From Gammaproteobacteria bacterium (GTDB taxonomy: Bacteria > Pseudomonadota > Gammaproteobacteria > Pseudomonadales > JAUIET01): DNA of 64,000 nucleotides. Made by a program: the position numbers and the translations under genes. Numbering within the stretch: position 1 is the first letter of the stretch; every line of letters begins with the position of its first letter. Below are positions 1-64,000 of this stretch, in pieces. The notes under the pieces are model-generated. The model did no database searches. It had not been told where the DNA came from and was given only the letters and a program-made list of their open reading frames with translations. Location of the stretch: NCBI GenBank assembly GCA_030429735.1, contig JAUIET010000005.1:139905-203904 (forward strand). Direction: 5' to 3'.

Positions 1-1
1 T

Positions 2-814
2 ACGCTGAACACGTCAATCTACTTGAGTCGAAGTGGCGTCCCTACCCGGTATGTGACGGCCCTGGGTGATGACATCATGAGCGACTGGCTACTGCAAGAG
101 TGGCAGGCGGAAGGTATCGATTGCTCTCTGGTTGAACGTATGCCTAACTCAGTGCCGGGTATGTATATGATCAACGTAGCAGCGGATGGGGAGCGATCAT
201 TCTTGTATTGGCGAAAAGGGTCTCCCGCCAGCCGATTGTTTGATGACATTGATCGAACAGAGCGGCTGTTTGACGCGCTTGCTGGATGTAGCCACTTGTA
301 TTTGTCTGGGATTAGCCTGGGCATTCTCCCGGAGAAATCCCTGCATGGCCTGTTTGGTTACCTTACCGCCTACAGGCAAGCCGGCGGAAAGATCATTTTC
401 GATGGCAACTATCGACCAAACCTTTGGATAAATGCGGCGACCGCCAGGCAAGTGTATACGCAGATGTACAGTCTCACAGACCTTGCGCTACCAACATTGG
501 AAGATGAGTCCTTACTGTTCGGCTTTGAAACAGCCGAGCAGGTGATTGATGCACTGCAGAAGCATGGCGTGCCCGAGATTGTGGTAAAGATGGGCGGGTC
601 CGGGTGTTTGCTTGCGCAAGGAAAAGCGCGCCAGCGCGTTGCGGCAGTGCAGGTGACACCGGTTGACACCACAGCGGCGGGTGACAGTTTTAACGCGGGC
701 TTTCTTGCCGCCAGGTTGAACGGCTGTTCGGGGGCAGAAGCCTGCCAGGCGGGCCATGCGCTGGCGTCCGAGGTTATTCAACACCGGGGTGCGATTATTC
801 CGCGCAGCCGCTGA
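2..814 (+). CDS. kdgK: 2-keto-3-deoxygluconate kinase, 5'-truncated by window edge
   Basis: Cytosolic PfkB-family sugar kinase that phosphorylates KDG to KDPG, the last step before Entner-Doudoroff aldol cleavage in alginate and hexuronate breakdown. The frame is open from base 2 and already reads TLNTSIYLSRSGVPTRYVTA, matching the GGDTLNT segment of E. coli KdgK, so about 35 N-terminal residues lie outside the window. The PfkB signature DTTAAGDSFNAGF near the end carries the catalytic Asp, and IFDGNYRPNLW and VIQHRGAIIPRS also fit KdgK. The TTG at 23 is an internal Leu codon, not a start. It precedes the DEH reductase and alginate lyase genes. Identification is firm; only the N-terminus is missing. 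Confidence 0.93.
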   Translation, partial: TLNTSIYLSRSGVPTRYVTALGDDIMSDWLLQEWQAEGIDCSLVERMPNSVPGMYMINVAADGERSFLYWRKGSPASRLFDDIDRTERLFDALAGCSHLYLSGISLGILPEKSLHGLFGYLTAYRQAGGKIIFDGNYRPNLWINAATARQVYTQMYSLTDLALPTLEDESLLFGFETAEQVIDALQKHGVPEIVVKMGGSGCLLAQGKARQRVAAVQVTPVDTTAAGDSFNAGFLAARLNGCSGAEACQAGHALASEVIQHRGAIIPRSR

Positions 815-851
815 GCCACTCAAGCGGCATCGCACTCTGTTAGAAATTGGA

Positions 852-890
852 TTTACATACCTGCTGACAATTGGTATGTAAAATTGGTTG
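852..890. promoter_or_regulatory. inverted repeat with ATTGGTAT-type half-sites upstream of the SDR-PL6-MFS run
   Basis: TTTACATAC (852-860) and GTATGTAAA (874-882) are perfect 9-bp arms 13 bp apart. The right arm is part of TTGGTATGTAAA, and AATTGG recurs at 882-887. TTGGT/ACCAA half-sites are typical of FadR-subfamily GntR regulators such as UxuR, and similar half-sites recur at 6854-7016. The repeat ends over the -35 box of the promoter at 888-916, as expected of a repressor site. It could also act as an RNA hairpin after kdgK, but no T-run follows. Confidence 0.45.
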
Positions 891-916
891 CTAAATTTGC
901 TAGTCCAATTTATTAT
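888..916 (+). promoter_or_regulatory. sigma70-like promoter for the SDR-lyase-carrier run
   Basis: A -35 box TTGCTA (888-893) and a -10 box TATTAT (911-916) are separated by 17 bp. This places the transcript start near 923 with a leader of roughly 87 nt before the SDR start at 1010. The 195-bp gap after kdgK and the operator-like repeat just upstream support a separate promoter here. Hexamer matches are partial, so this is a candidate only. Confidence 0.4.
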
Positions 917-1009
917 CCTAGCTTGATCATAAGGTATGCGAGTGCGCGTGCCTTGTGAGGACGCAGTATCCACTGGTTCCAAATAAGCTAAACAACACAT
1001 GGATTTAAA

Positions 1010-1762
1010 ATGACTATGAAAAACAAAGTTGCCATCGTTGCCGGTGGCGCGCGCGATATTGGAAGAGCCGTTTCCGAAAGTCTGGCGGCTGCCGGGGCAA
1101 AAGTAGTGGTTAACTACTGCAACAACTCTGAAAGTGCCGAGTCAACATTGGCGGCCATCAAAGCAGCGGGCGGTGAGGCCATTGCTGTACGTGGTGATAT
1201 GACCAAGGCGACGGATGTAGCAAACCTGGTCAGCGAGACGCAAGCCGCATTCGGTGATTCGATTGATGTGTTGGTCAACGTTGTGGGTGGCCTGGTTGCT
1301 CGCAAGCCACTTGCTGAAATGGATGAAGAATTCTTCGAGCATGTAATGAAGCTCAATGTAACCAGTACATTTTTGACCACCAAAGCCGTGGTTCCACATA
1401 TGCCACAGGGCAGTGCTATTGTGAATTTCGCCTCTCAAGCTGGTCGCGACGGTGGTGGCCCTGGCGCTGCGGCGTACGGCACATCAAAAGGTGCCGTGAT
1501 GACATTTACCCGCGCAATGGCCAAAGAGCTTGGCCCATCCGGCATCCGCGTGAACTGCCTGTGCCCTGGAATGATCAGCACAACATTCCATGATACGTTC
1601 ACCAAAGACGAAGTGCGCACTGCTGTTGCTGGCAACACCCCTCTGCGTAGAGAAGGGCAAGCCGCGGAAACGGCTGCTTTGGCGCTGTATCTGGCGTCAT
1701 CAGAGTCCAGCTTTATCACTGGCGCGAGTATCGATATCAACGGCGGTACTCTGTTTTCATAA
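1010..1762 (+). CDS. short-chain dehydrogenase/reductase, probable DEH (unsaturated uronate) reductase
   Basis: NAD(P)-dependent SDR of 250 residues, the usual classical-SDR length. The nucleotide-binding loop is GGARDIGRA near residue 12 (a variant of TGxxxGIG), and the catalytic part shows FASQAG with Ser and AAYGTSK with the Tyr-x3-Lys pair. The C-terminus ends with the family-typical TGASIDINGG. Its place between kdgK and an alginate lyase suggests that it reduces 4-deoxy-L-erythro-5-hexoseulose uronate (DEH), the product of exolytic alginate cleavage, to KDG. That substrate is inferred from context; sequence alone says only SDR (FabG-like). ATG 1010 was chosen from the frame; no strong Shine-Dalgarno sequence is visible. 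A 9-bp hairpin follows the stop. Confidence 0.85.
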   Translation: MTMKNKVAIVAGGARDIGRAVSESLAAAGAKVVVNYCNNSESAESTLAAIKAAGGEAIAVRGDMTKATDVANLVSETQAAFGDSIDVLVNVVGGLVARKPLAEMDEEFFEHVMKLNVTSTFLTTKAVVPHMPQGSAIVNFASQAGRDGGGPGAAAYGTSKGAVMTFTRAMAKELGPSGIRVNCLCPGMISTTFHDTFTKDEVRTAVAGNTPLRREGQAAETAALALYLASSESSFITGASIDINGGTLFS

Positions 1763-1774
1763 TATATGGTGATC

Positions 1775-1800
1775 CCGAAGCAGTCCTCGTGCTGCTTCGG
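1775..1800 (+). other. hairpin between SDR and PL6 genes
   Basis: CCGAAGCAG (1775-1783) and CTGCTTCGG (1792-1800) form a perfect 9-bp stem with the 8-nt loop TCCTCGTG. It sits 12 bp after the SDR stop and 41 bp before the lyase start. No T-run follows, so it is not a standard intrinsic terminator; it is better read as an mRNA-processing or stability element inside a polycistronic message. Confidence 0.5.
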
Positions 1801-1841
1801 CAGAGTAGACAAATCCTGAACGTGAAAGGTGAGTGATAATC

Positions 1842-4100
1842 ATGCGACCTGCCAGCTTGCTTACAGTCTCTCTGATACTCTTGCTCACCGCATGTGCACC
1901 GACTGATGCCATTCGTTCAATGCCATTCGATGCCGGCACTACGCTTGTAAGCACGGTTGAGGAGTTCGATAAGGCAGTTTCTGCGCTACAACCGGGCGAC
2001 ACGCTGGTGTTAGCTAATGGCACCTGGACTGACGCAGAACTGGTGTTCAAAGCAATCGGCCAGCCAGACAATCCAATTGAGCTGAAAGCAGAACAAGCTG
2101 GCAAGGTTATTATCAAAGGCCAGTCCAATCTGAGCATATCGGGCTCGCACCTGATAGTTTCCGGCCTGGTGTTCAAAGAAGGCTTTACGCCCACAAGCGA
2201 AGTTATCTCTTTTCGAACATCGAAAAATGATTTGGCAAACCACGTTCGGGTACACAATACTGTTATTGATGGTTTCAGTAACCCCGAGCGCTATTCTGCA
2301 GACACTTGGGTAGCGATTTACGGCAAAAACAATACCTTTGATCACAATTCATTGCTGAACAAAGGTAATCGTGGTGTGACTTTGGCGGTGAAGATGACCA
2401 CTAAAGCCAGCCAGGAAAATGGCCACGTCATAGAATACAATTACTTTGGGCCGCGCCAGACTCTGGGTTCGAATGGCGGAGAAACGCTTAGGATCGGCAC
2501 CAGTCATTATTCCCGTGACTATTCCAATACAGTTGTCCAGCATAACTATTTTGATCGCACCAGTGGTGAACTGGAAATCATCTCCAGTAAGTCATGCGGC
2601 AACATAATCAAGGGCAACGTTTTCTTCGAAAGTCAGGGAACCCTGACAATGCGCCACGGCCACAACACCCTGGTTGAGAACAATTATTTTCTGGGTAATG
2701 GCAAACCCAATACGGGTGGCATTCGCATCATTAATGAATATCAAACCGTTAAGAACAATTACCTGTACGGTTTGACGGGGCACCGGTTTCGCGGTGCTCT
2801 GGTGATTATGAACGGCGTGCCGAACTCCCCGATTAACCGTTACAACCAGGTTGTTGATTCACACATGCTGAATAACATCGTGGTCGACAGTGATCATATT
2901 CAGTTGTGCGCAGGCAGTGATGCAGAACGCTCTGCAACACCTGTTGGTTCGTCCATGCACAACAACATTATCATGAGCAAAACGAACCTTAATCCGTTTA
3001 CCGTGTACGATGACGTGTCCGGTATCAGTTTTCAAGGCAACATCGTTAATGATGAGATCACAGTTCCAATCAACGGCGGTTTCGAGAAAGTGCCCTATTC
3101 AGTGTCTGAAAACAGGCATGGGTTACGAGTTCCGGCTCAGCACCTGATTGACGGCATTTCCTTCGGCGAAGTGAAACTACCTGTCGCCAAGCAAGACACA
3201 GGTGCGAGTTATTATCCAAAACCAGGACCAGGTAAAAAAGCGCCCAGCAACAATACAATTGCCGTTACTCCTGGAACTGATACCATTGTTGCCGCGCTTA
3301 AAAACAGCGGGCCCGGCGACACTTTGCTTCTTGAAAATGGCAAAGAATATCTGCTGAAAAAGTTCGCGGTGGTTAATCACCCAATTACTATCAAGGCCAA
3401 GTCAGGCGGCAAGGCCATCATTCGCTCAGAAAAATCAACTTTCTTCACCATCGAAAATGGCGGGGCACTTGTGCTTGAAAATATTTGGATGGATGGCAGC
3501 GAGTCGCCGGATACGGCTGGCAACAATGTGATCAGTACAAGCCGCTATTCGATGAATCAGAATTACTCACTAGCCGTGCGTAATTGCAAAGTGACGGATC
3601 TGGATGTGAATCACAGTTTTGATTTCCTGAAAGTGTACCGAAGCACGTTTGCTGATTCGATTGAGATACGCGATACCGAGATGAGCAATGTGAGCGGAAC
3701 AATCCTGTCATTGGCTGAGGAAACCGATGATCTGGGAATGTACAACGTTGAAAACCTGGACATCATCAATAGCAAATTTACCGATATCCAGGGACCGATT
3801 GCACATGTCTACCGGGGTGGTACGGACGAGAGCACTTTTGGGCCTATTGTGCGTGTACACGGCAATGAGTTTAAAAATGCAGGTCATGGAAAGCGAAATA
3901 AGACTGGCGCTTCGTTCAAGTTTCACGGTGTGCAAAACCTGAACATTTCAGATTCTACCTGGCTCAACAGTTCACCGCTTGCTCTGCATCTAAGCAATGG
4001 TGAACCAATTACGATCATAGAAGACGTTGTTATGGACGGCACGGCGAACATCGTGGCGAATAATGACCAGTACAAAGTCAGAAACATTAGCTACAAATAG
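1842..4100 (+). CDS. PL6 alginate lyase, two-domain, lipoprotein
   Basis: Polysaccharide lyase family 6 enzyme (752 residues) of the chondroitinase B/AlyGC type, cleaving alginate by beta-elimination. The start is ATG 1842 (GTG 1833 also possible): AGGTGAG lies about 9 nt upstream, and the resulting N-terminus is a lipoprotein signal ending LLTAC, so the enzyme is probably envelope-anchored. N211, E243 and E245 fit the calcium ligands, and K250 and R271 fit the catalytic base and acid. The spacing N-x31-E-x-E-x4-K-x20-R matches AlyGC (N181, E213, E215, K220, R241) with a constant offset of 30. Residues to about 400 form the catalytic beta-helix; about 430-752 form a second beta-helix, as in AlyGC, so exolytic release of monomer is likely. 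Cotranscription with the SDR and MFS genes is probable. Confidence 0.93.
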   Translation: MRPASLLTVSLILLLTACAPTDAIRSMPFDAGTTLVSTVEEFDKAVSALQPGDTLVLANGTWTDAELVFKAIGQPDNPIELKAEQAGKVIIKGQSNLSISGSHLIVSGLVFKEGFTPTSEVISFRTSKNDLANHVRVHNTVIDGFSNPERYSADTWVAIYGKNNTFDHNSLLNKGNRGVTLAVKMTTKASQENGHVIEYNYFGPRQTLGSNGGETLRIGTSHYSRDYSNTVVQHNYFDRTSGELEIISSKSCGNIIKGNVFFESQGTLTMRHGHNTLVENNYFLGNGKPNTGGIRIINEYQTVKNNYLYGLTGHRFRGALVIMNGVPNSPINRYNQVVDSHMLNNIVVDSDHIQLCAGSDAERSATPVGSSMHNNIIMSKTNLNPFTVYDDVSGISFQGNIVNDEITVPINGGFEKVPYSVSENRHGLRVPAQHLIDGISFGEVKLPVAKQDTGASYYPKPGPGKKAPSNNTIAVTPGTDTIVAALKNSGPGDTLLLENGKEYLLKKFAVVNHPITIKAKSGGKAIIRSEKSTFFTIENGGALVLENIWMDGSESPDTAGNNVISTSRYSMNQNYSLAVRNCKVTDLDVNHSFDFLKVYRSTFADSIEIRDTEMSNVSGTILSLAEETDDLGMYNVENLDIINSKFTDIQGPIAHVYRGGTDESTFGPIVRVHGNEFKNAGHGKRNKTGASFKFHGVQNLNISDSTWLNSSPLALHLSNGEPITIIEDVVMDGTANIVANNDQYKVRNISYK

Positions 4101-4196
4101 ACGAAGATTATCAGCCAGAGATTTGGATTTACCTAGGCGGCAATACACGATTGGCGTGACGTTACGCAAGAACGATTTTCCAGAGGACATTAAACA

Positions 4197-5507
4197 ATGC
4201 AAATAAAAAACCTCAGATGGTGGGTTATCACTTTAATCGCGCTGGCGACGGTCATCAATTACATCGACCGGCAATCGTTGAACGTGTTATGGCCGGCCAT
4301 ATCGGCAGATATTTATCCAGATAAAACCGCGGATGAGCGGAAAGAGATCTACGCATTTATCTCGGTTGTCTTCGTATTCTCGTATGCGTTTGGTCAAGCC
4401 ATCTTCGGCAAAATATTTGATTGGGTAGGAACGCGTCTTGGGTTTGCCTTATCGATTGGTATCTGGTCTTTGGCGACTGCGGCGCATGCGCTGGCAGCCG
4501 GACTGGCAAGTTTCAGTATTTTTCGGGGCATTTTGGGTGTGGCCGAAGCAGGTAACTGGCCCGGCGCAACCAAGGGTAACGCGGAATGGTTCCCGATCAA
4601 AGAGCGTGCCTTGGCGCAGGGCATATTTAACTCGGGCGCGGCTATCGGCGGTATTATCTCCATTCCACTGATCGCCTATCTTTCGGTGTTTTTCAGTTGG
4701 CAGGCTATTTTTATTATTGTCGGCTTGGTGGGTTTGTTATGGCTGGTCCCATGGATGGTGCTGGTAAAGGCGCCACCTAAAGACCACCCCTGGATCACCG
4801 AGGAAGAGCGCGAGTATATTCTTACCGGGCAAAAAAATACGCAAGCCGAACAGGGCAATGAAGAAGGCTATAATCCGTCTACCTCGGAAATGCTGTCTCG
4901 CAAACAAAGCTGGGGCGTTATTATTGCCTCTGCCGCCATAGATCCCATCTGGTGGCTGTTTGTGTTCTGGATTCCAATCTATCTTTCCGAAGTGTATTCC
5001 ATGGACGTCAAAACCATTGGTATCTATGGCTGGGTTCCGTACGTTGGCGCGATGGTGGGTGCCTGGTTTGGCGGTCTGCTGGCGCAAAACCGCCTTAAGT
5101 CTGGCTGGAGTGTTAACCGCACGCGAAAAACGGTAATAACTCTCGGTTGTTTGATCATGCTTCCAGCATTGCTGGCAATGTCCAACCCTGGGGCTCCGGT
5201 CAATGCTGTGCTGTTAATGGCGGTTATTCTGTTTGGCTTTCAAACAGCGATTGGTAACGTTCAAACCTTGCCCAGTGATTTTTATGGTGGAAACACGGTA
5301 GGAACGCTGGCGGGCTTTGCCGGTATGGCTGCAAAATTAACAGCTGCCGCGTTAACGTCACTGGTGCCCTGGCTGACGTCCGGTGGCAACTACACGCCGG
5401 CGTTCGTGATTGGTGCGTCACTCGCGGTGATTGCGATGCTCAGTGTTTGGGTTTTGTGCCCGAAGATTGAGCCGCTGGCAGCGAAACCGAATATGGCCCG
5501 GTCATAA
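4197..5507 (+). CDS. MFS hexuronate-type carrier (ExuT-like, ACS family)
   Basis: Inner-membrane major facilitator of the anion:cation symporter family, 436 residues with about 12 hydrophobic segments. The first helix carries NYIDRQSLNVLWPAI, close to the NYIDR motif of ExuT/GudP-type sugar-acid carriers, and EAGNWPGA and the FDWVGTRLG loop also fit. AGAGGA lies just upstream of ATG 4197. It follows the alginate lyase by 96 bp on the same strand, so it probably imports the unsaturated uronate monomer (DEH) or a related uronate. The stop TAA (5505-5507) abuts the complementary stop of the Nramp-like gene, leaving no room for a terminator. Confidence 0.88.
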   Translation: MQIKNLRWWVITLIALATVINYIDRQSLNVLWPAISADIYPDKTADERKEIYAFISVVFVFSYAFGQAIFGKIFDWVGTRLGFALSIGIWSLATAAHALAAGLASFSIFRGILGVAEAGNWPGATKGNAEWFPIKERALAQGIFNSGAAIGGIISIPLIAYLSVFFSWQAIFIIVGLVGLLWLVPWMVLVKAPPKDHPWITEEEREYILTGQKNTQAEQGNEEGYNPSTSEMLSRKQSWGVIIASAAIDPIWWLFVFWIPIYLSEVYSMDVKTIGIYGWVPYVGAMVGAWFGGLLAQNRLKSGWSVNRTRKTVITLGCLIMLPALLAMSNPGAPVNAVLLMAVILFGFQTAIGNVQTLPSDFYGGNTVGTLAGFAGMAAKLTAAALTSLVPWLTSGGNYTPAFVIGASLAVIAMLSVWVLCPKIEPLAAKPNMARS

Positions 5508-6791
5508 GATCTGCAAGACGCCTTTGATGGCGATGAATGAAGTAAAGATTGAGAACAATAGAATCACTGTAAGAATAGTGTTAGCTACCCAGGTGTTAAC
5601 ATGTTCTTGCAGCAGATCTTTACGGTTACTCAGATAAAAAATACACAATACAGTAATCGGCAGGATAACCGCGTTGAAGGCTTGCGAAATAATCATCACA
5701 AGCACGGGTCTGGCTTCGAATATAGGCACCACCAGACCCAACAGGGAAATCAGAAAGACCATGACTCTGTACCTGCTCAAGGTCATGTCCCGCTCAGTGC
5801 CCATATAGTCGCACAGTAACCATGGAAGCATTAGCACATTTGGAAACTGCGAAGACACGCCTGCAGCAATAAGCCCTATAGCAAAGATCGATGTTGCAAG
5901 TGACCCTGCTAAAGGTTCCAGCAGTTCGATCATTTGCGATGCCTTTGTTAAGCCAATACCCTCAACGTGCAAAGTCCCTGCCGCTGCAGCCATGATCGAT
6001 GCGCTGATCACAAACATCAATGCCACTGAGAAAGCTGCATCATTGCGCTGCTTCTTATAGTCCATCAAGGTCCAGCCGGCTTCCTTCACCAGCGTGGTGC
6101 GAATAATGAATAGGCCTGAAAACACGGTGGTGCCGATCATCGATGCAATAACCAGCAGGGCACCGCTGCCTGGAATAGGGCCGCCACCTGGTGCGTCCAC
6201 CTGTGGGATGTTTGGTATCAAGCCAAGTGCAATATCACCCGGTGGCGGCATCATGATGAAGAAATTGATCAAAAAGCACGTAGCCATGATCGCGACAATG
6301 ACGGCCAGGCTGCGCTCGAAGAACTCCGTTTTTCCATTCCAGAATATGTAGTACACCAGACTGACAAAGAAAGCCGCAAAGTAGATGGGTGAAATGCCGC
6401 CTTCGATGAGTGTTTTAGACCACTCATAACAGATATCCGCAACGATACCCATCACACCCATTACGCTGCCGCATACACCGGCAGTCAACGCGATAATAAA
6501 ATAGATGCCTACGGCCGGGTGAAGGTGTTTTCGAAATGCCTGAAGTGCCGTCTCACCGGTAATTACGGTGTAACGACCGTACAGGTTGATCATGAAAAAC
6601 GTGCATAAACAGGAGGCTACAATTGTCCATAGCAGTGACATGCCGTAGTCTGCGCCCGCTTTGGCCATGGCGGTAACGCTGCCAGTCCCAATATTGAAGC
6701 CAAGTAAAAATATGCCGGGCAATACAAGGGCAAGCATCTTGGCAAATTGGCTTTGGCGCTTGTTCGGTGTTGCAGTGCTTGTTCTTGTCAT
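5502..6791 (-). CDS. Nramp-related transporter lacking the metal-site residues
   Basis: Inner-membrane protein of 429 residues with about 11 helices and the Nramp/LeuT-fold pattern (KAGADYGMSLLW after helix 1, as in MntH QAGASFGYQLLW). Canonical Nramp metal transporters carry DPGN in helix 1 and MPH in helix 6. Here the aligned positions read GTGS (residues 35-38) and FSG (224-226), so the Mn/Fe-coordinating Asp, Asn, Met and His are absent. It is therefore unlikely to be a standard Mn2+/Fe2+ importer. It is divergent from the TonB receptor and shares a control region full of ATTGGTA repeats, so it is probably induced with alginate genes. Transport of an organic acid or another cation is possible; the substrate is unknown. 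Confidence 0.82.
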   Translation of the reverse strand: MTRTSTATPNKRQSQFAKMLALVLPGIFLLGFNIGTGSVTAMAKAGADYGMSLLWTIVASCLCTFFMINLYGRYTVITGETALQAFRKHLHPAVGIYFIIALTAGVCGSVMGVMGIVADICYEWSKTLIEGGISPIYFAAFFVSLVYYIFWNGKTEFFERSLAVIVAIMATCFLINFFIMMPPPGDIALGLIPNIPQVDAPGGGPIPGSGALLVIASMIGTTVFSGLFIIRTTLVKEAGWTLMDYKKQRNDAAFSVALMFVISASIMAAAAGTLHVEGIGLTKASQMIELLEPLAGSLATSIFAIGLIAAGVSSQFPNVLMLPWLLCDYMGTERDMTLSRYRVMVFLISLLGLVVPIFEARPVLVMIISQAFNAVILPITVLCIFYLSNRKDLLQEHVNTWVANTILTVILLFSIFTSFIAIKGVLQIL

Positions 6792-6853
6792 GGCGTACCC
6801 TGATTTCGCTTGTCATACACTTAGCCAGCAGTATGCCTCAATATCGGATATCA

Positions 6854-7016
6854 ATTGGTATGCATATAATAAATATATTGGTATTACCAATATGAACTCA
6901 TTGGTGTAATAAAATACAACTATTGGTAAAAAAAGATGGTATCTCCAATTGGTTTTATGTAAACTGACCGGCAGTACCATAAAAGAGCCTACCAATGGCC
7001 AATAAATTCATACCAA
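6854..7016. promoter_or_regulatory. operator array between Nramp-like and TonB-receptor genes
   Basis: The divergent intergenic region holds a 19-bp palindrome (6875-6893) with core ATTGGTA-T-TACCAAT, plus half-sites ATTGGTA at 6854-6860 and 6922-6928, TTGGTG at 6901-6906, CCAATTGG at 6945-6952, TACCAAT at 6990-6996 and TACCAA at 7011-7016. TTGGT-N-ACCAA symmetry is the known preference of FadR/UxuR-type GntR regulators. The array probably controls both divergent genes. No GntR gene lies in the window, so the regulator must be encoded elsewhere. Confidence 0.7.
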
Positions 7017-7055
7017 AGTGTGTTTAACACCCTAACCAAAGATGAGAAAACTACG

Positions 7056-10046
7056 ATGAAATCATTAAAAAGAGGAGCCCCCACGCACGCTGCGCGCCCG
7101 TCGTCTAAAGGGCTGATGATTGGCGGCTTGTCGCTAACGCTGTCGGCACTGTCAAACGGTGTCTATGCGCAAACCAGCGAACCAGTTTTGGAAGAGGTTA
7201 TTGTCACAAGCGGTATTCGTGGGTCTCTTGCCAGCGCTCTTAATCAGAAGCGCAATGCGGATAACCTGAAAGAAGTCATTATGGCGGAAGACATTGGTAA
7301 GCTGCCTGATCAAAACCTGGCTGAGGTTCTTGAGAACATTACGGGTGTCCAGATTACGCGTTCCGCCGGTATTGGTACCGGCGTTCAAATCCGCGGTACT
7401 AATTCAAACCGCATCGAAATTAATGGTGTATCTACCGTAGGTTCTGGCGCTGGTCGTAGCGGTATTGATTTTGAAGACGTTAACGCATCGATAATTGCTG
7501 GTGTGGAAGTAATCAAAGCGCCTGAAGCGAAAACCATCGAAGGTTCAGTTGGTGGCACTATCAACCTGAAAACAATTCGTCCTCTCGACCTTGATGACAT
7601 GTTGGTGTCTGCTCGTATACAAGGTGAGGACAGCAGCCTCAGCACAGAAAGCACACAACCACGGTTTTCTGCGGCGTTTGGTAATAACTGGGAGACTGAC
7701 GCAGGTAAATTTGGGGTTGTAATCAGTGGCAGCTACACCGAGCAGGAAGCGGTATCTTTCCGCCCTCGAACTGACCGCGACAACCTGTCCAGCGTTCCTG
7801 GCGGTCCGCAGGACTTTTTAGGCATTCAATTCCTTCTGCAGGAACAGGAAAATGACGACTACGAAACTACCAACTTAGCGACTAGTTTCGAATTTGCTCC
7901 CAATGACGACCTGAAATTCTATTTTGATGCCATCATCAATGAGCAAGAACGAAGCCGTGACAATTACAGAGTCCAGGCATCTGGAGTATCTGCACATAGA
8001 AACCGTCAGGCACCGGATGAGTTGGAGACACTCAATATCGGGCGATTTGGCGACTCTGATATAGGCACTTTAATGGCAGCGGTAAGGGGCACTATTGAGC
8101 CCGACCTGGCCAATGATGACGACGATCCAAACCTTCGATTCTCCAGCGAGACAGGTTCTCGTGTTACCGACAGCGAGATCTTTCGATTAGGTGGCGAATG
8201 GCAAAACGAAAGGTGGTCTGCTCGTGTTGAGCTTGCATCAACCAGCGCTGACACCACCAACCCAACGCTGAACACGACCTTAAACTTTATCAACCCCAAC
8301 TGCCCGCTGGATGGCGCAGCGACAGGTGATCCAAGCACCAGTAACGATAACTGTGTGCCCTTTATTTATGACCTGAGAGGAGGTTCATTATCATTCGGCA
8401 TCAACTTTGATTCACCGTTTGCCCCAACAATTGATCAACTTACCGATCCTGCCAATGTCGTACTGGATCAGGTGGATGTGGGTCGTAACAGGCAGGAAAA
8501 TTCTGAAGAGGCGTTCCGCGCTGACTTTTCCTTCAAGCTTGACGAGTACAGCATTACGTCCATCGACTTCGGTTATCGGTACAACGAATCTGAAAGCAGT
8601 TTTGAGGACATAGATGACCGAATTGGCGGCTTCAGCCGATTGGAAGACAGCCCGCGAGGCACTCTGTTTCAAGAGCTTCTTGTAAGAGGTCCAAGCAATT
8701 ATGGAGACGCCGATGGCAGAGCTCTTGCTATCCGTAATTTCCTTCTTGTAGATCCGGATCGTTCGTTTTCTGACCCCGAAGGTACCATAGCGATTCTTGA
8801 GCGTGCACTTGCTGAACAGCGCACATTGGAGCCTGGCGCTGACGGCGATCTCGTCTTAGAGCTGGAATCCGATCAGAACGCTTTTTATGACATCAGCGAA
8901 GAAACCCATGCTCTGTACGCTCAGGTAAACTTTGAAACAGGAATCATACGTGGCAACTTTGGCGTGCGTTATGTGCAGACCGATATTGATTCAACAGCGT
9001 TTGGTCCTGAAGACGCCAATGGATTAAGATCACTGCAAACAACGAGTGGTGACTATAGCTTCCTGCTGCCGCGTTTAAATCTGGTTGTCCAGCCAATTGA
9101 TGAGCTGCTCATTCGCATGGGTGCCGGTAAAGATATCCGTCGTCCAGATTTTGATGACCTGAATACAGGGTTCACCTTTACTGAAAACGAAAATACTGCG
9201 ATTCAGTTAGGAAATGCAGGCCTGGTGCCAGAAGAAGTAATTTCCTGGGATCTTGCTGCTGAATGGTATTTCGCGCCAGCGTCAGTAGTGAGTATCGGTT
9301 ACTTCAATAAGGAACGGAAAAATCTGTTTGGCACAACCTTAAACGGTGCCGAGCTGACTCCAGACGGAATGGGTGGTTTCACAGCAGAGACTGATCCGAC
9401 CTGCCCTGGTGGTGGTATCTTTAACCCTGACGTTATACCTAATGTATTGGGTGACCCAAACACTACCGGTTTGTGTGTTGACTTCGAGCAGCCTGGGAAT
9501 GACACCGCAACAACAACCCAACAAGGCATAGAGCTGGCCTTCCAGTATGACCTCGCGCAGTTCGAAGATCGCCTGGGTTGGGCATCTGGTTTCGGCTTCA
9601 TCTTTAACTACACTATGCAAGACTTCAGCGGTGGCTCAGCGATTGATACCACTTCGGGTCGTGGTGCAACTGTACTAGGTGATGTAAGCGCTCCAGAAGG
9701 TCTTCTCGATTTTTCTGAAGATGCCTACAACTTCACGGTGTACTACGAGAAGTACGGCCTGTCAGCCAGAATGCGTTACACATGGCGTGAAGCATTCAGA
9801 ACTGAAGACTTCGCAGGTGGTGCTAGCGTTAACAGTACGTTCAGCTTCCCGGTTGTGACTGACGACAGAGGGCAGCTGAATGCCAGCATCAGTTACGATG
9901 TAACGGAGAACTTTACGCTGGGTGTTGAAGCCGTGAACCTGACAGAAGAAAACATTGAGCAGCGTTGTATCAATGGCGGTGGACCTCTGTGTTTCGTGGG
10001 CTACCCTGACCGAAGAATCACCTTTGGTTTGAGCTACCGCATGTAA
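7056..10046 (+). CDS. TonB-dependent outer-membrane receptor, probable alginate oligosaccharide uptake
   Basis: Outer-membrane active transporter of 996 residues. ATG 7056 is preferred to GTG 7020, because the 7020 start adds a charged tail before the signal peptide and has no ribosome site. The signal peptide ends near GVYAQ, followed by a TonB-box-like EEVIVTSG and a plug domain with AEDIGKLPDQNLAEVLENITGVQI compressed into residues about 70-100, which is diagnostic of the large Xanthomonas/Caulobacter-type receptor family used for carbohydrates. The barrel follows and ends GLSYRM. Cys pairs in predicted loops (for example around 8300-8350 and 9400-9480) may form disulfides. The operator array upstream and a strong terminator downstream make it a single-gene unit of the alginate regulon. 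The exact ligand is inferred. Confidence 0.9.
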   Translation: MKSLKRGAPTHAARPSSKGLMIGGLSLTLSALSNGVYAQTSEPVLEEVIVTSGIRGSLASALNQKRNADNLKEVIMAEDIGKLPDQNLAEVLENITGVQITRSAGIGTGVQIRGTNSNRIEINGVSTVGSGAGRSGIDFEDVNASIIAGVEVIKAPEAKTIEGSVGGTINLKTIRPLDLDDMLVSARIQGEDSSLSTESTQPRFSAAFGNNWETDAGKFGVVISGSYTEQEAVSFRPRTDRDNLSSVPGGPQDFLGIQFLLQEQENDDYETTNLATSFEFAPNDDLKFYFDAIINEQERSRDNYRVQASGVSAHRNRQAPDELETLNIGRFGDSDIGTLMAAVRGTIEPDLANDDDDPNLRFSSETGSRVTDSEIFRLGGEWQNERWSARVELASTSADTTNPTLNTTLNFINPNCPLDGAATGDPSTSNDNCVPFIYDLRGGSLSFGINFDSPFAPTIDQLTDPANVVLDQVDVGRNRQENSEEAFRADFSFKLDEYSITSIDFGYRYNESESSFEDIDDRIGGFSRLEDSPRGTLFQELLVRGPSNYGDADGRALAIRNFLLVDPDRSFSDPEGTIAILERALAEQRTLEPGADGDLVLELESDQNAFYDISEETHALYAQVNFETGIIRGNFGVRYVQTDIDSTAFGPEDANGLRSLQTTSGDYSFLLPRLNLVVQPIDELLIRMGAGKDIRRPDFDDLNTGFTFTENENTAIQLGNAGLVPEEVISWDLAAEWYFAPASVVSIGYFNKERKNLFGTTLNGAELTPDGMGGFTAETDPTCPGGGIFNPDVIPNVLGDPNTTGLCVDFEQPGNDTATTTQQGIELAFQYDLAQFEDRLGWASGFGFIFNYTMQDFSGGSAIDTTSGRGATVLGDVSAPEGLLDFSEDAYNFTVYYEKYGLSARMRYTWREAFRTEDFAGGASVNSTFSFPVVTDDRGQLNASISYDVTENFTLGVEAVNLTEENIEQRCINGGGPLCFVGYPDRRITFGLSYRM

Positions 10047-10069
10047 CATCGAGTCTAAATCCTCGACAT

Positions 10070-10137
10070 AAGTGAGTGGCACTGAGTGTGAACGCTCACT
10101 TCTTAAAAGCCCCAGCTAAGTGCCGGGGCTTTTTTTT
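10070..10137 (+). terminator. intrinsic terminator after the TonB receptor gene
   Basis: AAAAGCCCC (10105-10113) pairs with GGGGCTTTT (10125-10133), and the T-run continues to 10137. The loop is 11 nt. This is a textbook rho-independent terminator. A second, weaker hairpin with arms AAGTGAG (10070-10076) and CTCACTT (10095-10101) lies just before it. Confidence 0.92.
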
Positions 10138-10191
10138 GGGTTTTGCACCCGCTTTCCGTACAATTGGCCTGAATCGCAAAGGATGCCAAAC

Positions 10192-10338
10192 ATGAAACAA
10201 GAAGAAATCGACGATCAGGTGTTTGAACTCTACGACGAGTATTGCCATGGCAATATCGACAGGCGCGAGTTTTTCAAGCGTGCCGGTCAACTGACATGGA
10301 ACAGGATGGTTGGCTTTTTCCGCGAACATCTGTCTTGA
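10192..10338 (+). CDS. 48-residue protein resembling the N-terminus of dienelactone hydrolases
   Basis: Small frame starting at ATG 10192, with AAAGG 9 nt upstream; ATG 10183 is also possible. The product carries ELYDEYCHGNIDRREFFKRA, which recalls the conserved pre-catalytic N-terminal segment (LYDEY..G.(I/L)DRR.F..R) of dienelactone-hydrolase family proteins, where it doubles as a Tat-like signal. After GQLT the frame runs only 14 more residues to a stop and no hydrolase domain follows, so it may be a stump of a lost gene or a small stand-alone protein. It lies between a terminator and manD, 48 bp before the latter. The family link is from memory. Confidence 0.5.
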   Translation: MKQEEIDDQVFELYDEYCHGNIDRREFFKRAGQLTWNRMVGFFREHLS

Positions 10339-10386
10339 TCTGATCCAGGGTTGATGCTTGCCGGTAAATAAACTGGAGAATCAGAA

Positions 10387-11610
10387 TTGAAAATTACCGG
10401 CGCTGAAGTGTTTATTGGTGGGCCTGGCAAAAATTACGTCACGCTTAAAATAAAGACTGATGAGGGCATTTACGGGTTGGGTGATGCAACGCTGAACAAC
10501 CGCGAAACGCTGCCTGCTGCGTATCTGACGGATTACCTGATTCCTTGCTTGATTGGCAAAGACCCCCTCAACAGTGAAGACATCTGGCAATACTTTTATC
10601 GTGGCGCCTACTTCAGACGTGGCCCTGTGGCTATGGCGGCTATTGGCGCCATTGATATGGCTTTGTGGGATATCAAAGGCAAACTTGCAAACCTTCCTCT
10701 GTACCAGCTTTTTGGCGGTAAAAGCCGAGAAGGAGCATTAGTGTATGCGCACGCTACCGGCTCGAATCTGGGTGCGCTTTTGGACACCATCGCGCATTAT
10801 CAGGATCAGGGCTATAAGGCAGTGCGGGTTCAGTGTGGCATACCCGATATGCCTGCTGGCGGTTACGCGATCCCAAAAAATAATGAAGATTCCAAACATT
10901 TCATCACACAATTCGGTTCGCTTCCAGAAGAGGAGATATGGAGCACTGCGAAGTATCTGCGCTATATGCCAACCGTATTCGAAGCAATCCGTGAGCGTTT
11001 TGGAAATGAGTTGGAAATCTTGCACGATGTACATCATCGGCTGTTGCCCAGAGAGGCCGCCGCTTTTGCGAAGGAAATTGAACAGTACAAGCTCTATTGG
11101 ATGGAAGACCCCACACCTGCGGATGATCAAACTGCGTTGCGGATGATTCGGCAACACAGCACAGTACCCATTGCGATAGGAGAAGTGTTTAACTCGCTGT
11201 GGGACTGCAAACAAATGATCGAAGAGGAACTGATCGACTTCATTCGTGTGGCGGTCACTTACGCTGGAGGAATTACGCACGTTAAACGAATTGTGGAATT
11301 AGCGGCACTGCATCATGTGCGAACAGGCTTTCATGGTGCACCCAGTCATTCGCCAATCTCGATGGCTGCGCAGGGGCATATCAACGCGTGGGCGCCTAAT
11401 TTTGGAATACAGGAATATCTGGTATTGGGAACACTTGAGTGCGAGGCCTTGTTTCCGTCACAGCACTACTATAAGGATGGTATGTTTTATATCTCTGACG
11501 AGCCCGGGCTAGGTGTCGATTTTGATGAAAAAGAAGCGCAACGCTATTCTTATAAGCGAGGCTATCACCCCGTTGTTCGTTTGGAAGATGGTACTGTTTG
11601 GAATTACTAG
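10387..11610 (+). CDS. manD: mannonate dehydratase of the enolase superfamily (ManD)
   Basis: Dehydrates D-mannonate (some family members also D-gluconate) to 2-keto-3-deoxygluconate, feeding kdgK. It has 407 residues, as is usual for ManD/RspA. Magnesium ligands D214, E240 (in MEDP) and E266 (in IGEV) have the 26/26 spacing of the known ManD ligands D210/E236/E262, and H216 and H316 match its catalytic H212 and H312 with the same offset of 4. The start is TTG 10387 with GGAGA upstream; no in-frame ATG is near. The C-terminus VRLEDGTVWNY is family-typical. It stops 6 bp from the convergent phosphatase gene. Its presence suggests that mannuronate/mannonate is used alongside DEH. Members with low activity exist, so physiological activity is not proven. 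Confidence 0.88.
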   Translation: MKITGAEVFIGGPGKNYVTLKIKTDEGIYGLGDATLNNRETLPAAYLTDYLIPCLIGKDPLNSEDIWQYFYRGAYFRRGPVAMAAIGAIDMALWDIKGKLANLPLYQLFGGKSREGALVYAHATGSNLGALLDTIAHYQDQGYKAVRVQCGIPDMPAGGYAIPKNNEDSKHFITQFGSLPEEEIWSTAKYLRYMPTVFEAIRERFGNELEILHDVHHRLLPREAAAFAKEIEQYKLYWMEDPTPADDQTALRMIRQHSTVPIAIGEVFNSLWDCKQMIEEELIDFIRVAVTYAGGITHVKRIVELAALHHVRTGFHGAPSHSPISMAAQGHINAWAPNFGIQEYLVLGTLECEALFPSQHYYKDGMFYISDEPGLGVDFDEKEAQRYSYKRGYHPVVRLEDGTVWNY

Positions 11611-11616
11611 ACAGTA

Positions 11617-12246
11617 TCAGGCGTTCACCAGACCCGGTAAATCCCGCATCGAATTAAAGCTTACCGCGCCTGGAACCGAGCACGCTTCGCCAAAAACGTT
11701 ATAAAAGTAGGTATTCATGCCTGCTTTAACGCCGGCTTCAATCCCGACTATCCCGTCATCAACTACAGCACATTGTTCGGCTTCATAGCCCATTGATCGA
11801 GCTGCCAACTTGTAGATTTCTGGGTCGGGTTTCCATAGATTTACGTCGTAGGCGCTGATGATATTACTTCCAAAAAATTCACTCAATCCGCAAAGCCGCA
11901 GAGATTGCGCTATCTTTTCGGGAGGGCCGTTGCTGACAACTGCTTTTGGCTGAGGTATGTGTGATAAAGCGTATTTCACGTCCGCAATAGGTTTTAGCTC
12001 GGCTTCAAATAATGCAGCCACTATTGCACGGTAGCGGGGAACAAAATCTTCGGCAAGGCTTACCTTGTGGCGAGACTGCAATGTGTCGAGAATTTTTGAC
12101 AGCTTCCAGCCGCGGAATTCCTTAACCAGATCCAGTGTATCCAGCGTTACTCCATAGTTGGCGAAGGATTCAACGAAACCTTGATTGCAGAGGTGCTCAC
12201 TGTCTACCAGTGTTCCGTCGCAATCAAAGAGAAGGCATTCAATCAT
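11617..12246 (-). CDS. HAD-family sugar-acid phosphatase (YieH-like)
   Basis: Cytosolic haloacid-dehalogenase phosphatase of about 209 residues. Motif I is FDCDGTLVDSE with the nucleophile Asp and general acid Asp, motif II is VVSNGP, motif III is the Lys in LWKPDPEIY, and motif IV is VVDDGIVGIEAG. The VVSNGPPEK and FYNVF stretches resemble E. coli YieH, a 6-phosphogluconate phosphatase, so a phosphorylated sugar acid such as KDPG or 6-phosphogluconate is a plausible substrate. That would fit a valve against toxic sugar-phosphate build-up in the uronate pathway. ATG 12246 is favoured by homology of the N-terminus; ATG 12267 adds seven residues and cannot be excluded. Convergent with manD. Confidence 0.82.
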   Translation of the reverse strand: MIECLLFDCDGTLVDSEHLCNQGFVESFANYGVTLDTLDLVKEFRGWKLSKILDTLQSRHKVSLAEDFVPRYRAIVAALFEAELKPIADVKYALSHIPQPKAVVSNGPPEKIAQSLRLCGLSEFFGSNIISAYDVNLWKPDPEIYKLAARSMGYEAEQCAVVDDGIVGIEAGVKAGMNTYFYNVFGEACSVPGAVSFNSMRDLPGLVNA

Positions 12247-12348
12247 TAGAAGTATTGTACCTTTCATGAGCGTGGTCTTCTATCCTGGCGTTCTCTGATT
12301 TAACCTGATGGAACCATGCTTTGATGGTAGGATTGCGCCATTGACGTA

Positions 12349-12738
12349 ATGGATGGCGCAACCATGACCCAGACAGTGCAACTGCATCACTACAGCTTGG
12401 CCGCGCCTGCCGCGGTGATAGAAGAAGTCATAGAGTTTTATGACAAAGCGCTGGGATTTAAACCCGGCTTCCGTCCAGACTTCGGTTTCAATGGCGCGTG
12501 GCTGTACTCCGGTGATCATCCTTTGCTTCACCTAATAGAAGATCCGGGCCGCGCTGGCGAAAAATCAGGTTATTTCGACCACATAGCGCTACGCTGTGAA
12601 GATCTTGCAGGTACCATTGCAACTCTTGAGAAAAACGGCATTGAGTTTGGACGTCTGGATATGGACGTTATGAAGCAGGTTCAGTTGTTTCTGACTGATC
12701 CTGCCGGCACAACGATTGAGCTAAATTTTCTGGTTTAG
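12349..12738 (+). CDS. VOC-superfamily (glyoxalase/bleomycin-resistance-like) protein
   Basis: Cytosolic protein of 129 residues (124 if ATG 12364 is used; neither start has a clear ribosome site). One VOC module of paired beta-alpha-beta-beta-beta units is visible: [10 protein letters not shown] at the start with a metal-type His, [21 protein letters not shown] with the second half's His, and TTIELNFLV with the terminal Glu. These positions fit a metal-binding lyase, isomerase or dioxygenase, but the substrate cannot be told. It is transcribed divergently from the phosphatase and ends against a long hairpin at 12770-12810. Confidence 0.75.
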
Positions 12739-12769
12739 GGCTCCGCCACAAAGGCAGTTCAGTAAAGCT

Positions 12770-12810
12770 TATGCATGTGTTTTGCAGCGAAGACCCAAAG
12801 CACATGCATA
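12770..12810. terminator. 15-bp hairpin between convergent genes
   Basis: TATGCATGTGTTTTG (12770-12784) pairs with CAAAGCACATGCATA (12796-12810) over 15 positions with one G-U pair, around an 11-nt loop. It lies between the VOC stop (12738) and the acyl-CoA dehydrogenase stop (12841), where a bidirectional 3'-end signal is expected. There is no clear T-run, so termination may be indirect, or the element may only stabilise the 3' ends. Confidence 0.55.
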
Positions 12811-12840
12811 CGGTTTGTTGAGCTGGGTATGAACGCTATT

Positions 12841-14058
12841 CTAACTCATCCGCTTAATCAACTGCTTACCCAAGGCCATCTGGTGCACCTGATCCGGCCC
12901 ATCGGCCTGCCGGCACCAGCGCGCATAATTAAACGCCTCCGCCATGCAGTAATCTTCCGTTAGCCCTCCAGCGCCATGCAATTGCATGCAGCGGTCAATC
13001 ACGTTCTGAGCCATTAATGGCACTTTGATTTTCGCAGCCGCTATCATATCCCTGGCCTCAGCCGCGCCCACTGCATCCATCTTATGGCAGGCTTTTAACA
13101 CCAGTGAGCGCATCATTTCAATTTCGGCGTAACTGTTGGCAATATCCTCACGCACTGATTGGTGCTCGCTTAACTGCTTGCCGAAGGTTGCGCGACTGTT
13201 TGCACGAACACAGGCCAGTTCCAGGCATCTCTGCGCAGCACCTACAAGCCGCATGCAGTGATGCATCCTGCCGGGTCCCAGCCGGCCTTGCGCAATTTCG
13301 AACCCCCGGCCCTCACCGAGCAGCATATTCTCCGCAGGTACACGTACATTGGTGAAGCGCAATTCCGCGTGGCCAAGCGGTGCATCGTCATAGCCTAACG
13401 TTGTCAAAGGTCGGATGATGTCCAGACCTTCAGTACCCCTTGGTACCAGAATCTGGCTTTGCTGCAGGTGCCGGTTACTGTTGTCAGGGTCCGTTTTGCC
13501 CATCACAATAAATACGCCAGTGCGCTGATACATCGCGCTGGTGATAAACCACTTACGACCATTCAAAACGTACTCGTTGCCGTCGCGTTCAATGCGCAAC
13601 TCCACATTAGTTGCGTCGCTGCTGGCCACTTGTGGTTCTGTCATGGCGTACGAGCTTGCCACGTCACCCTCAAGCATCGGGGTTAACCACTGTGCCTGTT
13701 GCTCCGGTGTGGCGTATTTCATGAACACTTCCATGTTGCCGGTATTGGGTGCGTTGCAATTGAACACTTCAGGCGACCAAAGTACGCGCCCCATTAATTC
13801 GGCCAGCGGTGCGTAATCGTAATTGCTGTAGCCATCATGGTCTGCAAACTCAGCATGGGCAGGCTGAATAAACAGGTTCCATAAACCCTGCTGTTTGGCC
13901 TTGGCTCTGAGCTCTTCCATAACAGGCACCAATGCAAAACGGTTTTCTGCATTCGAAATTTGTTCCGCATAGGTTTCTTCATTCGGGTAAATGTGTTCTT
14001 CAAAAAATGCGGTGAGTAAGGCCAGCGTGTCTTCAGATTGCTTGCTGAATGAATGCAT
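12841..14058 (-). CDS. acyl-CoA dehydrogenase (ACAD10/11-like)
   Basis: FAD flavoprotein of 405 residues that oxidises acyl-CoA at the alpha-beta position. The order of domains is N-terminal helices (1-130), the beta domain with YAMTEPQVASSDATN (the conserved flavin-contact segment) and RKWFITSA (about 130-250), and C-terminal helices with RATFGKQLSEHQSV, GAGGLTEDY and a terminal ALGKQL. The long N-terminus and the R-x-Q-S-V segment resemble the ACAD10/ACAD11 branch that handles unusual or 4-hydroxy acyl-CoAs and is often encoded with APH-like kinases such as that at 16232. The start ATG 14058 follows a 101-bp gap from the channel-like gene on the same strand. Confidence 0.88.
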   Translation of the reverse strand: MHSFSKQSEDTLALLTAFFEEHIYPNEETYAEQISNAENRFALVPVMEELRAKAKQQGLWNLFIQPAHAEFADHDGYSNYDYAPLAELMGRVLWSPEVFNCNAPNTGNMEVFMKYATPEQQAQWLTPMLEGDVASSYAMTEPQVASSDATNVELRIERDGNEYVLNGRKWFITSAMYQRTGVFIVMGKTDPDNSNRHLQQSQILVPRGTEGLDIIRPLTTLGYDDAPLGHAELRFTNVRVPAENMLLGEGRGFEIAQGRLGPGRMHHCMRLVGAAQRCLELACVRANSRATFGKQLSEHQSVREDIANSYAEIEMMRSLVLKACHKMDAVGAAEARDMIAAAKIKVPLMAQNVIDRCMQLHGAGGLTEDYCMAEAFNYARWCRQADGPDQVHQMALGKQLIKRMS

Positions 14059-14159
14059 ACTTAAAAATCCGTATCGGCTTGGTTGGTTACTGGCAGTTTA
14101 CCAGCAATTAGCTGTTCGTTTGGAGCGGCGCGGCGAATTCCTGGTTGAGTGACGGCTTG

Positions 14160-15389
14160 TTAGCCACCACGCAGCCACTGAGCTGGAATATTACTTTCAA
14201 CCAGTTCAAGAATACTGACATTGATAATGTCATGTTCCCGACCAAGCTCATTGGCAAATCGAGAGGTATTGTTGTTTCGGGCAATAATGGTTGCCTGCGG
14301 GTATTTGCGGCGAAGCCACAGTGCGGTACGCAAATTTTCCTCTTCGCGTCCGGTACCCAATACAAACAGCGTGCTGTCTCCTTCCAGATTGGTCGCGTTT
14401 GCCGCTTTTGCCCAAACCTCAGGGTGGGTAAGATCACCCTGCAATACTTCACGGCGATAGCTGCCCATCACTTTGTCTTGCTCTTCAGCGACCAGAACGC
14501 GCCGGTTGGCATCAACATCAATCACAATCACCGTATCCAGTTCCGAGGTTGCCGTGGCTTTGAGTTCCTCCAGTACGGATTGTCCAAAGCGGCCGAACCC
14601 GGCGATTACAACCACATCTTCGCTTTTGGTTTCTTTGAAATGCTGCAACATACGGTTGCGCACCAGCCCTTTGGCGGCGAGATGGTAGGCGTTAAATGTG
14701 AAGCACTGTTGTGCTACACGCGTGTTCTCCATTGACCGCATAAAGCGCAATCGCGAGCAATGAATTACTATTCGTTCGCCCATGTCGGGTTTCATTGCCA
14801 GCAAGGCCGACGCTGTTTCATAGCAGGCCAGGCTACTTTCTTCGAACAAAAAAACCCTTGCCGCGTATTCGATTCTGAGGCGCTTGAAGCAGTGTTGCTG
14901 AGAAATATCACCGGCTACCACAATGGCGCCAAAGTCTTCCCTGTAGTGGTCAGCCAGCAAGCCGTCGGGGTTGGACGATACCACCATAACTTTGGTCTTG
15001 TTGCTGGAGCGCAAAGCTCGAAGGTAACTGGTGGTCAGTGGTCCGTCGCCAACAATCACAATATGGTTGCGCAAACGCCGAACCGCCCAGTGTGCCGGGG
15101 CAAAGGCCATCAGCAATGCGCTCATTACGGTGGAAGCCGTGAATGCCGGGGCTGCAAAGTAAGCGAACCAAACCAGTGCTCGAGCAAACGCGGAGCCACC
15201 AACTGGCGTGCCAAGATCTACACCACCAACAACAAACAGGCTGAGGCTGTAATAGGCTTTGACCAGCAGTCCGCTGTCTACAAGATCGCCGCGCTCAGTT
15301 GTGCTTACCCCCAGTTCAAAGCCAATCAGCGCGCACGCGACAATTGCCAGCGGTATCAGAAACCGCCATTGGTATTCGCGTATGTCCAC
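14160..15389 (-). CDS. K+-channel-like protein with two TrkA-N (RCK) domains and degenerate filter
   Basis: Membrane protein of 409 residues. Helix 1 is about residues 10-28, the pore-like segment 44-65 and helix 2 about 68-95. The first Rossmann domain begins HIVIVGDGPLTTSYL (about 108) and the second DVVVIAGFGRFGQSVLEEL (about 240), each followed by typical TrkA-N acid and hydrophobic strands. The selectivity filter, normally TVGYGD, reads VVGGVD (53-58), so K+ selectivity is doubtful. The start is GTG 15389; no clear ribosome site is seen. It follows the GST gene by 26 bp on the same strand. It may be a nucleotide-gated channel of altered selectivity or a sensor. Confidence 0.75.
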   Translation of the reverse strand: MDIREYQWRFLIPLAIVACALIGFELGVSTTERGDLVDSGLLVKAYYSLSLFVVGGVDLGTPVGGSAFARALVWFAYFAAPAFTASTVMSALLMAFAPAHWAVRRLRNHIVIVGDGPLTTSYLRALRSSNKTKVMVVSSNPDGLLADHYREDFGAIVVAGDISQQHCFKRLRIEYAARVFLFEESSLACYETASALLAMKPDMGERIVIHCSRLRFMRSMENTRVAQQCFTFNAYHLAAKGLVRNRMLQHFKETKSEDVVVIAGFGRFGQSVLEELKATATSELDTVIVIDVDANRRVLVAEEQDKVMGSYRREVLQGDLTHPEVWAKAANATNLEGDSTLFVLGTGREEENLRTALWLRRKYPQATIIARNNNTSRFANELGREHDIINVSILELVESNIPAQWLRGG

Positions 15390-15415
15390 AGAGAGAGGCC
15401 TTGCCTGATATGCGG

Positions 15416-16057
15416 CTAACCGCCGGTCATTGCTTTCATAGCGGCAGATTGTGACTCTAAGATTTTTGCGGTGCTTTCTTTTGATGCAACCAGTTCATAC
15501 CACTCGCTGAGGCCATCAACTGAGGCCAAAATATCAGTGTTGTGCATGCCTTGCATGAGCTGGCGCGCAAGAAACAGCGTCCAGAAAGCGTAGATATCGA
15601 CCGCTGTGTACTGTTCGCCCAACATATAGGGTGATAACTGTGCGCGTCTGCCCAGCGCGGCCATACCCTTGGCAACAGCGCCGGGTACTTCCTGGTGTGC
15701 TCGCTCGTCACGTTCACCATTGAACAAGGCTTCTGCTAAATGCCTGCGCGCTTGTGATTCAATGTACAAGTCGCAAATGCTTATTAGCTCGTCGCTGCGC
15801 GCCATGTCCCATGGGGAAGAAGGAAACAAGGGGGAATCACCCAGGGTTTCGCGCATAAACGTCAATATTGCGCGGGTTTCTGCAAGAGGCCCGAATTCGG
15901 TTTCTGCCGCGGGGATTTTTCCCATCGGGCTAATCGGCAGAAAGTCGTCCTTGCTATTGGGGGTTGCGTGCACAGGTTCAAATGCGAAGTCGGTCTCCAG
16001 CGCAACCTGTTTAACAATGTTGTAGTAGTTACTGATATCGAAACCATGGACTTTCAT
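15416..16057 (-). CDS. glutathione S-transferase family protein
   Basis: Soluble protein of 213 residues. A longer upstream frame exists, but ATG 16057 has GGAG at good distance and gives the expected thioredoxin-fold start MKVHGFDISNYYNIVKQVAL. N-terminal domain (1-80) ends MGKIPAAETEFGPLAETRAIL, where the cis-Pro and the Glu/Thr pair that binds the glutathione gamma-glutamyl group would sit. The C-terminal helical domain follows and contains EQYTAVDIYAFWTLF, the usual N-capping box region. Detoxification or isomerase activity with glutathione is likely; the substrate is unknown. It heads a two-gene minus-strand unit with the channel-like gene. Confidence 0.8.
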   Translation of the reverse strand: MKVHGFDISNYYNIVKQVALETDFAFEPVHATPNSKDDFLPISPMGKIPAAETEFGPLAETRAILTFMRETLGDSPLFPSSPWDMARSDELISICDLYIESQARRHLAEALFNGERDERAHQEVPGAVAKGMAALGRRAQLSPYMLGEQYTAVDIYAFWTLFLARQLMQGMHNTDILASVDGLSEWYELVASKESTAKILESQSAAMKAMTGG

Positions 16058-16231
16058 AAGTATCTCCGTTACTGGTGAGTGTGACTGAACAGGTGCTAAT
16101 GCTAGCAGGTATTGAATACGATTGTACCTTTGGTAATCGCAGCAACGGCCGTTTATAAGGTAATCTCTGAACACTATTGCACAACGCGAGTGCAACTTTG
16201 CGATTTCGCGAATAAATATAAGGACAACACG

Positions 16232-17323
16232 ATGAGTTCAGCGTTTGATCTAGACACCCGCCAAAAGAACCTGGGCCAGTGGTTACAGCAACAGCTCAGT
16301 GACGCTGTAGATGTTTCAGTAACCGATTTAACACGCCCTGAAGGCTCCGGCTACTCAAACGACACCTTTCTGGCCACTCTGCATTACACGCGCTCGCAAG
16401 TCGTGCATGAAGAGCGCATTGTTGTTCGTGTTAGCCCCACCGGCTTCCCGGTGTTTCCGTTTTACGACATACCGCAACAGTTTGATGTGATGCGTGCACT
16501 GGCTGATAACACCGATATTCCGGTGCCTGATTGCCTGTGGAAAGAGTACGACAAATCGATCCTGGGTGAGCAGTTCTATGTGATGCGATATCTGGACGGC
16601 AAGGTCCCGTCTGACAACCCACCCTATCATCGCGGCGGCTTTGTTATGGATGCCACGCCAGAACAGCGAGGCCAGATGTGGTGTAACGGTATTCGCCAGA
16701 TGGCCGCGCTGCATGCCTTGAGCCCCGAGCAGGCCGGTCTGGACTTTCTCGCCTGGCCGGATCGCGATCAAAGTGATATTGCCCAGCATCTGGACTATTA
16801 CGAGAAATACCTGGTGTGGGCGGCGCGCGGCAGGCCGCAGCCGGTAGCCGATTACGCGTTGCAGTGGCTGAAAGACAATATGCCCGAGCATGAGCCGCAT
16901 GGCATTGTGTGGGGCGATGCACGGTTTGGGAATATGATGTTCGCCGGCACTGAGGTATGCGCCGTGTTGGACTGGGAGATGATTGCACTCGGAAACCCCG
17001 AAGCAGATCTGGCCTGGTGGATGTTTGTCGACGAATGCCTGGTCAGAGGCAACGGAAACCCTGAATTCGTAGGCCCTCGCCCGGACGGTATTCCAGACAA
17101 TGATGCAACGGTTGCTTTGTATGAGGAATGCATGGGTAGGAAAGTAGAGCACCTCAAGTACTATCAGGTGTTTGCTGGTCTTCGCTTTGCGTGTGTGATG
17201 ATTCGGATAATGCAACAGCAGGCGGCCGCTGGTACGATACCGGTTGAATTCACCGATGTGCTGGAAAGTGATAACACCGTTACCCAGATTACCGCCGAGC
17301 TACTCGATATTCCCCCGCGTTGA
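16232..17323 (+). CDS. APH-family phosphotransferase (ACAD10/11-type kinase)
   Basis: Cytosolic aminoglycoside-phosphotransferase-fold kinase of 363 residues. ATG 16232 with AAGGAC upstream gives a clean N-terminus; the longer frame from 16112 adds a low-quality stretch. The N-lobe includes GYSNDTF (glycine-rich loop) and RIVVRVSP with the ATP-binding residue region. The C-lobe has the Brenner-like motif W227-G-D229-x4-N234 and the metal Asp in VLDWEM. Such kinases are often fused to or encoded near ACAD10/11 and are proposed to phosphorylate hydroxyacyl-CoA; the ACAD at 12841 fits this. It is followed after 36 bp by the EEP gene. Confidence 0.82.
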   Translation: MSSAFDLDTRQKNLGQWLQQQLSDAVDVSVTDLTRPEGSGYSNDTFLATLHYTRSQVVHEERIVVRVSPTGFPVFPFYDIPQQFDVMRALADNTDIPVPDCLWKEYDKSILGEQFYVMRYLDGKVPSDNPPYHRGGFVMDATPEQRGQMWCNGIRQMAALHALSPEQAGLDFLAWPDRDQSDIAQHLDYYEKYLVWAARGRPQPVADYALQWLKDNMPEHEPHGIVWGDARFGNMMFAGTEVCAVLDWEMIALGNPEADLAWWMFVDECLVRGNGNPEFVGPRPDGIPDNDATVALYEECMGRKVEHLKYYQVFAGLRFACVMIRIMQQQAAAGTIPVEFTDVLESDNTVTQITAELLDIPPR

Positions 17324-17359
17324 GATCAGCAGGCTCGTTCACCGGCTTGCTGAACAATC

Positions 17360-19030
17360 ATGCAACTGACAAGCATTGCCAGCATTCAGGGCGAGGGCTA
17401 TTACTCGCCGCTGGCTGACCAGGCCGTGTTAACGCGCGGTGTGGTTATCGCGCACAGTCGGAGAGGGTTCTTTATTCAAGATCCTGCGGGCAAACCAAAT
17501 GCACTCACGTCTTGCGGTTTATTTGTGCTGAGCAGAAAGCACAGGCCACCAATAGGCAGTTTATGCGATGTCGGTGGCAAGGTACTGGATTATCTGGCCA
17601 CCGAGTTTGATCGCCCTGTTACGGAGTTAAAAGCGGTAAAGGTGGATGTTATTAGCGCTCAGGGACCGGCGATAGAACCCATCACCATTGGCGCTGAATT
17701 ACTGCAGGAAAGTCCGGAACTGCTCGCGCAGTTTCTGAATTCCCACGAAGGAATGCTGGCAAAAATTAGGGCTGGCGCCCGTTTTATCGCGCCCAGCAAC
17801 CCGTTTGCAGACTATGTAGTCGCCCCGTCAGACCTGTCCAAGCAATTTGTGCGGTCTGAGCATGGTGGCGTATTGATAGATTCCGAGCTGCCCGATCGAT
17901 GGTTCCCCAGCTTCCGGGTGGTTGATTATGAGCAAGCATCGACAGTTGATGTGGGGGCAAGCTTGGGTGCCGATATGATTGGTGCTTTGAACTACCGATC
18001 GCAGTCCTGGCAGCTTGCCTGCAATCAAGCTGCCACGATTGAAGCTGGTCCACACATCAGCGATACCGTTACCACGCTGATCGGCGACGACAGCAGTTTG
18101 ACCGTGATGACTCTGAATACCTTGAATCTCGACGTAAAAGTGGAGTCAAAAGACAAAGTGTTGGACCCGCGCCGTGATATTGATGACGACGTGGGCGAGG
18201 GTCGTTTTTTAAGGCTGGCGCGCGCTATTGTGCGGCAGGGACGATCACCCGATGTGCTTGCGCTGCAAGAAATACAAGACAACGATGGTGCGGAAATAAG
18301 CGACGTCGTTGACGCCAGTGACACCTATAAACTGCTGATCAATCAAGTGCTGCAACTGGGCGGCCCGCGCTATGCCTGGTTGGATATTCCGCCGCAAGCA
18401 GGCGCTGATGGTGGGCAGCCAGGCGGTAATATTCGTAATGCGTATCTGTACAATCCCGAACGCGTCAGCCTGGTTGATAACAGCCTGCAGCGTCTGGCCA
18501 ATAATCATGACGCTTTTGAAGGCTCGCGCAAACCGCTGACCGCAACCTTCCGTTTGAGAGCCAATGCCAATGCGCAACTCACGGTGATTAATGTGCATTT
18601 GGCCTCCAAGCGCCATCAGCGCGGCATGTTCGCACCAGAATTGCCAGGTCATGATCCAAAGCTGCACACGCGTATTGATCAGGCACGGTTTATAAGGGAC
18701 TTGTTGGATCAACTTGAAGAATTGGGTAGAGACTACTTTGTAACAGGCGATTTCAACGACAATGAATTCAGCGCACCAATCAGAACATTGCTGGGAAAAA
18801 GCAGCGTCAATTTAGTGGATTATTTGCCGCCTTCCGAGCGCTACGACTATAACCACCGAGGCAAGTTGCAAGTATTGATGCACGGTATTGTGTCTGAAAA
18901 ACAGAAGCAGGAAGGCAGAGCGCACTATGAGATTCTGCATGGCAATGAGTTGTTCGGTGTTACCCCGGGCGATGGCGGTGGAAAAGCCAGTGATCACGCG
19001 TATACCATGGCACGATTGAGCTACCAATAA
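17360..19030 (+). CDS. endonuclease/exonuclease/phosphatase-fold protein (ExeM-like)
   Basis: Protein of 556 residues. The N-terminal 100 residues look like an OB-fold (RGVVIAHSRRGFFIQDP), as found in ExeM-type extracellular nucleases. The EEP catalytic domain starts near residue 250 with MTLNTLNLD (metal Asn), then LALQEIQDND (metal Glu), NVHLASK (catalytic His), TGDFND (Asp/Asn pair) and SDHAYTMARL with the terminal Asp-His. All catalytic motifs are present, so a metal-dependent nuclease or phosphodiesterase is likely. Unlike secreted ExeM it has no signal peptide, lamin-tail domain or C-terminal sorting tail, so it is probably cytosolic. It lies in a same-strand run with the kinase and amidase. 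Confidence 0.78.
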   Translation: MQLTSIASIQGEGYYSPLADQAVLTRGVVIAHSRRGFFIQDPAGKPNALTSCGLFVLSRKHRPPIGSLCDVGGKVLDYLATEFDRPVTELKAVKVDVISAQGPAIEPITIGAELLQESPELLAQFLNSHEGMLAKIRAGARFIAPSNPFADYVVAPSDLSKQFVRSEHGGVLIDSELPDRWFPSFRVVDYEQASTVDVGASLGADMIGALNYRSQSWQLACNQAATIEAGPHISDTVTTLIGDDSSLTVMTLNTLNLDVKVESKDKVLDPRRDIDDDVGEGRFLRLARAIVRQGRSPDVLALQEIQDNDGAEISDVVDASDTYKLLINQVLQLGGPRYAWLDIPPQAGADGGQPGGNIRNAYLYNPERVSLVDNSLQRLANNHDAFEGSRKPLTATFRLRANANAQLTVINVHLASKRHQRGMFAPELPGHDPKLHTRIDQARFIRDLLDQLEELGRDYFVTGDFNDNEFSAPIRTLLGKSSVNLVDYLPPSERYDYNHRGKLQVLMHGIVSEKQKQEGRAHYEILHGNELFGVTPGDGGGKASDHAYTMARLSYQ

Positions 19031-19041
19031 GGCAACAACCA

Positions 19042-20511
19042 ATGAGTAACGATATCGCCTATTGCAGTGCGCATGAGCTTGCGCAACGCTTGCGACAGAA
19101 AAACATAGGGGTGCTGGAGTTGTGTGACTACAGCATTGACCGAATCGAACGGCTGGATGCGCATCTCAATGCGGTAGTGGTTCGAGATTTCGATAGGGCG
19201 CGGCAAGCCGCCAAAGTGCTGGACAATACACCTGTCGAGCAGCGCGGTGTTTTGGCCGGGCTGCCAATCACGATTAAAGAGTCTCACAATATTGCAGGCT
19301 TGCCAACGACCTGGGGCATCCCCGAGTACAAAGACATACTGGCGGAAGAAGACGCGCACATAGTCACGCGGTACAAACGCTCGGGTGCTGTTTTTCTGGG
19401 TAAAACCAATGTGCCTCTCGGCTTGGCTGACTTTCAGAGTTATAACGACATTTACGGCACTACCCGAAACCCCTGGGATCTGGAGCGCACACCGGGGGGC
19501 TCTTCAGGCGGCTCGGCCGCCGCGGTTGCGGCGGGTTTAGCCGCGCTGGAAACTGGCTCGGATATTGGTGGTTCCATTCGCAACCCTGCGCACTTTTGTG
19601 GCGTGTACGGGCACAAACCCACGCACGGTATTGTGCCGCCGCAAGGGCACGCTCTGCCCGGGGCGATAGCCTCTCCGGATATTGCCGTTTGCGGGCCGCT
19701 TGCGCGCAGCGCCGAAGACCTGGCACTGGCCATGAGTATTATCAGTGGTCCAGAGCCGCTTGACGCACCGGCCTGGCAATTAGCGCTCCCGCAACCGGAG
19801 AAAACATCGCTGTCTCAATTTAGAGTGGCTGTGTGGTTGACCGATGAACAGTGCCCGGTAGATACCGAGACGCAAAACAAGCTCATGGCGGTTGCCGAGT
19901 TACTCAGCGCAAACGGTGCGCAGGTCAGTTTTTCCGCACGACCGGCGTTCTCGGCAGAACAATCTCACCGCGCGTATCTCACACTCATGCAATCGATCAT
20001 GGGTGCTTCTGCGCCAGAGGATGTGTACCAGCACTCAAAGAAGTTGGCGGCAAAATTTGGCCCCAACGATATGTCGGAGCCGGCCGTGCTCGCCAGAGCA
20101 ATGGTGGCTGATCACCGCGATTGGCTGCGGGCCAATAATGTGCGCGAGAAACTGCGTTACCACTGGCGCGATTTTTTCTCGCAATGGGACATTTTATTGT
20201 GCCCGCAAATGGCGTCTGCGGCATTCAGGCATGACCACAGCGACAGTATGTCGAAGCGTACTATCTGCGTAGATGGCGAAGAGCAGCCTTATTTTCAGCA
20301 AGTGTTCTGGTCAGGGCTGATCACCGCACCGTATCTTCCCAGTACGGTATTCCCGGCCGGGCTGACGGAAAGTGAGCCGGCCAGTGGTTTGCCAATCGGG
20401 ATTCAGGCGGTAGGTGCTGAGTATAATGACTATGTGACAATCGATTTCTGCCGATTACTTGCCAATGAGCTGGGTGGGTTCAGGGCGCCACCGATGGATT
20501 TTGCAAAATGA
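19042..20511 (+). CDS. amidase, amidase-signature family
   Basis: Hydrolase of 489 residues acting on carboxylic amides. The Ser-cis-Ser-Lys triad is visible as K79 (in PITIKES), S154 (in GGSSGGS) and S178 (in GSDIGGSIRNP); the spacing 75 and 24 equals that of FAAH K142/S217/S241. ATG 19042 follows the EEP stop by 11 bp with AAGGCAAC upstream. Its stop overlaps the next start as ATGA (20508-20511), so translation is coupled to the GST-like protein. The substrate is unknown; fatty-amide, aryl-amide or GatA-like roles are conceivable, but GatB/GatC are not adjacent, so a tRNA role is unlikely. Confidence 0.9.
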   Translation: MSNDIAYCSAHELAQRLRQKNIGVLELCDYSIDRIERLDAHLNAVVVRDFDRARQAAKVLDNTPVEQRGVLAGLPITIKESHNIAGLPTTWGIPEYKDILAEEDAHIVTRYKRSGAVFLGKTNVPLGLADFQSYNDIYGTTRNPWDLERTPGGSSGGSAAAVAAGLAALETGSDIGGSIRNPAHFCGVYGHKPTHGIVPPQGHALPGAIASPDIAVCGPLARSAEDLALAMSIISGPEPLDAPAWQLALPQPEKTSLSQFRVAVWLTDEQCPVDTETQNKLMAVAELLSANGAQVSFSARPAFSAEQSHRAYLTLMQSIMGASAPEDVYQHSKKLAAKFGPNDMSEPAVLARAMVADHRDWLRANNVREKLRYHWRDFFSQWDILLCPQMASAAFRHDHSDSMSKRTICVDGEEQPYFQQVFWSGLITAPYLPSTVFPAGLTESEPASGLPIGIQAVGAEYNDYVTIDFCRLLANELGGFRAPPMDFAK

Positions 20512-21533
20512 CTGAGAAATACACATTAATTGGTGCGGACCTATCCCCCTATTCGATCAAAGTGCGCTCCTATTTGCGTTACAAAGGCATTAACCACGTG
20601 TGGAAAGTGGGCGGTCCCTCAAAAAAAGGTGATTTTGGAAAATACGGAAAACTTCCGATCGTGCCATTGCTCATCACACCAGAGGGTGAGGGTTGGCAAG
20701 ATTCAACACCCATTATGGATAAGTTAGAGGAAAAGTATCCTGAGCCAGCGGCACTGCCAGATGACCCGGCGCTAAAGTTTCTGTCTCAATTGCTTGAAGA
20801 ATATGCGGACGAGTGGGCCAATAAGCACATGTTTCACTACCGCTGGAAAGCGGAAGCGGACCAGAACTCGGCCAGCCTGCGATTGGCGGAAACGCGTATG
20901 CCGCTTTGGATGCGCTATATCCCAATTGTGAATTCAGTTATTCAGGCGCGCATTGCCACCATGATCAAGCAGCGAATGAGTGGCCGCGGCTGGGTAATTG
21001 GGTCCAACGAAAAAACAGAAGGTCGAATTGAAGATTCCTTCGAGAGCTTGCTGGGCTTGCTGCAGGATCATCTGGCGTCGCGCAACTATCTGTTCGGTGC
21101 GCGACCCAGCTACGCTGACTTTGGCTTGTGGGGGCAAATCTATAACGCGTGGACTGACCCCACCGCCCGGCAGATCATTGAACAGCAATTTTCTGACTTG
21201 AAGCCCTGGCTGATACGCATGGAAAAACCCAGGCCTGAGGGAGAATTTGAAAGCTGGGGTCAATTGCAAGCCACATTACAGCCACTATTGGAAATAGAAG
21301 TGGCGGGCACTTTTTTACCATGGACGCATGCCATTACCGAAGCGATGAACGCTGGCGCAGAGGAGGTATCTGTAAACTTGTTCGGCGAAGCGTTTACCCA
21401 CAGCATTGGCGGCCCGCAAAAGTACCATGTGAAGTCGCTGGCTGTGTTAAAGCAAAAGTACGCAGCCGTGGCCTCTAATGCCGAGCTTGACGCCATTCTG
21501 ACCAGCACCGGTTGCAAGCAGTATCTAATCTGA
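20508..21533 (+). CDS. glutathione S-transferase-like protein, extended
   Basis: Protein of 341 residues whose first 80 residues are a thioredoxin-like GST N-domain (GADLSPYSIKVRSYLRYKGI, then GKLPIVPLLITPEG and the QDSTPIM glutathione-binding turn). A helical C-domain follows with FGARPSYADFGLWGQIY, and about 90 extra residues at the end are not part of the minimal GST fold. It is translationally coupled to the amidase by the ATGA overlap, so the pair may act on one substrate. Its stop overlaps the end of the convergent plsB by 9 bp. Catalysis is unproven; members of this group are largely uncharacterised. Confidence 0.75.
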   Translation: MTEKYTLIGADLSPYSIKVRSYLRYKGINHVWKVGGPSKKGDFGKYGKLPIVPLLITPEGEGWQDSTPIMDKLEEKYPEPAALPDDPALKFLSQLLEEYADEWANKHMFHYRWKAEADQNSASLRLAETRMPLWMRYIPIVNSVIQARIATMIKQRMSGRGWVIGSNEKTEGRIEDSFESLLGLLQDHLASRNYLFGARPSYADFGLWGQIYNAWTDPTARQIIEQQFSDLKPWLIRMEKPRPEGEFESWGQLQATLQPLLEIEVAGTFLPWTHAITEAMNAGAEEVSVNLFGEAFTHSIGGPQKYHVKSLAVLKQKYAAVASNAELDAILTSTGCKQYLI

Positions 21534-24116
21534 ATCGGCCGGCGTTTTTACAGATTCTCTGGCCTGTTGCGCGCCGCCTGCAATACTCTTGATGCTGTGC
21601 CGAATAGGCTCTTCCAGCAGCAAGTTTGCTTCTTGTTCAACCGCGCCAATGTTGGCTTGCCAGTGCAATAGGCCATCGTCGTCAATGCGCAAAAACTCGC
21701 GGTCTTTTAGCGTTTGTACGAAATTCTTGAAGAGCTTGCGTTCAAAATAATCCGGCGACCGTAAACCATGCACTACTGAGAGGCGTTCAGCGCATTGTTC
21801 ACACAGAGTTTCAAGTTCGCTTTGTTTTAGCTGCCCACTGCCTTGGCGGCCAAGAATCACTGCGGTCAGATAATAGCGTTGTAATGCCGGCATTATGCTT
21901 TGCGCCAGTAGCATTAAATGCACCATGGCGCCGTCGTCTTCTGTGTTTCGTAAGTACTCACCCGAATCGTATTGAATCAATTGCTGTTCGCAAAATAACT
22001 CAAGAATGCGTTGAACCAGCGGCTCAAGAGCGTCAGCTGACCAATGCAGGAACAGTTCGGTTTTGAGAAACGGGTACGCAAGTTCCACCAGCCTGAGTAT
22101 TTCTTTCTCAGGGAGCCGGTCGCGGTTCAGCAAGCACGCCGCAACGGTGCCAGGCACGGCGAACAGATGCAAAATGTTATTTCTGAAGTAGGTCATTGCG
22201 ACGGCTTGTTCGTTAACGGTCAATACCAGCTCGCCCAGTGCGTGGGGTTCTATTTCGATGTACCCCATGCTCTCGCCATGCGTAATTATCTGGTCAATAT
22301 CATGCTGTGGCAGATACATCTCATCTGAGTACGGAACGGTCTGCAACAGGGATAGCAAAAGCTCGATCTGGCGGGTCAGATCCTGTTTCGCAAGGTTGTG
22401 TCGCGGAGCCGATAGCAGTGCCAGTGCCAGCAGGCTGACAGGTGTCACCGCGGCGGCTCTATTGATGCGGTACATGATTTCGGAACCCAGCTCATCAACT
22501 ACTGGGCCAAGCCATGCGGGTTTGTCGCCGGAATCGGCCGTTGGTATCTGCTGGCGCCAATCCGGATTGAGCGCTGTCAGTGTATCGTCGAGGTATATCG
22601 GCTCGCCAATGTTTGCATAGACCTCGCCAAATTCCTGTCGCAATGCCCGCAATGAACTGACAAATCCGAACAGGCTTTCTTTCTGTTTCTGGGCCCCACC
22701 TAATTCGGAAATGAACGATTGCCCCTCGACCATGCGCTCGTAGCCAAAATACACGGGTACAAAGGCGATGGGCCTATCGGTATCTTGCAGATAAGCCTGA
22801 ATCGTCATCGCCAGCATGCCACCTTTCGGTGCCAATAGACGCCCGCTGCGGCTGCGCCCACCCTCGATGAAATATTCCATTGAATGCCCGCGGGCGATAA
22901 TTTCCTGTACGTAGGCGCTGAAAACAGCCGCGTATAAACGATTCCCCGCAAAACTGCGGCGCACGTAAAAAGCACCACCGAAGCGCAGAAAAGGCCCTAC
23001 CAGCGGCATGTTCAAGTTCAGCCCAGCGGCTATATGCGGCAGGGAAAAGCCCTGCATAAAGAGCGCATACGACATCAGCAGGTAGTCAATGTGGCTGCGG
23101 TGGCACGGTACGTAGACCAGTTCCGTGCCATCATCGATGGCTTGCAGTCTGTCCAGACCTTTAAATTGCACGCCATCGTATAAACGATTCCATAACCACT
23201 GCAGCAGTCGCTGCATAAAACGTATAGTGCGGTAAGACATGTCCGCCGCTATCTCAAAGGCGTAGTCGGCTGCCATTTCGTCTGCGGTTTTGCTCGGCAG
23301 GGAGTACCAGTGTTTGCGTTTGCCATACCCGGGTTTGCGTTGTTCGTTGGCAATGGCTTTTACCACGGCCGGGTTTCTGAGTACTGTGGCAATAATAGTG
23401 CGCTTGTGCGACTGATCAGGCCCGAGGCTGGCAATGCGTCGCTGTCTGAAGTGCACACGCAAAATTCGTGACAGTTTCCGCGCGAGACGGGGGTATTCGA
23501 CCGTTGTCGCCTGCAAAGATCCTGTTGGGCCTTGATCATCTGAGCGCAACTGAACGGAATCATCCAATACGCTGGAGACCAGTAAGGGGTCACTGAAGCG
23601 CGCGAGTGTCTGCCTGCCATGCAATAGCGTGGTCAGGAATTTCCGGGTCCGGCTGGCTACGTCCCATTGATCACTGAACAACACCTTAATAAGCGAGTGT
23701 TCTTTGTCCGGGGCTCGCCCCCAGTAAATGGCAGTGGGCAGCAGCACCAGTTGTTCGAGCTCGGCCTGTTGCAGTAAATTTTCCAGGTGCTGTAGTTGTG
23801 GATGAGAGCGTCGAAAGAAAAAACCGCGACCCCGACGGATAACAACCACCGCTGCCCACTCGTTTGTTTCCTTGTCGTCGCGCTGCTCCTGCCAGCCGTG
23901 TATAGCTGAGCGTCGGTAGGGCAGAGGCAGTTTGTGTTTCTGGCAAACAATATGCAGCGCCAGTAAGTCTGCCAGGCTGCCGGTTTCCAGTACGTAACAA
24001 AGCTGACCGCTCGACGGCAGCAGCTCGGCCGGTATTTCAGGCAGAACGTCCGGTCGAATCCATAATGAAGCAATGCGCGCAAGCAGCGCGTACCAAAGGC
24101 GTTCAACGGTGCTCAT
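21525..24116 (-). CDS. plsB: glycerol-3-phosphate 1-O-acyltransferase
   Basis: Inner-membrane-associated enzyme that makes lysophosphatidate from glycerol-3-phosphate and acyl-CoA or acyl-ACP, the first step of phospholipid synthesis. Its 863 residues are close to the length of E. coli PlsB. Acyltransferase block I is H339-x4-D344 (in CHRSHIDYL), block II GGAFYVRRSF, block III IEGGRSRSGR and block IV FVPVYFGYER. The N-terminal 300 residues and the long C-terminal part match gammaproteobacterial PlsB rather than plant or PlsY enzymes. It probably has its own promoter in or before the 25-bp gap to the DUF1214 gene, or is cotranscribed with that gene. The function is secure. Confidence 0.95.
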   Translation of the reverse strand: MSTVERLWYALLARIASLWIRPDVLPEIPAELLPSSGQLCYVLETGSLADLLALHIVCQKHKLPLPYRRSAIHGWQEQRDDKETNEWAAVVVIRRGRGFFFRRSHPQLQHLENLLQQAELEQLVLLPTAIYWGRAPDKEHSLIKVLFSDQWDVASRTRKFLTTLLHGRQTLARFSDPLLVSSVLDDSVQLRSDDQGPTGSLQATTVEYPRLARKLSRILRVHFRQRRIASLGPDQSHKRTIIATVLRNPAVVKAIANEQRKPGYGKRKHWYSLPSKTADEMAADYAFEIAADMSYRTIRFMQRLLQWLWNRLYDGVQFKGLDRLQAIDDGTELVYVPCHRSHIDYLLMSYALFMQGFSLPHIAAGLNLNMPLVGPFLRFGGAFYVRRSFAGNRLYAAVFSAYVQEIIARGHSMEYFIEGGRSRSGRLLAPKGGMLAMTIQAYLQDTDRPIAFVPVYFGYERMVEGQSFISELGGAQKQKESLFGFVSSLRALRQEFGEVYANIGEPIYLDDTLTALNPDWRQQIPTADSGDKPAWLGPVVDELGSEIMYRINRAAAVTPVSLLALALLSAPRHNLAKQDLTRQIELLLSLLQTVPYSDEMYLPQHDIDQIITHGESMGYIEIEPHALGELVLTVNEQAVAMTYFRNNILHLFAVPGTVAACLLNRDRLPEKEILRLVELAYPFLKTELFLHWSADALEPLVQRILELFCEQQLIQYDSGEYLRNTEDDGAMVHLMLLAQSIMPALQRYYLTAVILGRQGSGQLKQSELETLCEQCAERLSVVHGLRSPDYFERKLFKNFVQTLKDREFLRIDDDGLLHWQANIGAVEQEANLLLEEPIRHSIKSIAGGAQQARESVKTPADSD

Positions 24117-24141
24117 AAAGCGGGGCTGGTGTTAAAAAGCA

Positions 24142-25362
24142 CTAGCTGGCTGCGATGGCGCTGAATTTAACGACTTCCGCTTTAGGCGTAACAATATCGC
24201 CTTCCGGTAACAGAAAACGCCAATACACCATGCCCGAATTTCTGCCCTCGGTATCAATCCAGTTGGGCACGCCCGGGTTTTGGTGGGCGATGACCATTCG
24301 GAAGTTGCCATTGGCGTCGGTTTTGGTTTGCACACGGTTGAGCGATATTTGTCGGTTTGCATAGTCGTACGATTGCAGAAAGCGGTTCCACAGAGCCACG
24401 TTGGCAAACACGCATTTTGGAAATCGCCCGGTCATTATCAGGGCCTCGTCATCGGCAAGATAGTAAGGCGCCATGCTGTACGCGTTATCAACAGCAGAGA
24501 ATGCCATGTTGCCAGGTTTTTCGGGCGGCATAAACTGATTGGGTATTCGTGATACCCAGGTGGGTGATTCTTGTTCGCGCTCAATCATGCCCAGGGTGCG
24601 GCCCGCTACCTGAGCGGTAACGCGTCGAATGCCAGCCGCGATACTGGCATCATCCGGCGTGGGAGGTGGTGGCAGCTCATCGGTAGACTCGATCGTCATC
24701 GGAATGTGTCGGCCAAGATCGGCCGCCACGCTGATATCTTCTTCAAAATAATGCCGGGTGGTAATCTGAGCGGCATCGTCAGGCAACTTCAGTGTGTTCC
24801 TTCCGCTAACGTCAGGACCAAGACGCAATTCGAAAGAGCCATCTTTCGCCACATCAAATTCGGTGTTATTGATGGCCGCAACCACGCCGGTAGCATAACT
24901 GCCATCGCCTGCACCCCCTTCAATCGTAATTGAGGTGTACACCGCACCTGCCATATTGCTGCGAATCAGGTAGTTGCGTCCGCCGCGAATACTTGCGTTG
25001 AAGTAGACCGCATCTGGATTGTCGCCCAGGCCCTTTCGGGTTGGCGTTACAATGCGGTGAAAAATCGGCTGGTCACGCGAGACATCCATCTCTGACACCA
25101 GTGACCACTGCAAGGAGTGCATTAAGGCGCGGTGGCCGTCAGCAATATCGCTTGGCCGGGTAATGCCGCCTTCTTCGCCCAGAAATCGTTGGTCTGCTGC
25201 CTGCAACGTGCTAATCAGTTCATCGAAAGCTGCCCGGCTTTCGGTCTGTATGCGCTTGTCGTCGAAACCGGTTTTGCCGTGCCCATCGGCCAGGCTGTTG
25301 CCAGTAAGAAGACTGGCGCTGCCTATCGCGCCGACAGAACCTATAAATGATCTTCTTTTCAC
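24142..25362 (-). CDS. DUF1214-domain exported protein
   Basis: Protein of 406 residues with an N-terminal MKRRSFIG start and hydrophobic segment ending near NSLADG, which looks like a Tat signal, so it is probably periplasmic. The C-terminal 120 residues have the DUF1214 pattern (RFLQSYDYANRQISLN, then FRMVIAHQNPGVPNWID and a final ARFLLPEG-like strand). Function is unknown. A distant paralogue with a membrane anchor lies at 41212-42399, sharing the LQSxDY and PxxxNWxxT blocks and a GDSPDAVYxxA-type middle segment. It is upstream of plsB on the same strand and downstream of the esterase gene; no operon role is clear. Confidence 0.75.
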   Translation of the reverse strand: MKRRSFIGSVGAIGSASLLTGNSLADGHGKTGFDDKRIQTESRAAFDELISTLQAADQRFLGEEGGITRPSDIADGHRALMHSLQWSLVSEMDVSRDQPIFHRIVTPTRKGLGDNPDAVYFNASIRGGRNYLIRSNMAGAVYTSITIEGGAGDGSYATGVVAAINNTEFDVAKDGSFELRLGPDVSGRNTLKLPDDAAQITTRHYFEEDISVAADLGRHIPMTIESTDELPPPPTPDDASIAAGIRRVTAQVAGRTLGMIEREQESPTWVSRIPNQFMPPEKPGNMAFSAVDNAYSMAPYYLADDEALIMTGRFPKCVFANVALWNRFLQSYDYANRQISLNRVQTKTDANGNFRMVIAHQNPGVPNWIDTEGRNSGMVYWRFLLPEGDIVTPKAEVVKFSAIAAS

Positions 25363-25450
25363 GAGCCGCTCCTACTTTTATTGGAATGCGGAGATGGTAC
25401 CAACCTTACTGGCTTTGTTCATCTGCTTGACAGGAATTAACCCGGAGTTT

Positions 25451-26398
25451 TTAACGGCCGCTGGCACGAAAAAACCGTATGATCTCTTCGGCACCGTCAA
25501 TATCGCCGGCGGGTTTGCCGACAATGGCAGCATATTCAGGCGGCAAGCTTTGGTCATGGGCAGGGAATACATGCCCGGATCCATGCATGGTAATCAGCGA
25601 CACCGTGCGACTGCCGTCATGTGACCAGGTTTTTTGGCTGATGGATGTGGAGACGTCGCCGTCGCGTTCAGCAAAGGTGTTGACCTCTGGCGGGCGCCGG
25701 TGGCCCGCCAGGCCCGCCCAATACAAGGCGGTTTCTCTGGTGGACATAACGGGCCCACGGCTTGAGTTTTCGCCGATACTGACCACGCCGCCCTTGAATG
25801 GGTTAATCGGGTCGTCAGTACCATTTATGATCAGCATGTTCACTGCTTGCCTGGATTGCTCGCAATCCAGGTTTCGCTCCTCGGGCAGTGACGCAATCAC
25901 CGCTGCGTAGGCTTTGAACAGATTCGGTTTCTCCAGCGCCAGGCGGTACACGAGTTGCCCGCCGTTTGATAAGCCGGTTACAAAGGTTTGTGACCGATCT
26001 ATACCCTGGGTGCGCGCCAGCTCCGTGATCAGGTCTTCAAAGAACAATGGGTCGTCAATGTCTCTGGTATTCGCCGCGTAGTCTGCTGACCCTCGGCAAT
26101 CATTCCAGTGATTCTCAACCCCGTCAGGGTAGATCAAAACAAAGCCATACTGGTCGGCCAATTTCTCGAATCTGTTACCCAATAGAGCCTGCATCTGTTT
26201 ACCCGACCCGCGCGATCCGTGCAGTACAAACACAGCGGGCGCTTTGCCAGCGGCTGACGTGGGCCTGTACAGATGGTAGGTACGTTCGATACCGCCTGAC
26301 AACAAAGAGTGCGAACTCAGGCCAGCGGCTTGAGGCGGGGTAGTGCTGCATGCCATAAGCGCGAACAGGCCCGCCATCAAGACTAAATTCTTGCTCAT
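25451..26398 (-). CDS. PHB-depolymerase/feruloyl-esterase-like lipoprotein
   Basis: Alpha/beta hydrolase of 315 residues of the LpqC/esterase-D group. ATG 26398 is chosen over GTG 26401 because GGAG lies 8 nt upstream. The N-terminus is a lipoprotein signal ending LFALMACS, so it is membrane-anchored. The oxyanion region is VFVLHGSRGSGKQM, the nucleophile Ser is in TGLSNGGQLVY, the acid Asp probably in INGTDDPINPF, and the His in TMHGSGHVFP. The family covers polyhydroxybutyrate depolymerases and acetyl-xylan or feruloyl esterases; which bond is cut here cannot be told. It is divergent from the SnoaL-like gene. Confidence 0.85.
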   Translation of the reverse strand: MSKNLVLMAGLFALMACSTTPPQAAGLSSHSLLSGGIERTYHLYRPTSAAGKAPAVFVLHGSRGSGKQMQALLGNRFEKLADQYGFVLIYPDGVENHWNDCRGSADYAANTRDIDDPLFFEDLITELARTQGIDRSQTFVTGLSNGGQLVYRLALEKPNLFKAYAAVIASLPEERNLDCEQSRQAVNMLIINGTDDPINPFKGGVVSIGENSSRGPVMSTRETALYWAGLAGHRRPPEVNTFAERDGDVSTSISQKTWSHDGSRTVSLITMHGSGHVFPAHDQSLPPEYAAIVGKPAGDIDGAEEIIRFFRASGR

Positions 26399-26487
26399 CA
26401 CCGTTACTCCTTATCCTTGTATGATTGATGGTAACAGACAGTATTGGTGAACCCTAAGGCAAACGCGCAGAGCGTGGAGTAACAGGC

Positions 26488-26943
26488 ATGAACGAACTTC
26501 TGGAAATGGAACACATCAAGCAACTGAAAGCCCGCTATGTGCGCGCGCTTGATACCAATGACTGGGACACATTTGGCAACACCCTGCGTGATCACTGTGT
26601 CGCCGAGTACTCGGGTGGGAAATACAGCTTTGATGGTCGCGATGCGATCGTTAAATTCATGTCTGAGAACCTCTCCGGCAGTAAAATGCTGACCATGCAT
26701 CAAGTGCATTCACCAGAGATTGAATTCTTTGGCGAGTTGAAGGCAAAAGCCTTGTGGTATCTGGAAGACACGGTGATCAATCTCGAGCACAACACTCGAA
26801 TCTATGGGGCGGGTATCTACCATGACGAGTACGAAAAAGTGAACGGTCACTGGTTAATAAGCCGCACAGGCTACCAGCGCACCTTTGAATGTGCTGAACC
26901 TTTGGGCAAAGATCACAAAGTGTTGCAAAACATGTTTGCCTGA
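26488..26943 (+). CDS. SnoaL/NTF2-like protein
   Basis: Small cytosolic protein of 151 residues with the NTF2-like cone fold: an N-terminal helix ending LKARYVRALDTNDWDTFGNTL, a pocket-lining stretch DHCVAEYSGGKYSFDGRDAIVKFM, and the beta strands MHQVHSPEIEFFG and RIYGAGIYHDEYEKVNGHWLI split by short turns. Proteins of the SnoaL-4 type serve as cyclases, isomerases, dehydratases or as ligand binders in aromatic and steroid catabolism. A conserved His and Asp could be catalytic, but no substrate can be named. It lies alone between the esterase gene (divergent) and acnB. Confidence 0.75.
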   Translation: MNELLEMEHIKQLKARYVRALDTNDWDTFGNTLRDHCVAEYSGGKYSFDGRDAIVKFMSENLSGSKMLTMHQVHSPEIEFFGELKAKALWYLEDTVINLEHNTRIYGAGIYHDEYEKVNGHWLISRTGYQRTFECAEPLGKDHKVLQNMFA

Positions 26944-26989
26944 GCCACTTTCCATGCTTTAGCTACCTGACCCGAAGGCCAAGACCTGC

Positions 26990-27020
26990 TAAAATATCCG
27001 GCTGACCAAAACAGCCGGAG
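26990..27020 (+). promoter_or_regulatory. acnB leader: hairpin over the ribosome site, possible promoter
   Basis: TCCGGCTG (26997-27004) and CAGCCGGA (27012-27019) form a perfect 8-bp stem with a 7-nt loop. Its 3' arm includes GGA of the Shine-Dalgarno GGAG (27017-27020) that serves GTG 27027, so folding would hide the ribosome site. A possible -10 box TAAAAT (26990-26995) with CTGACC (26967-26972) 17 bp upstream would start RNA near 27002, inside the left arm; a more upstream start is needed for the hairpin to form. Confidence 0.45.
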
Positions 27021-27026
27021 AATACA

Positions 27027-29654
27027 GTGGGAAGCGCAGTTTTACAGAGCTATCGTGAGCACATTAAGGAGCGTGAGCGGCAGGGCGTAGTCCCCAAGCC
27101 TTTGAACGCGGAATGGACCAATGAACTGGTCGATGCGCTGAAAAACCCGAATGCCGGCGATGAAGAGTTTCTGCTCGATTTGATCGCCAATCGCGTACCG
27201 CCAGGTGTGGACGAGGCTGCATACGTGAAAGCAGCATTTCTCGCTGCTCTGGTGAAAGGCGAGGTTTCCTCACCAATCATAGATAAAAAAGCAGCGGTTG
27301 AACTGCTGGGTAACATGCATGGTGGCTACAACGTTGCTACCTTGGTTGAGCTGCTTGACGACGCTGACCTGGCTGCAGCGGCCGCCGAAGAGCTGAAAAC
27401 CACCATATTGGTGTTTGACGCTTTCCACGACGTGGCCGAGAAGGCTGATCAAGGCAATACCAAAGCAAAAGAAATTCTGCAAAGCTGGGCCGACGCCGAA
27501 TGGTTCACCCGTCAGGATGCCGTACCCGAGTCGATCAGGATGGCTGTGTTCAAGGTGTCGGGCGAGACCAATACTGATGATTTGTCGCCTGCACCGGATG
27601 CCTGGTCGCGACCTGATATTCCGTTGCACGCCAGAGCCATGTATAAAATGGCGCGTGATGGCATAACGCCAGACGAGCAAGGTGTTACCGGCTGCCTGAC
27701 GCAAATTGATGAAGTCAAAGCCAAAGGTTTGCCAGTGGCATTTGTCGGTGACGTGGTGGGTACCGGTTCATCGCGAAAATCAGCGACCAATTCCGTATTG
27801 TGGTTTTTTGGCGAAGACATTCCCGGTGTACCTAACAAGCGCTCTGGTGGTGTGTGCATTGGCTCAAAAGTAGCGCCTATTTTCTTTAGCACCATGGAAG
27901 ACGCGGGTGCATTGGTCTTCGAAGCACCCGTCGAAAAAATCAGCCACGGTGAGGTTGTTGAAATCCGTCCGTACGACGGCAAGATTCTTGGCGAAGATGG
28001 CAGCGTTCTGAGCGAATTCGAGCTTAAGTCAGACACTATTCTCGATTCAGTGCAGGCCGGTGGCCGCATCAATCTGGTGATTGGCAGAGGGTTGACCGCA
28101 CGTGCACGTGAGCACCTGGGTTTGAGTGCGTCAGACGTGTTTCGTCGTCCGGAAACGGTTGAAGACACCGGTAAAGGTTATACCCTGGCGCAAAAAATGG
28201 TGGGCAAGGCCTGTGGCATGGAAGGTGTTCGCCCTGGTACCTACTGCGAACCAAAAATGACCACCGTTGGCTCGCAAGATACCACCGGCCCAATGACCCG
28301 CGACGAGTTAAAAGACCTGGCTTGTCTGGGCTTTACAGCGGACTTGGTCATGCAATCGTTCTGTCATACGGCGGCCTATCCAAAGCCGGTAGACATTGAA
28401 ACCCAGCATACGCTGCCCGACTTTATCAGAAACCGTGGTGGGGTTTCTTTGCGACCGGGTGACGGCATTATCCACAGCTGGCTTAACCGTATGTTATTGC
28501 CTGACACCGTGGGCACCGGCGGTGACTCGCACACTCGATTCCCCATGGGTATATCATTTCCGGCCGGTTCTGGCCTGGTTGCGTTTGCAGCAGCTACTGG
28601 CGTAATGCCTTTGGATATGCCCGAGTCAATATTGGTTCGTTTCAAGGGAGAAATGCAGCCGGGTATTACACTACGCGATTTAGTGCATGCCATACCCTAT
28701 TACGCGATTCAAAAAGGTCTGCTCACCGTTGAGAAGAAAGGCAAAAAGAATGTGTTCAGTGGTCGCATTCTGGAAATCGAGGGTCTGGAAGACCTGACCG
28801 TCGAGCAAGCGTTTGAGTTATCAGATGCCTCAGCCGAGCGATCCGCTGCGGGTTGTACCATCAAGTTGGGTGAAGATACAGTTTCAGAATACCTGCGTTC
28901 CAATGTCACCATGCTGCGTTGGATGATCCAACAAGGCTACGGCGATATGCGAACGCTCGAGCGTCGAGCGAGAAAGATGGAAGAGTGGCTGGAGTCCCCA
29001 AGTTTGCTAAGCGCCGATGCCGATGCGGAGTATTTTGAAGTCATTGAAATTGACCTCGCTGAGGTTACCGAGCCCATCGTTTGTGCACCTAACGACCCTG
29101 ATGATGCGCGGCTGCTGAGTGAGGTGGCGGGCGACAAAGTTGATGAGGTGTTTATCGGTTCGTGCATGACCAATATTGGTCACTACCGCGCAGCGGGTAA
29201 ATTGCTTGAGCATGTGAAAGGCGGAATTCCCACACGCTTATGGATCGCGCCACCCACCCGAATGGATGAGCATGTTCTGATGGAAGAAGGCTATTACAAC
29301 ACCTACGGTGCGGCCGGCGCCAGAACTGAGATGCCGGGGTGTTCGCTTTGCATGGGTAATCAGGCGCGTGTTGCCAAAGGCTGTACTACACTGTCTACGT
29401 CTACCCGCAACTTCCCGAACAGGCTGGGTGAGGGTGCCAACGTGTATTTGACCTCGGCTGAACTCGCGTCAGTGGGCGCTATTCTAGGCAAGCTGCCCAC
29501 CGTTGAGGAATACATGGAGTACGCAAAGAAAATAGACTCCATGTCGGATGAAATTTTCCGTTACATGAATTTCGATCAAATCGAGAGCTTCCAGCAAGCA
29601 GCCAATGAAGGGAAAGCAATTGCTGTTCAGCAGATAGACGTAGTAGGAACTTAG
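27027..29654 (+). CDS. acnB: aconitate hydratase B
   Basis: Main TCA-cycle aconitase (also 2-methylisocitrate hydratase in many bacteria), cytosolic with a 4Fe-4S cluster. It has 875 residues against about 865 in E. coli. Domains run in AcnB order: HEAT-like N-terminal domain (1-160), swivel domain with [12 protein letters not shown] (about 160-370), then the catalytic domains with GGDSHTRFP. Cluster cysteines are seen in [14 protein letters not shown] and [12 protein letters not shown]. The start is GTG 27027 with GGAG; no nearby in-frame ATG gives the family N-terminus. The leader hairpin is described separately. The Nudix gene follows by 18 bp, probably in the same transcript. Confidence 0.97.
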
Positions 29655-29672
29655 CAAAACAGGAGAATATGA

Positions 29673-30308
29673 GTGTTTAACGCCCCGGATTGGCGAACAA
29701 ATTTGCAAAGGATTGTGCAGCGCAAACCGTTTAGTTTTTGCGACGAGATGCTCGCTCGCAATTACCGACGTGCTGCAGTACTTGTGTTGTTCTGGGACGA
29801 GCAGGGCCACCCGGCGACAGTAGTCACTGTTCGTTCCAACGATATGCCAACCCATGCTGGCGAAGTGAGCTTCCCAGGTGGGCGATTGCAGGACGGTGAA
29901 ACGTTTGCGCAAGCGGCACTGCGTGAAGCAGAAGAAGAAGTTGGGCTTGATCCAGGCAACGTCAGAATACTCGGCCGACTGGATGACGCCTGGAGCGGTG
30001 CCGGCTTTGCATTGGTACCTATCATCGCCATCAGCGACGCCAAACCCGAGTTTGGCACCAGCAGCGAAGTGCAGCGCGTGATCACGATGAATCTGGCGAC
30101 CGAGGCTGAGATAAGCGAACGAAAGGTGCGTAAATTCGGCTACGAGTTTACCGAGCCCGTAATTCGTGCCCAAGGTGCTGACGTGGTTGGCTTAAGCGCT
30201 GATATTCTCAGCGAGGCCATGGAAGCCTTGAATGGTGAGTACACCGAGCGTGGCCGGCGCCGTTATGAGCATTTTCAGCGCTACACTAGCGAGCTTGCTG
30301 CTTCGTAA
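29673..30308 (+). CDS. Nudix hydrolase, CoA pyrophosphatase type
   Basis: Cytosolic hydrolase of 211 residues. The full Nudix box GX5EX7REUXEEXGU is present at about residues 69-91 (from GGRLQDGE to EEEVGLD), preceded by HAGEVSFPGG, the extra motif of the CoA diphosphatase (NudL/UPF0035) branch. It probably cleaves CoA or oxidised CoA to phosphopantetheine and ADP. The start is GTG 29673 with AGGAG 7 nt upstream; the closer ATG at 29669 is in another frame and reads only Met-Ser-Val-stop. It follows acnB by 18 bp and precedes a kinase gene by 72 bp. Confidence 0.88.
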   Translation: MFNAPDWRTNLQRIVQRKPFSFCDEMLARNYRRAAVLVLFWDEQGHPATVVTVRSNDMPTHAGEVSFPGGRLQDGETFAQAALREAEEEVGLDPGNVRILGRLDDAWSGAGFALVPIIAISDAKPEFGTSSEVQRVITMNLATEAEISERKVRKFGYEFTEPVIRAQGADVVGLSADILSEAMEALNGEYTERGRRRYEHFQRYTSELAAS

Positions 30309-30380
30309 GCTGCTGCGGTCGCCAGGCCTGGCAATACCTCTTACAATCATTGCTTCACACACTGCGTGGAGTAATGCTGT

Positions 30381-31802
30381 ATGAGTCAGAATGCCAATAC
30401 GGCGCACAGCCTGGAAGAGTCGCGGCGCGAGCAGGAAGCGCTGCAAGGCATGAATCGCTGGGTGAGTGAGCACCTGAACGGCGACGTAGTTGAGATCACG
30501 CGCCTGGAGCGCTGGCGGCCACAGTGGAAAGTGCGCTATTCCGTAGGTGGTGCTAGCAAAGCCGTTTTGTTCAGAGGTGATCGTTCCATCGCAGGGCAAA
30601 AAGACCTCAAGTTTGAAATGGAAGTGATGCTGGCATTGGAAGCCAATGGCATCAAAGTGCCGCATATTTTCGGTTGGTGCGACACCCCGAAAGCCTTTGT
30701 TATGGACTGGGTCGACACCGAAGATCGCGCGCCCGGTATGTTGCACACAGCGATCGACAACCCATCAACCATGAGCGATGAACGCTGGCAGGCCATGCTG
30801 AATTACATGGATCATCTGGCGGCCGTGCACGCCGTACCTGTTAGCGAGTTTGGCCACATAAAACGGCTAAGCACGGTGCCGCAAACTGCCGAGCAGATTG
30901 CCCTTGGGGCCACTGAGCGAATGTACATGGTGGGCAAGCACGCCTCGCACATAGACCCGCCACTTGAGTTTCTGCAATACTGGCTGCGTCAAAATGTACC
31001 CGCGCATCGTACCGACGCCCGTTTTATTTGCGGTGATGCCGGGCAATTTATGTCAGCGGGTACCGACGTACTGGCGCTGCTCGATTTTGAGATAGCCGCT
31101 ATAGGCGATACACATTGGGACCTGGCCTGTTTTCGTGGGAGACACCCGTACGAAAACATGGGCGACATTCCCGCTTTGTACAGGCGTTACAGCGAAGTGA
31201 CGGGGTCTGAAGTAGACTTGCCTGTTGTTGCATACCACACGGTGGCCTTCCTGCAACTCTCGGCGATCGGGGCCACCTTCTTTATGACGCCAGCGGCGCA
31301 TGGCGCTAACTGGATTGAAGGTGTGTTGGAATACAGCAGTATTACGCGACGCGCTTACGAGGCTATTGCAGAACTGCAAGGTATTGAGTTGGATTACGAT
31401 CTGCATCTTCCCGAACCTGTTATCAGGCGCTGGGAAGATTCGGGCCTAACGAAATTAATGGTTGATATTGAGTACCTGCCTACGAACAGCACGTTTGAGC
31501 CCTGGGAGCGTGGATTGCTTCACGCCATCCCTGAGTTCCTGCGCAACTACGCGCGCTACAGAGAGTGGTTTGAGCGAGAAACTATTGCAGACCTGAACAA
31601 TCTTACCGGACAAAACTGCACCGATATGGGCAGCGCGGAAGCTGCCGCGATGACGATGATAGCGGACAATGACGCCGCCCAGGATACGGCCTGGGTGCAA
31701 GCAATGCACAGGCGTATTCTGCGCTTTTCGATGTTGATTGCGGGTACTGATCCCGATAGTGAAAACCCGCTATTTCATAAACTTGATCCTATTTTGCAGT
31801 AG
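30381..31802 (+). CDS. APH-family protein with altered catalytic loop
   Basis: Protein of 473 residues: a phosphotransferase domain (about 25-330) and a C-terminal helical extension of about 140 residues. The Brenner motif HGDxxxxN reads C217-G-D219-x4-M224, so the usual His and the Mg-binding Asn are both replaced; the second metal motif is LLDFE. Asp219 is kept. Compared with the intact kinase at 16232, activity may be weak or changed. GGAG lies upstream of ATG 30381. It precedes the acyl-CoA synthetase gene by 50 bp on the same strand, which supports a role in acyl-CoA metabolism, as proposed for ACAD10/11-linked kinases. Confidence 0.78.
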   Translation: MSQNANTAHSLEESRREQEALQGMNRWVSEHLNGDVVEITRLERWRPQWKVRYSVGGASKAVLFRGDRSIAGQKDLKFEMEVMLALEANGIKVPHIFGWCDTPKAFVMDWVDTEDRAPGMLHTAIDNPSTMSDERWQAMLNYMDHLAAVHAVPVSEFGHIKRLSTVPQTAEQIALGATERMYMVGKHASHIDPPLEFLQYWLRQNVPAHRTDARFICGDAGQFMSAGTDVLALLDFEIAAIGDTHWDLACFRGRHPYENMGDIPALYRRYSEVTGSEVDLPVVAYHTVAFLQLSAIGATFFMTPAAHGANWIEGVLEYSSITRRAYEAIAELQGIELDYDLHLPEPVIRRWEDSGLTKLMVDIEYLPTNSTFEPWERGLLHAIPEFLRNYARYREWFERETIADLNNLTGQNCTDMGSAEAAAMTMIADNDAAQDTAWVQAMHRRILRFSMLIAGTDPDSENPLFHKLDPILQ

Positions 31803-31852
31803 AATATCGGAGTAGAACAATATTTCGATTTAGAACAATAAGGAGAGCCAGC

Positions 31853-33502
31853 ATGGCAGCCACCTACACAGACTATCTGAATAAATGGAATAACGAATGC
31901 CCTGACAAAATGTGGCTTCGTGAGCTGGGTGAGCAGGAAAACCGCGACTGGAGTTGGCGTGACGCTCATCAGGAAATCAACGCGTTGGGCTCATGGCTTG
32001 AGTCGCATTTGGGTAGCTCGGGCCAGCGCGTTGGGCTGCTCTCCAAAAATCGGGCGCATTGGTATTTCGCTGATTTCGGGTCGATTGCAGCAGGTCATGT
32101 AGTGGTGCCGATGTTTACCACGCTTGCCGGTGAAACAGCGGATTACGTCATGTCATTTACCGATATGAAACTGTTGTTTGTTGGTGAAACTGAAAACTGG
32201 GAGCAGGTCAGGAAGGTTCTGCCAAAGGGTATTCAATTGGTCTGTTTACCGGGTGTGGAGTTGGAAGAGGACCATCTTCGTTGGGAAGACGTTGTAGCAC
32301 CGCACAGGGGCTCAATGCCTGCTTATCAATGCAAGCCGGATGATCTGGTGTCCCTTGTATTCACTTCGGGCACCACTGGCGTTCCCAAGGGTGTGATGCA
32401 AACACACGATTCAAACGTAATTCCAATTACGCGTTTCAGTGATGCGTTTTCCATGCCACTGGGCGCTCGCTACTTTTCCTATCTTCCGCTATCGCACATT
32501 GCTGAGCGTCAGATTGTTGAGGGCGCGTCGCTGGTGAATTGCGGCGAAGTACATTTCAATGAAAACCTGGGCACCTTGTTGCGCGACTTACCGCAATGTC
32601 GCCCGCAAATGATGTTTGGGCCACCTCGTGTCTGGGAGCAGCTGCAACAAGGGATTATCGCCCAGTTTGGTTCCCCGGAAGCAGTAGATGCCGCACTGGA
32701 AGCGGATGCAGAAGGTATTGGAAAACTGGTTAGGGAAAAGCTTGGTTTGGACGAAGTTCAATACCTGCTGACTGCCGCGGCACCCACGCCGCCTGCTTTG
32801 ATTCACTGGTACGACCGCTTGGGTATCGCATTGATGGAGGGGTTTGGCCAAACCGAATGCATGGGGCCCATTGTGTCGAGCGCTGAGCATCGGCGTATCG
32901 GGTCGGTAGGTAAAGCGATGCCGGGCGTTGAAGTTAGAATAAGCGAGGAAGACGAACTGCTGGTGAAAGCAGATGGCTGTTCGCCGGGTTACTACAATAT
33001 GCCGGAGAAAACCGCCGAAACGTTTGTAGATGGCTGGGTGCATACCGGCGACAAGGTGAAGGTGGATGAGGATGGTTTTTATTATATAACCGGCCGAGTT
33101 AAAGACTATTTTAAAACCATTCAGGGTAAATTCGTAGCGCCTACCCCGATAGAGAACATCTTTGCCGAAAACCCTCACACAGAGCAAATTTGCTTACTGG
33201 GGCGGGGCTATTCCAAAACGGTGATGATTTGTGTGCTGACAGCAATTGCGCAGGAACTGCCGCGCGAGGAGATTGAAACGGCGCTGCGCGAGAGGGTCGA
33301 TGCAGTAAACAGCGAAGTGGCTAAGCACGAGCGACTTGGCGCCGTGATTGTGTCAACCTCGCCGTGGACCATAGACAATGGCGTGTTGACACCCACTCTG
33401 AAAATACGCCGTGAGAAAGTAGAAGAGCTGTTTGGTGAGAAGGCAGCTGATCTTGCAAGACAATCTGCCGAGCAGCGTAAAGTATTGCTCGAGTGGGTAT
33501 AA
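31853..33502 (+). CDS. AMP-forming acyl-CoA synthetase (long-chain type)
   Basis: Adenylate-forming ligase of 549 residues that joins a carboxylic acid to CoA using ATP. The P-loop-like motif is FTSGTTGVPKGVMQTH (about residue 168), the A5 motif GFGQTECMG, the A7 aspartate is in GWVHTGDKV, and the hinge and A10 region read TGRVKDYFKTIQGKFVAPTPIE. AGGAG precedes ATG 31853. The order resembles FadD15/long-chain synthetases rather than acetyl-CoA synthetase. Substrate chain length is not readable. It is followed by a PRC-barrel gene after 27 bp and preceded by the altered kinase. Confidence 0.9.
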   Translation: MAATYTDYLNKWNNECPDKMWLRELGEQENRDWSWRDAHQEINALGSWLESHLGSSGQRVGLLSKNRAHWYFADFGSIAAGHVVVPMFTTLAGETADYVMSFTDMKLLFVGETENWEQVRKVLPKGIQLVCLPGVELEEDHLRWEDVVAPHRGSMPAYQCKPDDLVSLVFTSGTTGVPKGVMQTHDSNVIPITRFSDAFSMPLGARYFSYLPLSHIAERQIVEGASLVNCGEVHFNENLGTLLRDLPQCRPQMMFGPPRVWEQLQQGIIAQFGSPEAVDAALEADAEGIGKLVREKLGLDEVQYLLTAAAPTPPALIHWYDRLGIALMEGFGQTECMGPIVSSAEHRRIGSVGKAMPGVEVRISEEDELLVKADGCSPGYYNMPEKTAETFVDGWVHTGDKVKVDEDGFYYITGRVKDYFKTIQGKFVAPTPIENIFAENPHTEQICLLGRGYSKTVMICVLTAIAQELPREEIETALRERVDAVNSEVAKHERLGAVIVSTSPWTIDNGVLTPTLKIRREKVEELFGEKAADLARQSAEQRKVLLEWV

Positions 33503-33529
33503 GTTAGGTTAGCAACATAGAGGCCCGAT

Positions 33530-34228
33530 ATGCTTCTCAAAGCAAACAAACTTGCCGAACTTGAATTTCTTGCCCTGGATGGGGAGATTGGAAAGTTCAG
33601 GGATTTCCTGTTTAACGATCGGTTCTGGAATTTGCGCTATCTGCATATTAGAGCAGGTGACTGGTTAACTGGCCAGGATGTGCTGATTTCTGCACAAGCC
33701 ATGCAGGAGCCAAACTGGGTCAAAGAGTTGCTTCCAGTGAAGTTGACTCTTGAGCAAATCGGCGCCTGCCCATTGGCCGAGAGCGAACCGCCAGTGAGTA
33801 GACAGGCAGACGTCGACGGATCTGACAAGCTGGTTATCAAAGACCCCCACCTTCGCTCAATGAATGAAGTGCGTGGCTATAGTTTGTTATCTGGTTCCGA
33901 CAAGGTAGGCGAACTTACGGGTTTCTTGCTTGAGTATCCCGGCTGGCAGATTCGCTATCTGGTGGTTGAGACCGGCGGATTGCTGCGGCACAAGGATATT
34001 GTGCTCCCCAGCAAATGGATCGAGAGCATTGATCATCACTGTGAGCACATTCTAACCGAAGTAAGCAGGGCCGCAATTGACGCTGCACCTGAATACCTTG
34101 CGGACGAGTTGTTTGATCGGCGCTATGAAAGCGAACTCCATGCGCATTACAAACGTGTACCCTATTGGGAGGTTCGTAATGATAGCGCCATGGCGAATGC
34201 TGAGACGCAGGAAATCCAGGCAGGTTAA
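33530..34228 (+). CDS. tandem PRC-barrel domain protein
   Basis: Soluble protein of 232 residues with two PRC-barrel-like halves: residues 1-70 (EFLALDGEIGKFRDFLF and WNLRYLHIRAGDWL) and about 110-175 (GYSLLSGSDKVGELTGFLL and WQIRYLVVETGGLL). PRC barrels bind RNA, photosynthetic reaction-centre subunits or other proteins, and small tandem versions in bacteria are uncharacterised. Codon use matches its neighbours. ATG 33530 follows the acyl-CoA synthetase by 27 bp, and the sirtuin start follows after 9 bp, so the three are probably one transcript. The function is unknown. Confidence 0.75.
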   Translation: MLLKANKLAELEFLALDGEIGKFRDFLFNDRFWNLRYLHIRAGDWLTGQDVLISAQAMQEPNWVKELLPVKLTLEQIGACPLAESEPPVSRQADVDGSDKLVIKDPHLRSMNEVRGYSLLSGSDKVGELTGFLLEYPGWQIRYLVVETGGLLRHKDIVLPSKWIESIDHHCEHILTEVSRAAIDAAPEYLADELFDRRYESELHAHYKRVPYWEVRNDSAMANAETQEIQAG

Positions 34229-34237
34229 GGCATTCTC

Positions 34238-34981
34238 TTGCTTACTGACGTGGACCGTTTTCGACACCTTTTGCAAGACTGCCATCGTGCTGTGGTGTTC
34301 ACAGGCGCAGGCATCAGCACCGAATCCGGAATCCCGGATTTTCGTGGCCCGCAGGGCTTGTGGAAGCACGTAAAACCGATACAGTTTCAAGACTTCATTG
34401 CTTCGGAGTCCGTTCGGCAACACTACTGGAAGCAATGGTTTGAACACAGCGCCGCGCTGCTCAGTGCTAAACCTAATGCAGGCCATCTCGCGGTTGCCAA
34501 GCTCGTTCAATCCGGAAAGGTGTCTGCAGTGATTACCCAGAATGTTGATAATCTGCATCAAGAGTCGGGAATTTCAGCGGACAAAATCATAGAGTTACAC
34601 GGCAACTCCACGTATGCAAAATGCCTTTCCTGTAAGCGTCGCATTGAGATGGCTGAGATTGAATCCGAGCTGCAAACGTTTGGCGAAGTAAAACCGTGCG
34701 GTGACTGTGGCGGAATCGTGAAAACAGCCACTATTTCATTCGGGCAACAAATGCCGGATCTGCCTATGCGCAGAGCCGCGGAAGAAGTGCAAGCCTGCGA
34801 CTTGTTTATCGTGTTGGGGTCGTCACTGACGGTGTATCCCGCTGCGGCCTTTCCCCAAGCGGCCGCTGATAGCGGTGCCAGGCTTATCATCATTAACAAG
34901 GAACCGACTGATTTGGATCGCGTTGCCGACCTTGTGATTCACGCAGGGATTGGCGAAATACTTGGCGCGGTAGTCGGCTAG
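34238..34981 (+). CDS. Sir2-family NAD-dependent protein deacylase
   Basis: Cytosolic sirtuin of 247 residues removing acyl groups from lysines with NAD. The Rossmann start is FTGAGISTESGIPDFRG, the active-site segment is TQNVDNLHQ with ELHGN holding the catalytic His, and the zinc ligands are the pairs in CLSCKRR and CGDCGG. NAD-binding GSSLTVYPA and a late INKEPTDLD follow. The start is TTG 34238 with AAGG 7 nt upstream; no good ATG is in frame. Following an acyl-CoA synthetase gene, it could regulate such synthetases, which are known targets of bacterial sirtuins; that link is inference. Confidence 0.9.
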   Translation: MLTDVDRFRHLLQDCHRAVVFTGAGISTESGIPDFRGPQGLWKHVKPIQFQDFIASESVRQHYWKQWFEHSAALLSAKPNAGHLAVAKLVQSGKVSAVITQNVDNLHQESGISADKIIELHGNSTYAKCLSCKRRIEMAEIESELQTFGEVKPCGDCGGIVKTATISFGQQMPDLPMRRAAEEVQACDLFIVLGSSLTVYPAAAFPQAAADSGARLIIINKEPTDLDRVADLVIHAGIGEILGAVVG

Positions 34982-35094
34982 CCCGCATTATCGAATGAAC
35001 AGGCCAGATGCCGTGAACCAACACTCTGGCGTCGCAAATGCGTGGCTGCCAACTCTAATAGAGCGTTAAACTGCGACATAGCTGGAGGTCCAAA

Positions 35095-37662
35095 ATGGCA
35101 AAGTTTCCCGAAAAAGCCAAGGTCGTAATCATCGGTCAGGGCGGTATTGTTGGCGCGTCTGTTGTACACCATCTGATAGAGCGTGGCTGGGAAGATATCG
35201 TTGGTATCGATAAGTCCGCAATTCCCACAGACATTGGCTCTACCGCTCACGCATCAGATTTTTGCTTCAATACCATGCACGATCAGATGACGATCCACAC
35301 CACGAAGTACAGCATCGACTTCTTCGAGAAAATGGGTCGCTATGAGCGAATTGGTGGCATAGAAGTGGCACGTGCAGGTGATGATGAGCGCATGGCTGAG
35401 TTAAAGCGCAGAGTGTCGTCTGGTAAGGCATTCGGTAATCGTGTGCAACTAATAAGTGCCGCTGAAGCGAAAGCGAAGTTCCCGTTGCTTGAAGAACACA
35501 TGATTCAAGGCGCGCTGTGGGACCCCGATGCCGGTCTGGTGGTTCCGCGCTCGCAAACTGTGGCGGGTGAGCTGGTTGAACGAGCGGTTGAGACGGGCAA
35601 ACTGCAGGCGTTTGCAAACACTGCCTGCACGGGGCTCAAGATTGAAAAAGGCCGCATAACCGGAGTCGAAACCACTCGTGGCCTGATTCAGGCAGAGTAT
35701 GTGGTGGTGTGTGCCGGGCTGTGGGGGCGTTTGATTGCTGAGATGGCCGGCGAAGATTTGCCAATTATGCCGGTGGATCACCCGTTAACGTTTTTCAAAC
35801 CTTTCAATGAGTTCGCCAATACAGGCAAAGACATTGGCTACCCACTACTCAGAGACCAGGGTAACTCCGCGTACCTGCGCGACACTGGTGACCCAACTAC
35901 AGCCGAAGGTGGTCAGATAGAGTGGGGCTACTACGAAGAGAAAGACCCACGTATGTGTCACCCGCGTGATCTCCTTGAAAAAGAACAGGCACGCTTGTCA
36001 CCGTCCCAGCGAGATCTCGAACTGGAACAAATCATGGAGCCGCTGGAGCGGGCCATGGAACTAACGCCGATGCTGGCGGAGCTTGGCTATGATGAAAAAT
36101 ACTCTTTCAATGGCCTGTTGCAGGTAACCGCAGATGGTGGTCCATCCATTGGCGAATCTGGCAACGTCAGGGGTTTGTGGTACGCCGAATCGGTGTGGGT
36201 GAAAGATGGCCCTGGCACTGGCAAAGTACTGGCTGACTGGATGACTGACGGTTACACCGAGCTGGACCATTCCGGCATTGATGTGGCACGTTACTACCCG
36301 TTCCAAATGGACGAGCAATACATTCACGATCGTTGCTACGAGTCTGCATTCAAAATATATAACCCCCCAGTGCACAACCGCGAACCCTACACGGCGGGCC
36401 GCGATTTGCGGCGCAGCCCTTTCTGGGAGCGAGAAAAAGCCTTGGGTGCGTATTTTATGGAAGCCGCTGGCTGGGAGCGCGCCCACGGCTATGCCAGCAA
36501 CGAGCATTTGCTGGACGAATACGGCGACCGCGTACCGGTGCGTGAAAACGAGTGGGACAACCGCCACTTCTGGCGTGTGTCGAATGCGGAACACCTGAAG
36601 TTGTCTGACGATGTGGGTATGGTGAATTTGTGTCACTTCGCCATCTACGACGTCACGGGCGACGATGCGGCAGACTTAATGGAATACACCTGTGTTGCGA
36701 AAGTGGCGGGTGATACTCCCATTGGGAAAGGTGTGTATACGCACTTTTTAGACAGCGTGGGCGGTGTGCGCGCGGATTTGACGGTATTACGCTTGGGTGA
36801 AGATCATTTTCGTGTGATTGACGGTGGCGATGCCGGTAATCGTGACTTCGTTTGGATGAAACGCCTTGCAGAACTGAAAGGCTTCAGCAGAGTAAACATT
36901 GAAGACCGCTGTACAGACTTTGGCTGTATTGGTTTTTGGGGCCCGAACGCTCGAACGACATTACAAAAAATAGTTGATGATCCTGACGGGCTGAGCAAGG
37001 AAAACTTCCCATTCGCGAGTGTGCAGGACATTGTGATCAATGGTGTAACCGTTTCGGCGTTCCGCATTTCCTACGTGGGTGAGCAAGGGTGGGAGTTGCA
37101 CTTTCCGCTAAACGACGGTCTTACAGTGTGGGACGCTTTGGCAGGACAGGGTGTACCGCCGATCGGTGTAGAGACTTACGCCAACAGTCGCCGCATGGAA
37201 AAGAGTTTGCGCTTACAAAACGCAGACCTGCTAACAGAATACAATCTGATCGAAGCAGGTCTGCAGCGAAAGTTGGTTAAAGCCGCAGACTTCCACGGCA
37301 AACAAGCCTACCTCGCCATTCGTGAGCGCGACCAGCAGCCAGCGTATTTGTGTACTCTAACAATGACAGATAATCTGGACTCGCAAGGTGTTGCGCGTTA
37401 TCCAGTGGGTATCTGCCCGATCATTGACCCTGACACTGGCGAAACGCTGATTGATTCTATCGGTCGTCGTTCCTACACAACCAGTATTGCATATGGTCCC
37501 AGTGTGGGTAAAAACATCGCACTTGCTTATTTGCCTGCTGAATACTGCGAAGTAGGGCGTGAGCTGCGTCTTGATTACTTCGACGAACCGTATGCGGTTG
37601 AGGTTGAAGTGGTCGGGTGTGTAGGCCTGTATGATCCGGAGAATAGGAAGCAGAAGTCTTAA
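35095..37662 (+). CDS. FAD-dependent oxidoreductase fused to GcvT domains (dimethylglycine/sarcosine dehydrogenase-like)
   Basis: Flavoprotein of 855 residues, length and order as in DMGDH/SARDH: FAD/DAO domain (1-390, with IIGQGGIVGASV), FAO central domain (about 390-470), GcvT folate-binding domain (about 480-720) and GcvT C-terminal barrel (about 750-845). H52 in the GSTAHASDF turn lies where DMGDH/SARDH attach FAD covalently. These enzymes oxidatively demethylate N-methylated glycines and pass formaldehyde to tetrahydrofolate. GGAGG upstream supports ATG 35095. It stands alone with no soxBDAG neighbours. The exact amine is unknown; glycine-betaine or choline breakdown products are likely. 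Confidence 0.85.
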   Translation: MAKFPEKAKVVIIGQGGIVGASVVHHLIERGWEDIVGIDKSAIPTDIGSTAHASDFCFNTMHDQMTIHTTKYSIDFFEKMGRYERIGGIEVARAGDDERMAELKRRVSSGKAFGNRVQLISAAEAKAKFPLLEEHMIQGALWDPDAGLVVPRSQTVAGELVERAVETGKLQAFANTACTGLKIEKGRITGVETTRGLIQAEYVVVCAGLWGRLIAEMAGEDLPIMPVDHPLTFFKPFNEFANTGKDIGYPLLRDQGNSAYLRDTGDPTTAEGGQIEWGYYEEKDPRMCHPRDLLEKEQARLSPSQRDLELEQIMEPLERAMELTPMLAELGYDEKYSFNGLLQVTADGGPSIGESGNVRGLWYAESVWVKDGPGTGKVLADWMTDGYTELDHSGIDVARYYPFQMDEQYIHDRCYESAFKIYNPPVHNREPYTAGRDLRRSPFWEREKALGAYFMEAAGWERAHGYASNEHLLDEYGDRVPVRENEWDNRHFWRVSNAEHLKLSDDVGMVNLCHFAIYDVTGDDAADLMEYTCVAKVAGDTPIGKGVYTHFLDSVGGVRADLTVLRLGEDHFRVIDGGDAGNRDFVWMKRLAELKGFSRVNIEDRCTDFGCIGFWGPNARTTLQKIVDDPDGLSKENFPFASVQDIVINGVTVSAFRISYVGEQGWELHFPLNDGLTVWDALAGQGVPPIGVETYANSRRMEKSLRLQNADLLTEYNLIEAGLQRKLVKAADFHGKQAYLAIRERDQQPAYLCTLTMTDNLDSQGVARYPVGICPIIDPDTGETLIDSIGRRSYTTSIAYGPSVGKNIALAYLPAEYCEVGRELRLDYFDEPYAVEVEVVGCVGLYDPENRKQKS

Positions 37663-37677
37663 TCCAGCTTTTCCAAT

Positions 37678-37701
37678 GAACATTGATCTCGATCAATGTT
37701 C
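37678..37701. promoter_or_regulatory. 24-bp perfect palindrome upstream of BVMO gene
   Basis: The arms GAACATTGATC (37678-37688) and GATCAATGTTC (37691-37701) are perfectly complementary around TC. It lies 15 bp after the dehydrogenase stop and about 65 bp before the monooxygenase start. There is no T-run and the minimal loop is too tight for a good terminator, so a dimeric repressor or activator operator is the better reading. The regulator is not known. Confidence 0.55.
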
Positions 37702-37766
37702 GGTGCACGGATACTGCGTAAAAATTAGTCTGGTAACAACGATGCTGATTGAGTCCGGGAGGTAAA

Positions 37767-39290
37767 GTGGGAAACGCACAAGTCGATGGTAATGAGTGTA
37801 CGCACGTTGATGTGCTGATTGCAGGTGCCGGCATTTCAGGGATTGGTTCGGCCTATCACCTTCAGCAGCAGTCTCCGGACAAGAGTTATCTAATTCTGGA
37901 TATGAAGGACAGCTTTGGCGGCACGTGGGAAACACACAAGTACCCTGGTGTGCGCTCAGACTCCGACCTCTACACATTCGGCTATCGCTTCAAACCCTGG
38001 GTGGGTGCGCCCATTGCATCCGCTGATGAAATTCTCAAATACATGGGTGAAGTCATCGACGAAAATGGTATTGATGAGCATATTCGCTATGGGCACAAAA
38101 TCGTGCGGTGTAGCTGGGCTAGTGATGCCAATGCGTGGACTGTAGAGGCCACTCGAACATCGGATGGCGCGAGGCTCACTTACACCTGCAACTTTCTTTG
38201 GATGTGTCAGGGCTATTACGATCACGAAAAGCCCTACGTGCCGGATTGGCCGGGGATGGATAACTACAAAGGGCAGTTCATCCATGCGCAGCTTTGGGAT
38301 CCTGGAATCGACTATACAGGTAAGCGAGTGTTGGTCATCGGTTCAGGCGCCACTGCGGCCACCGTTATCCCAGCGTTCGCAGAAAAAGCCGAACACGTCA
38401 CTATGCTGCAGCGCTCGCCGACGTATTTTTACTGCGCCGAAAACCAAAACGAATTGGCCGATCGGCTGCGAGAGGTGGGTATTGATGAGCCTACTGTACA
38501 CCGCTGTGTTCGCGCGCAAATCAACCACGACCACTGGGTGATTCAGCAGCGCTGCCTCACTGAACCGGATGTGGTGTTCGAAGAGCTGAAAGACATGGTA
38601 CGTCAGTATGTCGGCGAAGAGTTTGAATTCGAACCACACTTTATTCCCAAATACCGCCCATGGCAGCAGCGCCTGGCATTCTGTCCCGAGGGTGATGTAT
38701 TCAAAGCGGCCGCGGAAGGCAAACTGTCGGTGTACACAGACACACTTGAAACATTTACGGAAAAGGGTGTGCGCACGGCGTCGGGCGATGAGATTGAAGC
38801 CGATATCGTCGTTGCCTGCACTGGCTTCAACCTATCTGTCATGGGGGGCATTCCGTTCGAAGTGGATGGCAAAGCGGTCGACTGGCACGACACCGTTACC
38901 TATCGCGGCATGATGTTCACTGGTGTGCCCAATCTGGTCTGGGTATTCGGTTATTTCCGCGCTAGTTGGACCTTGCGCGTGGATATGCTCGGCGATCTGG
39001 TCTGCAAGCTTTTAAACCACATGGACAGCCTCGGTGCCAAACGCGTAGAGGTTGCTCTGCGCGAAGAAGACAAAGACATGCCGATACTCCCATGGATCGA
39101 AGAGGAAAACTTCAATCCCAACTATTTGATGCGAGACATCGACAAGCTACCGCAGCGCGGCAACAAGCCGGAGTGGCGGCACAATCAGGATTACTGGTCT
39201 GAGCGGGATGAAATTCCGGCCACCGACCTGGATGGGCCTGAGTTTCTCTATGATGGAGAGCGGACTAAGAAAGCGTTGAAGACTGCCTGA
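37767..39290 (+). CDS. flavin-containing (Baeyer-Villiger type) monooxygenase
   Basis: FAD/NADPH monooxygenase of 507 residues. GTG 37767 has GGGAGG 4 nt upstream; TTG 37749 would add 6 residues without a ribosome site. The FAD Rossmann is DVLIAGAGISGIGSAYHL, the NADP Rossmann is VLVIGSGATAATVI, and between them YKGQFIHAQLWD fits the BVMO fingerprint FxGxxxHxxxW(P/D), with Tyr for Phe. It probably inserts oxygen next to a ketone or oxidises N or S. It follows the palindrome and the dehydrogenase gene. At the 3' end a broken nitroreductase gene on the other strand overlaps its last 26 bases. Substrate unknown; a second BVMO lies at 55550. Confidence 0.87.
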   Translation: MGNAQVDGNECTHVDVLIAGAGISGIGSAYHLQQQSPDKSYLILDMKDSFGGTWETHKYPGVRSDSDLYTFGYRFKPWVGAPIASADEILKYMGEVIDENGIDEHIRYGHKIVRCSWASDANAWTVEATRTSDGARLTYTCNFLWMCQGYYDHEKPYVPDWPGMDNYKGQFIHAQLWDPGIDYTGKRVLVIGSGATAATVIPAFAEKAEHVTMLQRSPTYFYCAENQNELADRLREVGIDEPTVHRCVRAQINHDHWVIQQRCLTEPDVVFEELKDMVRQYVGEEFEFEPHFIPKYRPWQQRLAFCPEGDVFKAAAEGKLSVYTDTLETFTEKGVRTASGDEIEADIVVACTGFNLSVMGGIPFEVDGKAVDWHDTVTYRGMMFTGVPNLVWVFGYFRASWTLRVDMLGDLVCKLLNHMDSLGAKRVEVALREEDKDMPILPWIEEENFNPNYLMRDIDKLPQRGNKPEWRHNQDYWSERDEIPATDLDGPEFLYDGERTKKALKTA

Positions 39291-39578
39291 GAGAAGGCTG
39301 TCTTGGTTGCCAGTAAAACACTTCACCATCAAAATGGTCAATGGTCGTAAATTCGCCAACTGGCTTGCGCTTCAACTTGGTGAGCTGTTTAACTGGATGA
39401 CCTAACGGGATAAGTGTGCTGATCGCGCACTATTATTACTTTCCAGCCTTGCGGATTACCACCGCTTGGGGCGAAGCGGGCATTATCCAGAATTCGGTAA
39501 AGCTGTTCGTCCGTTACCGACTGGTCAGTAAACTCGCGCGGCAAAAGTGGTGCGCATTGCGTTGTACAGGTCCATCAT
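39265..39578 (-). pseudogene. nitroreductase remnant with frameshift and internal deletion
   Basis: Read on the minus strand from ATG 39578 (GGAG 5-8 nt upstream, 11 bp after the amidohydrolase stop) the frame gives MMDLYNAMRTTFAA. After a 2-base loss within a GCGCG run it continues as REFTDQSVTDEQLYRILDN and FAPSGGNPQGWKVIIVRDQ, the FMN-binding N-terminus of nitroreductases. A further jump leads to IPLGHPVKQLTKLKRKPVG and DHFDGEVFYW, the nitroreductase C-terminus, then a stop at 39265. About 130 central residues are missing. It is a decayed FMN oxidoreductase gene that once followed the amidohydrolase. This fills the 300-bp gap between 39290 and 39590. Confidence 0.75.
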
Positions 39579-39589
39579 CTAACTCCAGC

Positions 39590-41116
39590 TTACTGCCGTA
39601 GCTGGCGTCTGCCAGGGTATTGCCCTTCAACAAGCTGGCCTTCGCTAATAATCGCCACGCCATTCACAATCACATGGCTTATTCCGCTGGCTTCCTGGTA
39701 AGGGTTTTTGTAGGTGGCATTGTCACGTACGGTGTCAGGGTTAAAAATCGTAATATCCGCGTCCATGTTTTCCTGCAAGCGGCCTTTGCGTTTAAAGGCA
39801 GGTACATAATCCTGTAATCGTTGTGCGGGTAGTAGCGTCATTTTTTTAAGCGCTGTGGGTAAGTCAAGCAACTGCTGTTCGCGCACGTATCGCCCCAGTA
39901 TTTTTGTGAATGCACCATTGTGTGGGGCGACGTGTTTTTCTTTGGTTTCCATTGGCAGCAAATCACTTACGATAATCACCCCCGGTGTTTGCACGGCTTG
40001 CTGTGTCCATTTTTCCTTGAGGTAGTGGTGAATAACCTGGCCGCCTGGATACTCGCGGCGATACTCTTCCCACATGTCTTTATTGAAGCGTTCGCCCGTG
40101 GCTGCCCACTCTACGTCAGAGTACGTTATATTAAAAATTGTTTGCCAGTCTCTACCAAATACTGCGGAGGAAATCATTGCCGATCCGGCGTTGTAGGGAA
40201 GAACTTCGGTGGTGATGTCCACACCACTTTCTCTGGCAGCCGCAATTTCATTTAAAAACAGATTAAGGTTGCTAACCGCATTATGTGCTATGTGGCATAT
40301 ATGCACCGACGCATCAAATTGTTTTGCCAGCCCGATGACTTCGCGTAAGCCGCTTGGGTCGCCATCTATCCCGCGACGGACATGAACGAAAATGGGTGCG
40401 CTGCGCTCGGCAGCTACGCCAAATATCATGCGCATCTCCGCTTCCTGTATTGCGGTGCTGAAGTAATCCAGCGGCAGGCCTATTCCCAGGGCACCTGCGT
40501 CGAGTTCAAGTAACAGGGCTTCTCTGAGGTTCTCTAATTCATCTTCATCTGCAAGCTCAATGAAAGACGGTGCCATGGCGTTTTCGCGACCCGTCAGCCA
40601 CACCATCAAAGCGGTCTTCCAACCCTTGAAGCCAACAGGCTTGGCGGAGTCTCCACCCAGACCCATCTGCACGCCATTTTTCTCCATCATGCGCAGGGAT
40701 ACATAGCCTGCGGATGCACCGTAATTGATCATTGGCTCAGCGCTGATTTTCGCTGCGTAGCTTTTTACCGGCGAGAAGCCTGCCTCAAGTTCCATCGCCG
40801 TGGTGACACCGTCGAAAGCCTGATAGTGCTGGCCCAAAGACGTGGGGGAGTGCGTGTGCAAATCGATAAAGCCAGGAGACACAACCAGACCGCTCGCGTC
40901 GATAATACTGTCGCCGCTTAAAACTTGCTCTGAGATTGTTTCAATACTGTCGCCGTTGATGCCAATGTGGCGAACAGCGTCCAGGCCAGTCTCGGGATCG
41001 ATTACCCGGCCATTATTGATTACCAGTGAATAGCGTTCTTCGGCAGTCGTCATTGTTGCTATCGCTGGGATAATCAGCAACGCACAGCATAGTACTTTTT
41101 TTAGACTTGTGTTCAC
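39590..41116 (-). CDS. exported amidohydrolase (D-aminoacylase/dihydroorotase-like)
   Basis: Metal-dependent hydrolase of 508 residues with an N-terminal signal sequence (hydrophobic 8-22, cleavage near TTAEE), so periplasmic. The metal motif FIDLHTHSP (about residue 80-90) and the ISEGQLVEGQYPGRRL end are typical of N-acyl-D-amino-acid deacylases, as is the SLRMMEKNGVQMGLGG stretch and the HICHIAHNAV segment with the later zinc His. The C-terminal barrel returns with ITIFNPDTVRDNATY. It probably cleaves N-acyl or cyclic amide bonds. It was formerly followed by the nitroreductase now wrecked at 39265-39578. The substrate is unknown. Confidence 0.82.
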   Translation of the reverse strand: MNTSLKKVLCCALLIIPAIATMTTAEERYSLVINNGRVIDPETGLDAVRHIGINGDSIETISEQVLSGDSIIDASGLVVSPGFIDLHTHSPTSLGQHYQAFDGVTTAMELEAGFSPVKSYAAKISAEPMINYGASAGYVSLRMMEKNGVQMGLGGDSAKPVGFKGWKTALMVWLTGRENAMAPSFIELADEDELENLREALLLELDAGALGIGLPLDYFSTAIQEAEMRMIFGVAAERSAPIFVHVRRGIDGDPSGLREVIGLAKQFDASVHICHIAHNAVSNLNLFLNEIAAARESGVDITTEVLPYNAGSAMISSAVFGRDWQTIFNITYSDVEWAATGERFNKDMWEEYRREYPGGQVIHHYLKEKWTQQAVQTPGVIIVSDLLPMETKEKHVAPHNGAFTKILGRYVREQQLLDLPTALKKMTLLPAQRLQDYVPAFKRKGRLQENMDADITIFNPDTVRDNATYKNPYQEASGISHVIVNGVAIISEGQLVEGQYPGRRQLRQ

Positions 41117-41211
41117 TGGAACCTTCTCACATGTGCTGTCGTGTGCTCGCCAGTATAATTCGGTTAAAGCATGTTATTGAAATACTGACGCTGGCTACGA
41201 GAATCGCATTG

Positions 41212-42399
41212 CTACAGATTAACAAATTTGACCAGGGTTAACGTAGGTGGCGTGGTAGCACTTCGCGGTTGCTGATAGCGTATGGCCAATAGCCCTTCTT
41301 CATAACCCGCGGTAGAAAGCCAATTTTCATGCTCGGGTTTTTGCTGTGATAACACAATACGAAAACGACCATTCGATGTTTTAATCTGTGTATTGTTCAA
41401 GCTCACTTGATGGTGATCATAGTCAAGTGACTGCAGCCAGCGGTTTTGCAATGAGGCCGACCAATACGGTGCGTCTGGTACGTCACCTTCAATCACTAGA
41501 GCTTCGTCTTGTGCAACCTTGAACCAGGTGCCAAGGTACTGATTGTCGTGAGTGGGGTAGAAAATACCCGCGAAGTCCTGGTTATAGCCTTTGGGTGGTT
41601 CTGCGCTGTTTGGCTCTGCGGATATCATTTGAGTGAGCGCTACAACACCGCTAAGAGTGCGGTTAAAAAATTCTGTGGCTTCTCGTATATTCTCGGCAAC
41701 TGTTTTGTCATCTGGAGTTTGATAATCAACTGGGTCCAGGTTACGTATGTGAAACGTCGCTTCTGCGCTGTTCGGTCGGTCATGGAAATATTGTCTTACC
41801 ATGATCATATGAATATCGTCTTCCAGCGCCAGCCAATTGCCATCATTGACTGCTGGCTTGTCTTTGCTCAAAACAATTCTGAAGCGGCCGTTCTCGTCTG
41901 TCCTAAGGGCGTCTTTGCCCAGGTTTGCCGCGGCACGATTCCAGCCATTAATGCCAGTGCCGTACAGCATGAAGCCCAAATAATCTGTTTCACCGATATT
42001 GCCCGTGACCTCATATTGATACGCCGGTGAAATCTCAGCGGTGTGATACACAGCATCCGGACTGTCGCCCAGTATCTTCCGGTAACCAGACATCCAATTG
42101 GTAAACTTTGGTTCTGCGACATTGCGCTTGGAAACCTTCATTTCCAGGGAAACAGACAACAGGTCTGCAAGTTGTTGCAAGCCGTCAAGACGATTTTGCG
42201 AATCATCAGTGGTAGAAAAAACCGTGGCGCCAGCCGCTTCCAGGCTTACCAGTAATTCTCGCCAAGCCTCCGCTGAAAGACTGTCTTCTGTCCAGTTGGC
42301 TGGGGGGGCGCTAACAACTTTAGTGGCATTCATTCGACCGAAGAAATAGGCGGCCGCAAGCAAAGCGAGTGCAACACTAAGAAGGATTGTTTTTTTCAT
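41212..42399 (-). CDS. DUF1214-domain protein, membrane-anchored
   Basis: Protein of 395 residues with an N-terminal hydrophobic helix (4-18) that probably anchors it facing the periplasm. The middle contains KILGDSPDAVYHTAEIS, and the C-terminal DUF1214 domain has RWLQSLDYDHHQVSLN and FRIVLSQQKPEHENWLST. It is a distant paralogue of the protein at 24142-25362. DUF1214 proteins have no established activity. It is 95 bp upstream of the amidohydrolase on the same strand, so the two may be cotranscribed. ATG 42399 is the only in-frame start that includes the full hydrophobic helix. Confidence 0.75.
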   Translation of the reverse strand: MKKTILLSVALALLAAAYFFGRMNATKVVSAPPANWTEDSLSAEAWRELLVSLEAAGATVFSTTDDSQNRLDGLQQLADLLSVSLEMKVSKRNVAEPKFTNWMSGYRKILGDSPDAVYHTAEISPAYQYEVTGNIGETDYLGFMLYGTGINGWNRAAANLGKDALRTDENGRFRIVLSKDKPAVNDGNWLALEDDIHMIMVRQYFHDRPNSAEATFHIRNLDPVDYQTPDDKTVAENIREATEFFNRTLSGVVALTQMISAEPNSAEPPKGYNQDFAGIFYPTHDNQYLGTWFKVAQDEALVIEGDVPDAPYWSASLQNRWLQSLDYDHHQVSLNNTQIKTSNGRFRIVLSQQKPEHENWLSTAGYEEGLLAIRYQQPRSATTPPTLTLVKFVNL

Positions 42400-42463
42400 C
42401 TTCTGTTACTCACTTACAGGTAAATTATGCAGGCTAAATGGTGCGAACTTATGTTAAGGGACA

Positions 42464-42679
42464 CTAGGAACGAACTTGCAACTCTCTCAACATTCCCTCA
42501 AGGCCATTTGACTTAATTTCGTACATGAGAGCAAGTTGGCTGCCAAGTTTTCCCTGAGGGAAGCCCTGGCCATGAAACCACACCAGGTATGGCTCCGGCA
42601 GATCCAACAGTTTGCGCCCTTTATAACGCCCAAACGGCATAGTCTGGCTGATTGCGTCGAGTAATTCCTGGTGTTCCAA
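42464..42679 (-). CDS. DUF3820 family small protein
   Basis: Protein of 71 residues. MPFGRYKGRKLLDLPEPYLV, then WFHGQGFPQGKLGSQLALMY and a C-terminal LEGMLREL are the conserved DUF3820 blocks (annotated in databases as putative quorum-sensing-regulated virulence factor). Function is not established in most species; the fold is likely a small cytosolic RNA- or DNA-associated module. It is a single gene between the DUF1214 gene and the divergent membrane-protein gene. Length and start match the family. Confidence 0.85.
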   Translation of the reverse strand: MEHQELLDAISQTMPFGRYKGRKLLDLPEPYLVWFHGQGFPQGKLGSQLALMYEIKSNGLEGMLRELQVRS

Positions 42680-42779
42680 ACTGTCGGTGCCTTAAGATAG
42701 GTGGTACTGCGAACTTAAAGCATACGCTTACCCGGGGCAAGGCCCTGGCGTTTATGTAATGCTGGTATCAGGAGCTTTT

Positions 42780-43397
42780 ATGACACGCACCCAACAAGGT
42801 TTGCTGATGTTATCAATAGGTGTATTTCTGGCGATGGCGGCTGCCTATATTGGCCTGGCCAATGCTGAGGACGGCGCAAAAGGGCATGAAGTGGCGTTGC
42901 GCTGGACGGGTCGGCTGGCCTTTTTTGCGTTCCTGATCCCGTTTATTGCCAGCCCACTGCGCACACTGCTTAAATCTGAGCTTACCGCAGCGTTGGTGCG
43001 AATGCGCCGCAGTGCGGGAATAGCCTATGGCGGAATGCAGTCAGTTCACCTGCTTATTATTGCGGCTACTATAAAAGCCAGTGAAACCAATCCATTTGAT
43101 GTGCCAACATTGATCGTAGGTGGCGCGGGTCTGGGCCTGGCCATTCTCATGATGTTGACCTCATTCGATGTGCCAGCAAAAATGGTGGGCCCTAAAGCCT
43201 GGAAAATACTTCACAACACTGGTTTCCATGTGTTCGCGTTTGTTTATTTCTTCGATTTCCTGATTAAACCATTTGGGGTGGGATTGCCGGCCGTTTATTG
43301 GCCGTTTATGGTACTTACTTTGGGTGCATTTGTGTTGCGTTGCGCAGCATTTCTAAAGCGCAGGCGTGACGCCAGTGCGAATATGGTTGCAATATGA
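42780..43397 (+). CDS. ferric-reductase-like membrane protein
   Basis: Integral membrane protein of 205 residues with about six hydrophobic helices. ATG 42780 has AGGAG at good spacing; the frame from 42759 lacks it. The order of helices and the His residues (VHLLII near helix 3, LHNTGFHVFAF near helix 5) resemble the ferric-reductase-like transmembrane domain of MsrQ/YedZ, in which His pairs hold haem b. The family link is moderate. The stop overlaps the next start as ATGA (43394-43397), so it is translationally coupled to the S9 peptidase gene, an unusual pairing. Confidence 0.62.
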   Translation: MTRTQQGLLMLSIGVFLAMAAAYIGLANAEDGAKGHEVALRWTGRLAFFAFLIPFIASPLRTLLKSELTAALVRMRRSAGIAYGGMQSVHLLIIAATIKASETNPFDVPTLIVGGAGLGLAILMMLTSFDVPAKMVGPKAWKILHNTGFHVFAFVYFFDFLIKPFGVGLPAVYWPFMVLTLGAFVLRCAAFLKRRRDASANMVAI

Positions 43398-45472
43398 AGA
43401 GGATGAGTATGTTTGTTCGGGCCGGTCTGTCGTTTGTTATATTGGTTTTTGGCGTGGCTTCTTCGGTTACCGTTGCCGAAGAAACAAGCGATAAAGCCCT
43501 GACCAGATTCAGTGGCGCGGATGTGTTTGATTTGGAATGGGCTTCAGAGCCTAAAATATCACCCAATGGGCGACAAATCGTTTACGTTAGAAAGCGTATG
43601 GATATCATGCGTGATGAGCGCCAGAGCCGATTGTGGCTGGTAAATTCAGACGGTACTAATCATCAGATAGTAACAGGTAACGACAGCAATGAGTCCGCGC
43701 CTGTCTGGTCGCCGCAAGGTGATCGAATTGCGTATATAGGGCAATCCGAGGCTGGCGCGAACATCTATGTTTACTGGCTGGACTCCGGAAAAACGGCAAG
43801 GTTGACCAGCTTGCCGCAGAGCCCCGCTAACTTGTATTGGTCGTCGGATGGCTCGCAGCTTGCGTTCACTATGCTGGCGCCAGAAAAACCGCCGGTATTG
43901 GTCAAGCCGCCCGAAAAGCCCGACGGTGCAGAGTGGGCTGAGATTCCACGTATTACTTCGCAGCTTAAGTATGAGAGTGATGGTGCGGGGCGGTTAAAGC
44001 CTGGCTTCCAGCAAATTTATGTACTCGATGCCATCGGTGGCAGCCCGCGCCAGCTAACCACAGGGGCGTTCCACCATCTGCCCGAGCTTTCCTGGTCACC
44101 TGACGGCCGATCGATAGTGTTTGCTGGCAACCGGAACGCAGATTGGGAGCGGGCATTCAGAAATTCCGAAGTGTATCGTGTGAATGTTGCCAGTGGTGAG
44201 GTGAGTGCGCTGACAGAACAAGATGGCCCAGACTGGCTGCCACAGTTTTCTCCAAACGGGAAATGGATTGCCTATACAGGGTATGCCGACAAAGTGCAGG
44301 CATATCAGCTCAACAAACTGTTGGTGATGGCAGCTGACGGGTCGTCAAAGCGCGAACTGTTAGCCGATTTTGATTACAGCGTGGATACGCTGCAGTGGAA
44401 TGGCAACAGTTCGGGCCTGTACTTTCAATATGACAAACACGGCGATAGCAAAATAGGGTTTGTATCTCTGAGCGGAAACGTTCGCACCGTTAGCGATAAT
44501 GTGGGCGGTGAAGCAATGGGCAGACCCTACGGGGGAGGCTCATTCAGTGTTTCAAACAATAACCGCATCGCGTTCACGTACTCAACACCGTATCGCCCGG
44601 CTGACCTTGCAGTAGTCGCACCCTCGGGCAAGCCCTGTATTATCACGCAGCTGAATGAGGATCTACTTGCTCATCGCAATCTGGGTAAGGTAGAAGAGGT
44701 TTGGTATAAGTCGTCATTTGATCAGCGCGATATTCAGGGTTGGATTGTATGGCCACCAGATTATGACAAGAACAAGTCTTACCCGCTTCTAGTGGAAAAC
44801 CACGGCGGGCCAATTTCCAATTATGGCGCGCGTTTCTCGCCCGAGATTCAGTTGTATGCCAGCGCTGATTACATTGTATTTTACCCGAATGCCCGGGGCA
44901 GTACTGGCTACGGCGAGGAGTTTTCGAATCTGCTGTTTAACAATTATCCCGGCGAAGACTATCAAGACGTTATGGATGGCGTTGACGAGCTGATAAAGCG
45001 TGGCATTGCGCAGGAAGGAAATCTATTCGTAACAGGTGGTAGCGCGGGCGGCATAATGACAGCGTGGATGATTGGTAAAAACAATCGCTTTCGCTCCGCC
45101 GCGGTTATCAAGCCGGTTATGAACTGGGTGAGTAAAACGCTAACAGCGGATAACTACTTTGCATATGCCGATTACAGATACCCTGGCCAACCCTGGGACA
45201 ACTGGGAAACGTACATGAAGTTTTCGCCGATTTCTCTGGCGGGCAATATTCAAACGCCTACGCTGGTGATGGTTGGCACGGACGACCTGCGCACACCATT
45301 GTCTGAAGCCAAGCAGCTGTACCATGCCTTAAAGATACGCGACATTGATACACTGCTGGTTGAAATTCCAGGTGCATCGCACTTTATCGCCAAGCGCCCC
45401 AGCCAGCTGGTGACAAAAATAGACCATATACTGGCGTGGTTTGAACGCTCTCGTGCTGACAAAGCAGATTGA
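43394..45472 (+). CDS. prolyl-oligopeptidase family (S9) exported peptidase
   Basis: Serine peptidase of 692 residues with a signal peptide (about 1-28). WD40-like PD40 beta-propeller repeats (for example ISPNGRQIVYVR, WSPQGDRIAYIG, WSPDGRSIVFAG, FSPNGKWIAY) occupy about 40-360. The alpha/beta-hydrolase domain follows, with S550 in GGSAGGIM, D631 in GTDDLRTP and H663 in GASHF as the catalytic triad. The NGDGRGSTGYG-like segment YPNARGSTGYGEEF is the S9C/DAP-II signature. It probably releases di- or oligopeptides in the periplasm. It is coupled to the preceding membrane protein by ATGA and is convergent with the DUF885 gene 18 bp away. Confidence 0.9.
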   Translation: MKRMSMFVRAGLSFVILVFGVASSVTVAEETSDKALTRFSGADVFDLEWASEPKISPNGRQIVYVRKRMDIMRDERQSRLWLVNSDGTNHQIVTGNDSNESAPVWSPQGDRIAYIGQSEAGANIYVYWLDSGKTARLTSLPQSPANLYWSSDGSQLAFTMLAPEKPPVLVKPPEKPDGAEWAEIPRITSQLKYESDGAGRLKPGFQQIYVLDAIGGSPRQLTTGAFHHLPELSWSPDGRSIVFAGNRNADWERAFRNSEVYRVNVASGEVSALTEQDGPDWLPQFSPNGKWIAYTGYADKVQAYQLNKLLVMAADGSSKRELLADFDYSVDTLQWNGNSSGLYFQYDKHGDSKIGFVSLSGNVRTVSDNVGGEAMGRPYGGGSFSVSNNNRIAFTYSTPYRPADLAVVAPSGKPCIITQLNEDLLAHRNLGKVEEVWYKSSFDQRDIQGWIVWPPDYDKNKSYPLLVENHGGPISNYGARFSPEIQLYASADYIVFYPNARGSTGYGEEFSNLLFNNYPGEDYQDVMDGVDELIKRGIAQEGNLFVTGGSAGGIMTAWMIGKNNRFRSAAVIKPVMNWVSKTLTADNYFAYADYRYPGQPWDNWETYMKFSPISLAGNIQTPTLVMVGTDDLRTPLSEAKQLYHALKIRDIDTLLVEIPGASHFIAKRPSQLVTKIDHILAWFERSRADKAD

Positions 45473-45490
45473 GGCGCTTGATGTCAGGTT

Positions 45491-47311
45491 TTATTTGTTC
45501 GCGTTAATCCAGGTCCGAATTTTCGCTTCCAGTAGCGCCAGTGGCACACACCCTGTCTCCAATACCTGGTTGTGAAACTGGGCGACATCGAACTTATCGC
45601 CCAGTTCTTTTTCTGCGATGGAGCGTAACTCGCGAATTTTCAGTTGCCCTATTTTGTATGCCAGGGCCTGACCGGGGTTTGCCATATAGCGCTCGATTTC
45701 CCGAATAATGCCATCTTCAGGCTCGGCTTCGTTGTCCAATGAGTAGGCGATGGCCTGTTCGCGTGTCCATCCTTTGCTGTGTAAGCCTGTGTCAACGACA
45801 AGGCGAATAGCGCGATGTATTTCGGCACTGAGCATTCCGAAGTATTGATAGGGGTCGGTGAATAGCCCTAACTCCTTACCAAGTGATTCGGTGTATAAGG
45901 CCCAACCCTCGCCGTAACCGCTGTACCACAAGGTTTTTCTAAACTTCGGCAAGGACTCGTTTTCCTGAGTCAGCGACACCTGATAGTGATGGCCCGGAAT
46001 TGCTTCGTGCAGGAACAGTGATTCGCTGTCGAAAATATTATATCGGCTGGCATCTGGAATAGGGGTATAGAAAATACCAGGGCGCGTTCCATCCAGTGAT
46101 CCCGAGCTGTACTCCGCAGCCGCTGAATTTTCCCTGAAGGCTTCCGTGCGCCGCACTTCAAAGGCTGTTTTTGGCTTCAGGTCAAACAGCTTCGCCACTT
46201 GCGGTTTCATTCGTTCGTGAATAGCGTTGAAGTGGTCCAGCACTTCTTGTGGCTCAGTGTAAGGCATCAGGTCTTGGTTGTTGCGCACGTGGTCAAAGAA
46301 CGCCTTTAAGTCGCCATTGAACCCAACCTGTTCTTTTACCTGCTGCATTTCGCTTTGAATGCGCGCCACCTCTGAAAGGCCCAACTGATGAATCTGATCG
46401 GCCGTCATATTTGTCGTTGTGTACTTCTTTATCTGATGGCGGTAATACGCGTCGCCACCTGGAAGGGCGTCAATGCCGCTGGAATCACGCCCGGCCGCCA
46501 TATACTCACTGGCCATATAGTCATGTATTTTCTTGTACGCAGGTACAACTTTGCCCTTCACCATTGCAGTGTATTGTTCGGTTAAACGGGCTTTCTCTTC
46601 GTCTGAGAAGGTGTCTGGAAATTTGTTTGCCGGCGTGAAGAACAGGTGTTCCTGAACCCTATCCGACGTCATACTCGCCAGTTGTGGCAGTACCTTTTTG
46701 ATCAGCGATTTTGGCAGAACCCAACCCTTCTTAACGCCTTCGCGCATTTTTGATTCGGTTGCGTTTAACCACTCCAGGTAGGCATCAACGCGTGCCAGCC
46801 AATTCTCATAGTCTTCCACCGTGTCAAACGGCTGTGCAGAGGCACCGCTGGCAAGCTGACCAATGATCAAATTGACTGACCACATCTGATCAATTGGTAT
46901 AAGGTCGTCGTCGAAAGCCAGGCCATCAAGGTTAATACCCAGTTCCCATTCCAGCACGTCTTTGGACATTTGCTGGCTGTTGCTGAGATCGCTGGCATCA
47001 AACTTTTGCAAGGCCGACAGATATCTGGTCAGCGTTGATCTAATGTTTTGTTCTACATTAGCGTCAAGATTGTTAACGAATTGATTGTTGTAGCGAGGGT
47101 CGCCTTCGAAGGTGGCCTGTAATGGATTCAGCTTCAGATAGTCTTCGTAGTATTGGTCCAGCAGCGCATCAAACTGGACTGAGGTCGTTTTATCGATTGA
47201 GCTTGACTGTTCGGTTGAAACGGCTTGCGCGACAATTTCGGTTTGTTTTTCATTGTCGCCACCGCAGCTGGCAAGTAGCAGAGCAGCAATAAATAGAAAG
47301 ATAATTCTCAT
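45491..47311 (-). CDS. DUF885 lipoprotein, putative zinc peptidase
   Basis: Protein of 606 residues with a lipoprotein signal ending LLASCGG. The DUF885 metal motif HEAIPGHHYQ (an HExxPGHH zinc-binding pattern) is clear, followed by GEGWALYTESLGKELG and the KIGQLKIRELR end, as is usual for the family. DUF885 proteins are putative metallo-carboxypeptidases related to thermolysin-like peptidases. With the S9 peptidase on the facing strand it suggests local peptide turnover in the periplasm. Start ATG 47311 begins the signal peptide directly. Confidence 0.88.
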   Translation of the reverse strand: MRIIFLFIAALLLASCGGDNEKQTEIVAQAVSTEQSSSIDKTTSVQFDALLDQYYEDYLKLNPLQATFEGDPRYNNQFVNNLDANVEQNIRSTLTRYLSALQKFDASDLSNSQQMSKDVLEWELGINLDGLAFDDDLIPIDQMWSVNLIIGQLASGASAQPFDTVEDYENWLARVDAYLEWLNATESKMREGVKKGWVLPKSLIKKVLPQLASMTSDRVQEHLFFTPANKFPDTFSDEEKARLTEQYTAMVKGKVVPAYKKIHDYMASEYMAAGRDSSGIDALPGGDAYYRHQIKKYTTTNMTADQIHQLGLSEVARIQSEMQQVKEQVGFNGDLKAFFDHVRNNQDLMPYTEPQEVLDHFNAIHERMKPQVAKLFDLKPKTAFEVRRTEAFRENSAAAEYSSGSLDGTRPGIFYTPIPDASRYNIFDSESLFLHEAIPGHHYQVSLTQENESLPKFRKTLWYSGYGEGWALYTESLGKELGLFTDPYQYFGMLSAEIHRAIRLVVDTGLHSKGWTREQAIAYSLDNEAEPEDGIIREIERYMANPGQALAYKIGQLKIRELRSIAEKELGDKFDVAQFHNQVLETGCVPLALLEAKIRTWINANK

Positions 47312-47393
47312 GACACACCCAAAAACGATTCAGTTTAATCGCCAGTATACTGCAACGAATCAGAATGATGCTGTTGTATTACTCGGGTATTTT

Positions 47394-47855
47394 TCAGAGC
47401 TTTCCTAGCATTTTTGTAGGTACTCCACTACTGCTGGGGTCCAGATGCCCAATGCCCGGTACATAGTTAACTTCAATGCGAATGCCGTCCGGGTCTTCAA
47501 ACAAAACCGAGTAGTAGCCTGCTGCAAACGCATCTTCCTGCGCGCCGTGCACCAGCTTGCCGCCCGGCAGGGTGACAACAAAGTCTGCAATTTCGTCAAT
47601 ATCCTGCCGATTTCTGGCACGCAGGCAAAAGTGGTGTAAACCAATTCTGCGCTGGACAAACTTTGCGTCGTCATCGGTTTCATCCCCAGCGGTAATACAA
47701 ATGCCGGTGCGGCTGCCCACACCGTAGAAGGCCATGCCTGGCTCATCGGCAATAATCTTCATATCGAGATAGTTGAGCAGGGGCAGGTAAAATTCGCGCG
47801 AGCGCGCCACGTCTTTTACCGTCAGCTGTATATGAGCAATACCATTCACTTGCAT
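47394..47855 (-). CDS. VOC-superfamily protein
   Basis: Protein of 153 residues with one glyoxalase module: GIAHIQLTVKDVARSREFY (first metal His), HHFCLRARN (second), and VLFEDPDGIRIEVNYVPG (terminal Glu). ATG 47855 lies one base after the TGA of the symporter and has GGAG upstream; the longer frame from 47891 overlaps the symporter. Stop and start nearly touch, so translation is probably coupled. The substrate is unknown, but the gene order symporter then VOC suggests that it acts on the imported compound. Confidence 0.8.
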   Translation of the reverse strand: MQVNGIAHIQLTVKDVARSREFYLPLLNYLDMKIIADEPGMAFYGVGSRTGICITAGDETDDDAKFVQRRIGLHHFCLRARNRQDIDEIADFVVTLPGGKLVHGAQEDAFAAGYYSVLFEDPDGIRIEVNYVPGIGHLDPSSSGVPTKMLGKL

Positions 47856-47856
47856 A

Positions 47857-49305
47857 TCAGTTAAATCTCCTGAAGGTGGCGACGCGATCAATCAGCTCTA
47901 CCTCGCAGCCCGCGTCATCGGTTAGTGGTTTTGGCGGGCAAATCGATTGGGTTAACGAGGCAACAGTGACCATTGCGATGAAGGAAACGCAGAAACCAAT
48001 CAGGTCTGGTGGTATGTTGCTACCCATCGTGCCAGCAATTACCCAGCCAAACAAGCCGCCCAAAATACCGGCTAGTGCCCCATAATTATTGGCCTTGCGC
48101 CACCAGAAGCACAATATAAATGGTGCAATCGTCATTGCCAATAAAGGTGCTGCAGATTCAATCAGGACTTCAACCACTCGTTCTGCGCCAAATGCAACGT
48201 AGGTCGCCGCAGCCGCGGCGATTGGAATAGAGATTCGAGCCACCTTCAGGCGCAGTTTATCGCTGGGGTTCTTAACAAAGAACGGCAACAAATTAGTGCT
48301 GGCGATCGACCCTGTGCTCAGTAACACGCTGTCAGATGTACTCATAATCGCGGAGAGAATCGCGCCGATGAAAATGACGGTCACAACCGGGTGTAAATGT
48401 TTGACCGCCAGCTCTGACAGAATCGCGTTTGGGTCTGCAATGTCCGGCATAGTGACACTGGCAATCAGGCCCAGGGCGAGTGGTATACACCCAATGACTA
48501 CGTAACTAACGCCTGCCAGCAGAAAGGAATTCTGTGCCACTATTTCTGTTCTGGCTGACAATGCCCTTTGTATAACGGAGTTGGCTGCTATGGCGGCAAC
48601 ACCAAGCGTCATCCAGACGTGGATGTAATCAACCCAGTTCTGGAAACTGTGTTCTATGGGAAAAAAGCGAATGGTGTTTTCCGGTAGTTGCACACTAATG
48701 GTGTTCCAGCCACCCACGTCGTTTAACACAACAAATAGCAATACTACTAAACCAATAACCAGAATCAGTGTTTGCAAAAAATCCGTTAGCACCACAGCCA
48801 TCATGCCGCCCACCATGGTGTAACTGACGATCACGAGCAAACCAACCACAATTCCTGTTGCCATGGGCAAACCTGTCAGTGATTCGGTGAGAATGCCAAA
48901 GGTAAACAGCAAACCACCCACCCAAATAATGCCTGCGCCCACATCGGCAAATGCGGCGAAAAGTCCTGCAATTCTTCCGTAGCGAACTTCGAAAAATTCA
49001 ATCCAGGTTATTCGGCGTGTGCGTCTGCAAATTCGCGCGAAGAACAACCCGCTGAGAAATAGAGCCAGTGCGGAGCCGAATGGTTCTGCAATCATGGCCA
49101 GAAAGTCACGATCATAGGCTGATGTGGCCGCGCCCATCATAATGCCGCTGCCAAACCAGGTGGCAAAGATTGACGTGGAGCACAGCCACAATGGCAGGCG
49201 GCGCCCTGCAATCATAAAATCTGTGGAAGATTCAGTGCCTTTGGCTGCGTAAATACCTATACCCAGCATTACCGCCATGTAGATCAACAATCCAGCCAGG
49301 ATCAT
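47857..49305 (-). CDS. sodium:solute symporter family carrier
   Basis: Inner-membrane symporter of 482 residues with about 13 helices. The SSS pattern is visible: DFMIAGRRLPLWLCSTSIFATWFG near helix 2 and the sodium-site helices 2 and 9. It resembles the proline/pantothenate/small-organic-acid branch; the actual solute is not readable. The gene is followed with one base spacing by the VOC gene and preceded by a metallo-beta-lactamase gene 42 bp upstream on the same strand, so a three-gene unit for uptake and hydrolysis of one compound is plausible. No clear ribosome site precedes ATG 49305. Confidence 0.85.
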   Translation of the reverse strand: MILAGLLIYMAVMLGIGIYAAKGTESSTDFMIAGRRLPLWLCSTSIFATWFGSGIMMGAATSAYDRDFLAMIAEPFGSALALFLSGLFFARICRRTRRITWIEFFEVRYGRIAGLFAAFADVGAGIIWVGGLLFTFGILTESLTGLPMATGIVVGLLVIVSYTMVGGMMAVVLTDFLQTLILVIGLVVLLFVVLNDVGGWNTISVQLPENTIRFFPIEHSFQNWVDYIHVWMTLGVAAIAANSVIQRALSARTEIVAQNSFLLAGVSYVVIGCIPLALGLIASVTMPDIADPNAILSELAVKHLHPVVTVIFIGAILSAIMSTSDSVLLSTGSIASTNLLPFFVKNPSDKLRLKVARISIPIAAAAATYVAFGAERVVEVLIESAAPLLAMTIAPFILCFWWRKANNYGALAGILGGLFGWVIAGTMGSNIPPDLIGFCVSFIAMVTVASLTQSICPPKPLTDDAGCEVELIDRVATFRRFN

Positions 49306-49347
49306 CGGCGCAGGCTCAATGGAGGCATTGGATATTTGCGCATACGA

Positions 49348-50265
49348 TCATTCTGATTCCTCAAGCCTGATATCTGGCTGCAGTAAACCGCGTTGCTCAT
49401 AGGCCTGCAACCAATCGACATCATGCGCCAGCAAGACGGTTACGTCGCCTTTTTCGTAAATATCAATAAGCGATCGAATTTGATGGGCAAGTGCTACGCC
49501 ATCTTCGCCTGCTGCCCAGTTAGCCAACAAGGGCTTCGATTTCTGTTCGAGAATATTGACTTTATTCCAAGCGGTATCACCCGCAAACAACACTTCTTCA
49601 CCGTTCGCCATGCGCGCAAAAATCATTTGTGCACCGGGAGTGTGTCCTGTGGCTTTGATCAGTACAACACCCGGTGCGAGGTGGTAGTAAGTGTCGTAAT
49701 CTATCGCTTTTATGTCTCGCAGAATTTTTGGGTAGCGTAAGTTCGCTTGCTCTGCATTAGTCTGTTGTGCGGTATTGATCACAATCTTTTCTGCCAACTT
49801 CGGTAAGTTTGGAGATTTAACAACACCGCCAATATGATCAAAATGCTCATGCGTAAACACAATTTTTTGCGCCTGCAGCATGGCCTGTTGAACGCGATCA
49901 TAAGCCGCTTGATTGAACCGCTTCATTAGAATGGCATTGGCATCATTCAGGGCCTTATCGTGCGGTGGGTCTATGAGGATGTTGTCACCATTGGCGTACT
50001 GCAGCTGGAATGCTCGAACATCAAGAGCGTAAGAACCCTCGCCACAGCCAGTGACCACCAAACAGCCAGGAAATTCGCCGCTTGCCACACTAAGACTGCC
50101 GATACCAATCGGCAAATCGGTGTCGTTGCGTAGCAGTTTCCTGACGTGCTCAAGATCCAACGCAAAGTTGGATTGCTCAGGAAGTTGGTCGTAATGAGTG
50201 GCAACAAACGCAGTCAAGGCGATTGAAATGATGATGATCGATACTGCCAGCGCTGCTTTTTTCAT
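49348..50265 (-). CDS. metallo-beta-lactamase-fold hydrolase, membrane-anchored or exported
   Basis: Protein of 305 residues with an N-terminal hydrophobic helix (4-26) that may be a signal anchor. Metal motifs are HEHFDHIGG (HxHxDH), HTPGAQM, AGDTAWN (bridging Asp) and LLAHDVDWL (last His). The family covers lactonases, glyoxalase II and phosphodiesterases; an N-acyl-homoserine-lactonase-like activity is possible, but AHL lactonase lacks the N-terminal helix. It heads the minus-strand unit with the symporter and the VOC protein. Divergent from the VOC gene at 50371. Confidence 0.82.
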   Translation of the reverse strand: MKKAALAVSIIIISIALTAFVATHYDQLPEQSNFALDLEHVRKLLRNDTDLPIGIGSLSVASGEFPGCLVVTGCGEGSYALDVRAFQLQYANGDNILIDPPHDKALNDANAILMKRFNQAAYDRVQQAMLQAQKIVFTHEHFDHIGGVVKSPNLPKLAEKIVINTAQQTNAEQANLRYPKILRDIKAIDYDTYYHLAPGVVLIKATGHTPGAQMIFARMANGEEVLFAGDTAWNKVNILEQKSKPLLANWAAGEDGVALAHQIRSLIDIYEKGDVTVLLAHDVDWLQAYEQRGLLQPDIRLEESE

Positions 50266-50370
50266 GAATTATTTGTGGGCTGCATTCTGTGCTTGTTTTA
50301 GAGGTGTGCTCCTCCCATTATACGCAAAAATGCTAAGCTGCCGTTTTACTGGATAATTTCATGGTTCACT

Positions 50371-50850
50371 ATGGCAATCACTGGACTTGTACACATTAAT
50401 ATCAACTGCAGTGACTTTGAACGCTCTAAAGTGTTTTATGAGGCATTGGGCTTTGAGGAGTTTTTTGCTGTACCAGAGACGAATACGCCGGAAATTGCCG
50501 CAGCTGTGGGTATGCCCCCTTACAGAGTGCGTGGAGCCTTAATGATGCTCAAGACTTCCAGGGAGAAAGGCTTTCCGTTTACCATAGATTTACTGCAGTG
50601 GTTGGAACCTACGGATGATGAGCCACCGTATCCCCATCTTTATCATTATGGGCTAGCCCGCATAGCCTTGCGAACAGATGATCTTGATGGAGACATGGCC
50701 AGGATAAAAGCACTGGGTGCAGAGTTTATTTCTGAACCTGCCCAAATGCCCGCGTCTACTGGCAGCAGCGCTCGATTTGTCTGTTTCAAAGACCCTGACG
50801 GAACGGTTCTGGAGTTAGTGGAAAATCCAACTCCCGGAGAAACCAATTAA
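50371..50850 (+). CDS. VOC-superfamily protein
   Basis: Cytosolic protein of 159 residues. GLVHININCSDFERSKVFYE and the later YHYGLARIALRTDDLDG give the two halves, with DPDGTVLELVENP at the end holding the last metal ligand. It is probably a lyase or isomerase of the glyoxalase family. It is transcribed away from the metallo-beta-lactamase gene and precedes a glyoxalase-II-like gene by 30 bp, so a glyoxalase I/II pair for a 2-oxoaldehyde or thioester is a reasonable but unproven idea. The start is ATG 50371. Confidence 0.8.
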   Translation: MAITGLVHININCSDFERSKVFYEALGFEEFFAVPETNTPEIAAAVGMPPYRVRGALMMLKTSREKGFPFTIDLLQWLEPTDDEPPYPHLYHYGLARIALRTDDLDGDMARIKALGAEFISEPAQMPASTGSSARFVCFKDPDGTVLELVENPTPGETN

Positions 50851-50880
50851 GGACACCTTTATAAATAACCTGGATACATC

Positions 50881-51678
50881 ATGCTGATCAAACAAATTCC
50901 CATACGTAACGAACTGCGCAATTATATGTATTTGCTGGCTTGTGAATCTACCCGGCAAGCCATAGCGATCGACCCACTGGATCATGCCCTATGTCTGCAA
51001 GTTGCCAAAGAGATAGGCTTGCAGATTACAGTGGTGGCAAACACCCACCATCATCATGACCACATAGGTGGGAATGGACCTGTTGTAGCGGCCACGGGCG
51101 CGCAGCTGGTGGCGCACGCAGATGCGATGCAATCGATACCGGAAGTGGATCGGGGGCTGAATTCAGGCGACACTCTGCAGTGCGGAGAGTTAAGCCTTAA
51201 GGTAATGAGCACCCCCGGGCATACAATGAGTCACATATGTCTGTACTTTGAAGGGAATGACTCAGAAGCCCCTGCATTGTTTTGCGGTGATACGCTATTC
51301 AATGCTGGTGTAGGGCGCTGTGATTTTGGGGGAGATCCGAAGGTGTTGTATGAAACATTCGCTGAGCAGATCTTTATCTTGCCCGATAACGTTCGAGTGT
51401 TTCCGGGTCATGACTACATTGAGAACAACCTGCGCTTCACTCTTGATAGAGAGCCTGGCAATCAAGCAGCACAATCACTGACGGCGGAATTTGCTGCGGG
51501 GCTTGATGCCGAAAGCTACGTGACTACCATTGGCTTGGAACACGAGATCAATGTGTTTTTCAGGTTGAGTGAACCGGAAGTCCGAGCCGGCGTTGCGCAA
51601 AGTCAGGGCGTAGATGCCGCTGAGCTGGATGACCAGGCAACGTTTATTGGTTTGCGTGGATTGCGTGATAATTGGTAA
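50881..51678 (+). CDS. glyoxalase II-type metallo-hydrolase
   Basis: Metallo-beta-lactamase-fold hydrolase of 265 residues with the glyoxalase II arrangement: THHHHDHIGG (metal cluster), TPGHTMSHICLYF, CGDTLFNAGVGRCDFGG and FPGHDYIENNLRFTL, then a C-terminal helical region like the HAGH C-terminal domain. The usual substrate is S-lactoylglutathione, hydrolysed to lactate and glutathione. The N-terminus LIKQIPIRNELRNYMYLLAC is close to the classical enzyme, but identity with GloB proper is not certain. Cotranscription with the upstream VOC protein is likely; DUF5062 follows after 4 bp. Confidence 0.85.
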   Translation: MLIKQIPIRNELRNYMYLLACESTRQAIAIDPLDHALCLQVAKEIGLQITVVANTHHHHDHIGGNGPVVAATGAQLVAHADAMQSIPEVDRGLNSGDTLQCGELSLKVMSTPGHTMSHICLYFEGNDSEAPALFCGDTLFNAGVGRCDFGGDPKVLYETFAEQIFILPDNVRVFPGHDYIENNLRFTLDREPGNQAAQSLTAEFAAGLDAESYVTTIGLEHEINVFFRLSEPEVRAGVAQSQGVDAAELDDQATFIGLRGLRDNW

Positions 51679-51682
51679 TTCC

Positions 51683-51952
51683 ATGAAAAAAGCCAAACTA
51701 AAAAACGAAGCCGCATTAATGAAGGAAGCCCTTCGCATCGGTGGCTTGTATGCCAAGAAGCGCGGCGCGGGTGAGATTGAAGCGCATGACTCAGTGGATC
51801 TGAAAGTTGAGTTTGTCTACAAGCTGTTGGTGCACGACGGTCTGATTCAACCATTGGCAAAAGACAAAATCACCACGCCAAACATGAAGCACAAATTGGC
51901 ATTGTGGATGGCCCGGCAGCTGCCGGAAGGGCACTCCTTACTTAAGGAGTAG
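51683..51952 (+). CDS. DUF5062 family small protein
   Basis: Protein of 89 residues, highly charged. The pattern KLKNEAALMKEALRIGGLYA, KVEFVYKLLVHDGLIQPLA and the C-terminal NMKHKLALWMARQLPEGH fits DUF5062, a small cytosolic family known mainly from marine gammaproteobacteria, of unknown function. ATG 51683 lies 4 bp after the glyoxalase II stop; a longer frame starting inside that gene (51614) is unlikely. Ribosome site is weak (GGTAA). Confidence 0.78.
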   Translation: MKKAKLKNEAALMKEALRIGGLYAKKRGAGEIEAHDSVDLKVEFVYKLLVHDGLIQPLAKDKITTPNMKHKLALWMARQLPEGHSLLKE

Positions 51953-51958
51953 GTACGC

Positions 51959-52075
51959 TCAGCATTTCCATTCGTAGCGGCGGTAAGCCAGTTCATCGAA
52001 TACGCGGCGCATCATCAAGTACAGACCCCTTCCAGAAAACGTATCGAAAATGAAACCTTGGTAGAACTATCGCTA
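51959..52075 (-). pseudogene. GNAT acetyltransferase fragment
   Basis: Minus-strand reading from about 52075 gives FYQGFIFDTFSGRGLYLMM, then RRVFDELAYRRYEWKC and a stop at 51959. VFDEL-YRRYEWKC is the highly conserved central-to-C-terminal motif of RimJ/RimL-like GNAT acetyltransferases, where it normally continues with DALN. No N-terminus, no downstream half and no start codon are present, so only about 38 residues survive. It is a remnant in the gap between DUF5062 and the DUF1330-like gene. Confidence 0.6.
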
Positions 52076-52137
52076 TTATGTCATGCATTCAGCAATCCGA
52101 AACAAGGTCGGCAATCCTTTTAACAGCGTAAAAAATA

Positions 52138-52164
52138 TTGACATAAAAAGTGTCATATTATAGC
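52138..52164 (+). promoter_or_regulatory. possible promoter with TGACA/TGTCA inverted repeat
   Basis: A consensus TTGACA (52138-52143) lies above TATAGC (52159-52164) with a 15-bp spacer, shorter than ideal. The same bases include TGACA (52139-52143) and TGTCA (52151-52155), an inverted repeat with 7-bp centre that could be a regulator site. It is about 30 bp before the DUF1330-like gene start at 52196. Candidate only. Confidence 0.35.
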
Positions 52165-52195
52165 GTGGTGTGCTTGTGTTGAAAGGGCGATCGCT

Positions 52196-52822
52196 ATGAA
52201 GGTTTTCTACGCTGCGTTATTGGCGGTATACGGTGCATGGTTTGTCTGGTACGGCGGTAGTGGTGACCCGGTAACGAATGCGGAACTGGAAGCTTATGTC
52301 AGTGCAATGAGCGAAAAGTCAAAATCCGGACCAGAAACTGTTGATGAGACCGCTGAGTTAATGCGTCGCTTGGGTGAGTTCGACACTGGCAACGAATTCT
52401 TAATGGTCAATCTGATCAAGTACCGTGGCCAGGCGGAGTACCCCAACGATTCGGAGTGGGTCGAAGAAACCGATGCGCTTGCAGCTGACGCCCGTTACTC
52501 CAGTGGAGTAGTGAAAGCACTGTTATCACGCGGCAGCCTGCCTATCCTGAAAGGATCTGTGATTGGCAAGTTTATGACTGATGAAGACTGGCGCGACTGG
52601 GACGTTGTGGCCATTGTTCGCTACCGCAGTGTTAAAGACATGTTAGATATGATTGTAGATATGGCTGGCAGCGGATTGGCGGTGCATAAATATGCGTCGA
52701 TAAAGCAAACTCATGTTTTTCCGATTGAACCTGAGATCAGTTTGTTTTCGCTTCGAACCTTGATTGCTGTGCTGCTTCTGTCTTTGGCGTTAATCGTTCG
52801 TTCGTTCGTGAAACCGTCCTGA
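52196..52822 (+). CDS. membrane protein with DUF1330-like domain
   Basis: Protein of 208 residues with a hydrophobic helix at each end (about 3-20 and 183-203) around a soluble middle. The middle carries EFLMVNLIKYRG and DWRDWDVVAIVRYRSVKDML, which follow the DUF1330 pattern of a dimeric ferredoxin-like alpha-beta barrel. DUF1330 proteins are usually soluble and small; this version is flanked by membrane segments, which is uncommon. Function unknown. It precedes the sulfatase gene by 18 bp on the same strand, so both are probably transcribed together. Confidence 0.6.
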   Translation: MKVFYAALLAVYGAWFVWYGGSGDPVTNAELEAYVSAMSEKSKSGPETVDETAELMRRLGEFDTGNEFLMVNLIKYRGQAEYPNDSEWVEETDALAADARYSSGVVKALLSRGSLPILKGSVIGKFMTDEDWRDWDVVAIVRYRSVKDMLDMIVDMAGSGLAVHKYASIKQTHVFPIEPEISLFSLRTLIAVLLLSLALIVRSFVKPS

Positions 52823-52840
52823 CTTGCCGTTTTGATTGCA

Positions 52841-54517
52841 ATGAAAAAAATTCTGATAACACTGTTCATTGCCTTGCTTTGTGCAGCGGCGCTTGGCTGG
52901 TTTAATCGCGTCGATATTGTATTGGCATTGGCGAAGCAGCGTGCGGCCAATGAGTATGTGGTTGCACCACACAAGACAGTAAGCTGGCAACGTGGGCCCG
53001 CACGTGCCGATGCCGCGCCTGGCGAGAGACCACCAAACATTGTGCTGATTCTGGCAGATGATCTTGGCTTTAATGATATTTCCACCTTTGGTGGCGGCGT
53101 GGCAGAAGGCCGGGTGAAAACGCCAAAAATTGATCAATTGGCTGCAGGTGGTGCCGTATTCACGCAGTCGTACGCAGGCAATGCAACGTGCGCGCCGTCC
53201 AGGGCGATGATATTAACCGGCCGATACCCGACGCGAACCGGGTTCGAGTTCACTCCAACCCCAGCCGGAATGCGCCCCTTGGTGTCAATGGTTGCCGATA
53301 GTATTGATAACGGTTTGCCACGTGGTTTATTTAACAAAGAGTCAGCCTCTGTGGAAGTACCTTACGAGCAGCAGGGTTTACCCGGTTCTGAGCTGACCAT
53401 TGCCGAGTTACTGAAGCAGAAAGGTTACTACACGGCCCATATCGGTAAATGGCACCTCGGCAGAGCGAAAGGGCTTGCCCCCAATGATCAGGGCTTTGAC
53501 GACAGCTTGTTGATGGCCAGTGGCCTATACCTGCCGGAAGATGACCCCGGTGTTGTGAATGCCAAGCTGGAATTCGACCCGATCGATCGCTTCCTTTGGG
53601 CGGGCATGACCTACGCTGCTTCATTCAATAATGGTGGTGATCAACGCTTTATGCCTGGAGGGTATCTGACCGATTACTGGACCGATGAATCCATAACGGT
53701 GATCAAGCAGAACACACACAGACCGTTCTTTTTGTATCTGGCACACTGGGGTGTGCATACGCCTCTGCAGGCAAGTAAAGAAGACTATGACGCGGTTGGC
53801 GATATTAAGCCGCATCGCTTACGTGTTTACGCGGCAATGGTGCGGGCATTAGATAGAAGCGTTGGCCGAGTAATGGATGCGCTGGAACAGGAAGGCCTGA
53901 CAGACAATACCATTGTGATGTTTTCAAGCGACAACGGCGGCCCTGGTTATCTGGGCCTGGAGGATATCAATGCTCCGTACCGCGGCTGGAAGCTCTCCAT
54001 GTTTGAGGGCGGTATCAGGGTGCCATTGTTTGTTCGTTGGCCCGCTCAGATAGAACCCGGCACTGTGGTAGACGAACCGGTTGCGCACATTGATTATCTG
54101 CCAACACTAGCGGCCGCTGCAGATATTAATGTTCCTGACGATAGAGAGATTGACGGTGAGAACCTACTGCCTTTGATGGTCAACGGCAGTGATTCTGAAG
54201 GGAGTTGGTCACGCGATACCCTGTTTTGGCAAAGCGGCTACTATCGTGTTGTACGCCACAAAGACTGGAAACTACAGTTAACTGAGCGACCGGAAAAAGC
54301 CTGGTTGTACAATTTGCAGCAAGACCCTACTGAGCAAAACAACCTGGCAGGCATACACCCTGAGAAGCTAGCTCAGCTAAAGGCTTTGCTTGATGAGCAT
54401 CAAGCGTCTTCGCGGGGACCGCTTTATCCACACAGTTCCGAAATGCCGGTTGCTATCGATAAATCACTGGCCGAACGCTTTCAAGAAGGCGATGAAATTA
54501 TCTACTGGCCGAATTGA
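52841..54517 (+). CDS. exported sulfatase (type I, formylglycine)
   Basis: Sulfatase of 558 residues. ATG 52841 is preferred to TTG 52832. An N-terminal hydrophobic helix acts as signal peptide or anchor. IVLILADDLGFND with D73/D74 supplies metal ligands, and C117-A-P-S-R121 in CAPSRAMILTGRYPTRTG is the consensus for conversion to formylglycine. HIGKWHLG and SSDNGGP further down supply the remaining active-site residues. It hydrolyses sulfate esters of aryl or carbohydrate substrates; with marine polysaccharide loci nearby a sulfated glycan is possible. The formylglycine-generating enzyme is not in the window. It follows the DUF1330-like gene. Confidence 0.9.
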   Translation: MKKILITLFIALLCAAALGWFNRVDIVLALAKQRAANEYVVAPHKTVSWQRGPARADAAPGERPPNIVLILADDLGFNDISTFGGGVAEGRVKTPKIDQLAAGGAVFTQSYAGNATCAPSRAMILTGRYPTRTGFEFTPTPAGMRPLVSMVADSIDNGLPRGLFNKESASVEVPYEQQGLPGSELTIAELLKQKGYYTAHIGKWHLGRAKGLAPNDQGFDDSLLMASGLYLPEDDPGVVNAKLEFDPIDRFLWAGMTYAASFNNGGDQRFMPGGYLTDYWTDESITVIKQNTHRPFFLYLAHWGVHTPLQASKEDYDAVGDIKPHRLRVYAAMVRALDRSVGRVMDALEQEGLTDNTIVMFSSDNGGPGYLGLEDINAPYRGWKLSMFEGGIRVPLFVRWPAQIEPGTVVDEPVAHIDYLPTLAAAADINVPDDREIDGENLLPLMVNGSDSEGSWSRDTLFWQSGYYRVVRHKDWKLQLTERPEKAWLYNLQQDPTEQNNLAGIHPEKLAQLKALLDEHQASSRGPLYPHSSEMPVAIDKSLAERFQEGDEIIYWPN

Positions 54518-54666
54518 AGCTGCCAAGAAAGAGTCCTTTTGCTCCCTGGCCGTCGGCAAACGTTTGATGGCTGGCATCACAGTTTGGTATTTCTTCTGCT
54601 CTTGCACCGAATACGCAAACAGGGCTTAATCAATTGTTCGATCATCCATTAAAAAGGCAGCCAGGC

Positions 54667-55488
54667 ATGAACAGACTAAACAGTAAAATCGCCCTAATCA
54701 CTGGTGCAGGTGCGGGTATCGGCGCGCAAATAGCTCGGCGGTTTAAGGAGGAGGGTGCAAAGATCATTATCAATGACGTGCGCATTGATGCTGCTGAGAA
54801 TATGGCGAGAGAAGTCGACGGATCCGCTATTGCGGCAGACGTGAGCGACTCCTCCGCTGTACGTAGTATGTTTGAGCGTGTTAATGAGGAATTTGGGCGA
54901 CTGGATATTCTGGTTAATAACGCTGGTATTGCGTTTGATGGAAACACCGAAGAGCAAACACGCAGGCTTACAGAAGTGCCATTGCAGCAAATGGCTGAGT
55001 TGCAGGCGGGTGGCCCGATTGAGACGCATGCCGACGTAACGGTGGAAGTTACTGATGAGCAGTGGCACCGTATGCTCGGTATTCATCTCAACGGCACTTT
55101 CTTCTGTTCACGCGAAGCGTTGAAAATAATGAACCCGCAAATGTCGGGCTGTATCATCAATATGGGTTCTATCATGGGAACAACAGGCGGCGTGGCACCG
55201 CATTATTGCGCGGCAAAAGCCGGAATTATGGGCTTTACCCGTTCACTGGCGCGTGAAGTAGTGACACGCGGTATACGCGTGAATGCGCTTGCACCAGGAT
55301 TCATCGACACCGAACTCGTTGAACCGTTTGGGGATGCACGACGGTTGATAGAAGCACAAACGCCCATGTTACGCTTTGGCGATACTGATGATATTGCCTG
55401 GCCGGCTGTCTATCTGGCGAGTGACGAAGCAAAATTTATGACCGGGCAGGTCATTTCGCCGAACGGCGGTTTTGTGATGAGCCAATAA
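54667..55488 (+). CDS. short-chain dehydrogenase/reductase with inserted segment
   Basis: SDR of 273 residues starting at ATG 54667; the longer frame from 54634 has no better ribosome site. The cofactor loop is TGAGAGIGAQIA, the Ser is in MGSIMGTT, the Tyr-x3-Lys pair in HYCAAKAG, and the end is SPNGGFV. Between the NNAG turn and the substrate helix lies an insert of about 30 residues rich in charge (around residues 95-125) not present in usual FabG-type proteins. Substrate likely a cyclic or secondary alcohol, given the BVMO 61 bp downstream. Function inferred. Confidence 0.84.
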   Translation: MNRLNSKIALITGAGAGIGAQIARRFKEEGAKIIINDVRIDAAENMAREVDGSAIAADVSDSSAVRSMFERVNEEFGRLDILVNNAGIAFDGNTEEQTRRLTEVPLQQMAELQAGGPIETHADVTVEVTDEQWHRMLGIHLNGTFFCSREALKIMNPQMSGCIINMGSIMGTTGGVAPHYCAAKAGIMGFTRSLAREVVTRGIRVNALAPGFIDTELVEPFGDARRLIEAQTPMLRFGDTDDIAWPAVYLASDEAKFMTGQVISPNGGFVMSQ

Positions 55489-55549
55489 ACCAATAAACCA
55501 TTCCAGCGTTGCTGGTAGAATTTAAGAAAAAATAATCAGGAGACTGCAA

Positions 55550-57142
55550 ATGAGCACTGAAACACATGATGCAGTGATTGTCGGCGCAGGCTTTGCCGGC
55601 GTGTACGCTTTGCATAAGCTCAGAGGGTTGGGGCTGGACACACTCGTTATTGAAGCGGCCGATGGCGTTGGTGGAACCTGGTACTGGAATCGCTACCCGG
55701 GTGCGCGCTGCGATATACAGAGCATGGAATACAGCTATCAGTTTTCTGAACAGTTGCAGCAAGAGTGGGAGTGGTCTGAGCGGTACGCGACTCAACCGGA
55801 AATACTGCGTTACATCAATGCGGTGGCGGATCGCTTTCAATTGCGAGACGGTATTCGCTTCAATACTCGGGTGACTGCTGCGCGATTCAATAGCCATGAA
55901 CAGCGGTGGACAATCACTTCAGATGACGGGGCCGAGGTCTCTGCGCAGTATTTTATTATGGCCACCGGCTGCTTATCCTCGGCCAATATGCCTGACATTG
56001 CTGGGATCGACAGTTTTGCGGGTGAGTCGTATCACACAGGCCATTGGCCCCATCAGCCGGTAGACTTCACCGGAAAGAAAGTTGCGGTCATCGGTACCGG
56101 GTCCTCGGGTATACAGTGCATTCCGCTTATTGCGGAGCAGGCCTCGGAATTAACAGTGTTTCAACGCACGCCTAACTACGCAATACCCGCTCACAATCAG
56201 CCGCTGGATCCACAGTTTGTGGCGTCAATTAAAAACCGTTACGCAGAGTTTCGTGAGGAAAACAGGCACACAGCTTTTCATGCAGATTTTCGGTATGGCG
56301 AACTAAATGCGATGGATGTAAGTCCTGAAGAGCGCGAGGCCGAATTCGAGGCGCGCTGGGAGCAGGGTGGCTTACCATTCCTCGCGGGTTTTGCTGATCT
56401 GTTGTTTGACAAGGAAGCAAATGAGATGGCCGCGGAGTTTTTGCGCAGAAAAATTCGCAGTATTGTCAAAGACCCCGAAACGGCAGAAACACTGACTCCA
56501 GACAGCATCGTTGGCTGTAAACGCCTATGTGTGGATACCGACTACTACAAGACCTATAACAAGGATCATGTGTCTCTGGTTGATATTCGCGACACACCCA
56601 TCGAATGTATCACCAGCAACGGTGTGCAAACAGTAAAACAAGAGTATCAGCTTGACTGCATAGTGTTCGCCACCGGCTTTGATGCCATGACCGGCTCGAT
56701 ACTCAAAGTGGATATTCAGGGTATTGATGGTCAACGCTTAAAGGATGCCTGGGCAGAAGGGCCTAAGACCTATCTGGGGCTTGCGGTATCCGGCTTTCCT
56801 AATTTGTTTACTGTGACCGGACCTGGCAGTCCGTCTGTGCTCACGAATATGATGGGCTCAATAGAGCACCATGTAGATTGGATTGCCGACTGCATCAACT
56901 ATGTGAGCGAACAGAACGCCAAATCAATTCAGGCAACACCAGCAGCGCAGGAGTCCTGGGTGACACTGGTCAATGATATTGCTAATGCAACTGTCTATTA
57001 CGGGTGTAACTCCTGGTATCTTGGTGCCAATGTTCCGGGTAAGCCGCGAGTGTTCATGCCCTATATAGGGTTTGATACGTACTATGAGCAATGCAATCAG
57101 GTGGTTGCTAACGGCTACCAGGGTTTTTCTCTAGGCACTTGA
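55550..57142 (+). CDS. Baeyer-Villiger monooxygenase (cyclohexanone-type)
   Basis: Type I BVMO of 530 residues converting a (cyclic) ketone to an ester or lactone with NADPH and oxygen. FAD Rossmann IVGAGFAGVYALHKL, then GTWYWNRYPGARCD, the perfect fingerprint FAGESYHTGHWP, NADP Rossmann VAVIGTGSSGIQ, and the active-site loop region near GPGSPSVLTNM are all present, as in cyclohexanone monooxygenases. GGAG lies before ATG 55550. It follows an SDR (55488) that could make its ketone. This arrangement alcohol dehydrogenase then BVMO resembles cyclic-alcohol pathways, though lactone hydrolase is not adjacent. Confidence 0.92.
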   Translation: MSTETHDAVIVGAGFAGVYALHKLRGLGLDTLVIEAADGVGGTWYWNRYPGARCDIQSMEYSYQFSEQLQQEWEWSERYATQPEILRYINAVADRFQLRDGIRFNTRVTAARFNSHEQRWTITSDDGAEVSAQYFIMATGCLSSANMPDIAGIDSFAGESYHTGHWPHQPVDFTGKKVAVIGTGSSGIQCIPLIAEQASELTVFQRTPNYAIPAHNQPLDPQFVASIKNRYAEFREENRHTAFHADFRYGELNAMDVSPEEREAEFEARWEQGGLPFLAGFADLLFDKEANEMAAEFLRRKIRSIVKDPETAETLTPDSIVGCKRLCVDTDYYKTYNKDHVSLVDIRDTPIECITSNGVQTVKQEYQLDCIVFATGFDAMTGSILKVDIQGIDGQRLKDAWAEGPKTYLGLAVSGFPNLFTVTGPGSPSVLTNMMGSIEHHVDWIADCINYVSEQNAKSIQATPAAQESWVTLVNDIANATVYYGCNSWYLGANVPGKPRVFMPYIGFDTYYEQCNQVVANGYQGFSLGT

Positions 57143-57185
57143 GTCAGTCGACAAAGCTGTCTGAGCGTGCTGGTTTCTCCACATA

Positions 57186-58100
57186 CTAAGGTGCGCTAAG
57201 TGCCTGGCTTCTGAAATCGCTGGGCGCTTGCCCCGTATGTTTGCGAAAAAATCGGCAGAAATAGGCCGGGTCATTAAAACCAAGTTTGTAGGCAATTGTA
57301 CTGACAGCCGTGGTTGTGTAAATCAATTGCCAGCTTGCTTCCGTGATCTGGCGCTCGAATATCAGGCTTTTTGGAGAGTGGCCAGATAAGCGCCGGCAGA
57401 TGTCAGCCAGTCTGCCGGTTGTCACGTTAAGTTCCTTTGCATAGTTCGCCAGTGACCAATGCTCAGTAAAGTGTGCTTCGATCAATTCGTTGTAGGCGCG
57501 CAACACATCCAGTTCGGCACGTTTAGCGGGTGTTTTGCGCTCGGGTACCTGAGCGAGCCTGAATATTCCGACCAGCAACAGGTTCACCAGAGCCGCAAGG
57601 CTGTGTTCCCTGCCCTGGCGCGACTGGTAGTACTCATCGCACAACATTTTTACCAAGGTGCCCAGTCGCTCGGCATCTCTGGCCAGTGAAGTTGCCAGCG
57701 CACCCAATTCCATGAATACAGGCGTAGCAAAAGTACTGATCAGGGCCGCATCTTCTGCACTGGCCTGGAAGCGGCTGAACACATCCTGGCGAATCGTAAT
57801 AGCCACACCGGCGGCGTCGTTGCTGAACACAAAGGAATGGGGCGATGTGGGTGGCGTGGCGAAGAATAAAGGCCCCTGGCCACTGTGCAAGTGTCCACCC
57901 AGGTTTACCTGCACATGGCCAGTTTCCAGATAGTGCACCTGATAGTACCTGTCGTGCCTGTGTGCTGGCATTTTCCTGCCAAAGCGTTCCGACAAATTGT
58001 ACAAGCTGTCGATGTGCAAGAACGTGTTAGCAGTGGCATGCTCAGAGCGATCAATTAGCTCAATATTAGGTATATCTGCTTCTTTTTTTCTTTTTCGCAT
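57186..58100 (-). CDS. AraC-family regulator, HpaA-like
   Basis: Transcription factor of 304 residues. ATG 58100 was chosen because the longer frame (to 58514) overlaps the divergent oxygenase gene. The N-terminal cupin-type domain begins near HIDSLYNLSERFGR and has HRHDRYYQVHYLETGHVQVN followed by PLFFATPPTSPHSF, which fits HpaA, the 4-hydroxyphenylacetate-responsive activator. Two helix-turn-helix motifs occupy about 215-300 (LANYAKELNVTTGRL and VSTIAYKLGFNDPAYFCRFF). It is divergent from the oxygenase gene by 123 bp, so it very probably activates it. The ligand is inferred from that arrangement. Confidence 0.88.
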   Translation of the reverse strand: MRKRKKEADIPNIELIDRSEHATANTFLHIDSLYNLSERFGRKMPAHRHDRYYQVHYLETGHVQVNLGGHLHSGQGPLFFATPPTSPHSFVFSNDAAGVAITIRQDVFSRFQASAEDAALISTFATPVFMELGALATSLARDAERLGTLVKMLCDEYYQSRQGREHSLAALVNLLLVGIFRLAQVPERKTPAKRAELDVLRAYNELIEAHFTEHWSLANYAKELNVTTGRLADICRRLSGHSPKSLIFERQITEASWQLIYTTTAVSTIAYKLGFNDPAYFCRFFRKHTGQAPSDFRSQALSAP

Positions 58101-58159
58101 TGTGCATTCGTTTATCGATTTCGACAAAAAGTACAAGTAAATGCCCAAAAAGTCTATGG

Positions 58160-58192
58160 TTTCGCAGGGTTTGTGCGCCCAATATTGCGAAA
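58160..58192. promoter_or_regulatory. inverted repeat in the regulator/oxygenase intergenic region
   Basis: TTTCGCA (58160-58166) and TGCGAAA (58186-58192) are perfect 7-bp inverted arms, 19 bp apart, between the AraC-family gene and the oxygenase gene. AraC proteins usually bind direct repeats, so the inverted form is only a hint. No promoter hexamers are clear. Confidence 0.3.
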
Positions 58193-58223
58193 ACAATGAA
58201 CAGCACATACCGGAGATCAACGT

Positions 58224-59423
58224 ATGACTGCAAGCAAGCACGCCATTCAAGCCAGCGACAGTAGTTTGTTTGATCGTCTTCAGGCAGTCTTGCCCACGAT
58301 TGCAAACAACGCCGCGCAGGCGGAGAAGCTGCGCACCGTGCCGGATGAGAATATTCGTCTGCTGAAAGAGGTGGGTTTCACTCGCGCGTTTCAGCCAAAA
58401 AAGTACGGCGGACTTGAGATTCCTCTGGAAGAATTCTGCCAAAGTGTGGTGGCACTGGCCGGTGCGTGCGGCAGTACTGCCTGGGCAGCTACACTGCTCA
58501 ATACACACCAGCATCAGCTGGCATTATTCTCGGCCCAGGCACAGGAAGATGTTTGGGGTCAGGACCCCTTGGCTACCTTGAGCAGCAGTGTTGCCCCTTT
58601 TGGCAAGATTAAGGAAGTGGACGGCGGTGTTATGCTAAGCGGTGACATGACCTGGAGTACCGGTTGCGATCACGCTGAATGGGCAATTATGGGGTTTATG
58701 CGCGAAGGCAATCCGGTCAACCCCGATCCGCACACGCACTTTGCCATTGTGCCGCGCTCAGACTACGAGATCATTGACGACTGGTATGCCTGCGCCATGC
58801 GTGGAAGCGGCACAAAAACGCTGACAATTCGTGACGTGTTCGTGCCCAACCACAGAATAGAATCCGCTCAGGCCTTGATGACAGGCCGCTCGGCGGGCTG
58901 GGGTTTGTATCCAGACAGCGACATTTACTTTGCGGCTTATCGCCCGTATTTTGCCTGTGGATTTTCGGCCATTAGCCTGGGCATTGCCGAGCGTATGATT
59001 CAGTGGTTTATCGCACGCAGCAAAACCCGAGTACGCGCTTATACGTTGGCCGAGGTGGGTAAAGATATGCCCGCTTACATGCGTCTTGCAGAATCGCAAC
59101 ACCAGGTAAACGCGGCCCGCGCTTTGCTGGAAAAAGACTGGAAAGATCTATCTGATCAGTGCCGAAAGCAAGAGCTGCAGAGCGCAGACCAGTTGGCCAA
59201 CTGGCGCACCAATCAAGCGTATGCCACCAAAATGTGCATCGCCGCGGTCGATCGCCTGTTTGAGTCCAGTGGTGCCAATGCCTGGTTTGACAGCAATGAA
59301 GCGCAACGCTTGTTTCGTGATTCCCACATTACCGGAGCGCATGCGTATTCAGATTACGACGTGTGTAAACAAATCTATGGTCGCCATCTGATTGGGCTTG
59401 AGCCAGATCCGCGCACCGCGTAA
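58224..59423 (+). CDS. p-hydroxyphenylacetate 3-hydroxylase, oxygenase component (C2-HPAH type)
   Basis: Flavin-dependent monooxygenase of 399 residues with the acyl-CoA dehydrogenase fold that uses reduced FMN from a partner reductase to hydroxylate phenols. It follows the Acinetobacter C2 pattern throughout: LRRVPDEN-like RTVPDENIRLLKEVGFTRAF, GGLEIPL, ASSSIAPFG-like LSSSVAPFG, SGCDHAE-like STGCDHAEW, and the end HITGAHAYSDYDVCKQIYGR. GGAGATC precedes ATG 58224. It is divergent from an HpaA-like activator and followed by hpaD after 37 bp. The partner reductase (C1) is not in the window. The hydroxyphenylacetate substrate is well supported; another phenol is possible. Confidence 0.88.
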   Translation: MTASKHAIQASDSSLFDRLQAVLPTIANNAAQAEKLRTVPDENIRLLKEVGFTRAFQPKKYGGLEIPLEEFCQSVVALAGACGSTAWAATLLNTHQHQLALFSAQAQEDVWGQDPLATLSSSVAPFGKIKEVDGGVMLSGDMTWSTGCDHAEWAIMGFMREGNPVNPDPHTHFAIVPRSDYEIIDDWYACAMRGSGTKTLTIRDVFVPNHRIESAQALMTGRSAGWGLYPDSDIYFAAYRPYFACGFSAISLGIAERMIQWFIARSKTRVRAYTLAEVGKDMPAYMRLAESQHQVNAARALLEKDWKDLSDQCRKQELQSADQLANWRTNQAYATKMCIAAVDRLFESSGANAWFDSNEAQRLFRDSHITGAHAYSDYDVCKQIYGRHLIGLEPDPRTA

Positions 59424-59460
59424 GGCGTGGTTTTACCGGCCAATACTAGAGGGCAAAGAA

Positions 59461-60312
59461 ATGGGTGAAGTGGTATTAGCAGCAAAAGTAACGCATGTTC
59501 CGTCCATGTTCATATCGCAGCGTCCGGGAAAGTATCAAGGCTGCAGGCAATTTGCGATTGACGGTTTGAAGCACATCGGTGATCTTTGTCGCGACCGACA
59601 GGTTGACACAATCGTGATAGCCGATACGCACTGGCTGGTGAATTCGGGTTTTCATATCAATGCCAAGCCGGACATGAACGGGGTGTTCACCAGCACTGAG
59701 TTTCCACAGTTCCTTAGTAATCTGGAATTTGCGCACAAGGGCGACCCGGAATTTGGTCAACTGCTGGCGGATATAGCCAGTAACCAGGGCACGCATACTT
59801 TGTGCCACAGGGAAATCCCTTCGCTAAACTTGATGTATGGCACCCTTGTGCCACTGCATTTTATGGGCATAGGTGAAGAGATAAGAATCGTGTCGGTTGC
59901 TGGCTGGATGTATGACGCAGACTTGCAGGAGTCCAGAGTCGTTGGTGAGGCAATTGCCGAAGCCGCGAACGCGTCAGACAGACGAGTCGCGTTTCTGGCC
60001 AGTGGCTCATTGTCACACCGAATACCACCGAACAAAGTGGCTGGCGACTATCTACTGAAAATCAGCAGGCCGTTCAATGAAATCACGGACAAGCTTGTGT
60101 TGTCGATGTGGGAGCAGGGCAGGGTGAGTGAGTTTCTTGACATGTTGCCGCAATACGCGCACGACTGCGACGGTGAAGGGGGTATGCACGACACCGCCAT
60201 GTTGTTTGGATTATTGGGTTGGGACAACTACAAGGGTAAGGCAGAGGTTGTGACAGAGTACTTCCCCAGTTCCGGCACAGGCCAGTGCAACGTGGTGTTT
60301 CCATTGCACTGA
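59461..60312 (+). CDS. hpaD: 3,4-dihydroxyphenylacetate 2,3-dioxygenase (class III extradiol)
   Basis: Iron-dependent ring-cleavage dioxygenase of 283 residues opening homoprotocatechuate next to the hydroxyl pair. It closely follows E. coli HpaD: KVTHVPSMFISQRPGK, GCRQFAIDGLKHI, IVIADTHWLVNSGFHINA, HREIPSLNLMYGTLVPL, ASGSLSHRIP and FPSSGTGQCNVVFPLH. ATG 59461 has AGAGGG upstream; the longer frame from 59392 overlaps the oxygenase gene. With the oxygenase it forms a two-step set from p-hydroxyphenylacetate to the ring-opened semialdehyde. The later hpaEFGHI genes are not seen here. Confidence 0.93.
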   Translation: MGEVVLAAKVTHVPSMFISQRPGKYQGCRQFAIDGLKHIGDLCRDRQVDTIVIADTHWLVNSGFHINAKPDMNGVFTSTEFPQFLSNLEFAHKGDPEFGQLLADIASNQGTHTLCHREIPSLNLMYGTLVPLHFMGIGEEIRIVSVAGWMYDADLQESRVVGEAIAEAANASDRRVAFLASGSLSHRIPPNKVAGDYLLKISRPFNEITDKLVLSMWEQGRVSEFLDMLPQYAHDCDGEGGMHDTAMLFGLLGWDNYKGKAEVVTEYFPSSGTGQCNVVFPLH

Positions 60313-60420
60313 GTTTTATCAAGAACAAGTACGTCTTTAATGTATTTGATTTGGCTCAAAGAGAGGTGCGCTGTCTGCGGGTATAGTGCAGATCTACTCA
60401 AAGCGTGATTTCCTTATCAT

Positions 60421-60711
60421 ATGAACACTACTACCTACAAGAAAATGGCCGGCACAGCGGCTGTATTTGTCTGCGCGGATCTCAACAAGGCCTCGCCGGT
60501 CGAGCGAGATGGGCTGACCTGGTCTGCCAAGGAGCTGCATTTACAGAATTTACCCAGCGACTGTTGTATGAAGCCAGCCATGGCAAGCGTGTTGGCGCTC
60601 GAGGGATTGGAAGAGTACGACCCACCGCAAAGCGGTGACCTGCGAAGGGTTGAATCCCTTGGCGTAAATTTTGTTTACTCGGCCGGTATACGGGGCTGGG
60701 TGCAACAGTGA
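60421..60711 (+). CDS. hypothetical protein, 96 residues
   Basis: Open frame without a clear family. A mild hydrophobic stretch near residues 10-18 (GTAAVFVCA), Cys residues at about 18, 48 and 49 and a moderately acidic middle are visible. No ribosome site is seen upstream of ATG 60421, and codon use is not clearly better than chance, so it may not be expressed. It lies in the gap between hpaD and maoC, in the same direction. I cannot name a function. Confidence 0.35.
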   Translation: MNTTTYKKMAGTAAVFVCADLNKASPVERDGLTWSAKELHLQNLPSDCCMKPAMASVLALEGLEEYDPPQSGDLRRVESLGVNFVYSAGIRGWVQQ

Positions 60712-60860
60712 CCGGGTTGGTCATCACGCGTGTTTTCGCCCCTTGATTCGTTTGGCTTGGCAATAGCGTAATGCTGCCTCAAAGTCAGTGTTCTGCCTTG
60801 TTTTATATTGGCATTACCTATGCCATAATGTAGCTACACTCTATTTTTTAGGAACTCAAG

Positions 60861-61325
60861 ATGGCAAAAACGCTCGTCAACAAAGAACAGATGCTGGATC
60901 AAGTGGGTCAAAAATCCGAACCAGGCCCCTGGATCACTATCAGCCAGGATCGGATCAACACTTTTGCAGATTGCACAGAAGACCATCAGTTTATTCATGT
61001 AGATGAAGAAAAGGCAGCCGATACACCTTTTGGTGGCACCATCGCACATGGTTTTCTGACCTTGTCGATGCTGGTGAAGATGTGTGAAGACATAGGTATA
61101 GCACCTGAAAATACCGTGATGGGGCTGAACTACGGATTCGACAAAATTCGATTTTTAGCGCCTGTTCGCGCCGGTAAACGCATCCGCGCGCATGCTGAAC
61201 TTATCAAGGTGGATCGCAAGGATGAGAACCGTTTTTTAAGCACGCAAAAAATCACGGTGGAGATTGAAGGCGAAGAAACGCCGGCATTGGTTGCTGAATG
61301 GCTGGGTATGGCTATAACAGGCTAG
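60861..61325 (+). CDS. MaoC-type enoyl-CoA hydratase
   Basis: Hotdog-fold hydratase of 154 residues that adds water to enoyl-CoA (R-specific), or binds acyl-CoA. The active-site Asp and His are in DCTEDHQFIHVD (the MaoC D-x4-H motif), followed by FGGTIAHGFLTLSM and the helix-lining GLNYGFDKIRFLAPVRAGK. Short, single-domain size matches NodN/MaoC proteins. A MaoC next to catabolic oxygenases fits beta-oxidation of ring-opened acids. It is convergent with the P450 gene, with a hairpin between them. Confidence 0.85.
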   Translation: MAKTLVNKEQMLDQVGQKSEPGPWITISQDRINTFADCTEDHQFIHVDEEKAADTPFGGTIAHGFLTLSMLVKMCEDIGIAPENTVMGLNYGFDKIRFLAPVRAGKRIRAHAELIKVDRKDENRFLSTQKITVEIEGEETPALVAEWLGMAITG

Positions 61326-61334
61326 CTTAGTTGC

Positions 61335-61364
61335 GCGCAAGGGCTCACGCTCGGGTTCTTGCGC
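61335..61364. terminator. hairpin between convergent maoC and P450 genes
   Basis: GCGCAAG (61335-61341) and CTTGCGC (61358-61364) form a 7-bp stem with a 16-nt loop that itself contains short GC pairs. It lies 10 bp after the MaoC stop and 20 bp from the P450 stop, the expected place for a bidirectional end signal. No T-run follows, so efficiency is uncertain. Confidence 0.4.
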
Positions 61365-61383
61365 ATTACTCATGTAATAAGCC

Positions 61384-62613
61384 TCAAAACCGATAGCTGA
61401 CAGGCATTGACTTAAGGCCGCCCACAAACACCGCCTGCACCCACTCCGGCTCCGCGCTGACCTCCATGTGCTTTAGTCTTGGCAGCAGCTCTCGGAAAAA
61501 CAACTCCACTTCCAATACAGCAAGGTGCTGCCCCAGGCACATATGCCCGCCATAACCAAACGCAAGCTGATTGCGGTTGTCCCGTTCTATGTCGAATACA
61601 TCGGGGTTGCTGAACACCTCTGAATCTCTATTGGCAGACGGATACCACAGACAGAGACTTTCCCCGGCGGTAATGCGCTGACCTTGAAAAACCTCGTCTT
61701 GCGTTGTTGTGCGCATCATGTGCCGCACCGGCGAAACGTAACGAACCATTTCTTTCGCAGCACTCGCGCACAGGTCCGGGTTTGCTTGTAGCCTGGCCAT
61801 TTGTTCGGGGTTATCCAGCAGCGCTTTCATGCCTCCGCCAACCGTTGCCGCGGTGGTGTCGTGTCCCGCTGTTGCGGTTATGATGAAATAGCTGATCTGA
61901 TCCAGCTCCTCCATGGGCTCACCATCCAATAGTGCGTTTGCCAAAACGGTGGCCAAGTCATCCTGCGGGTTTGATGTTCGGTCTTCCACCAGGCTTTTGA
62001 AGTAACTGAAGAAGTCCAACAGCACGGCAATGTTTGTTTCAGGGTCTTCGCCGCGTGACTGGGTCGGGTCTGAAGCGCCAAACAGCTCTTGTGTAAGCTT
62101 TAGCATCATCGCTTCTTTTTCTTCAGGAATGCCGATGATTGACATAATGACTCTCAGTGGATACAGCAGCGAAATTTCTTTGACAAAATCGCAGTCGCCA
62201 CCAAGGTCCTCAAGCTTATCGACGAATTCTTTTGCGATGCGCTGCACAGAACCAGAGAGCTTGCTAATTGGCCCTGGCTTGAACCAGTCACGGGTAACAC
62301 CGCGCAGCTTCTTATGCTTTGGTTCATCCATATGGATAAGTGTTTCCAGACCATTTCGAGTACCAAATTGATCCAGCAATGCTTGCTCAAATTCTCTTTC
62401 CATAAGCACAGTGCGGGGATTGTTGAGAAAACGATTGTTGTTTTGCGAGATGAACTTCACGTCTTCATGGCGAGTGATTGCCCAGAACGGTTCAAAATCT
62501 TCATGGTTGACGTAGCTCACCGGGTCTTCGCGGCGAAGATAGTCGAACAGCGCATACATGGAGTTTTCATTGCCCATGATCGCAGGGTCCAGCATTTCAA
62601 CGTTTCTATTCAT
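61384..62613 (-). CDS. bacterial cytochrome P450
   Basis: Soluble haem-thiolate monooxygenase of 409 residues. ATG 62613 with GAAGG 8 nt upstream is chosen over TTG 62634. The haem ligand is C359 in FGYGGHMCLGQH, the oxygen-binding I-helix motif is ITATAGHDTTAATV, and the K-helix ExxR is KEMVRYVSPVR. The overall order resembles terpene/steroid-type bacterial P450s. Ferredoxin and ferredoxin reductase genes needed for electron supply are not in the window. It is divergent from an SDR gene (62757), which could oxidise its hydroxylated product. Substrate unknown. Confidence 0.93.
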   Translation of the reverse strand: MNRNVEMLDPAIMGNENSMYALFDYLRREDPVSYVNHEDFEPFWAITRHEDVKFISQNNNRFLNNPRTVLMEREFEQALLDQFGTRNGLETLIHMDEPKHKKLRGVTRDWFKPGPISKLSGSVQRIAKEFVDKLEDLGGDCDFVKEISLLYPLRVIMSIIGIPEEKEAMMLKLTQELFGASDPTQSRGEDPETNIAVLLDFFSYFKSLVEDRTSNPQDDLATVLANALLDGEPMEELDQISYFIITATAGHDTTAATVGGGMKALLDNPEQMARLQANPDLCASAAKEMVRYVSPVRHMMRTTTQDEVFQGQRITAGESLCLWYPSANRDSEVFSNPDVFDIERDNRNQLAFGYGGHMCLGQHLAVLEVELFFRELLPRLKHMEVSAEPEWVQAVFVGGLKSMPVSYRF

Positions 62614-62756
62614 ACACTTTGCCTTCAAACGCAATTAGTTCATTATCCGGTCCGACGGGCCGGCTTGGCATTCTATCTCTACCTGTAGGGTCAGGCGAGT
62701 TGGATGATGGCTTGTGCGCCACAATCCAGAACAAATCACTATAGATCAAGATTCTT

Positions 62757-63584
62757 ATGAAAAATCTGAATGGAAGAGTAGTCGCGTTGACCGGAGCGGC
62801 TTCTGGCATAGGACAACGCCTGGCGGTGCAGCTGGCTGGCCTGGGCTGCCAGCTGGCCATTGCCGATGTGGATGAGCACGGCTTGCAACAGACCATGGCA
62901 TTATTGCCCGACGGTATAAAGGTGAGCTCATACACAGTCGACGTGGCCAATCGCGAGCAAGTGTATGACTGGGCTGAGCAGGTGATCACTGAACACAGGC
63001 AGGTTGACTGTGTGATCAATAACGCCGGCGTGGCATCAATGTGCAGCATTGAAAACACCCGCTATGAGGATTTCGAGTGGGTATTCAATATCGTTTTTTA
63101 CGGTGTGTTGTATGGCACTAAAGCGTTTCTGCCGTACCTTAAGCAGCGCCCTGACGCAAACATTGTCAATATCTCCAGCGTGAACGGGTTCTTTCCGTTT
63201 CCGCGAAACGGCCCTTACAACTGTGCCAAGCATGCTGTCAAAGCGCTGAACCAAACCTTGATTCAGGAACTGCGTAATACAAATGTGAGCGTTACCTCAG
63301 TTCATCCGGGCGGCATCAAAACCAATATTGTTCGCAACGCCCGATTTTCGGAAGAAAACGCCGAGTTGATTGATAAGCCCAGCCGGGTGCAGCAATTCGA
63401 TCAAATGGCGAAAACCTCAGCCGACAAAGCGGCGAGCATCATTATCAGAGGTATGCGTAAAAACCGTAAACGCCAGCTGGTGGGTGCAGATGCGGTGATT
63501 CTCGATATTTTGTGCCGATTGATGCCGCAGCGCTTATCCGACCTGGTTGGCGTAGCCCACGACAGAAGCAGGCAGGGGGCATAG
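62757..63584 (+). CDS. short-chain dehydrogenase/reductase
   Basis: SDR of 275 residues. Cofactor loop TGAASGIGQRLAV, adenine-region Asp in IADVDEHG (favouring NAD), NNAG in VINNAGVASM, Ser in ISSVNGF, and Tyr-x3-Lys in GPYNCAKHAV. The C-terminal part (GMRKNRKRQLVGADAVILD) resembles steroid/lipid SDRs that keep a basic and hydrophobic tail. It is 143 bp from the divergent P450 gene. It likely oxidises a secondary alcohol, perhaps one made by the P450. ATG 62757; no strong ribosome site is visible. Confidence 0.86.
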   Translation: MKNLNGRVVALTGAASGIGQRLAVQLAGLGCQLAIADVDEHGLQQTMALLPDGIKVSSYTVDVANREQVYDWAEQVITEHRQVDCVINNAGVASMCSIENTRYEDFEWVFNIVFYGVLYGTKAFLPYLKQRPDANIVNISSVNGFFPFPRNGPYNCAKHAVKALNQTLIQELRNTNVSVTSVHPGGIKTNIVRNARFSEENAELIDKPSRVQQFDQMAKTSADKAASIIIRGMRKNRKRQLVGADAVILDILCRLMPQRLSDLVGVAHDRSRQGA

Positions 63585-63644
63585 CGTTGCCAGCGCTGGC
63601 TGCCTAAAAGACGCACAGCCTGACCAGGTTTGAGGCGGGGTTTA

Positions 63645-63674
63645 TTGACTTTTCCGGTGCGACTGTGTTTTTAT
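63645..63674 (+). promoter_or_regulatory. promoter upstream of the cytochrome gene
   Basis: TTGACT (63645-63650) and TTTTAT (63669-63674) are separated by 18 bp, giving a start of transcription near 63682, just before the palindrome at 63686-63704 and the ATG at 63708. The short leader and lack of a Shine-Dalgarno sequence are notable. Confidence 0.4.
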
Positions 63675-63685
63675 CGGACAATAAA

Positions 63686-63704
63686 TTTTGAATAATATTC
63701 AAAA
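63686..63704. promoter_or_regulatory. palindrome over the cytochrome gene start region
   Basis: TTTTGAAT (63686-63693) and ATTCAAAA (63697-63704) are perfect 8-bp arms around AAT. It lies immediately downstream of the predicted transcription start and 3 bp before ATG 63708, so a protein bound here would block transcription or translation start. The regulator is not known. Confidence 0.45.
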
Positions 63705-63707
63705 AAA

Positions 63708-64000
63708 ATGAGATTGTCGACGCGAACGATCAGAAGCGCATTCTGTGCTGGTTTCCTGGCACTGGCCCAGCCCTTATGTGCCGGTGACGGCGCAGCTCTC
63801 TATGAGCAGCATTGTGCGCAATGCCATGGCTTGGATTTGCGTGGCTCTGCGCATGGCAACTCGCTGCTGGGAGCCGCTTTCGTAGATAAGTGGGGCCTCG
63901 ATGGAGAGTCTGCGTCACTGGATGCGCTGCTGACCTACAACAAGAGCAGTATGCCCCCCGGTGGAGAGGTATCCTTGCGACCCGCGGATCACCATGCGTT
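63708..64000 (+). CDS. c-type cytochrome, N-terminal part, cut by window end
   Basis: Frame from ATG 63708 stays open to the end (97 codons). Residues 1-27 form a signal peptide (hydrophobic AFCAGFLALAQPLCAG), then LYEQHCAQCHG gives a CxxCH haem c site, followed by LLGAAFVDKWG and SSMPPGGEVSLRP, whose Met is a possible axial haem ligand. The product is exported to the periplasm and may be a stand-alone cytochrome or the first domain of a larger dehydrogenase such as a quinohaemoprotein. The total length is unknown because the window ends. Confidence 0.8.
   Translation, partial: MRLSTRTIRSAFCAGFLALAQPLCAGDGAALYEQHCAQCHGLDLRGSAHGNSLLGAAFVDKWGLDGESASLDALLTYNKSSMPPGGEVSLRPADHHA

Follow-up and report, generated by a model that had tools for sequence, protein, structure and literature searches.

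A phased array of ATTGGTA half-sites in a gammaproteobacterial alginate cluster, probably bound by a neighboring GntR-type regulator

We have confirmed that the control region between two divergent genes of a gammaproteobacterial alginate cluster holds an array of ATTGGTA half-sites beyond chance. The sites are clustered, conserved among relatives, set on a lattice whose pitch is about 11.35 bp, and tied genomically to the gene of a GntR-type regulator next door, which, to judge from sequence, probably binds the array. Many related bacteria show the same regular spacing, which hints that several repressors are arranged side by side along the DNA.

Alginate is a major polysaccharide of brown algae, and we found little in print on the control of its uptake in Gammaproteobacteria. 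Full-text searches, which covered few subscription papers and gave titles and the starts of abstracts among the matches listed, yielded no paper that describes such phasing or an operator for an alginate GntR regulator of Gammaproteobacteria. The alginate locus of Vibrio sp. C42 holds gntR genes, two of which are induced by alginate and were deleted according to the methods (PMC13390454, accessible part). In that same part, no operator or footprint was described, and a search of the paper's text for 'palindrom', 'EMSA' and 'promoter' gave none (PMC13390454).

The half-site array and its gene neighborhood

The window, i.e., the whole 64,000-bp stretch of DNA analyzed (C20:139905-203904), belongs to a genome of 5.03 Mb in 24 contigs. 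The genes and regions concerned are as follows.

C20:136437-137198, GntR/FCD regulator gene (253 aa), 2.7 kb to the left of window base 1
23..814, plus strand, PfkB kinase, KdgK-like, its 5' part beyond the window edge
846..909, no strand, weaker half-site group 5' of the SDR (DehR-like) gene: ATTGG at 846, ATTGGTA at 870, ATTGGTT at 883, CCAAT at 905
1010..1762, plus strand, SDR oxidoreductase by family matches, DehR-like by context
1833..4100, plus strand, polysaccharide lyase (Pfam Chondroitinase B)
4197..5507, plus strand, MFS transporter by family matches
5502..6791, minus strand, Nramp-like transporter, proposed divergent target of the regulator
6792..7055, no strand, intergenic control region of the divergent Nramp-like and TBDT genes (264 bp)
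7056..10046, plus strand, TonB-dependent receptor, TBDT (TIGR01782), proposed target of the regulator

The TBDT start was taken as the ATG at 7056; a longer, GTG-started frame runs from 7020. The lyase at 1833-4100 is presumably PL6 and the gene at 1010-1762 presumably DehR, and the labels PL6, PL17, DehR and KdgK are in part presumptive; the KdgK-like kinase scores below its NCBIfam equivalog cut-off (344.5 vs 400). The protein encoded at 5502-6791 matches the Pfam Nramp family (8.6e-58), and its sequence lacks the DPG and MPH motifs that usually form the metal site of Nramp proteins. Nramp-like genes are present in 23 of 80 alginate loci (the best 80 of 381), in both phyla. Because the two motifs are absent and such genes recur in alginate loci, the transporter may carry a substrate other than Mn or Fe. 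Adjoining the cluster, at L006:685-11004, a reading of translations found an RpiR/HexR-like regulator with Entner-Doudoroff genes, two glyceraldehyde-3-phosphate dehydrogenase-like genes and a PEP carboxylase; by that reading alone, these genes would provide a route for KDPG from alginate.

The array in the Nramp-like/TBDT control region consists of the following elements.

6854..6860, plus strand, half-site ATTGGTA, dyad 23 bp from that of the palindrome
6875..6893, no strand, 19-bp palindrome ATATTGGTATTACCAATAT with core TTGGTATTACCAA, proposed high-affinity operator
6900..6906, plus strand, half-site ATTGGTG, 23-bp step
6922..6928, plus strand, half-site ATTGGTA, 22-bp step
6948..6954, plus strand, half-site ATTGGTT, 26-bp step
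6990..6996, minus strand, half-site TACCAAT, dyad step of 34 bp
7011..7017, minus strand, half-site TACCAAA, 21-bp step

The palindrome is built of two 9-bp arms with a T at the center, and ATTGGTANTACCAAT has its single exact copy in the genome here. Five forward ATTGGT repeats start at 6854, 6877, 6900, 6922 and 6948. The 264-bp intergenic region is AT-rich (35.6% GC) and holds five exact ATTGGTA/TACCAAT sites against a shuffle mean of 0.13, and nine half-sites with at most one mismatch against 2.03; neither count was reached in any of 2000 shuffles. An earlier note on this DNA had described a 19-bp palindrome and six more half-sites crowded into 163 bp between divergent genes. All are present where it placed them and lie far beyond chance: that stretch has five exact half-sites (0/2000 shuffles) and seven with at most one mismatch (3/2000). 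When a 163-bp frame was slid along the window in 10-bp steps, the half-site count peaked at eight over the control region and was at most three elsewhere. The same note had seen the half-site type recur at 852-890; the recurrence is real (846-890) but not significant by itself, with one exact site (79/2000 shuffles reach one) and two with at most one mismatch (413/2000). A standard sigma-70 scan revealed no clear TBDT promoter in the window, and its single match, on the minus strand at 6963-6936, is at chance level (shuffle mean 1.4).

The neighboring regulator and its operator type

The genome holds three GntR-domain genes, two of them with an FCD domain, in keeping with the earlier expectation of a GntR-type regulator. 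The earlier note had placed that regulator 'elsewhere', and this has to be corrected: one GntR/FCD gene belongs to this very cluster, lying 2.7 kb outside the window, and has a similar palindrome in its own promoter region, so that the regulator of the array is most simply a local one. The gene is divergent from an oligoalginate-lyase-like gene and is followed by the KdgK-like, DehR-like, lyase, MFS, Nramp-like and TBDT genes. The other FCD-GntR gene, on C21, was rejected as the regulator, since neither a half-site nor a palindrome occurs within 430 bp before its start. The regulator has the N-terminal GntR winged helix (PF00392, 74.5 bits, cut-off 27) and C-terminal FCD domain (PF07729, 79.8 bits, cut-off 24.3) of the FadR subfamily. 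Its best HMM relatives include NanR, ExuR and UxuR, and it stays below the NCBIfam equivalog/subfamily cut-offs of ExuR (113.4 vs 396), UxuR (112.4 vs 442), NanR (104.3 vs 260), LldR (98.6 vs 311) and PdhR (75.7 vs 330). A G-rich stretch resembling a ribosome-binding site precedes the ATG of the 253-aa protein, in which the GntR domain starts at residue 6 (residue 29 of the 276-aa TTG-started frame); the TTG start, if true, would add 23 residues.

The regulator/lyase intergenic region contains AATTGGTCCTACCAAAT and two more ATTGGT half-sites. A genome scan for the palindrome was proposed in the earlier note as a check. There are 14 exact copies of TTGGTNNNACCAA in the 5.03-Mb genome, the same number as for the reversed control, so the palindrome is not enriched genome-wide; 12 of the 14 lie inside stop-to-stop open frames of 235-635 codons, and the remaining two are the TBDT control-region site and the regulator promoter-region site, both in the same alginate cluster. 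Being outside frames here means lying outside open frames of at least 120 codons, which are open frames rather than gene calls. As the genome-wide count equals that of the control, it is the position of TTGGTNNNACCAA that is informative, and not the motif alone. Pairs of TTGGTA 10-40 bp apart were likewise not enriched in the genome (13 forward and 8 reverse pairs, the control giving 11 and 15), and a one-mismatch palindrome at C16:70357 was set aside as lying inside a 642-codon open frame.

In the accessible text of a GntR survey, the FadR-subfamily consensus consists of TKGT/ACMA boxes with 2-3 nt between GT and AC, 3 nt being listed for FadR, ExuR, PdhR and LldR and 2 nt for UxuR (PMC4494728). 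The two palindromes of the cluster read TTGGT-ATT-ACCAA and TTGGT-CCT-ACCAA, an N3 arrangement that fits this consensus. Comparison with UxuR/FadR-type motifs, another check named in the earlier note, thus places the sites with the 3-nt type and not with the 2-nt UxuR type. The idea of a GntR-type (FadR/FCD) operator array, denser than a single palindrome, in the alginate control region is supported as well. The window's site shares the TKGT-N3-ACMA palindrome with ExuR/PdhR/LldR-type operators, but differs from them in having phased half-sites lined up across about 160 bp.

Conservation and spacing of the half-sites in relatives

Relatives were taken from the best 80 of 381 loci, in named genomes, found by a genome scan with the lyase. 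Half-sites were counted in 330 bp per region against 100 dinucleotide shuffles each. Upstream of 28 TBDT orthologues there were 96 half-sites vs 26.2 expected, bearing out the predicted enrichment of the motif near alginate genes in relatives, and upstream of 28 GntR orthologues there were 68 vs 18.0; some of these regions overlap (divergent genes), and three GntR regions are near-copies. Zero half-sites were found in one TBDT region (L148) and in five GntR regions (L028, L032, the second GntR of L083, L138 and L139, the last repeating L028). In L083 and L137, the GntR gene is directly divergent from the TBDT gene, with GATTGGTCCTACCAATTGA in between in the former and half-sites but no palindrome in the latter. 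Two GntR paralogues share one alginate locus in L051, L083 and L143; in L051 and L083, one paralogue falls in the group of the window's regulator and the other on a different branch.

In the family of G439, the TBDT occurs in 94 of 395 genomes (E <=1e-250) and the GntR protein in 124 of 395 (E <=1e-45). The GntR protein is present in 91 of the 94 TBDT-positive genomes vs 33 of the 301 TBDT-negative ones (Fisher p 7e-57, ignoring shared descent). The three exceptions, G646, G746 and G839, have a TBDT homologue among the lower-scoring matches and no GntR at the cut-off. In a comparison by eye, both genes lie on one contig within 10 kb in at least 36 genomes, and within 1.5 kb in at least 29.

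For analysis of spacing, a half-site was defined as ATTGGTA with at most one mismatch, TGG being kept, and was assigned the center of the palindrome to which it would belong. The discovery set comprised 49 non-redundant regions (51 after merging of overlaps, with 2 near-copies dropped). Its 112 center differences of 5-80 bp group near 12, 23, 34, 45, 57 and 68, with a mean cosine of 0.65 at the best period of 11.4 bp; the maximum of 2000 jitters of up to 6 bp, with the best period taken between 10 and 12.5, was 0.27. For a second set, the half-site definition, statistic and period were fixed before the sequences were fetched. Sixty upstream regions (54 and 6 from two match lists) were hand-picked for spread of genus and identity, 11 of which were dropped (8 like discovery regions, 3 like each other) and 49 kept; they come mostly from genomes new relative to the discovery set, yet from related families, and 400 bp upstream were taken where the prior plan had about 450 bp. 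Here, 94 pairs gave a mean cosine of 0.55, and the maximum of 5000 jitters was 0.26; five of the 49 regions had no half-site (L208, L225, L227, L246 and L248).

Across all 98 regions (206 pairs), the best period was 11.35 bp (bootstrap 11.25-11.45) with a cosine of 0.60, and a period of 10.5 bp was rejected (-0.09). Neighboring centers form step clusters of which the first four average 12.4, 23.0, 33.8 and 45.2 bp, most steps being 22-24, 33-35 or 44-46 bp. The window alone scored 0.61 at 11.4 bp (13 differences). An exact palindrome occurs in 20 of the 98 regions, and the 31 dyads within 5-80 bp of the 21 exact palindromes had a mean cosine of 0.72. The lattice as a mere set of arrangements shared by descent was rejected: when events of the same type, spacing and position were collapsed, the cosine was 0.563 (175 events; jitters max 0.131), and when each orientation-and-spacing type was counted once, it was 0.474 (126 types; jitters max 0.168), both still above every jitter.

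The controls were not flat. Coding DNA just downstream in the second set scored 0.247 (44 pairs), and the remaining non-coding DNA of gammaproteobacterial loci (105.5 kb, 100 pairs) scored 0.38 at 11.4 as a raw value. Dyads of the true motif number 8.32 per kb (206 pairs), whereas seven control 7-mers have at most 3.97 per kb and at most 37 pairs. The four of these with at least 30 pairs score 0.18-0.38, the top one sharing TGGTA with the real motif; the other three, with 1-7 pairs, score 0.64, 0.24 and -0.50, which is too few pairs to be informative. Since the coding control and control 7-mers score above zero, part of the lattice signal may reflect shared descent or composition. TTGAC[AC] occurs within 330 bp in 59 of 76 TBDT regions, and dyads lie near -44, -34, -11, +1 and +24 from TTGAC, these being raw positions that are partly shared by descent. 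The repeat of B-DNA is 10.5 bp; with a period of 11.35 bp, a simple same-face picture therefore fails over long distances, and by arithmetic such a pitch would amount to about 30 degrees of extra turn per step on relaxed B-DNA, or else to underwinding of the bound DNA.

The characterized alginate GntR regulator is AusR of Zobellia galactanivorans, a repressor according to the consulted part of PMC8286568. Excerpts of PMC7874173 and PMC8286568 state that it binds operators present in one, two or three copies and that products of alginate breakdown release it. We sorted the 80 best loci (of 381) by organism name and obtained 38 flavobacterial loci with 62 kb of non-coding DNA. These hold 361 half-site centers, and 122 of 183 pairs lie at 12-14 bp, where one palindrome can give two centers 1 bp apart because of its N2 spacing; 84 of 99 same-strand pairs lie at exactly 13 bp, some counted from both strands. 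The palindromes (TTGGTWWACCA-A-TTGGTWWACCAA) are arranged in tandem, repeat every 13 bp and are probably AusR operators. Two or three tandem copies of the N2 palindrome are found in flavobacterial loci among L033-L104 (e.g., L040:9037, L057:9075 and L092:8656). Downstream of the TBDT in Paraglaciecola arctica (L036:8145-8199), TACCAAT occurs four times, at steps of 12, 24 and 12 bp, which resembles the flavobacterial pitch.

From their loci, we infer that the 19 flavobacterial GntR rows are AusR orthologues. They stand on the opposite side of a 100/100 branch from 28 gammaproteobacterial rows and share 24-28% identity with the window's regulator, which does not group with them. Both groups have a FadR-type GntR regulator in alginate loci, the TTGGT half-site and several operator copies in alginate gene promoters, but the flavobacterial operator is a tandem N2 palindrome with a 13-bp pitch, whereas the window's group has N3 palindromes and an 11.35-bp half-site lattice.

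Proposed mechanism, alternatives and significance

We consider it likely, on the sequence evidence above, that the neighboring GntR/FadR-subfamily regulator uses the region as a multi-site operator, on which a cooperative row of dimers would repress the Nramp and TBDT promoters. One dimer would bind the palindrome TTGGTNNNACCAA, and further dimers would occupy imperfect or half operators, in register, at center-to-center distances of 22-24, 33-35 or 44-46 bp; the row would thereby cover both divergent promoters. The second palindrome would give the regulator control of its own gene as well as of the divergent oligoalginate-lyase-like gene; the DehR-like gene may be a further target. Its release, if AusR of Zobellia is a guide, would be brought about by a product of alginate breakdown. 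The earlier note had suggested cooperative control, and the phased spacing does point to cooperative binding; cooperativity itself, like binding, repression and the effector, is something that we infer.

Several other readings have to be weighed against a cooperative row. It is doubtful that this is a NanR-type operator, in which dimers would sit asymmetrically on repeated direct half-sites with no need for a palindrome, although the array does have five forward ATTGGT repeats and NanR is a FadR-subfamily protein among the regulator's best HMM relatives. According to the accessible text on NanR of Escherichia coli, several dimers assemble cooperatively on (GGTATA)3 at intervals of about half a turn, spacers of +6 nt attenuate binding, and cooperativity requires a 32-residue N-terminal extension (PMC8012715). 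The window's array instead has steps of 23, 23, 22, 26, 34 and 21 bp, and most steps are near 23, 34 or 45 bp; its regulator lacks the extension if the ATG is the start, and true palindromes recur among relatives. We also think it unlikely that the palindrome is the sole functional operator, bound by one dimer, with the extra half-sites as inert or low-affinity decoys. Several relatives have few or no half-sites, and according to the survey text consulted, GntR-family palindromes are commonly accompanied, on one or both sides, by a weaker extra box that lies 7-12 nt from the center and has no known role (PMC4494728). However, the half-site spacing is strongly non-random and was replicated, including around the exact palindromes, and inert half-sites would be expected to drift out of register.

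Quite improbable, in our view, is that the sites belong to another regulator or that the GntR protein is an activator. Many dyads do lie upstream of TTGAC in relatives, as activator sites can, but others overlap or follow it; the genome has one other FCD-type GntR, and that gene lacks such sites upstream, while AusR is a repressor (PMC8286568, part consulted). Least of all do we expect the periodicity to be a property of AT-rich promoter DNA, such as phased A-tracts, rather than of protein binding. The base composition of the region and the weakly positive control 7-mers speak for it; against it stand the density of the true motif and its cosine (0.60 vs 0.18-0.38), a best period of 11.35 rather than 10.5 bp, and the 13 bp seen instead in flavobacterial loci.

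A bolder form of the cooperative-row reading can be offered only tentatively. The dimers might form an open-ended row on half-sites placed every 11.35 bp or a multiple thereof, with the palindrome as seed, and would either wind slowly round the duplex or underwind the DNA. The number of half-sites might then tune strength and steepness for each promoter, and GntR regulators of two phyla, related only distantly to each other, might both have built multi-copy alginate switches with pitches of 11.35 and 13 bp.

Multi-copy GntR operators are already known as a kind, and the phased gammaproteobacterial form appears new in the light of the searches above. The array links a specific regulator to a transporter across many genera, and natural promoters that differ in half-site number and in-register spacing provide a ready-made test bed. 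If the lattice reflects dimer-dimer assembly, a one-component repressor would gain steepness by tuning the number of its sites, and one would have to ask why the pitch differs from that of B-DNA.
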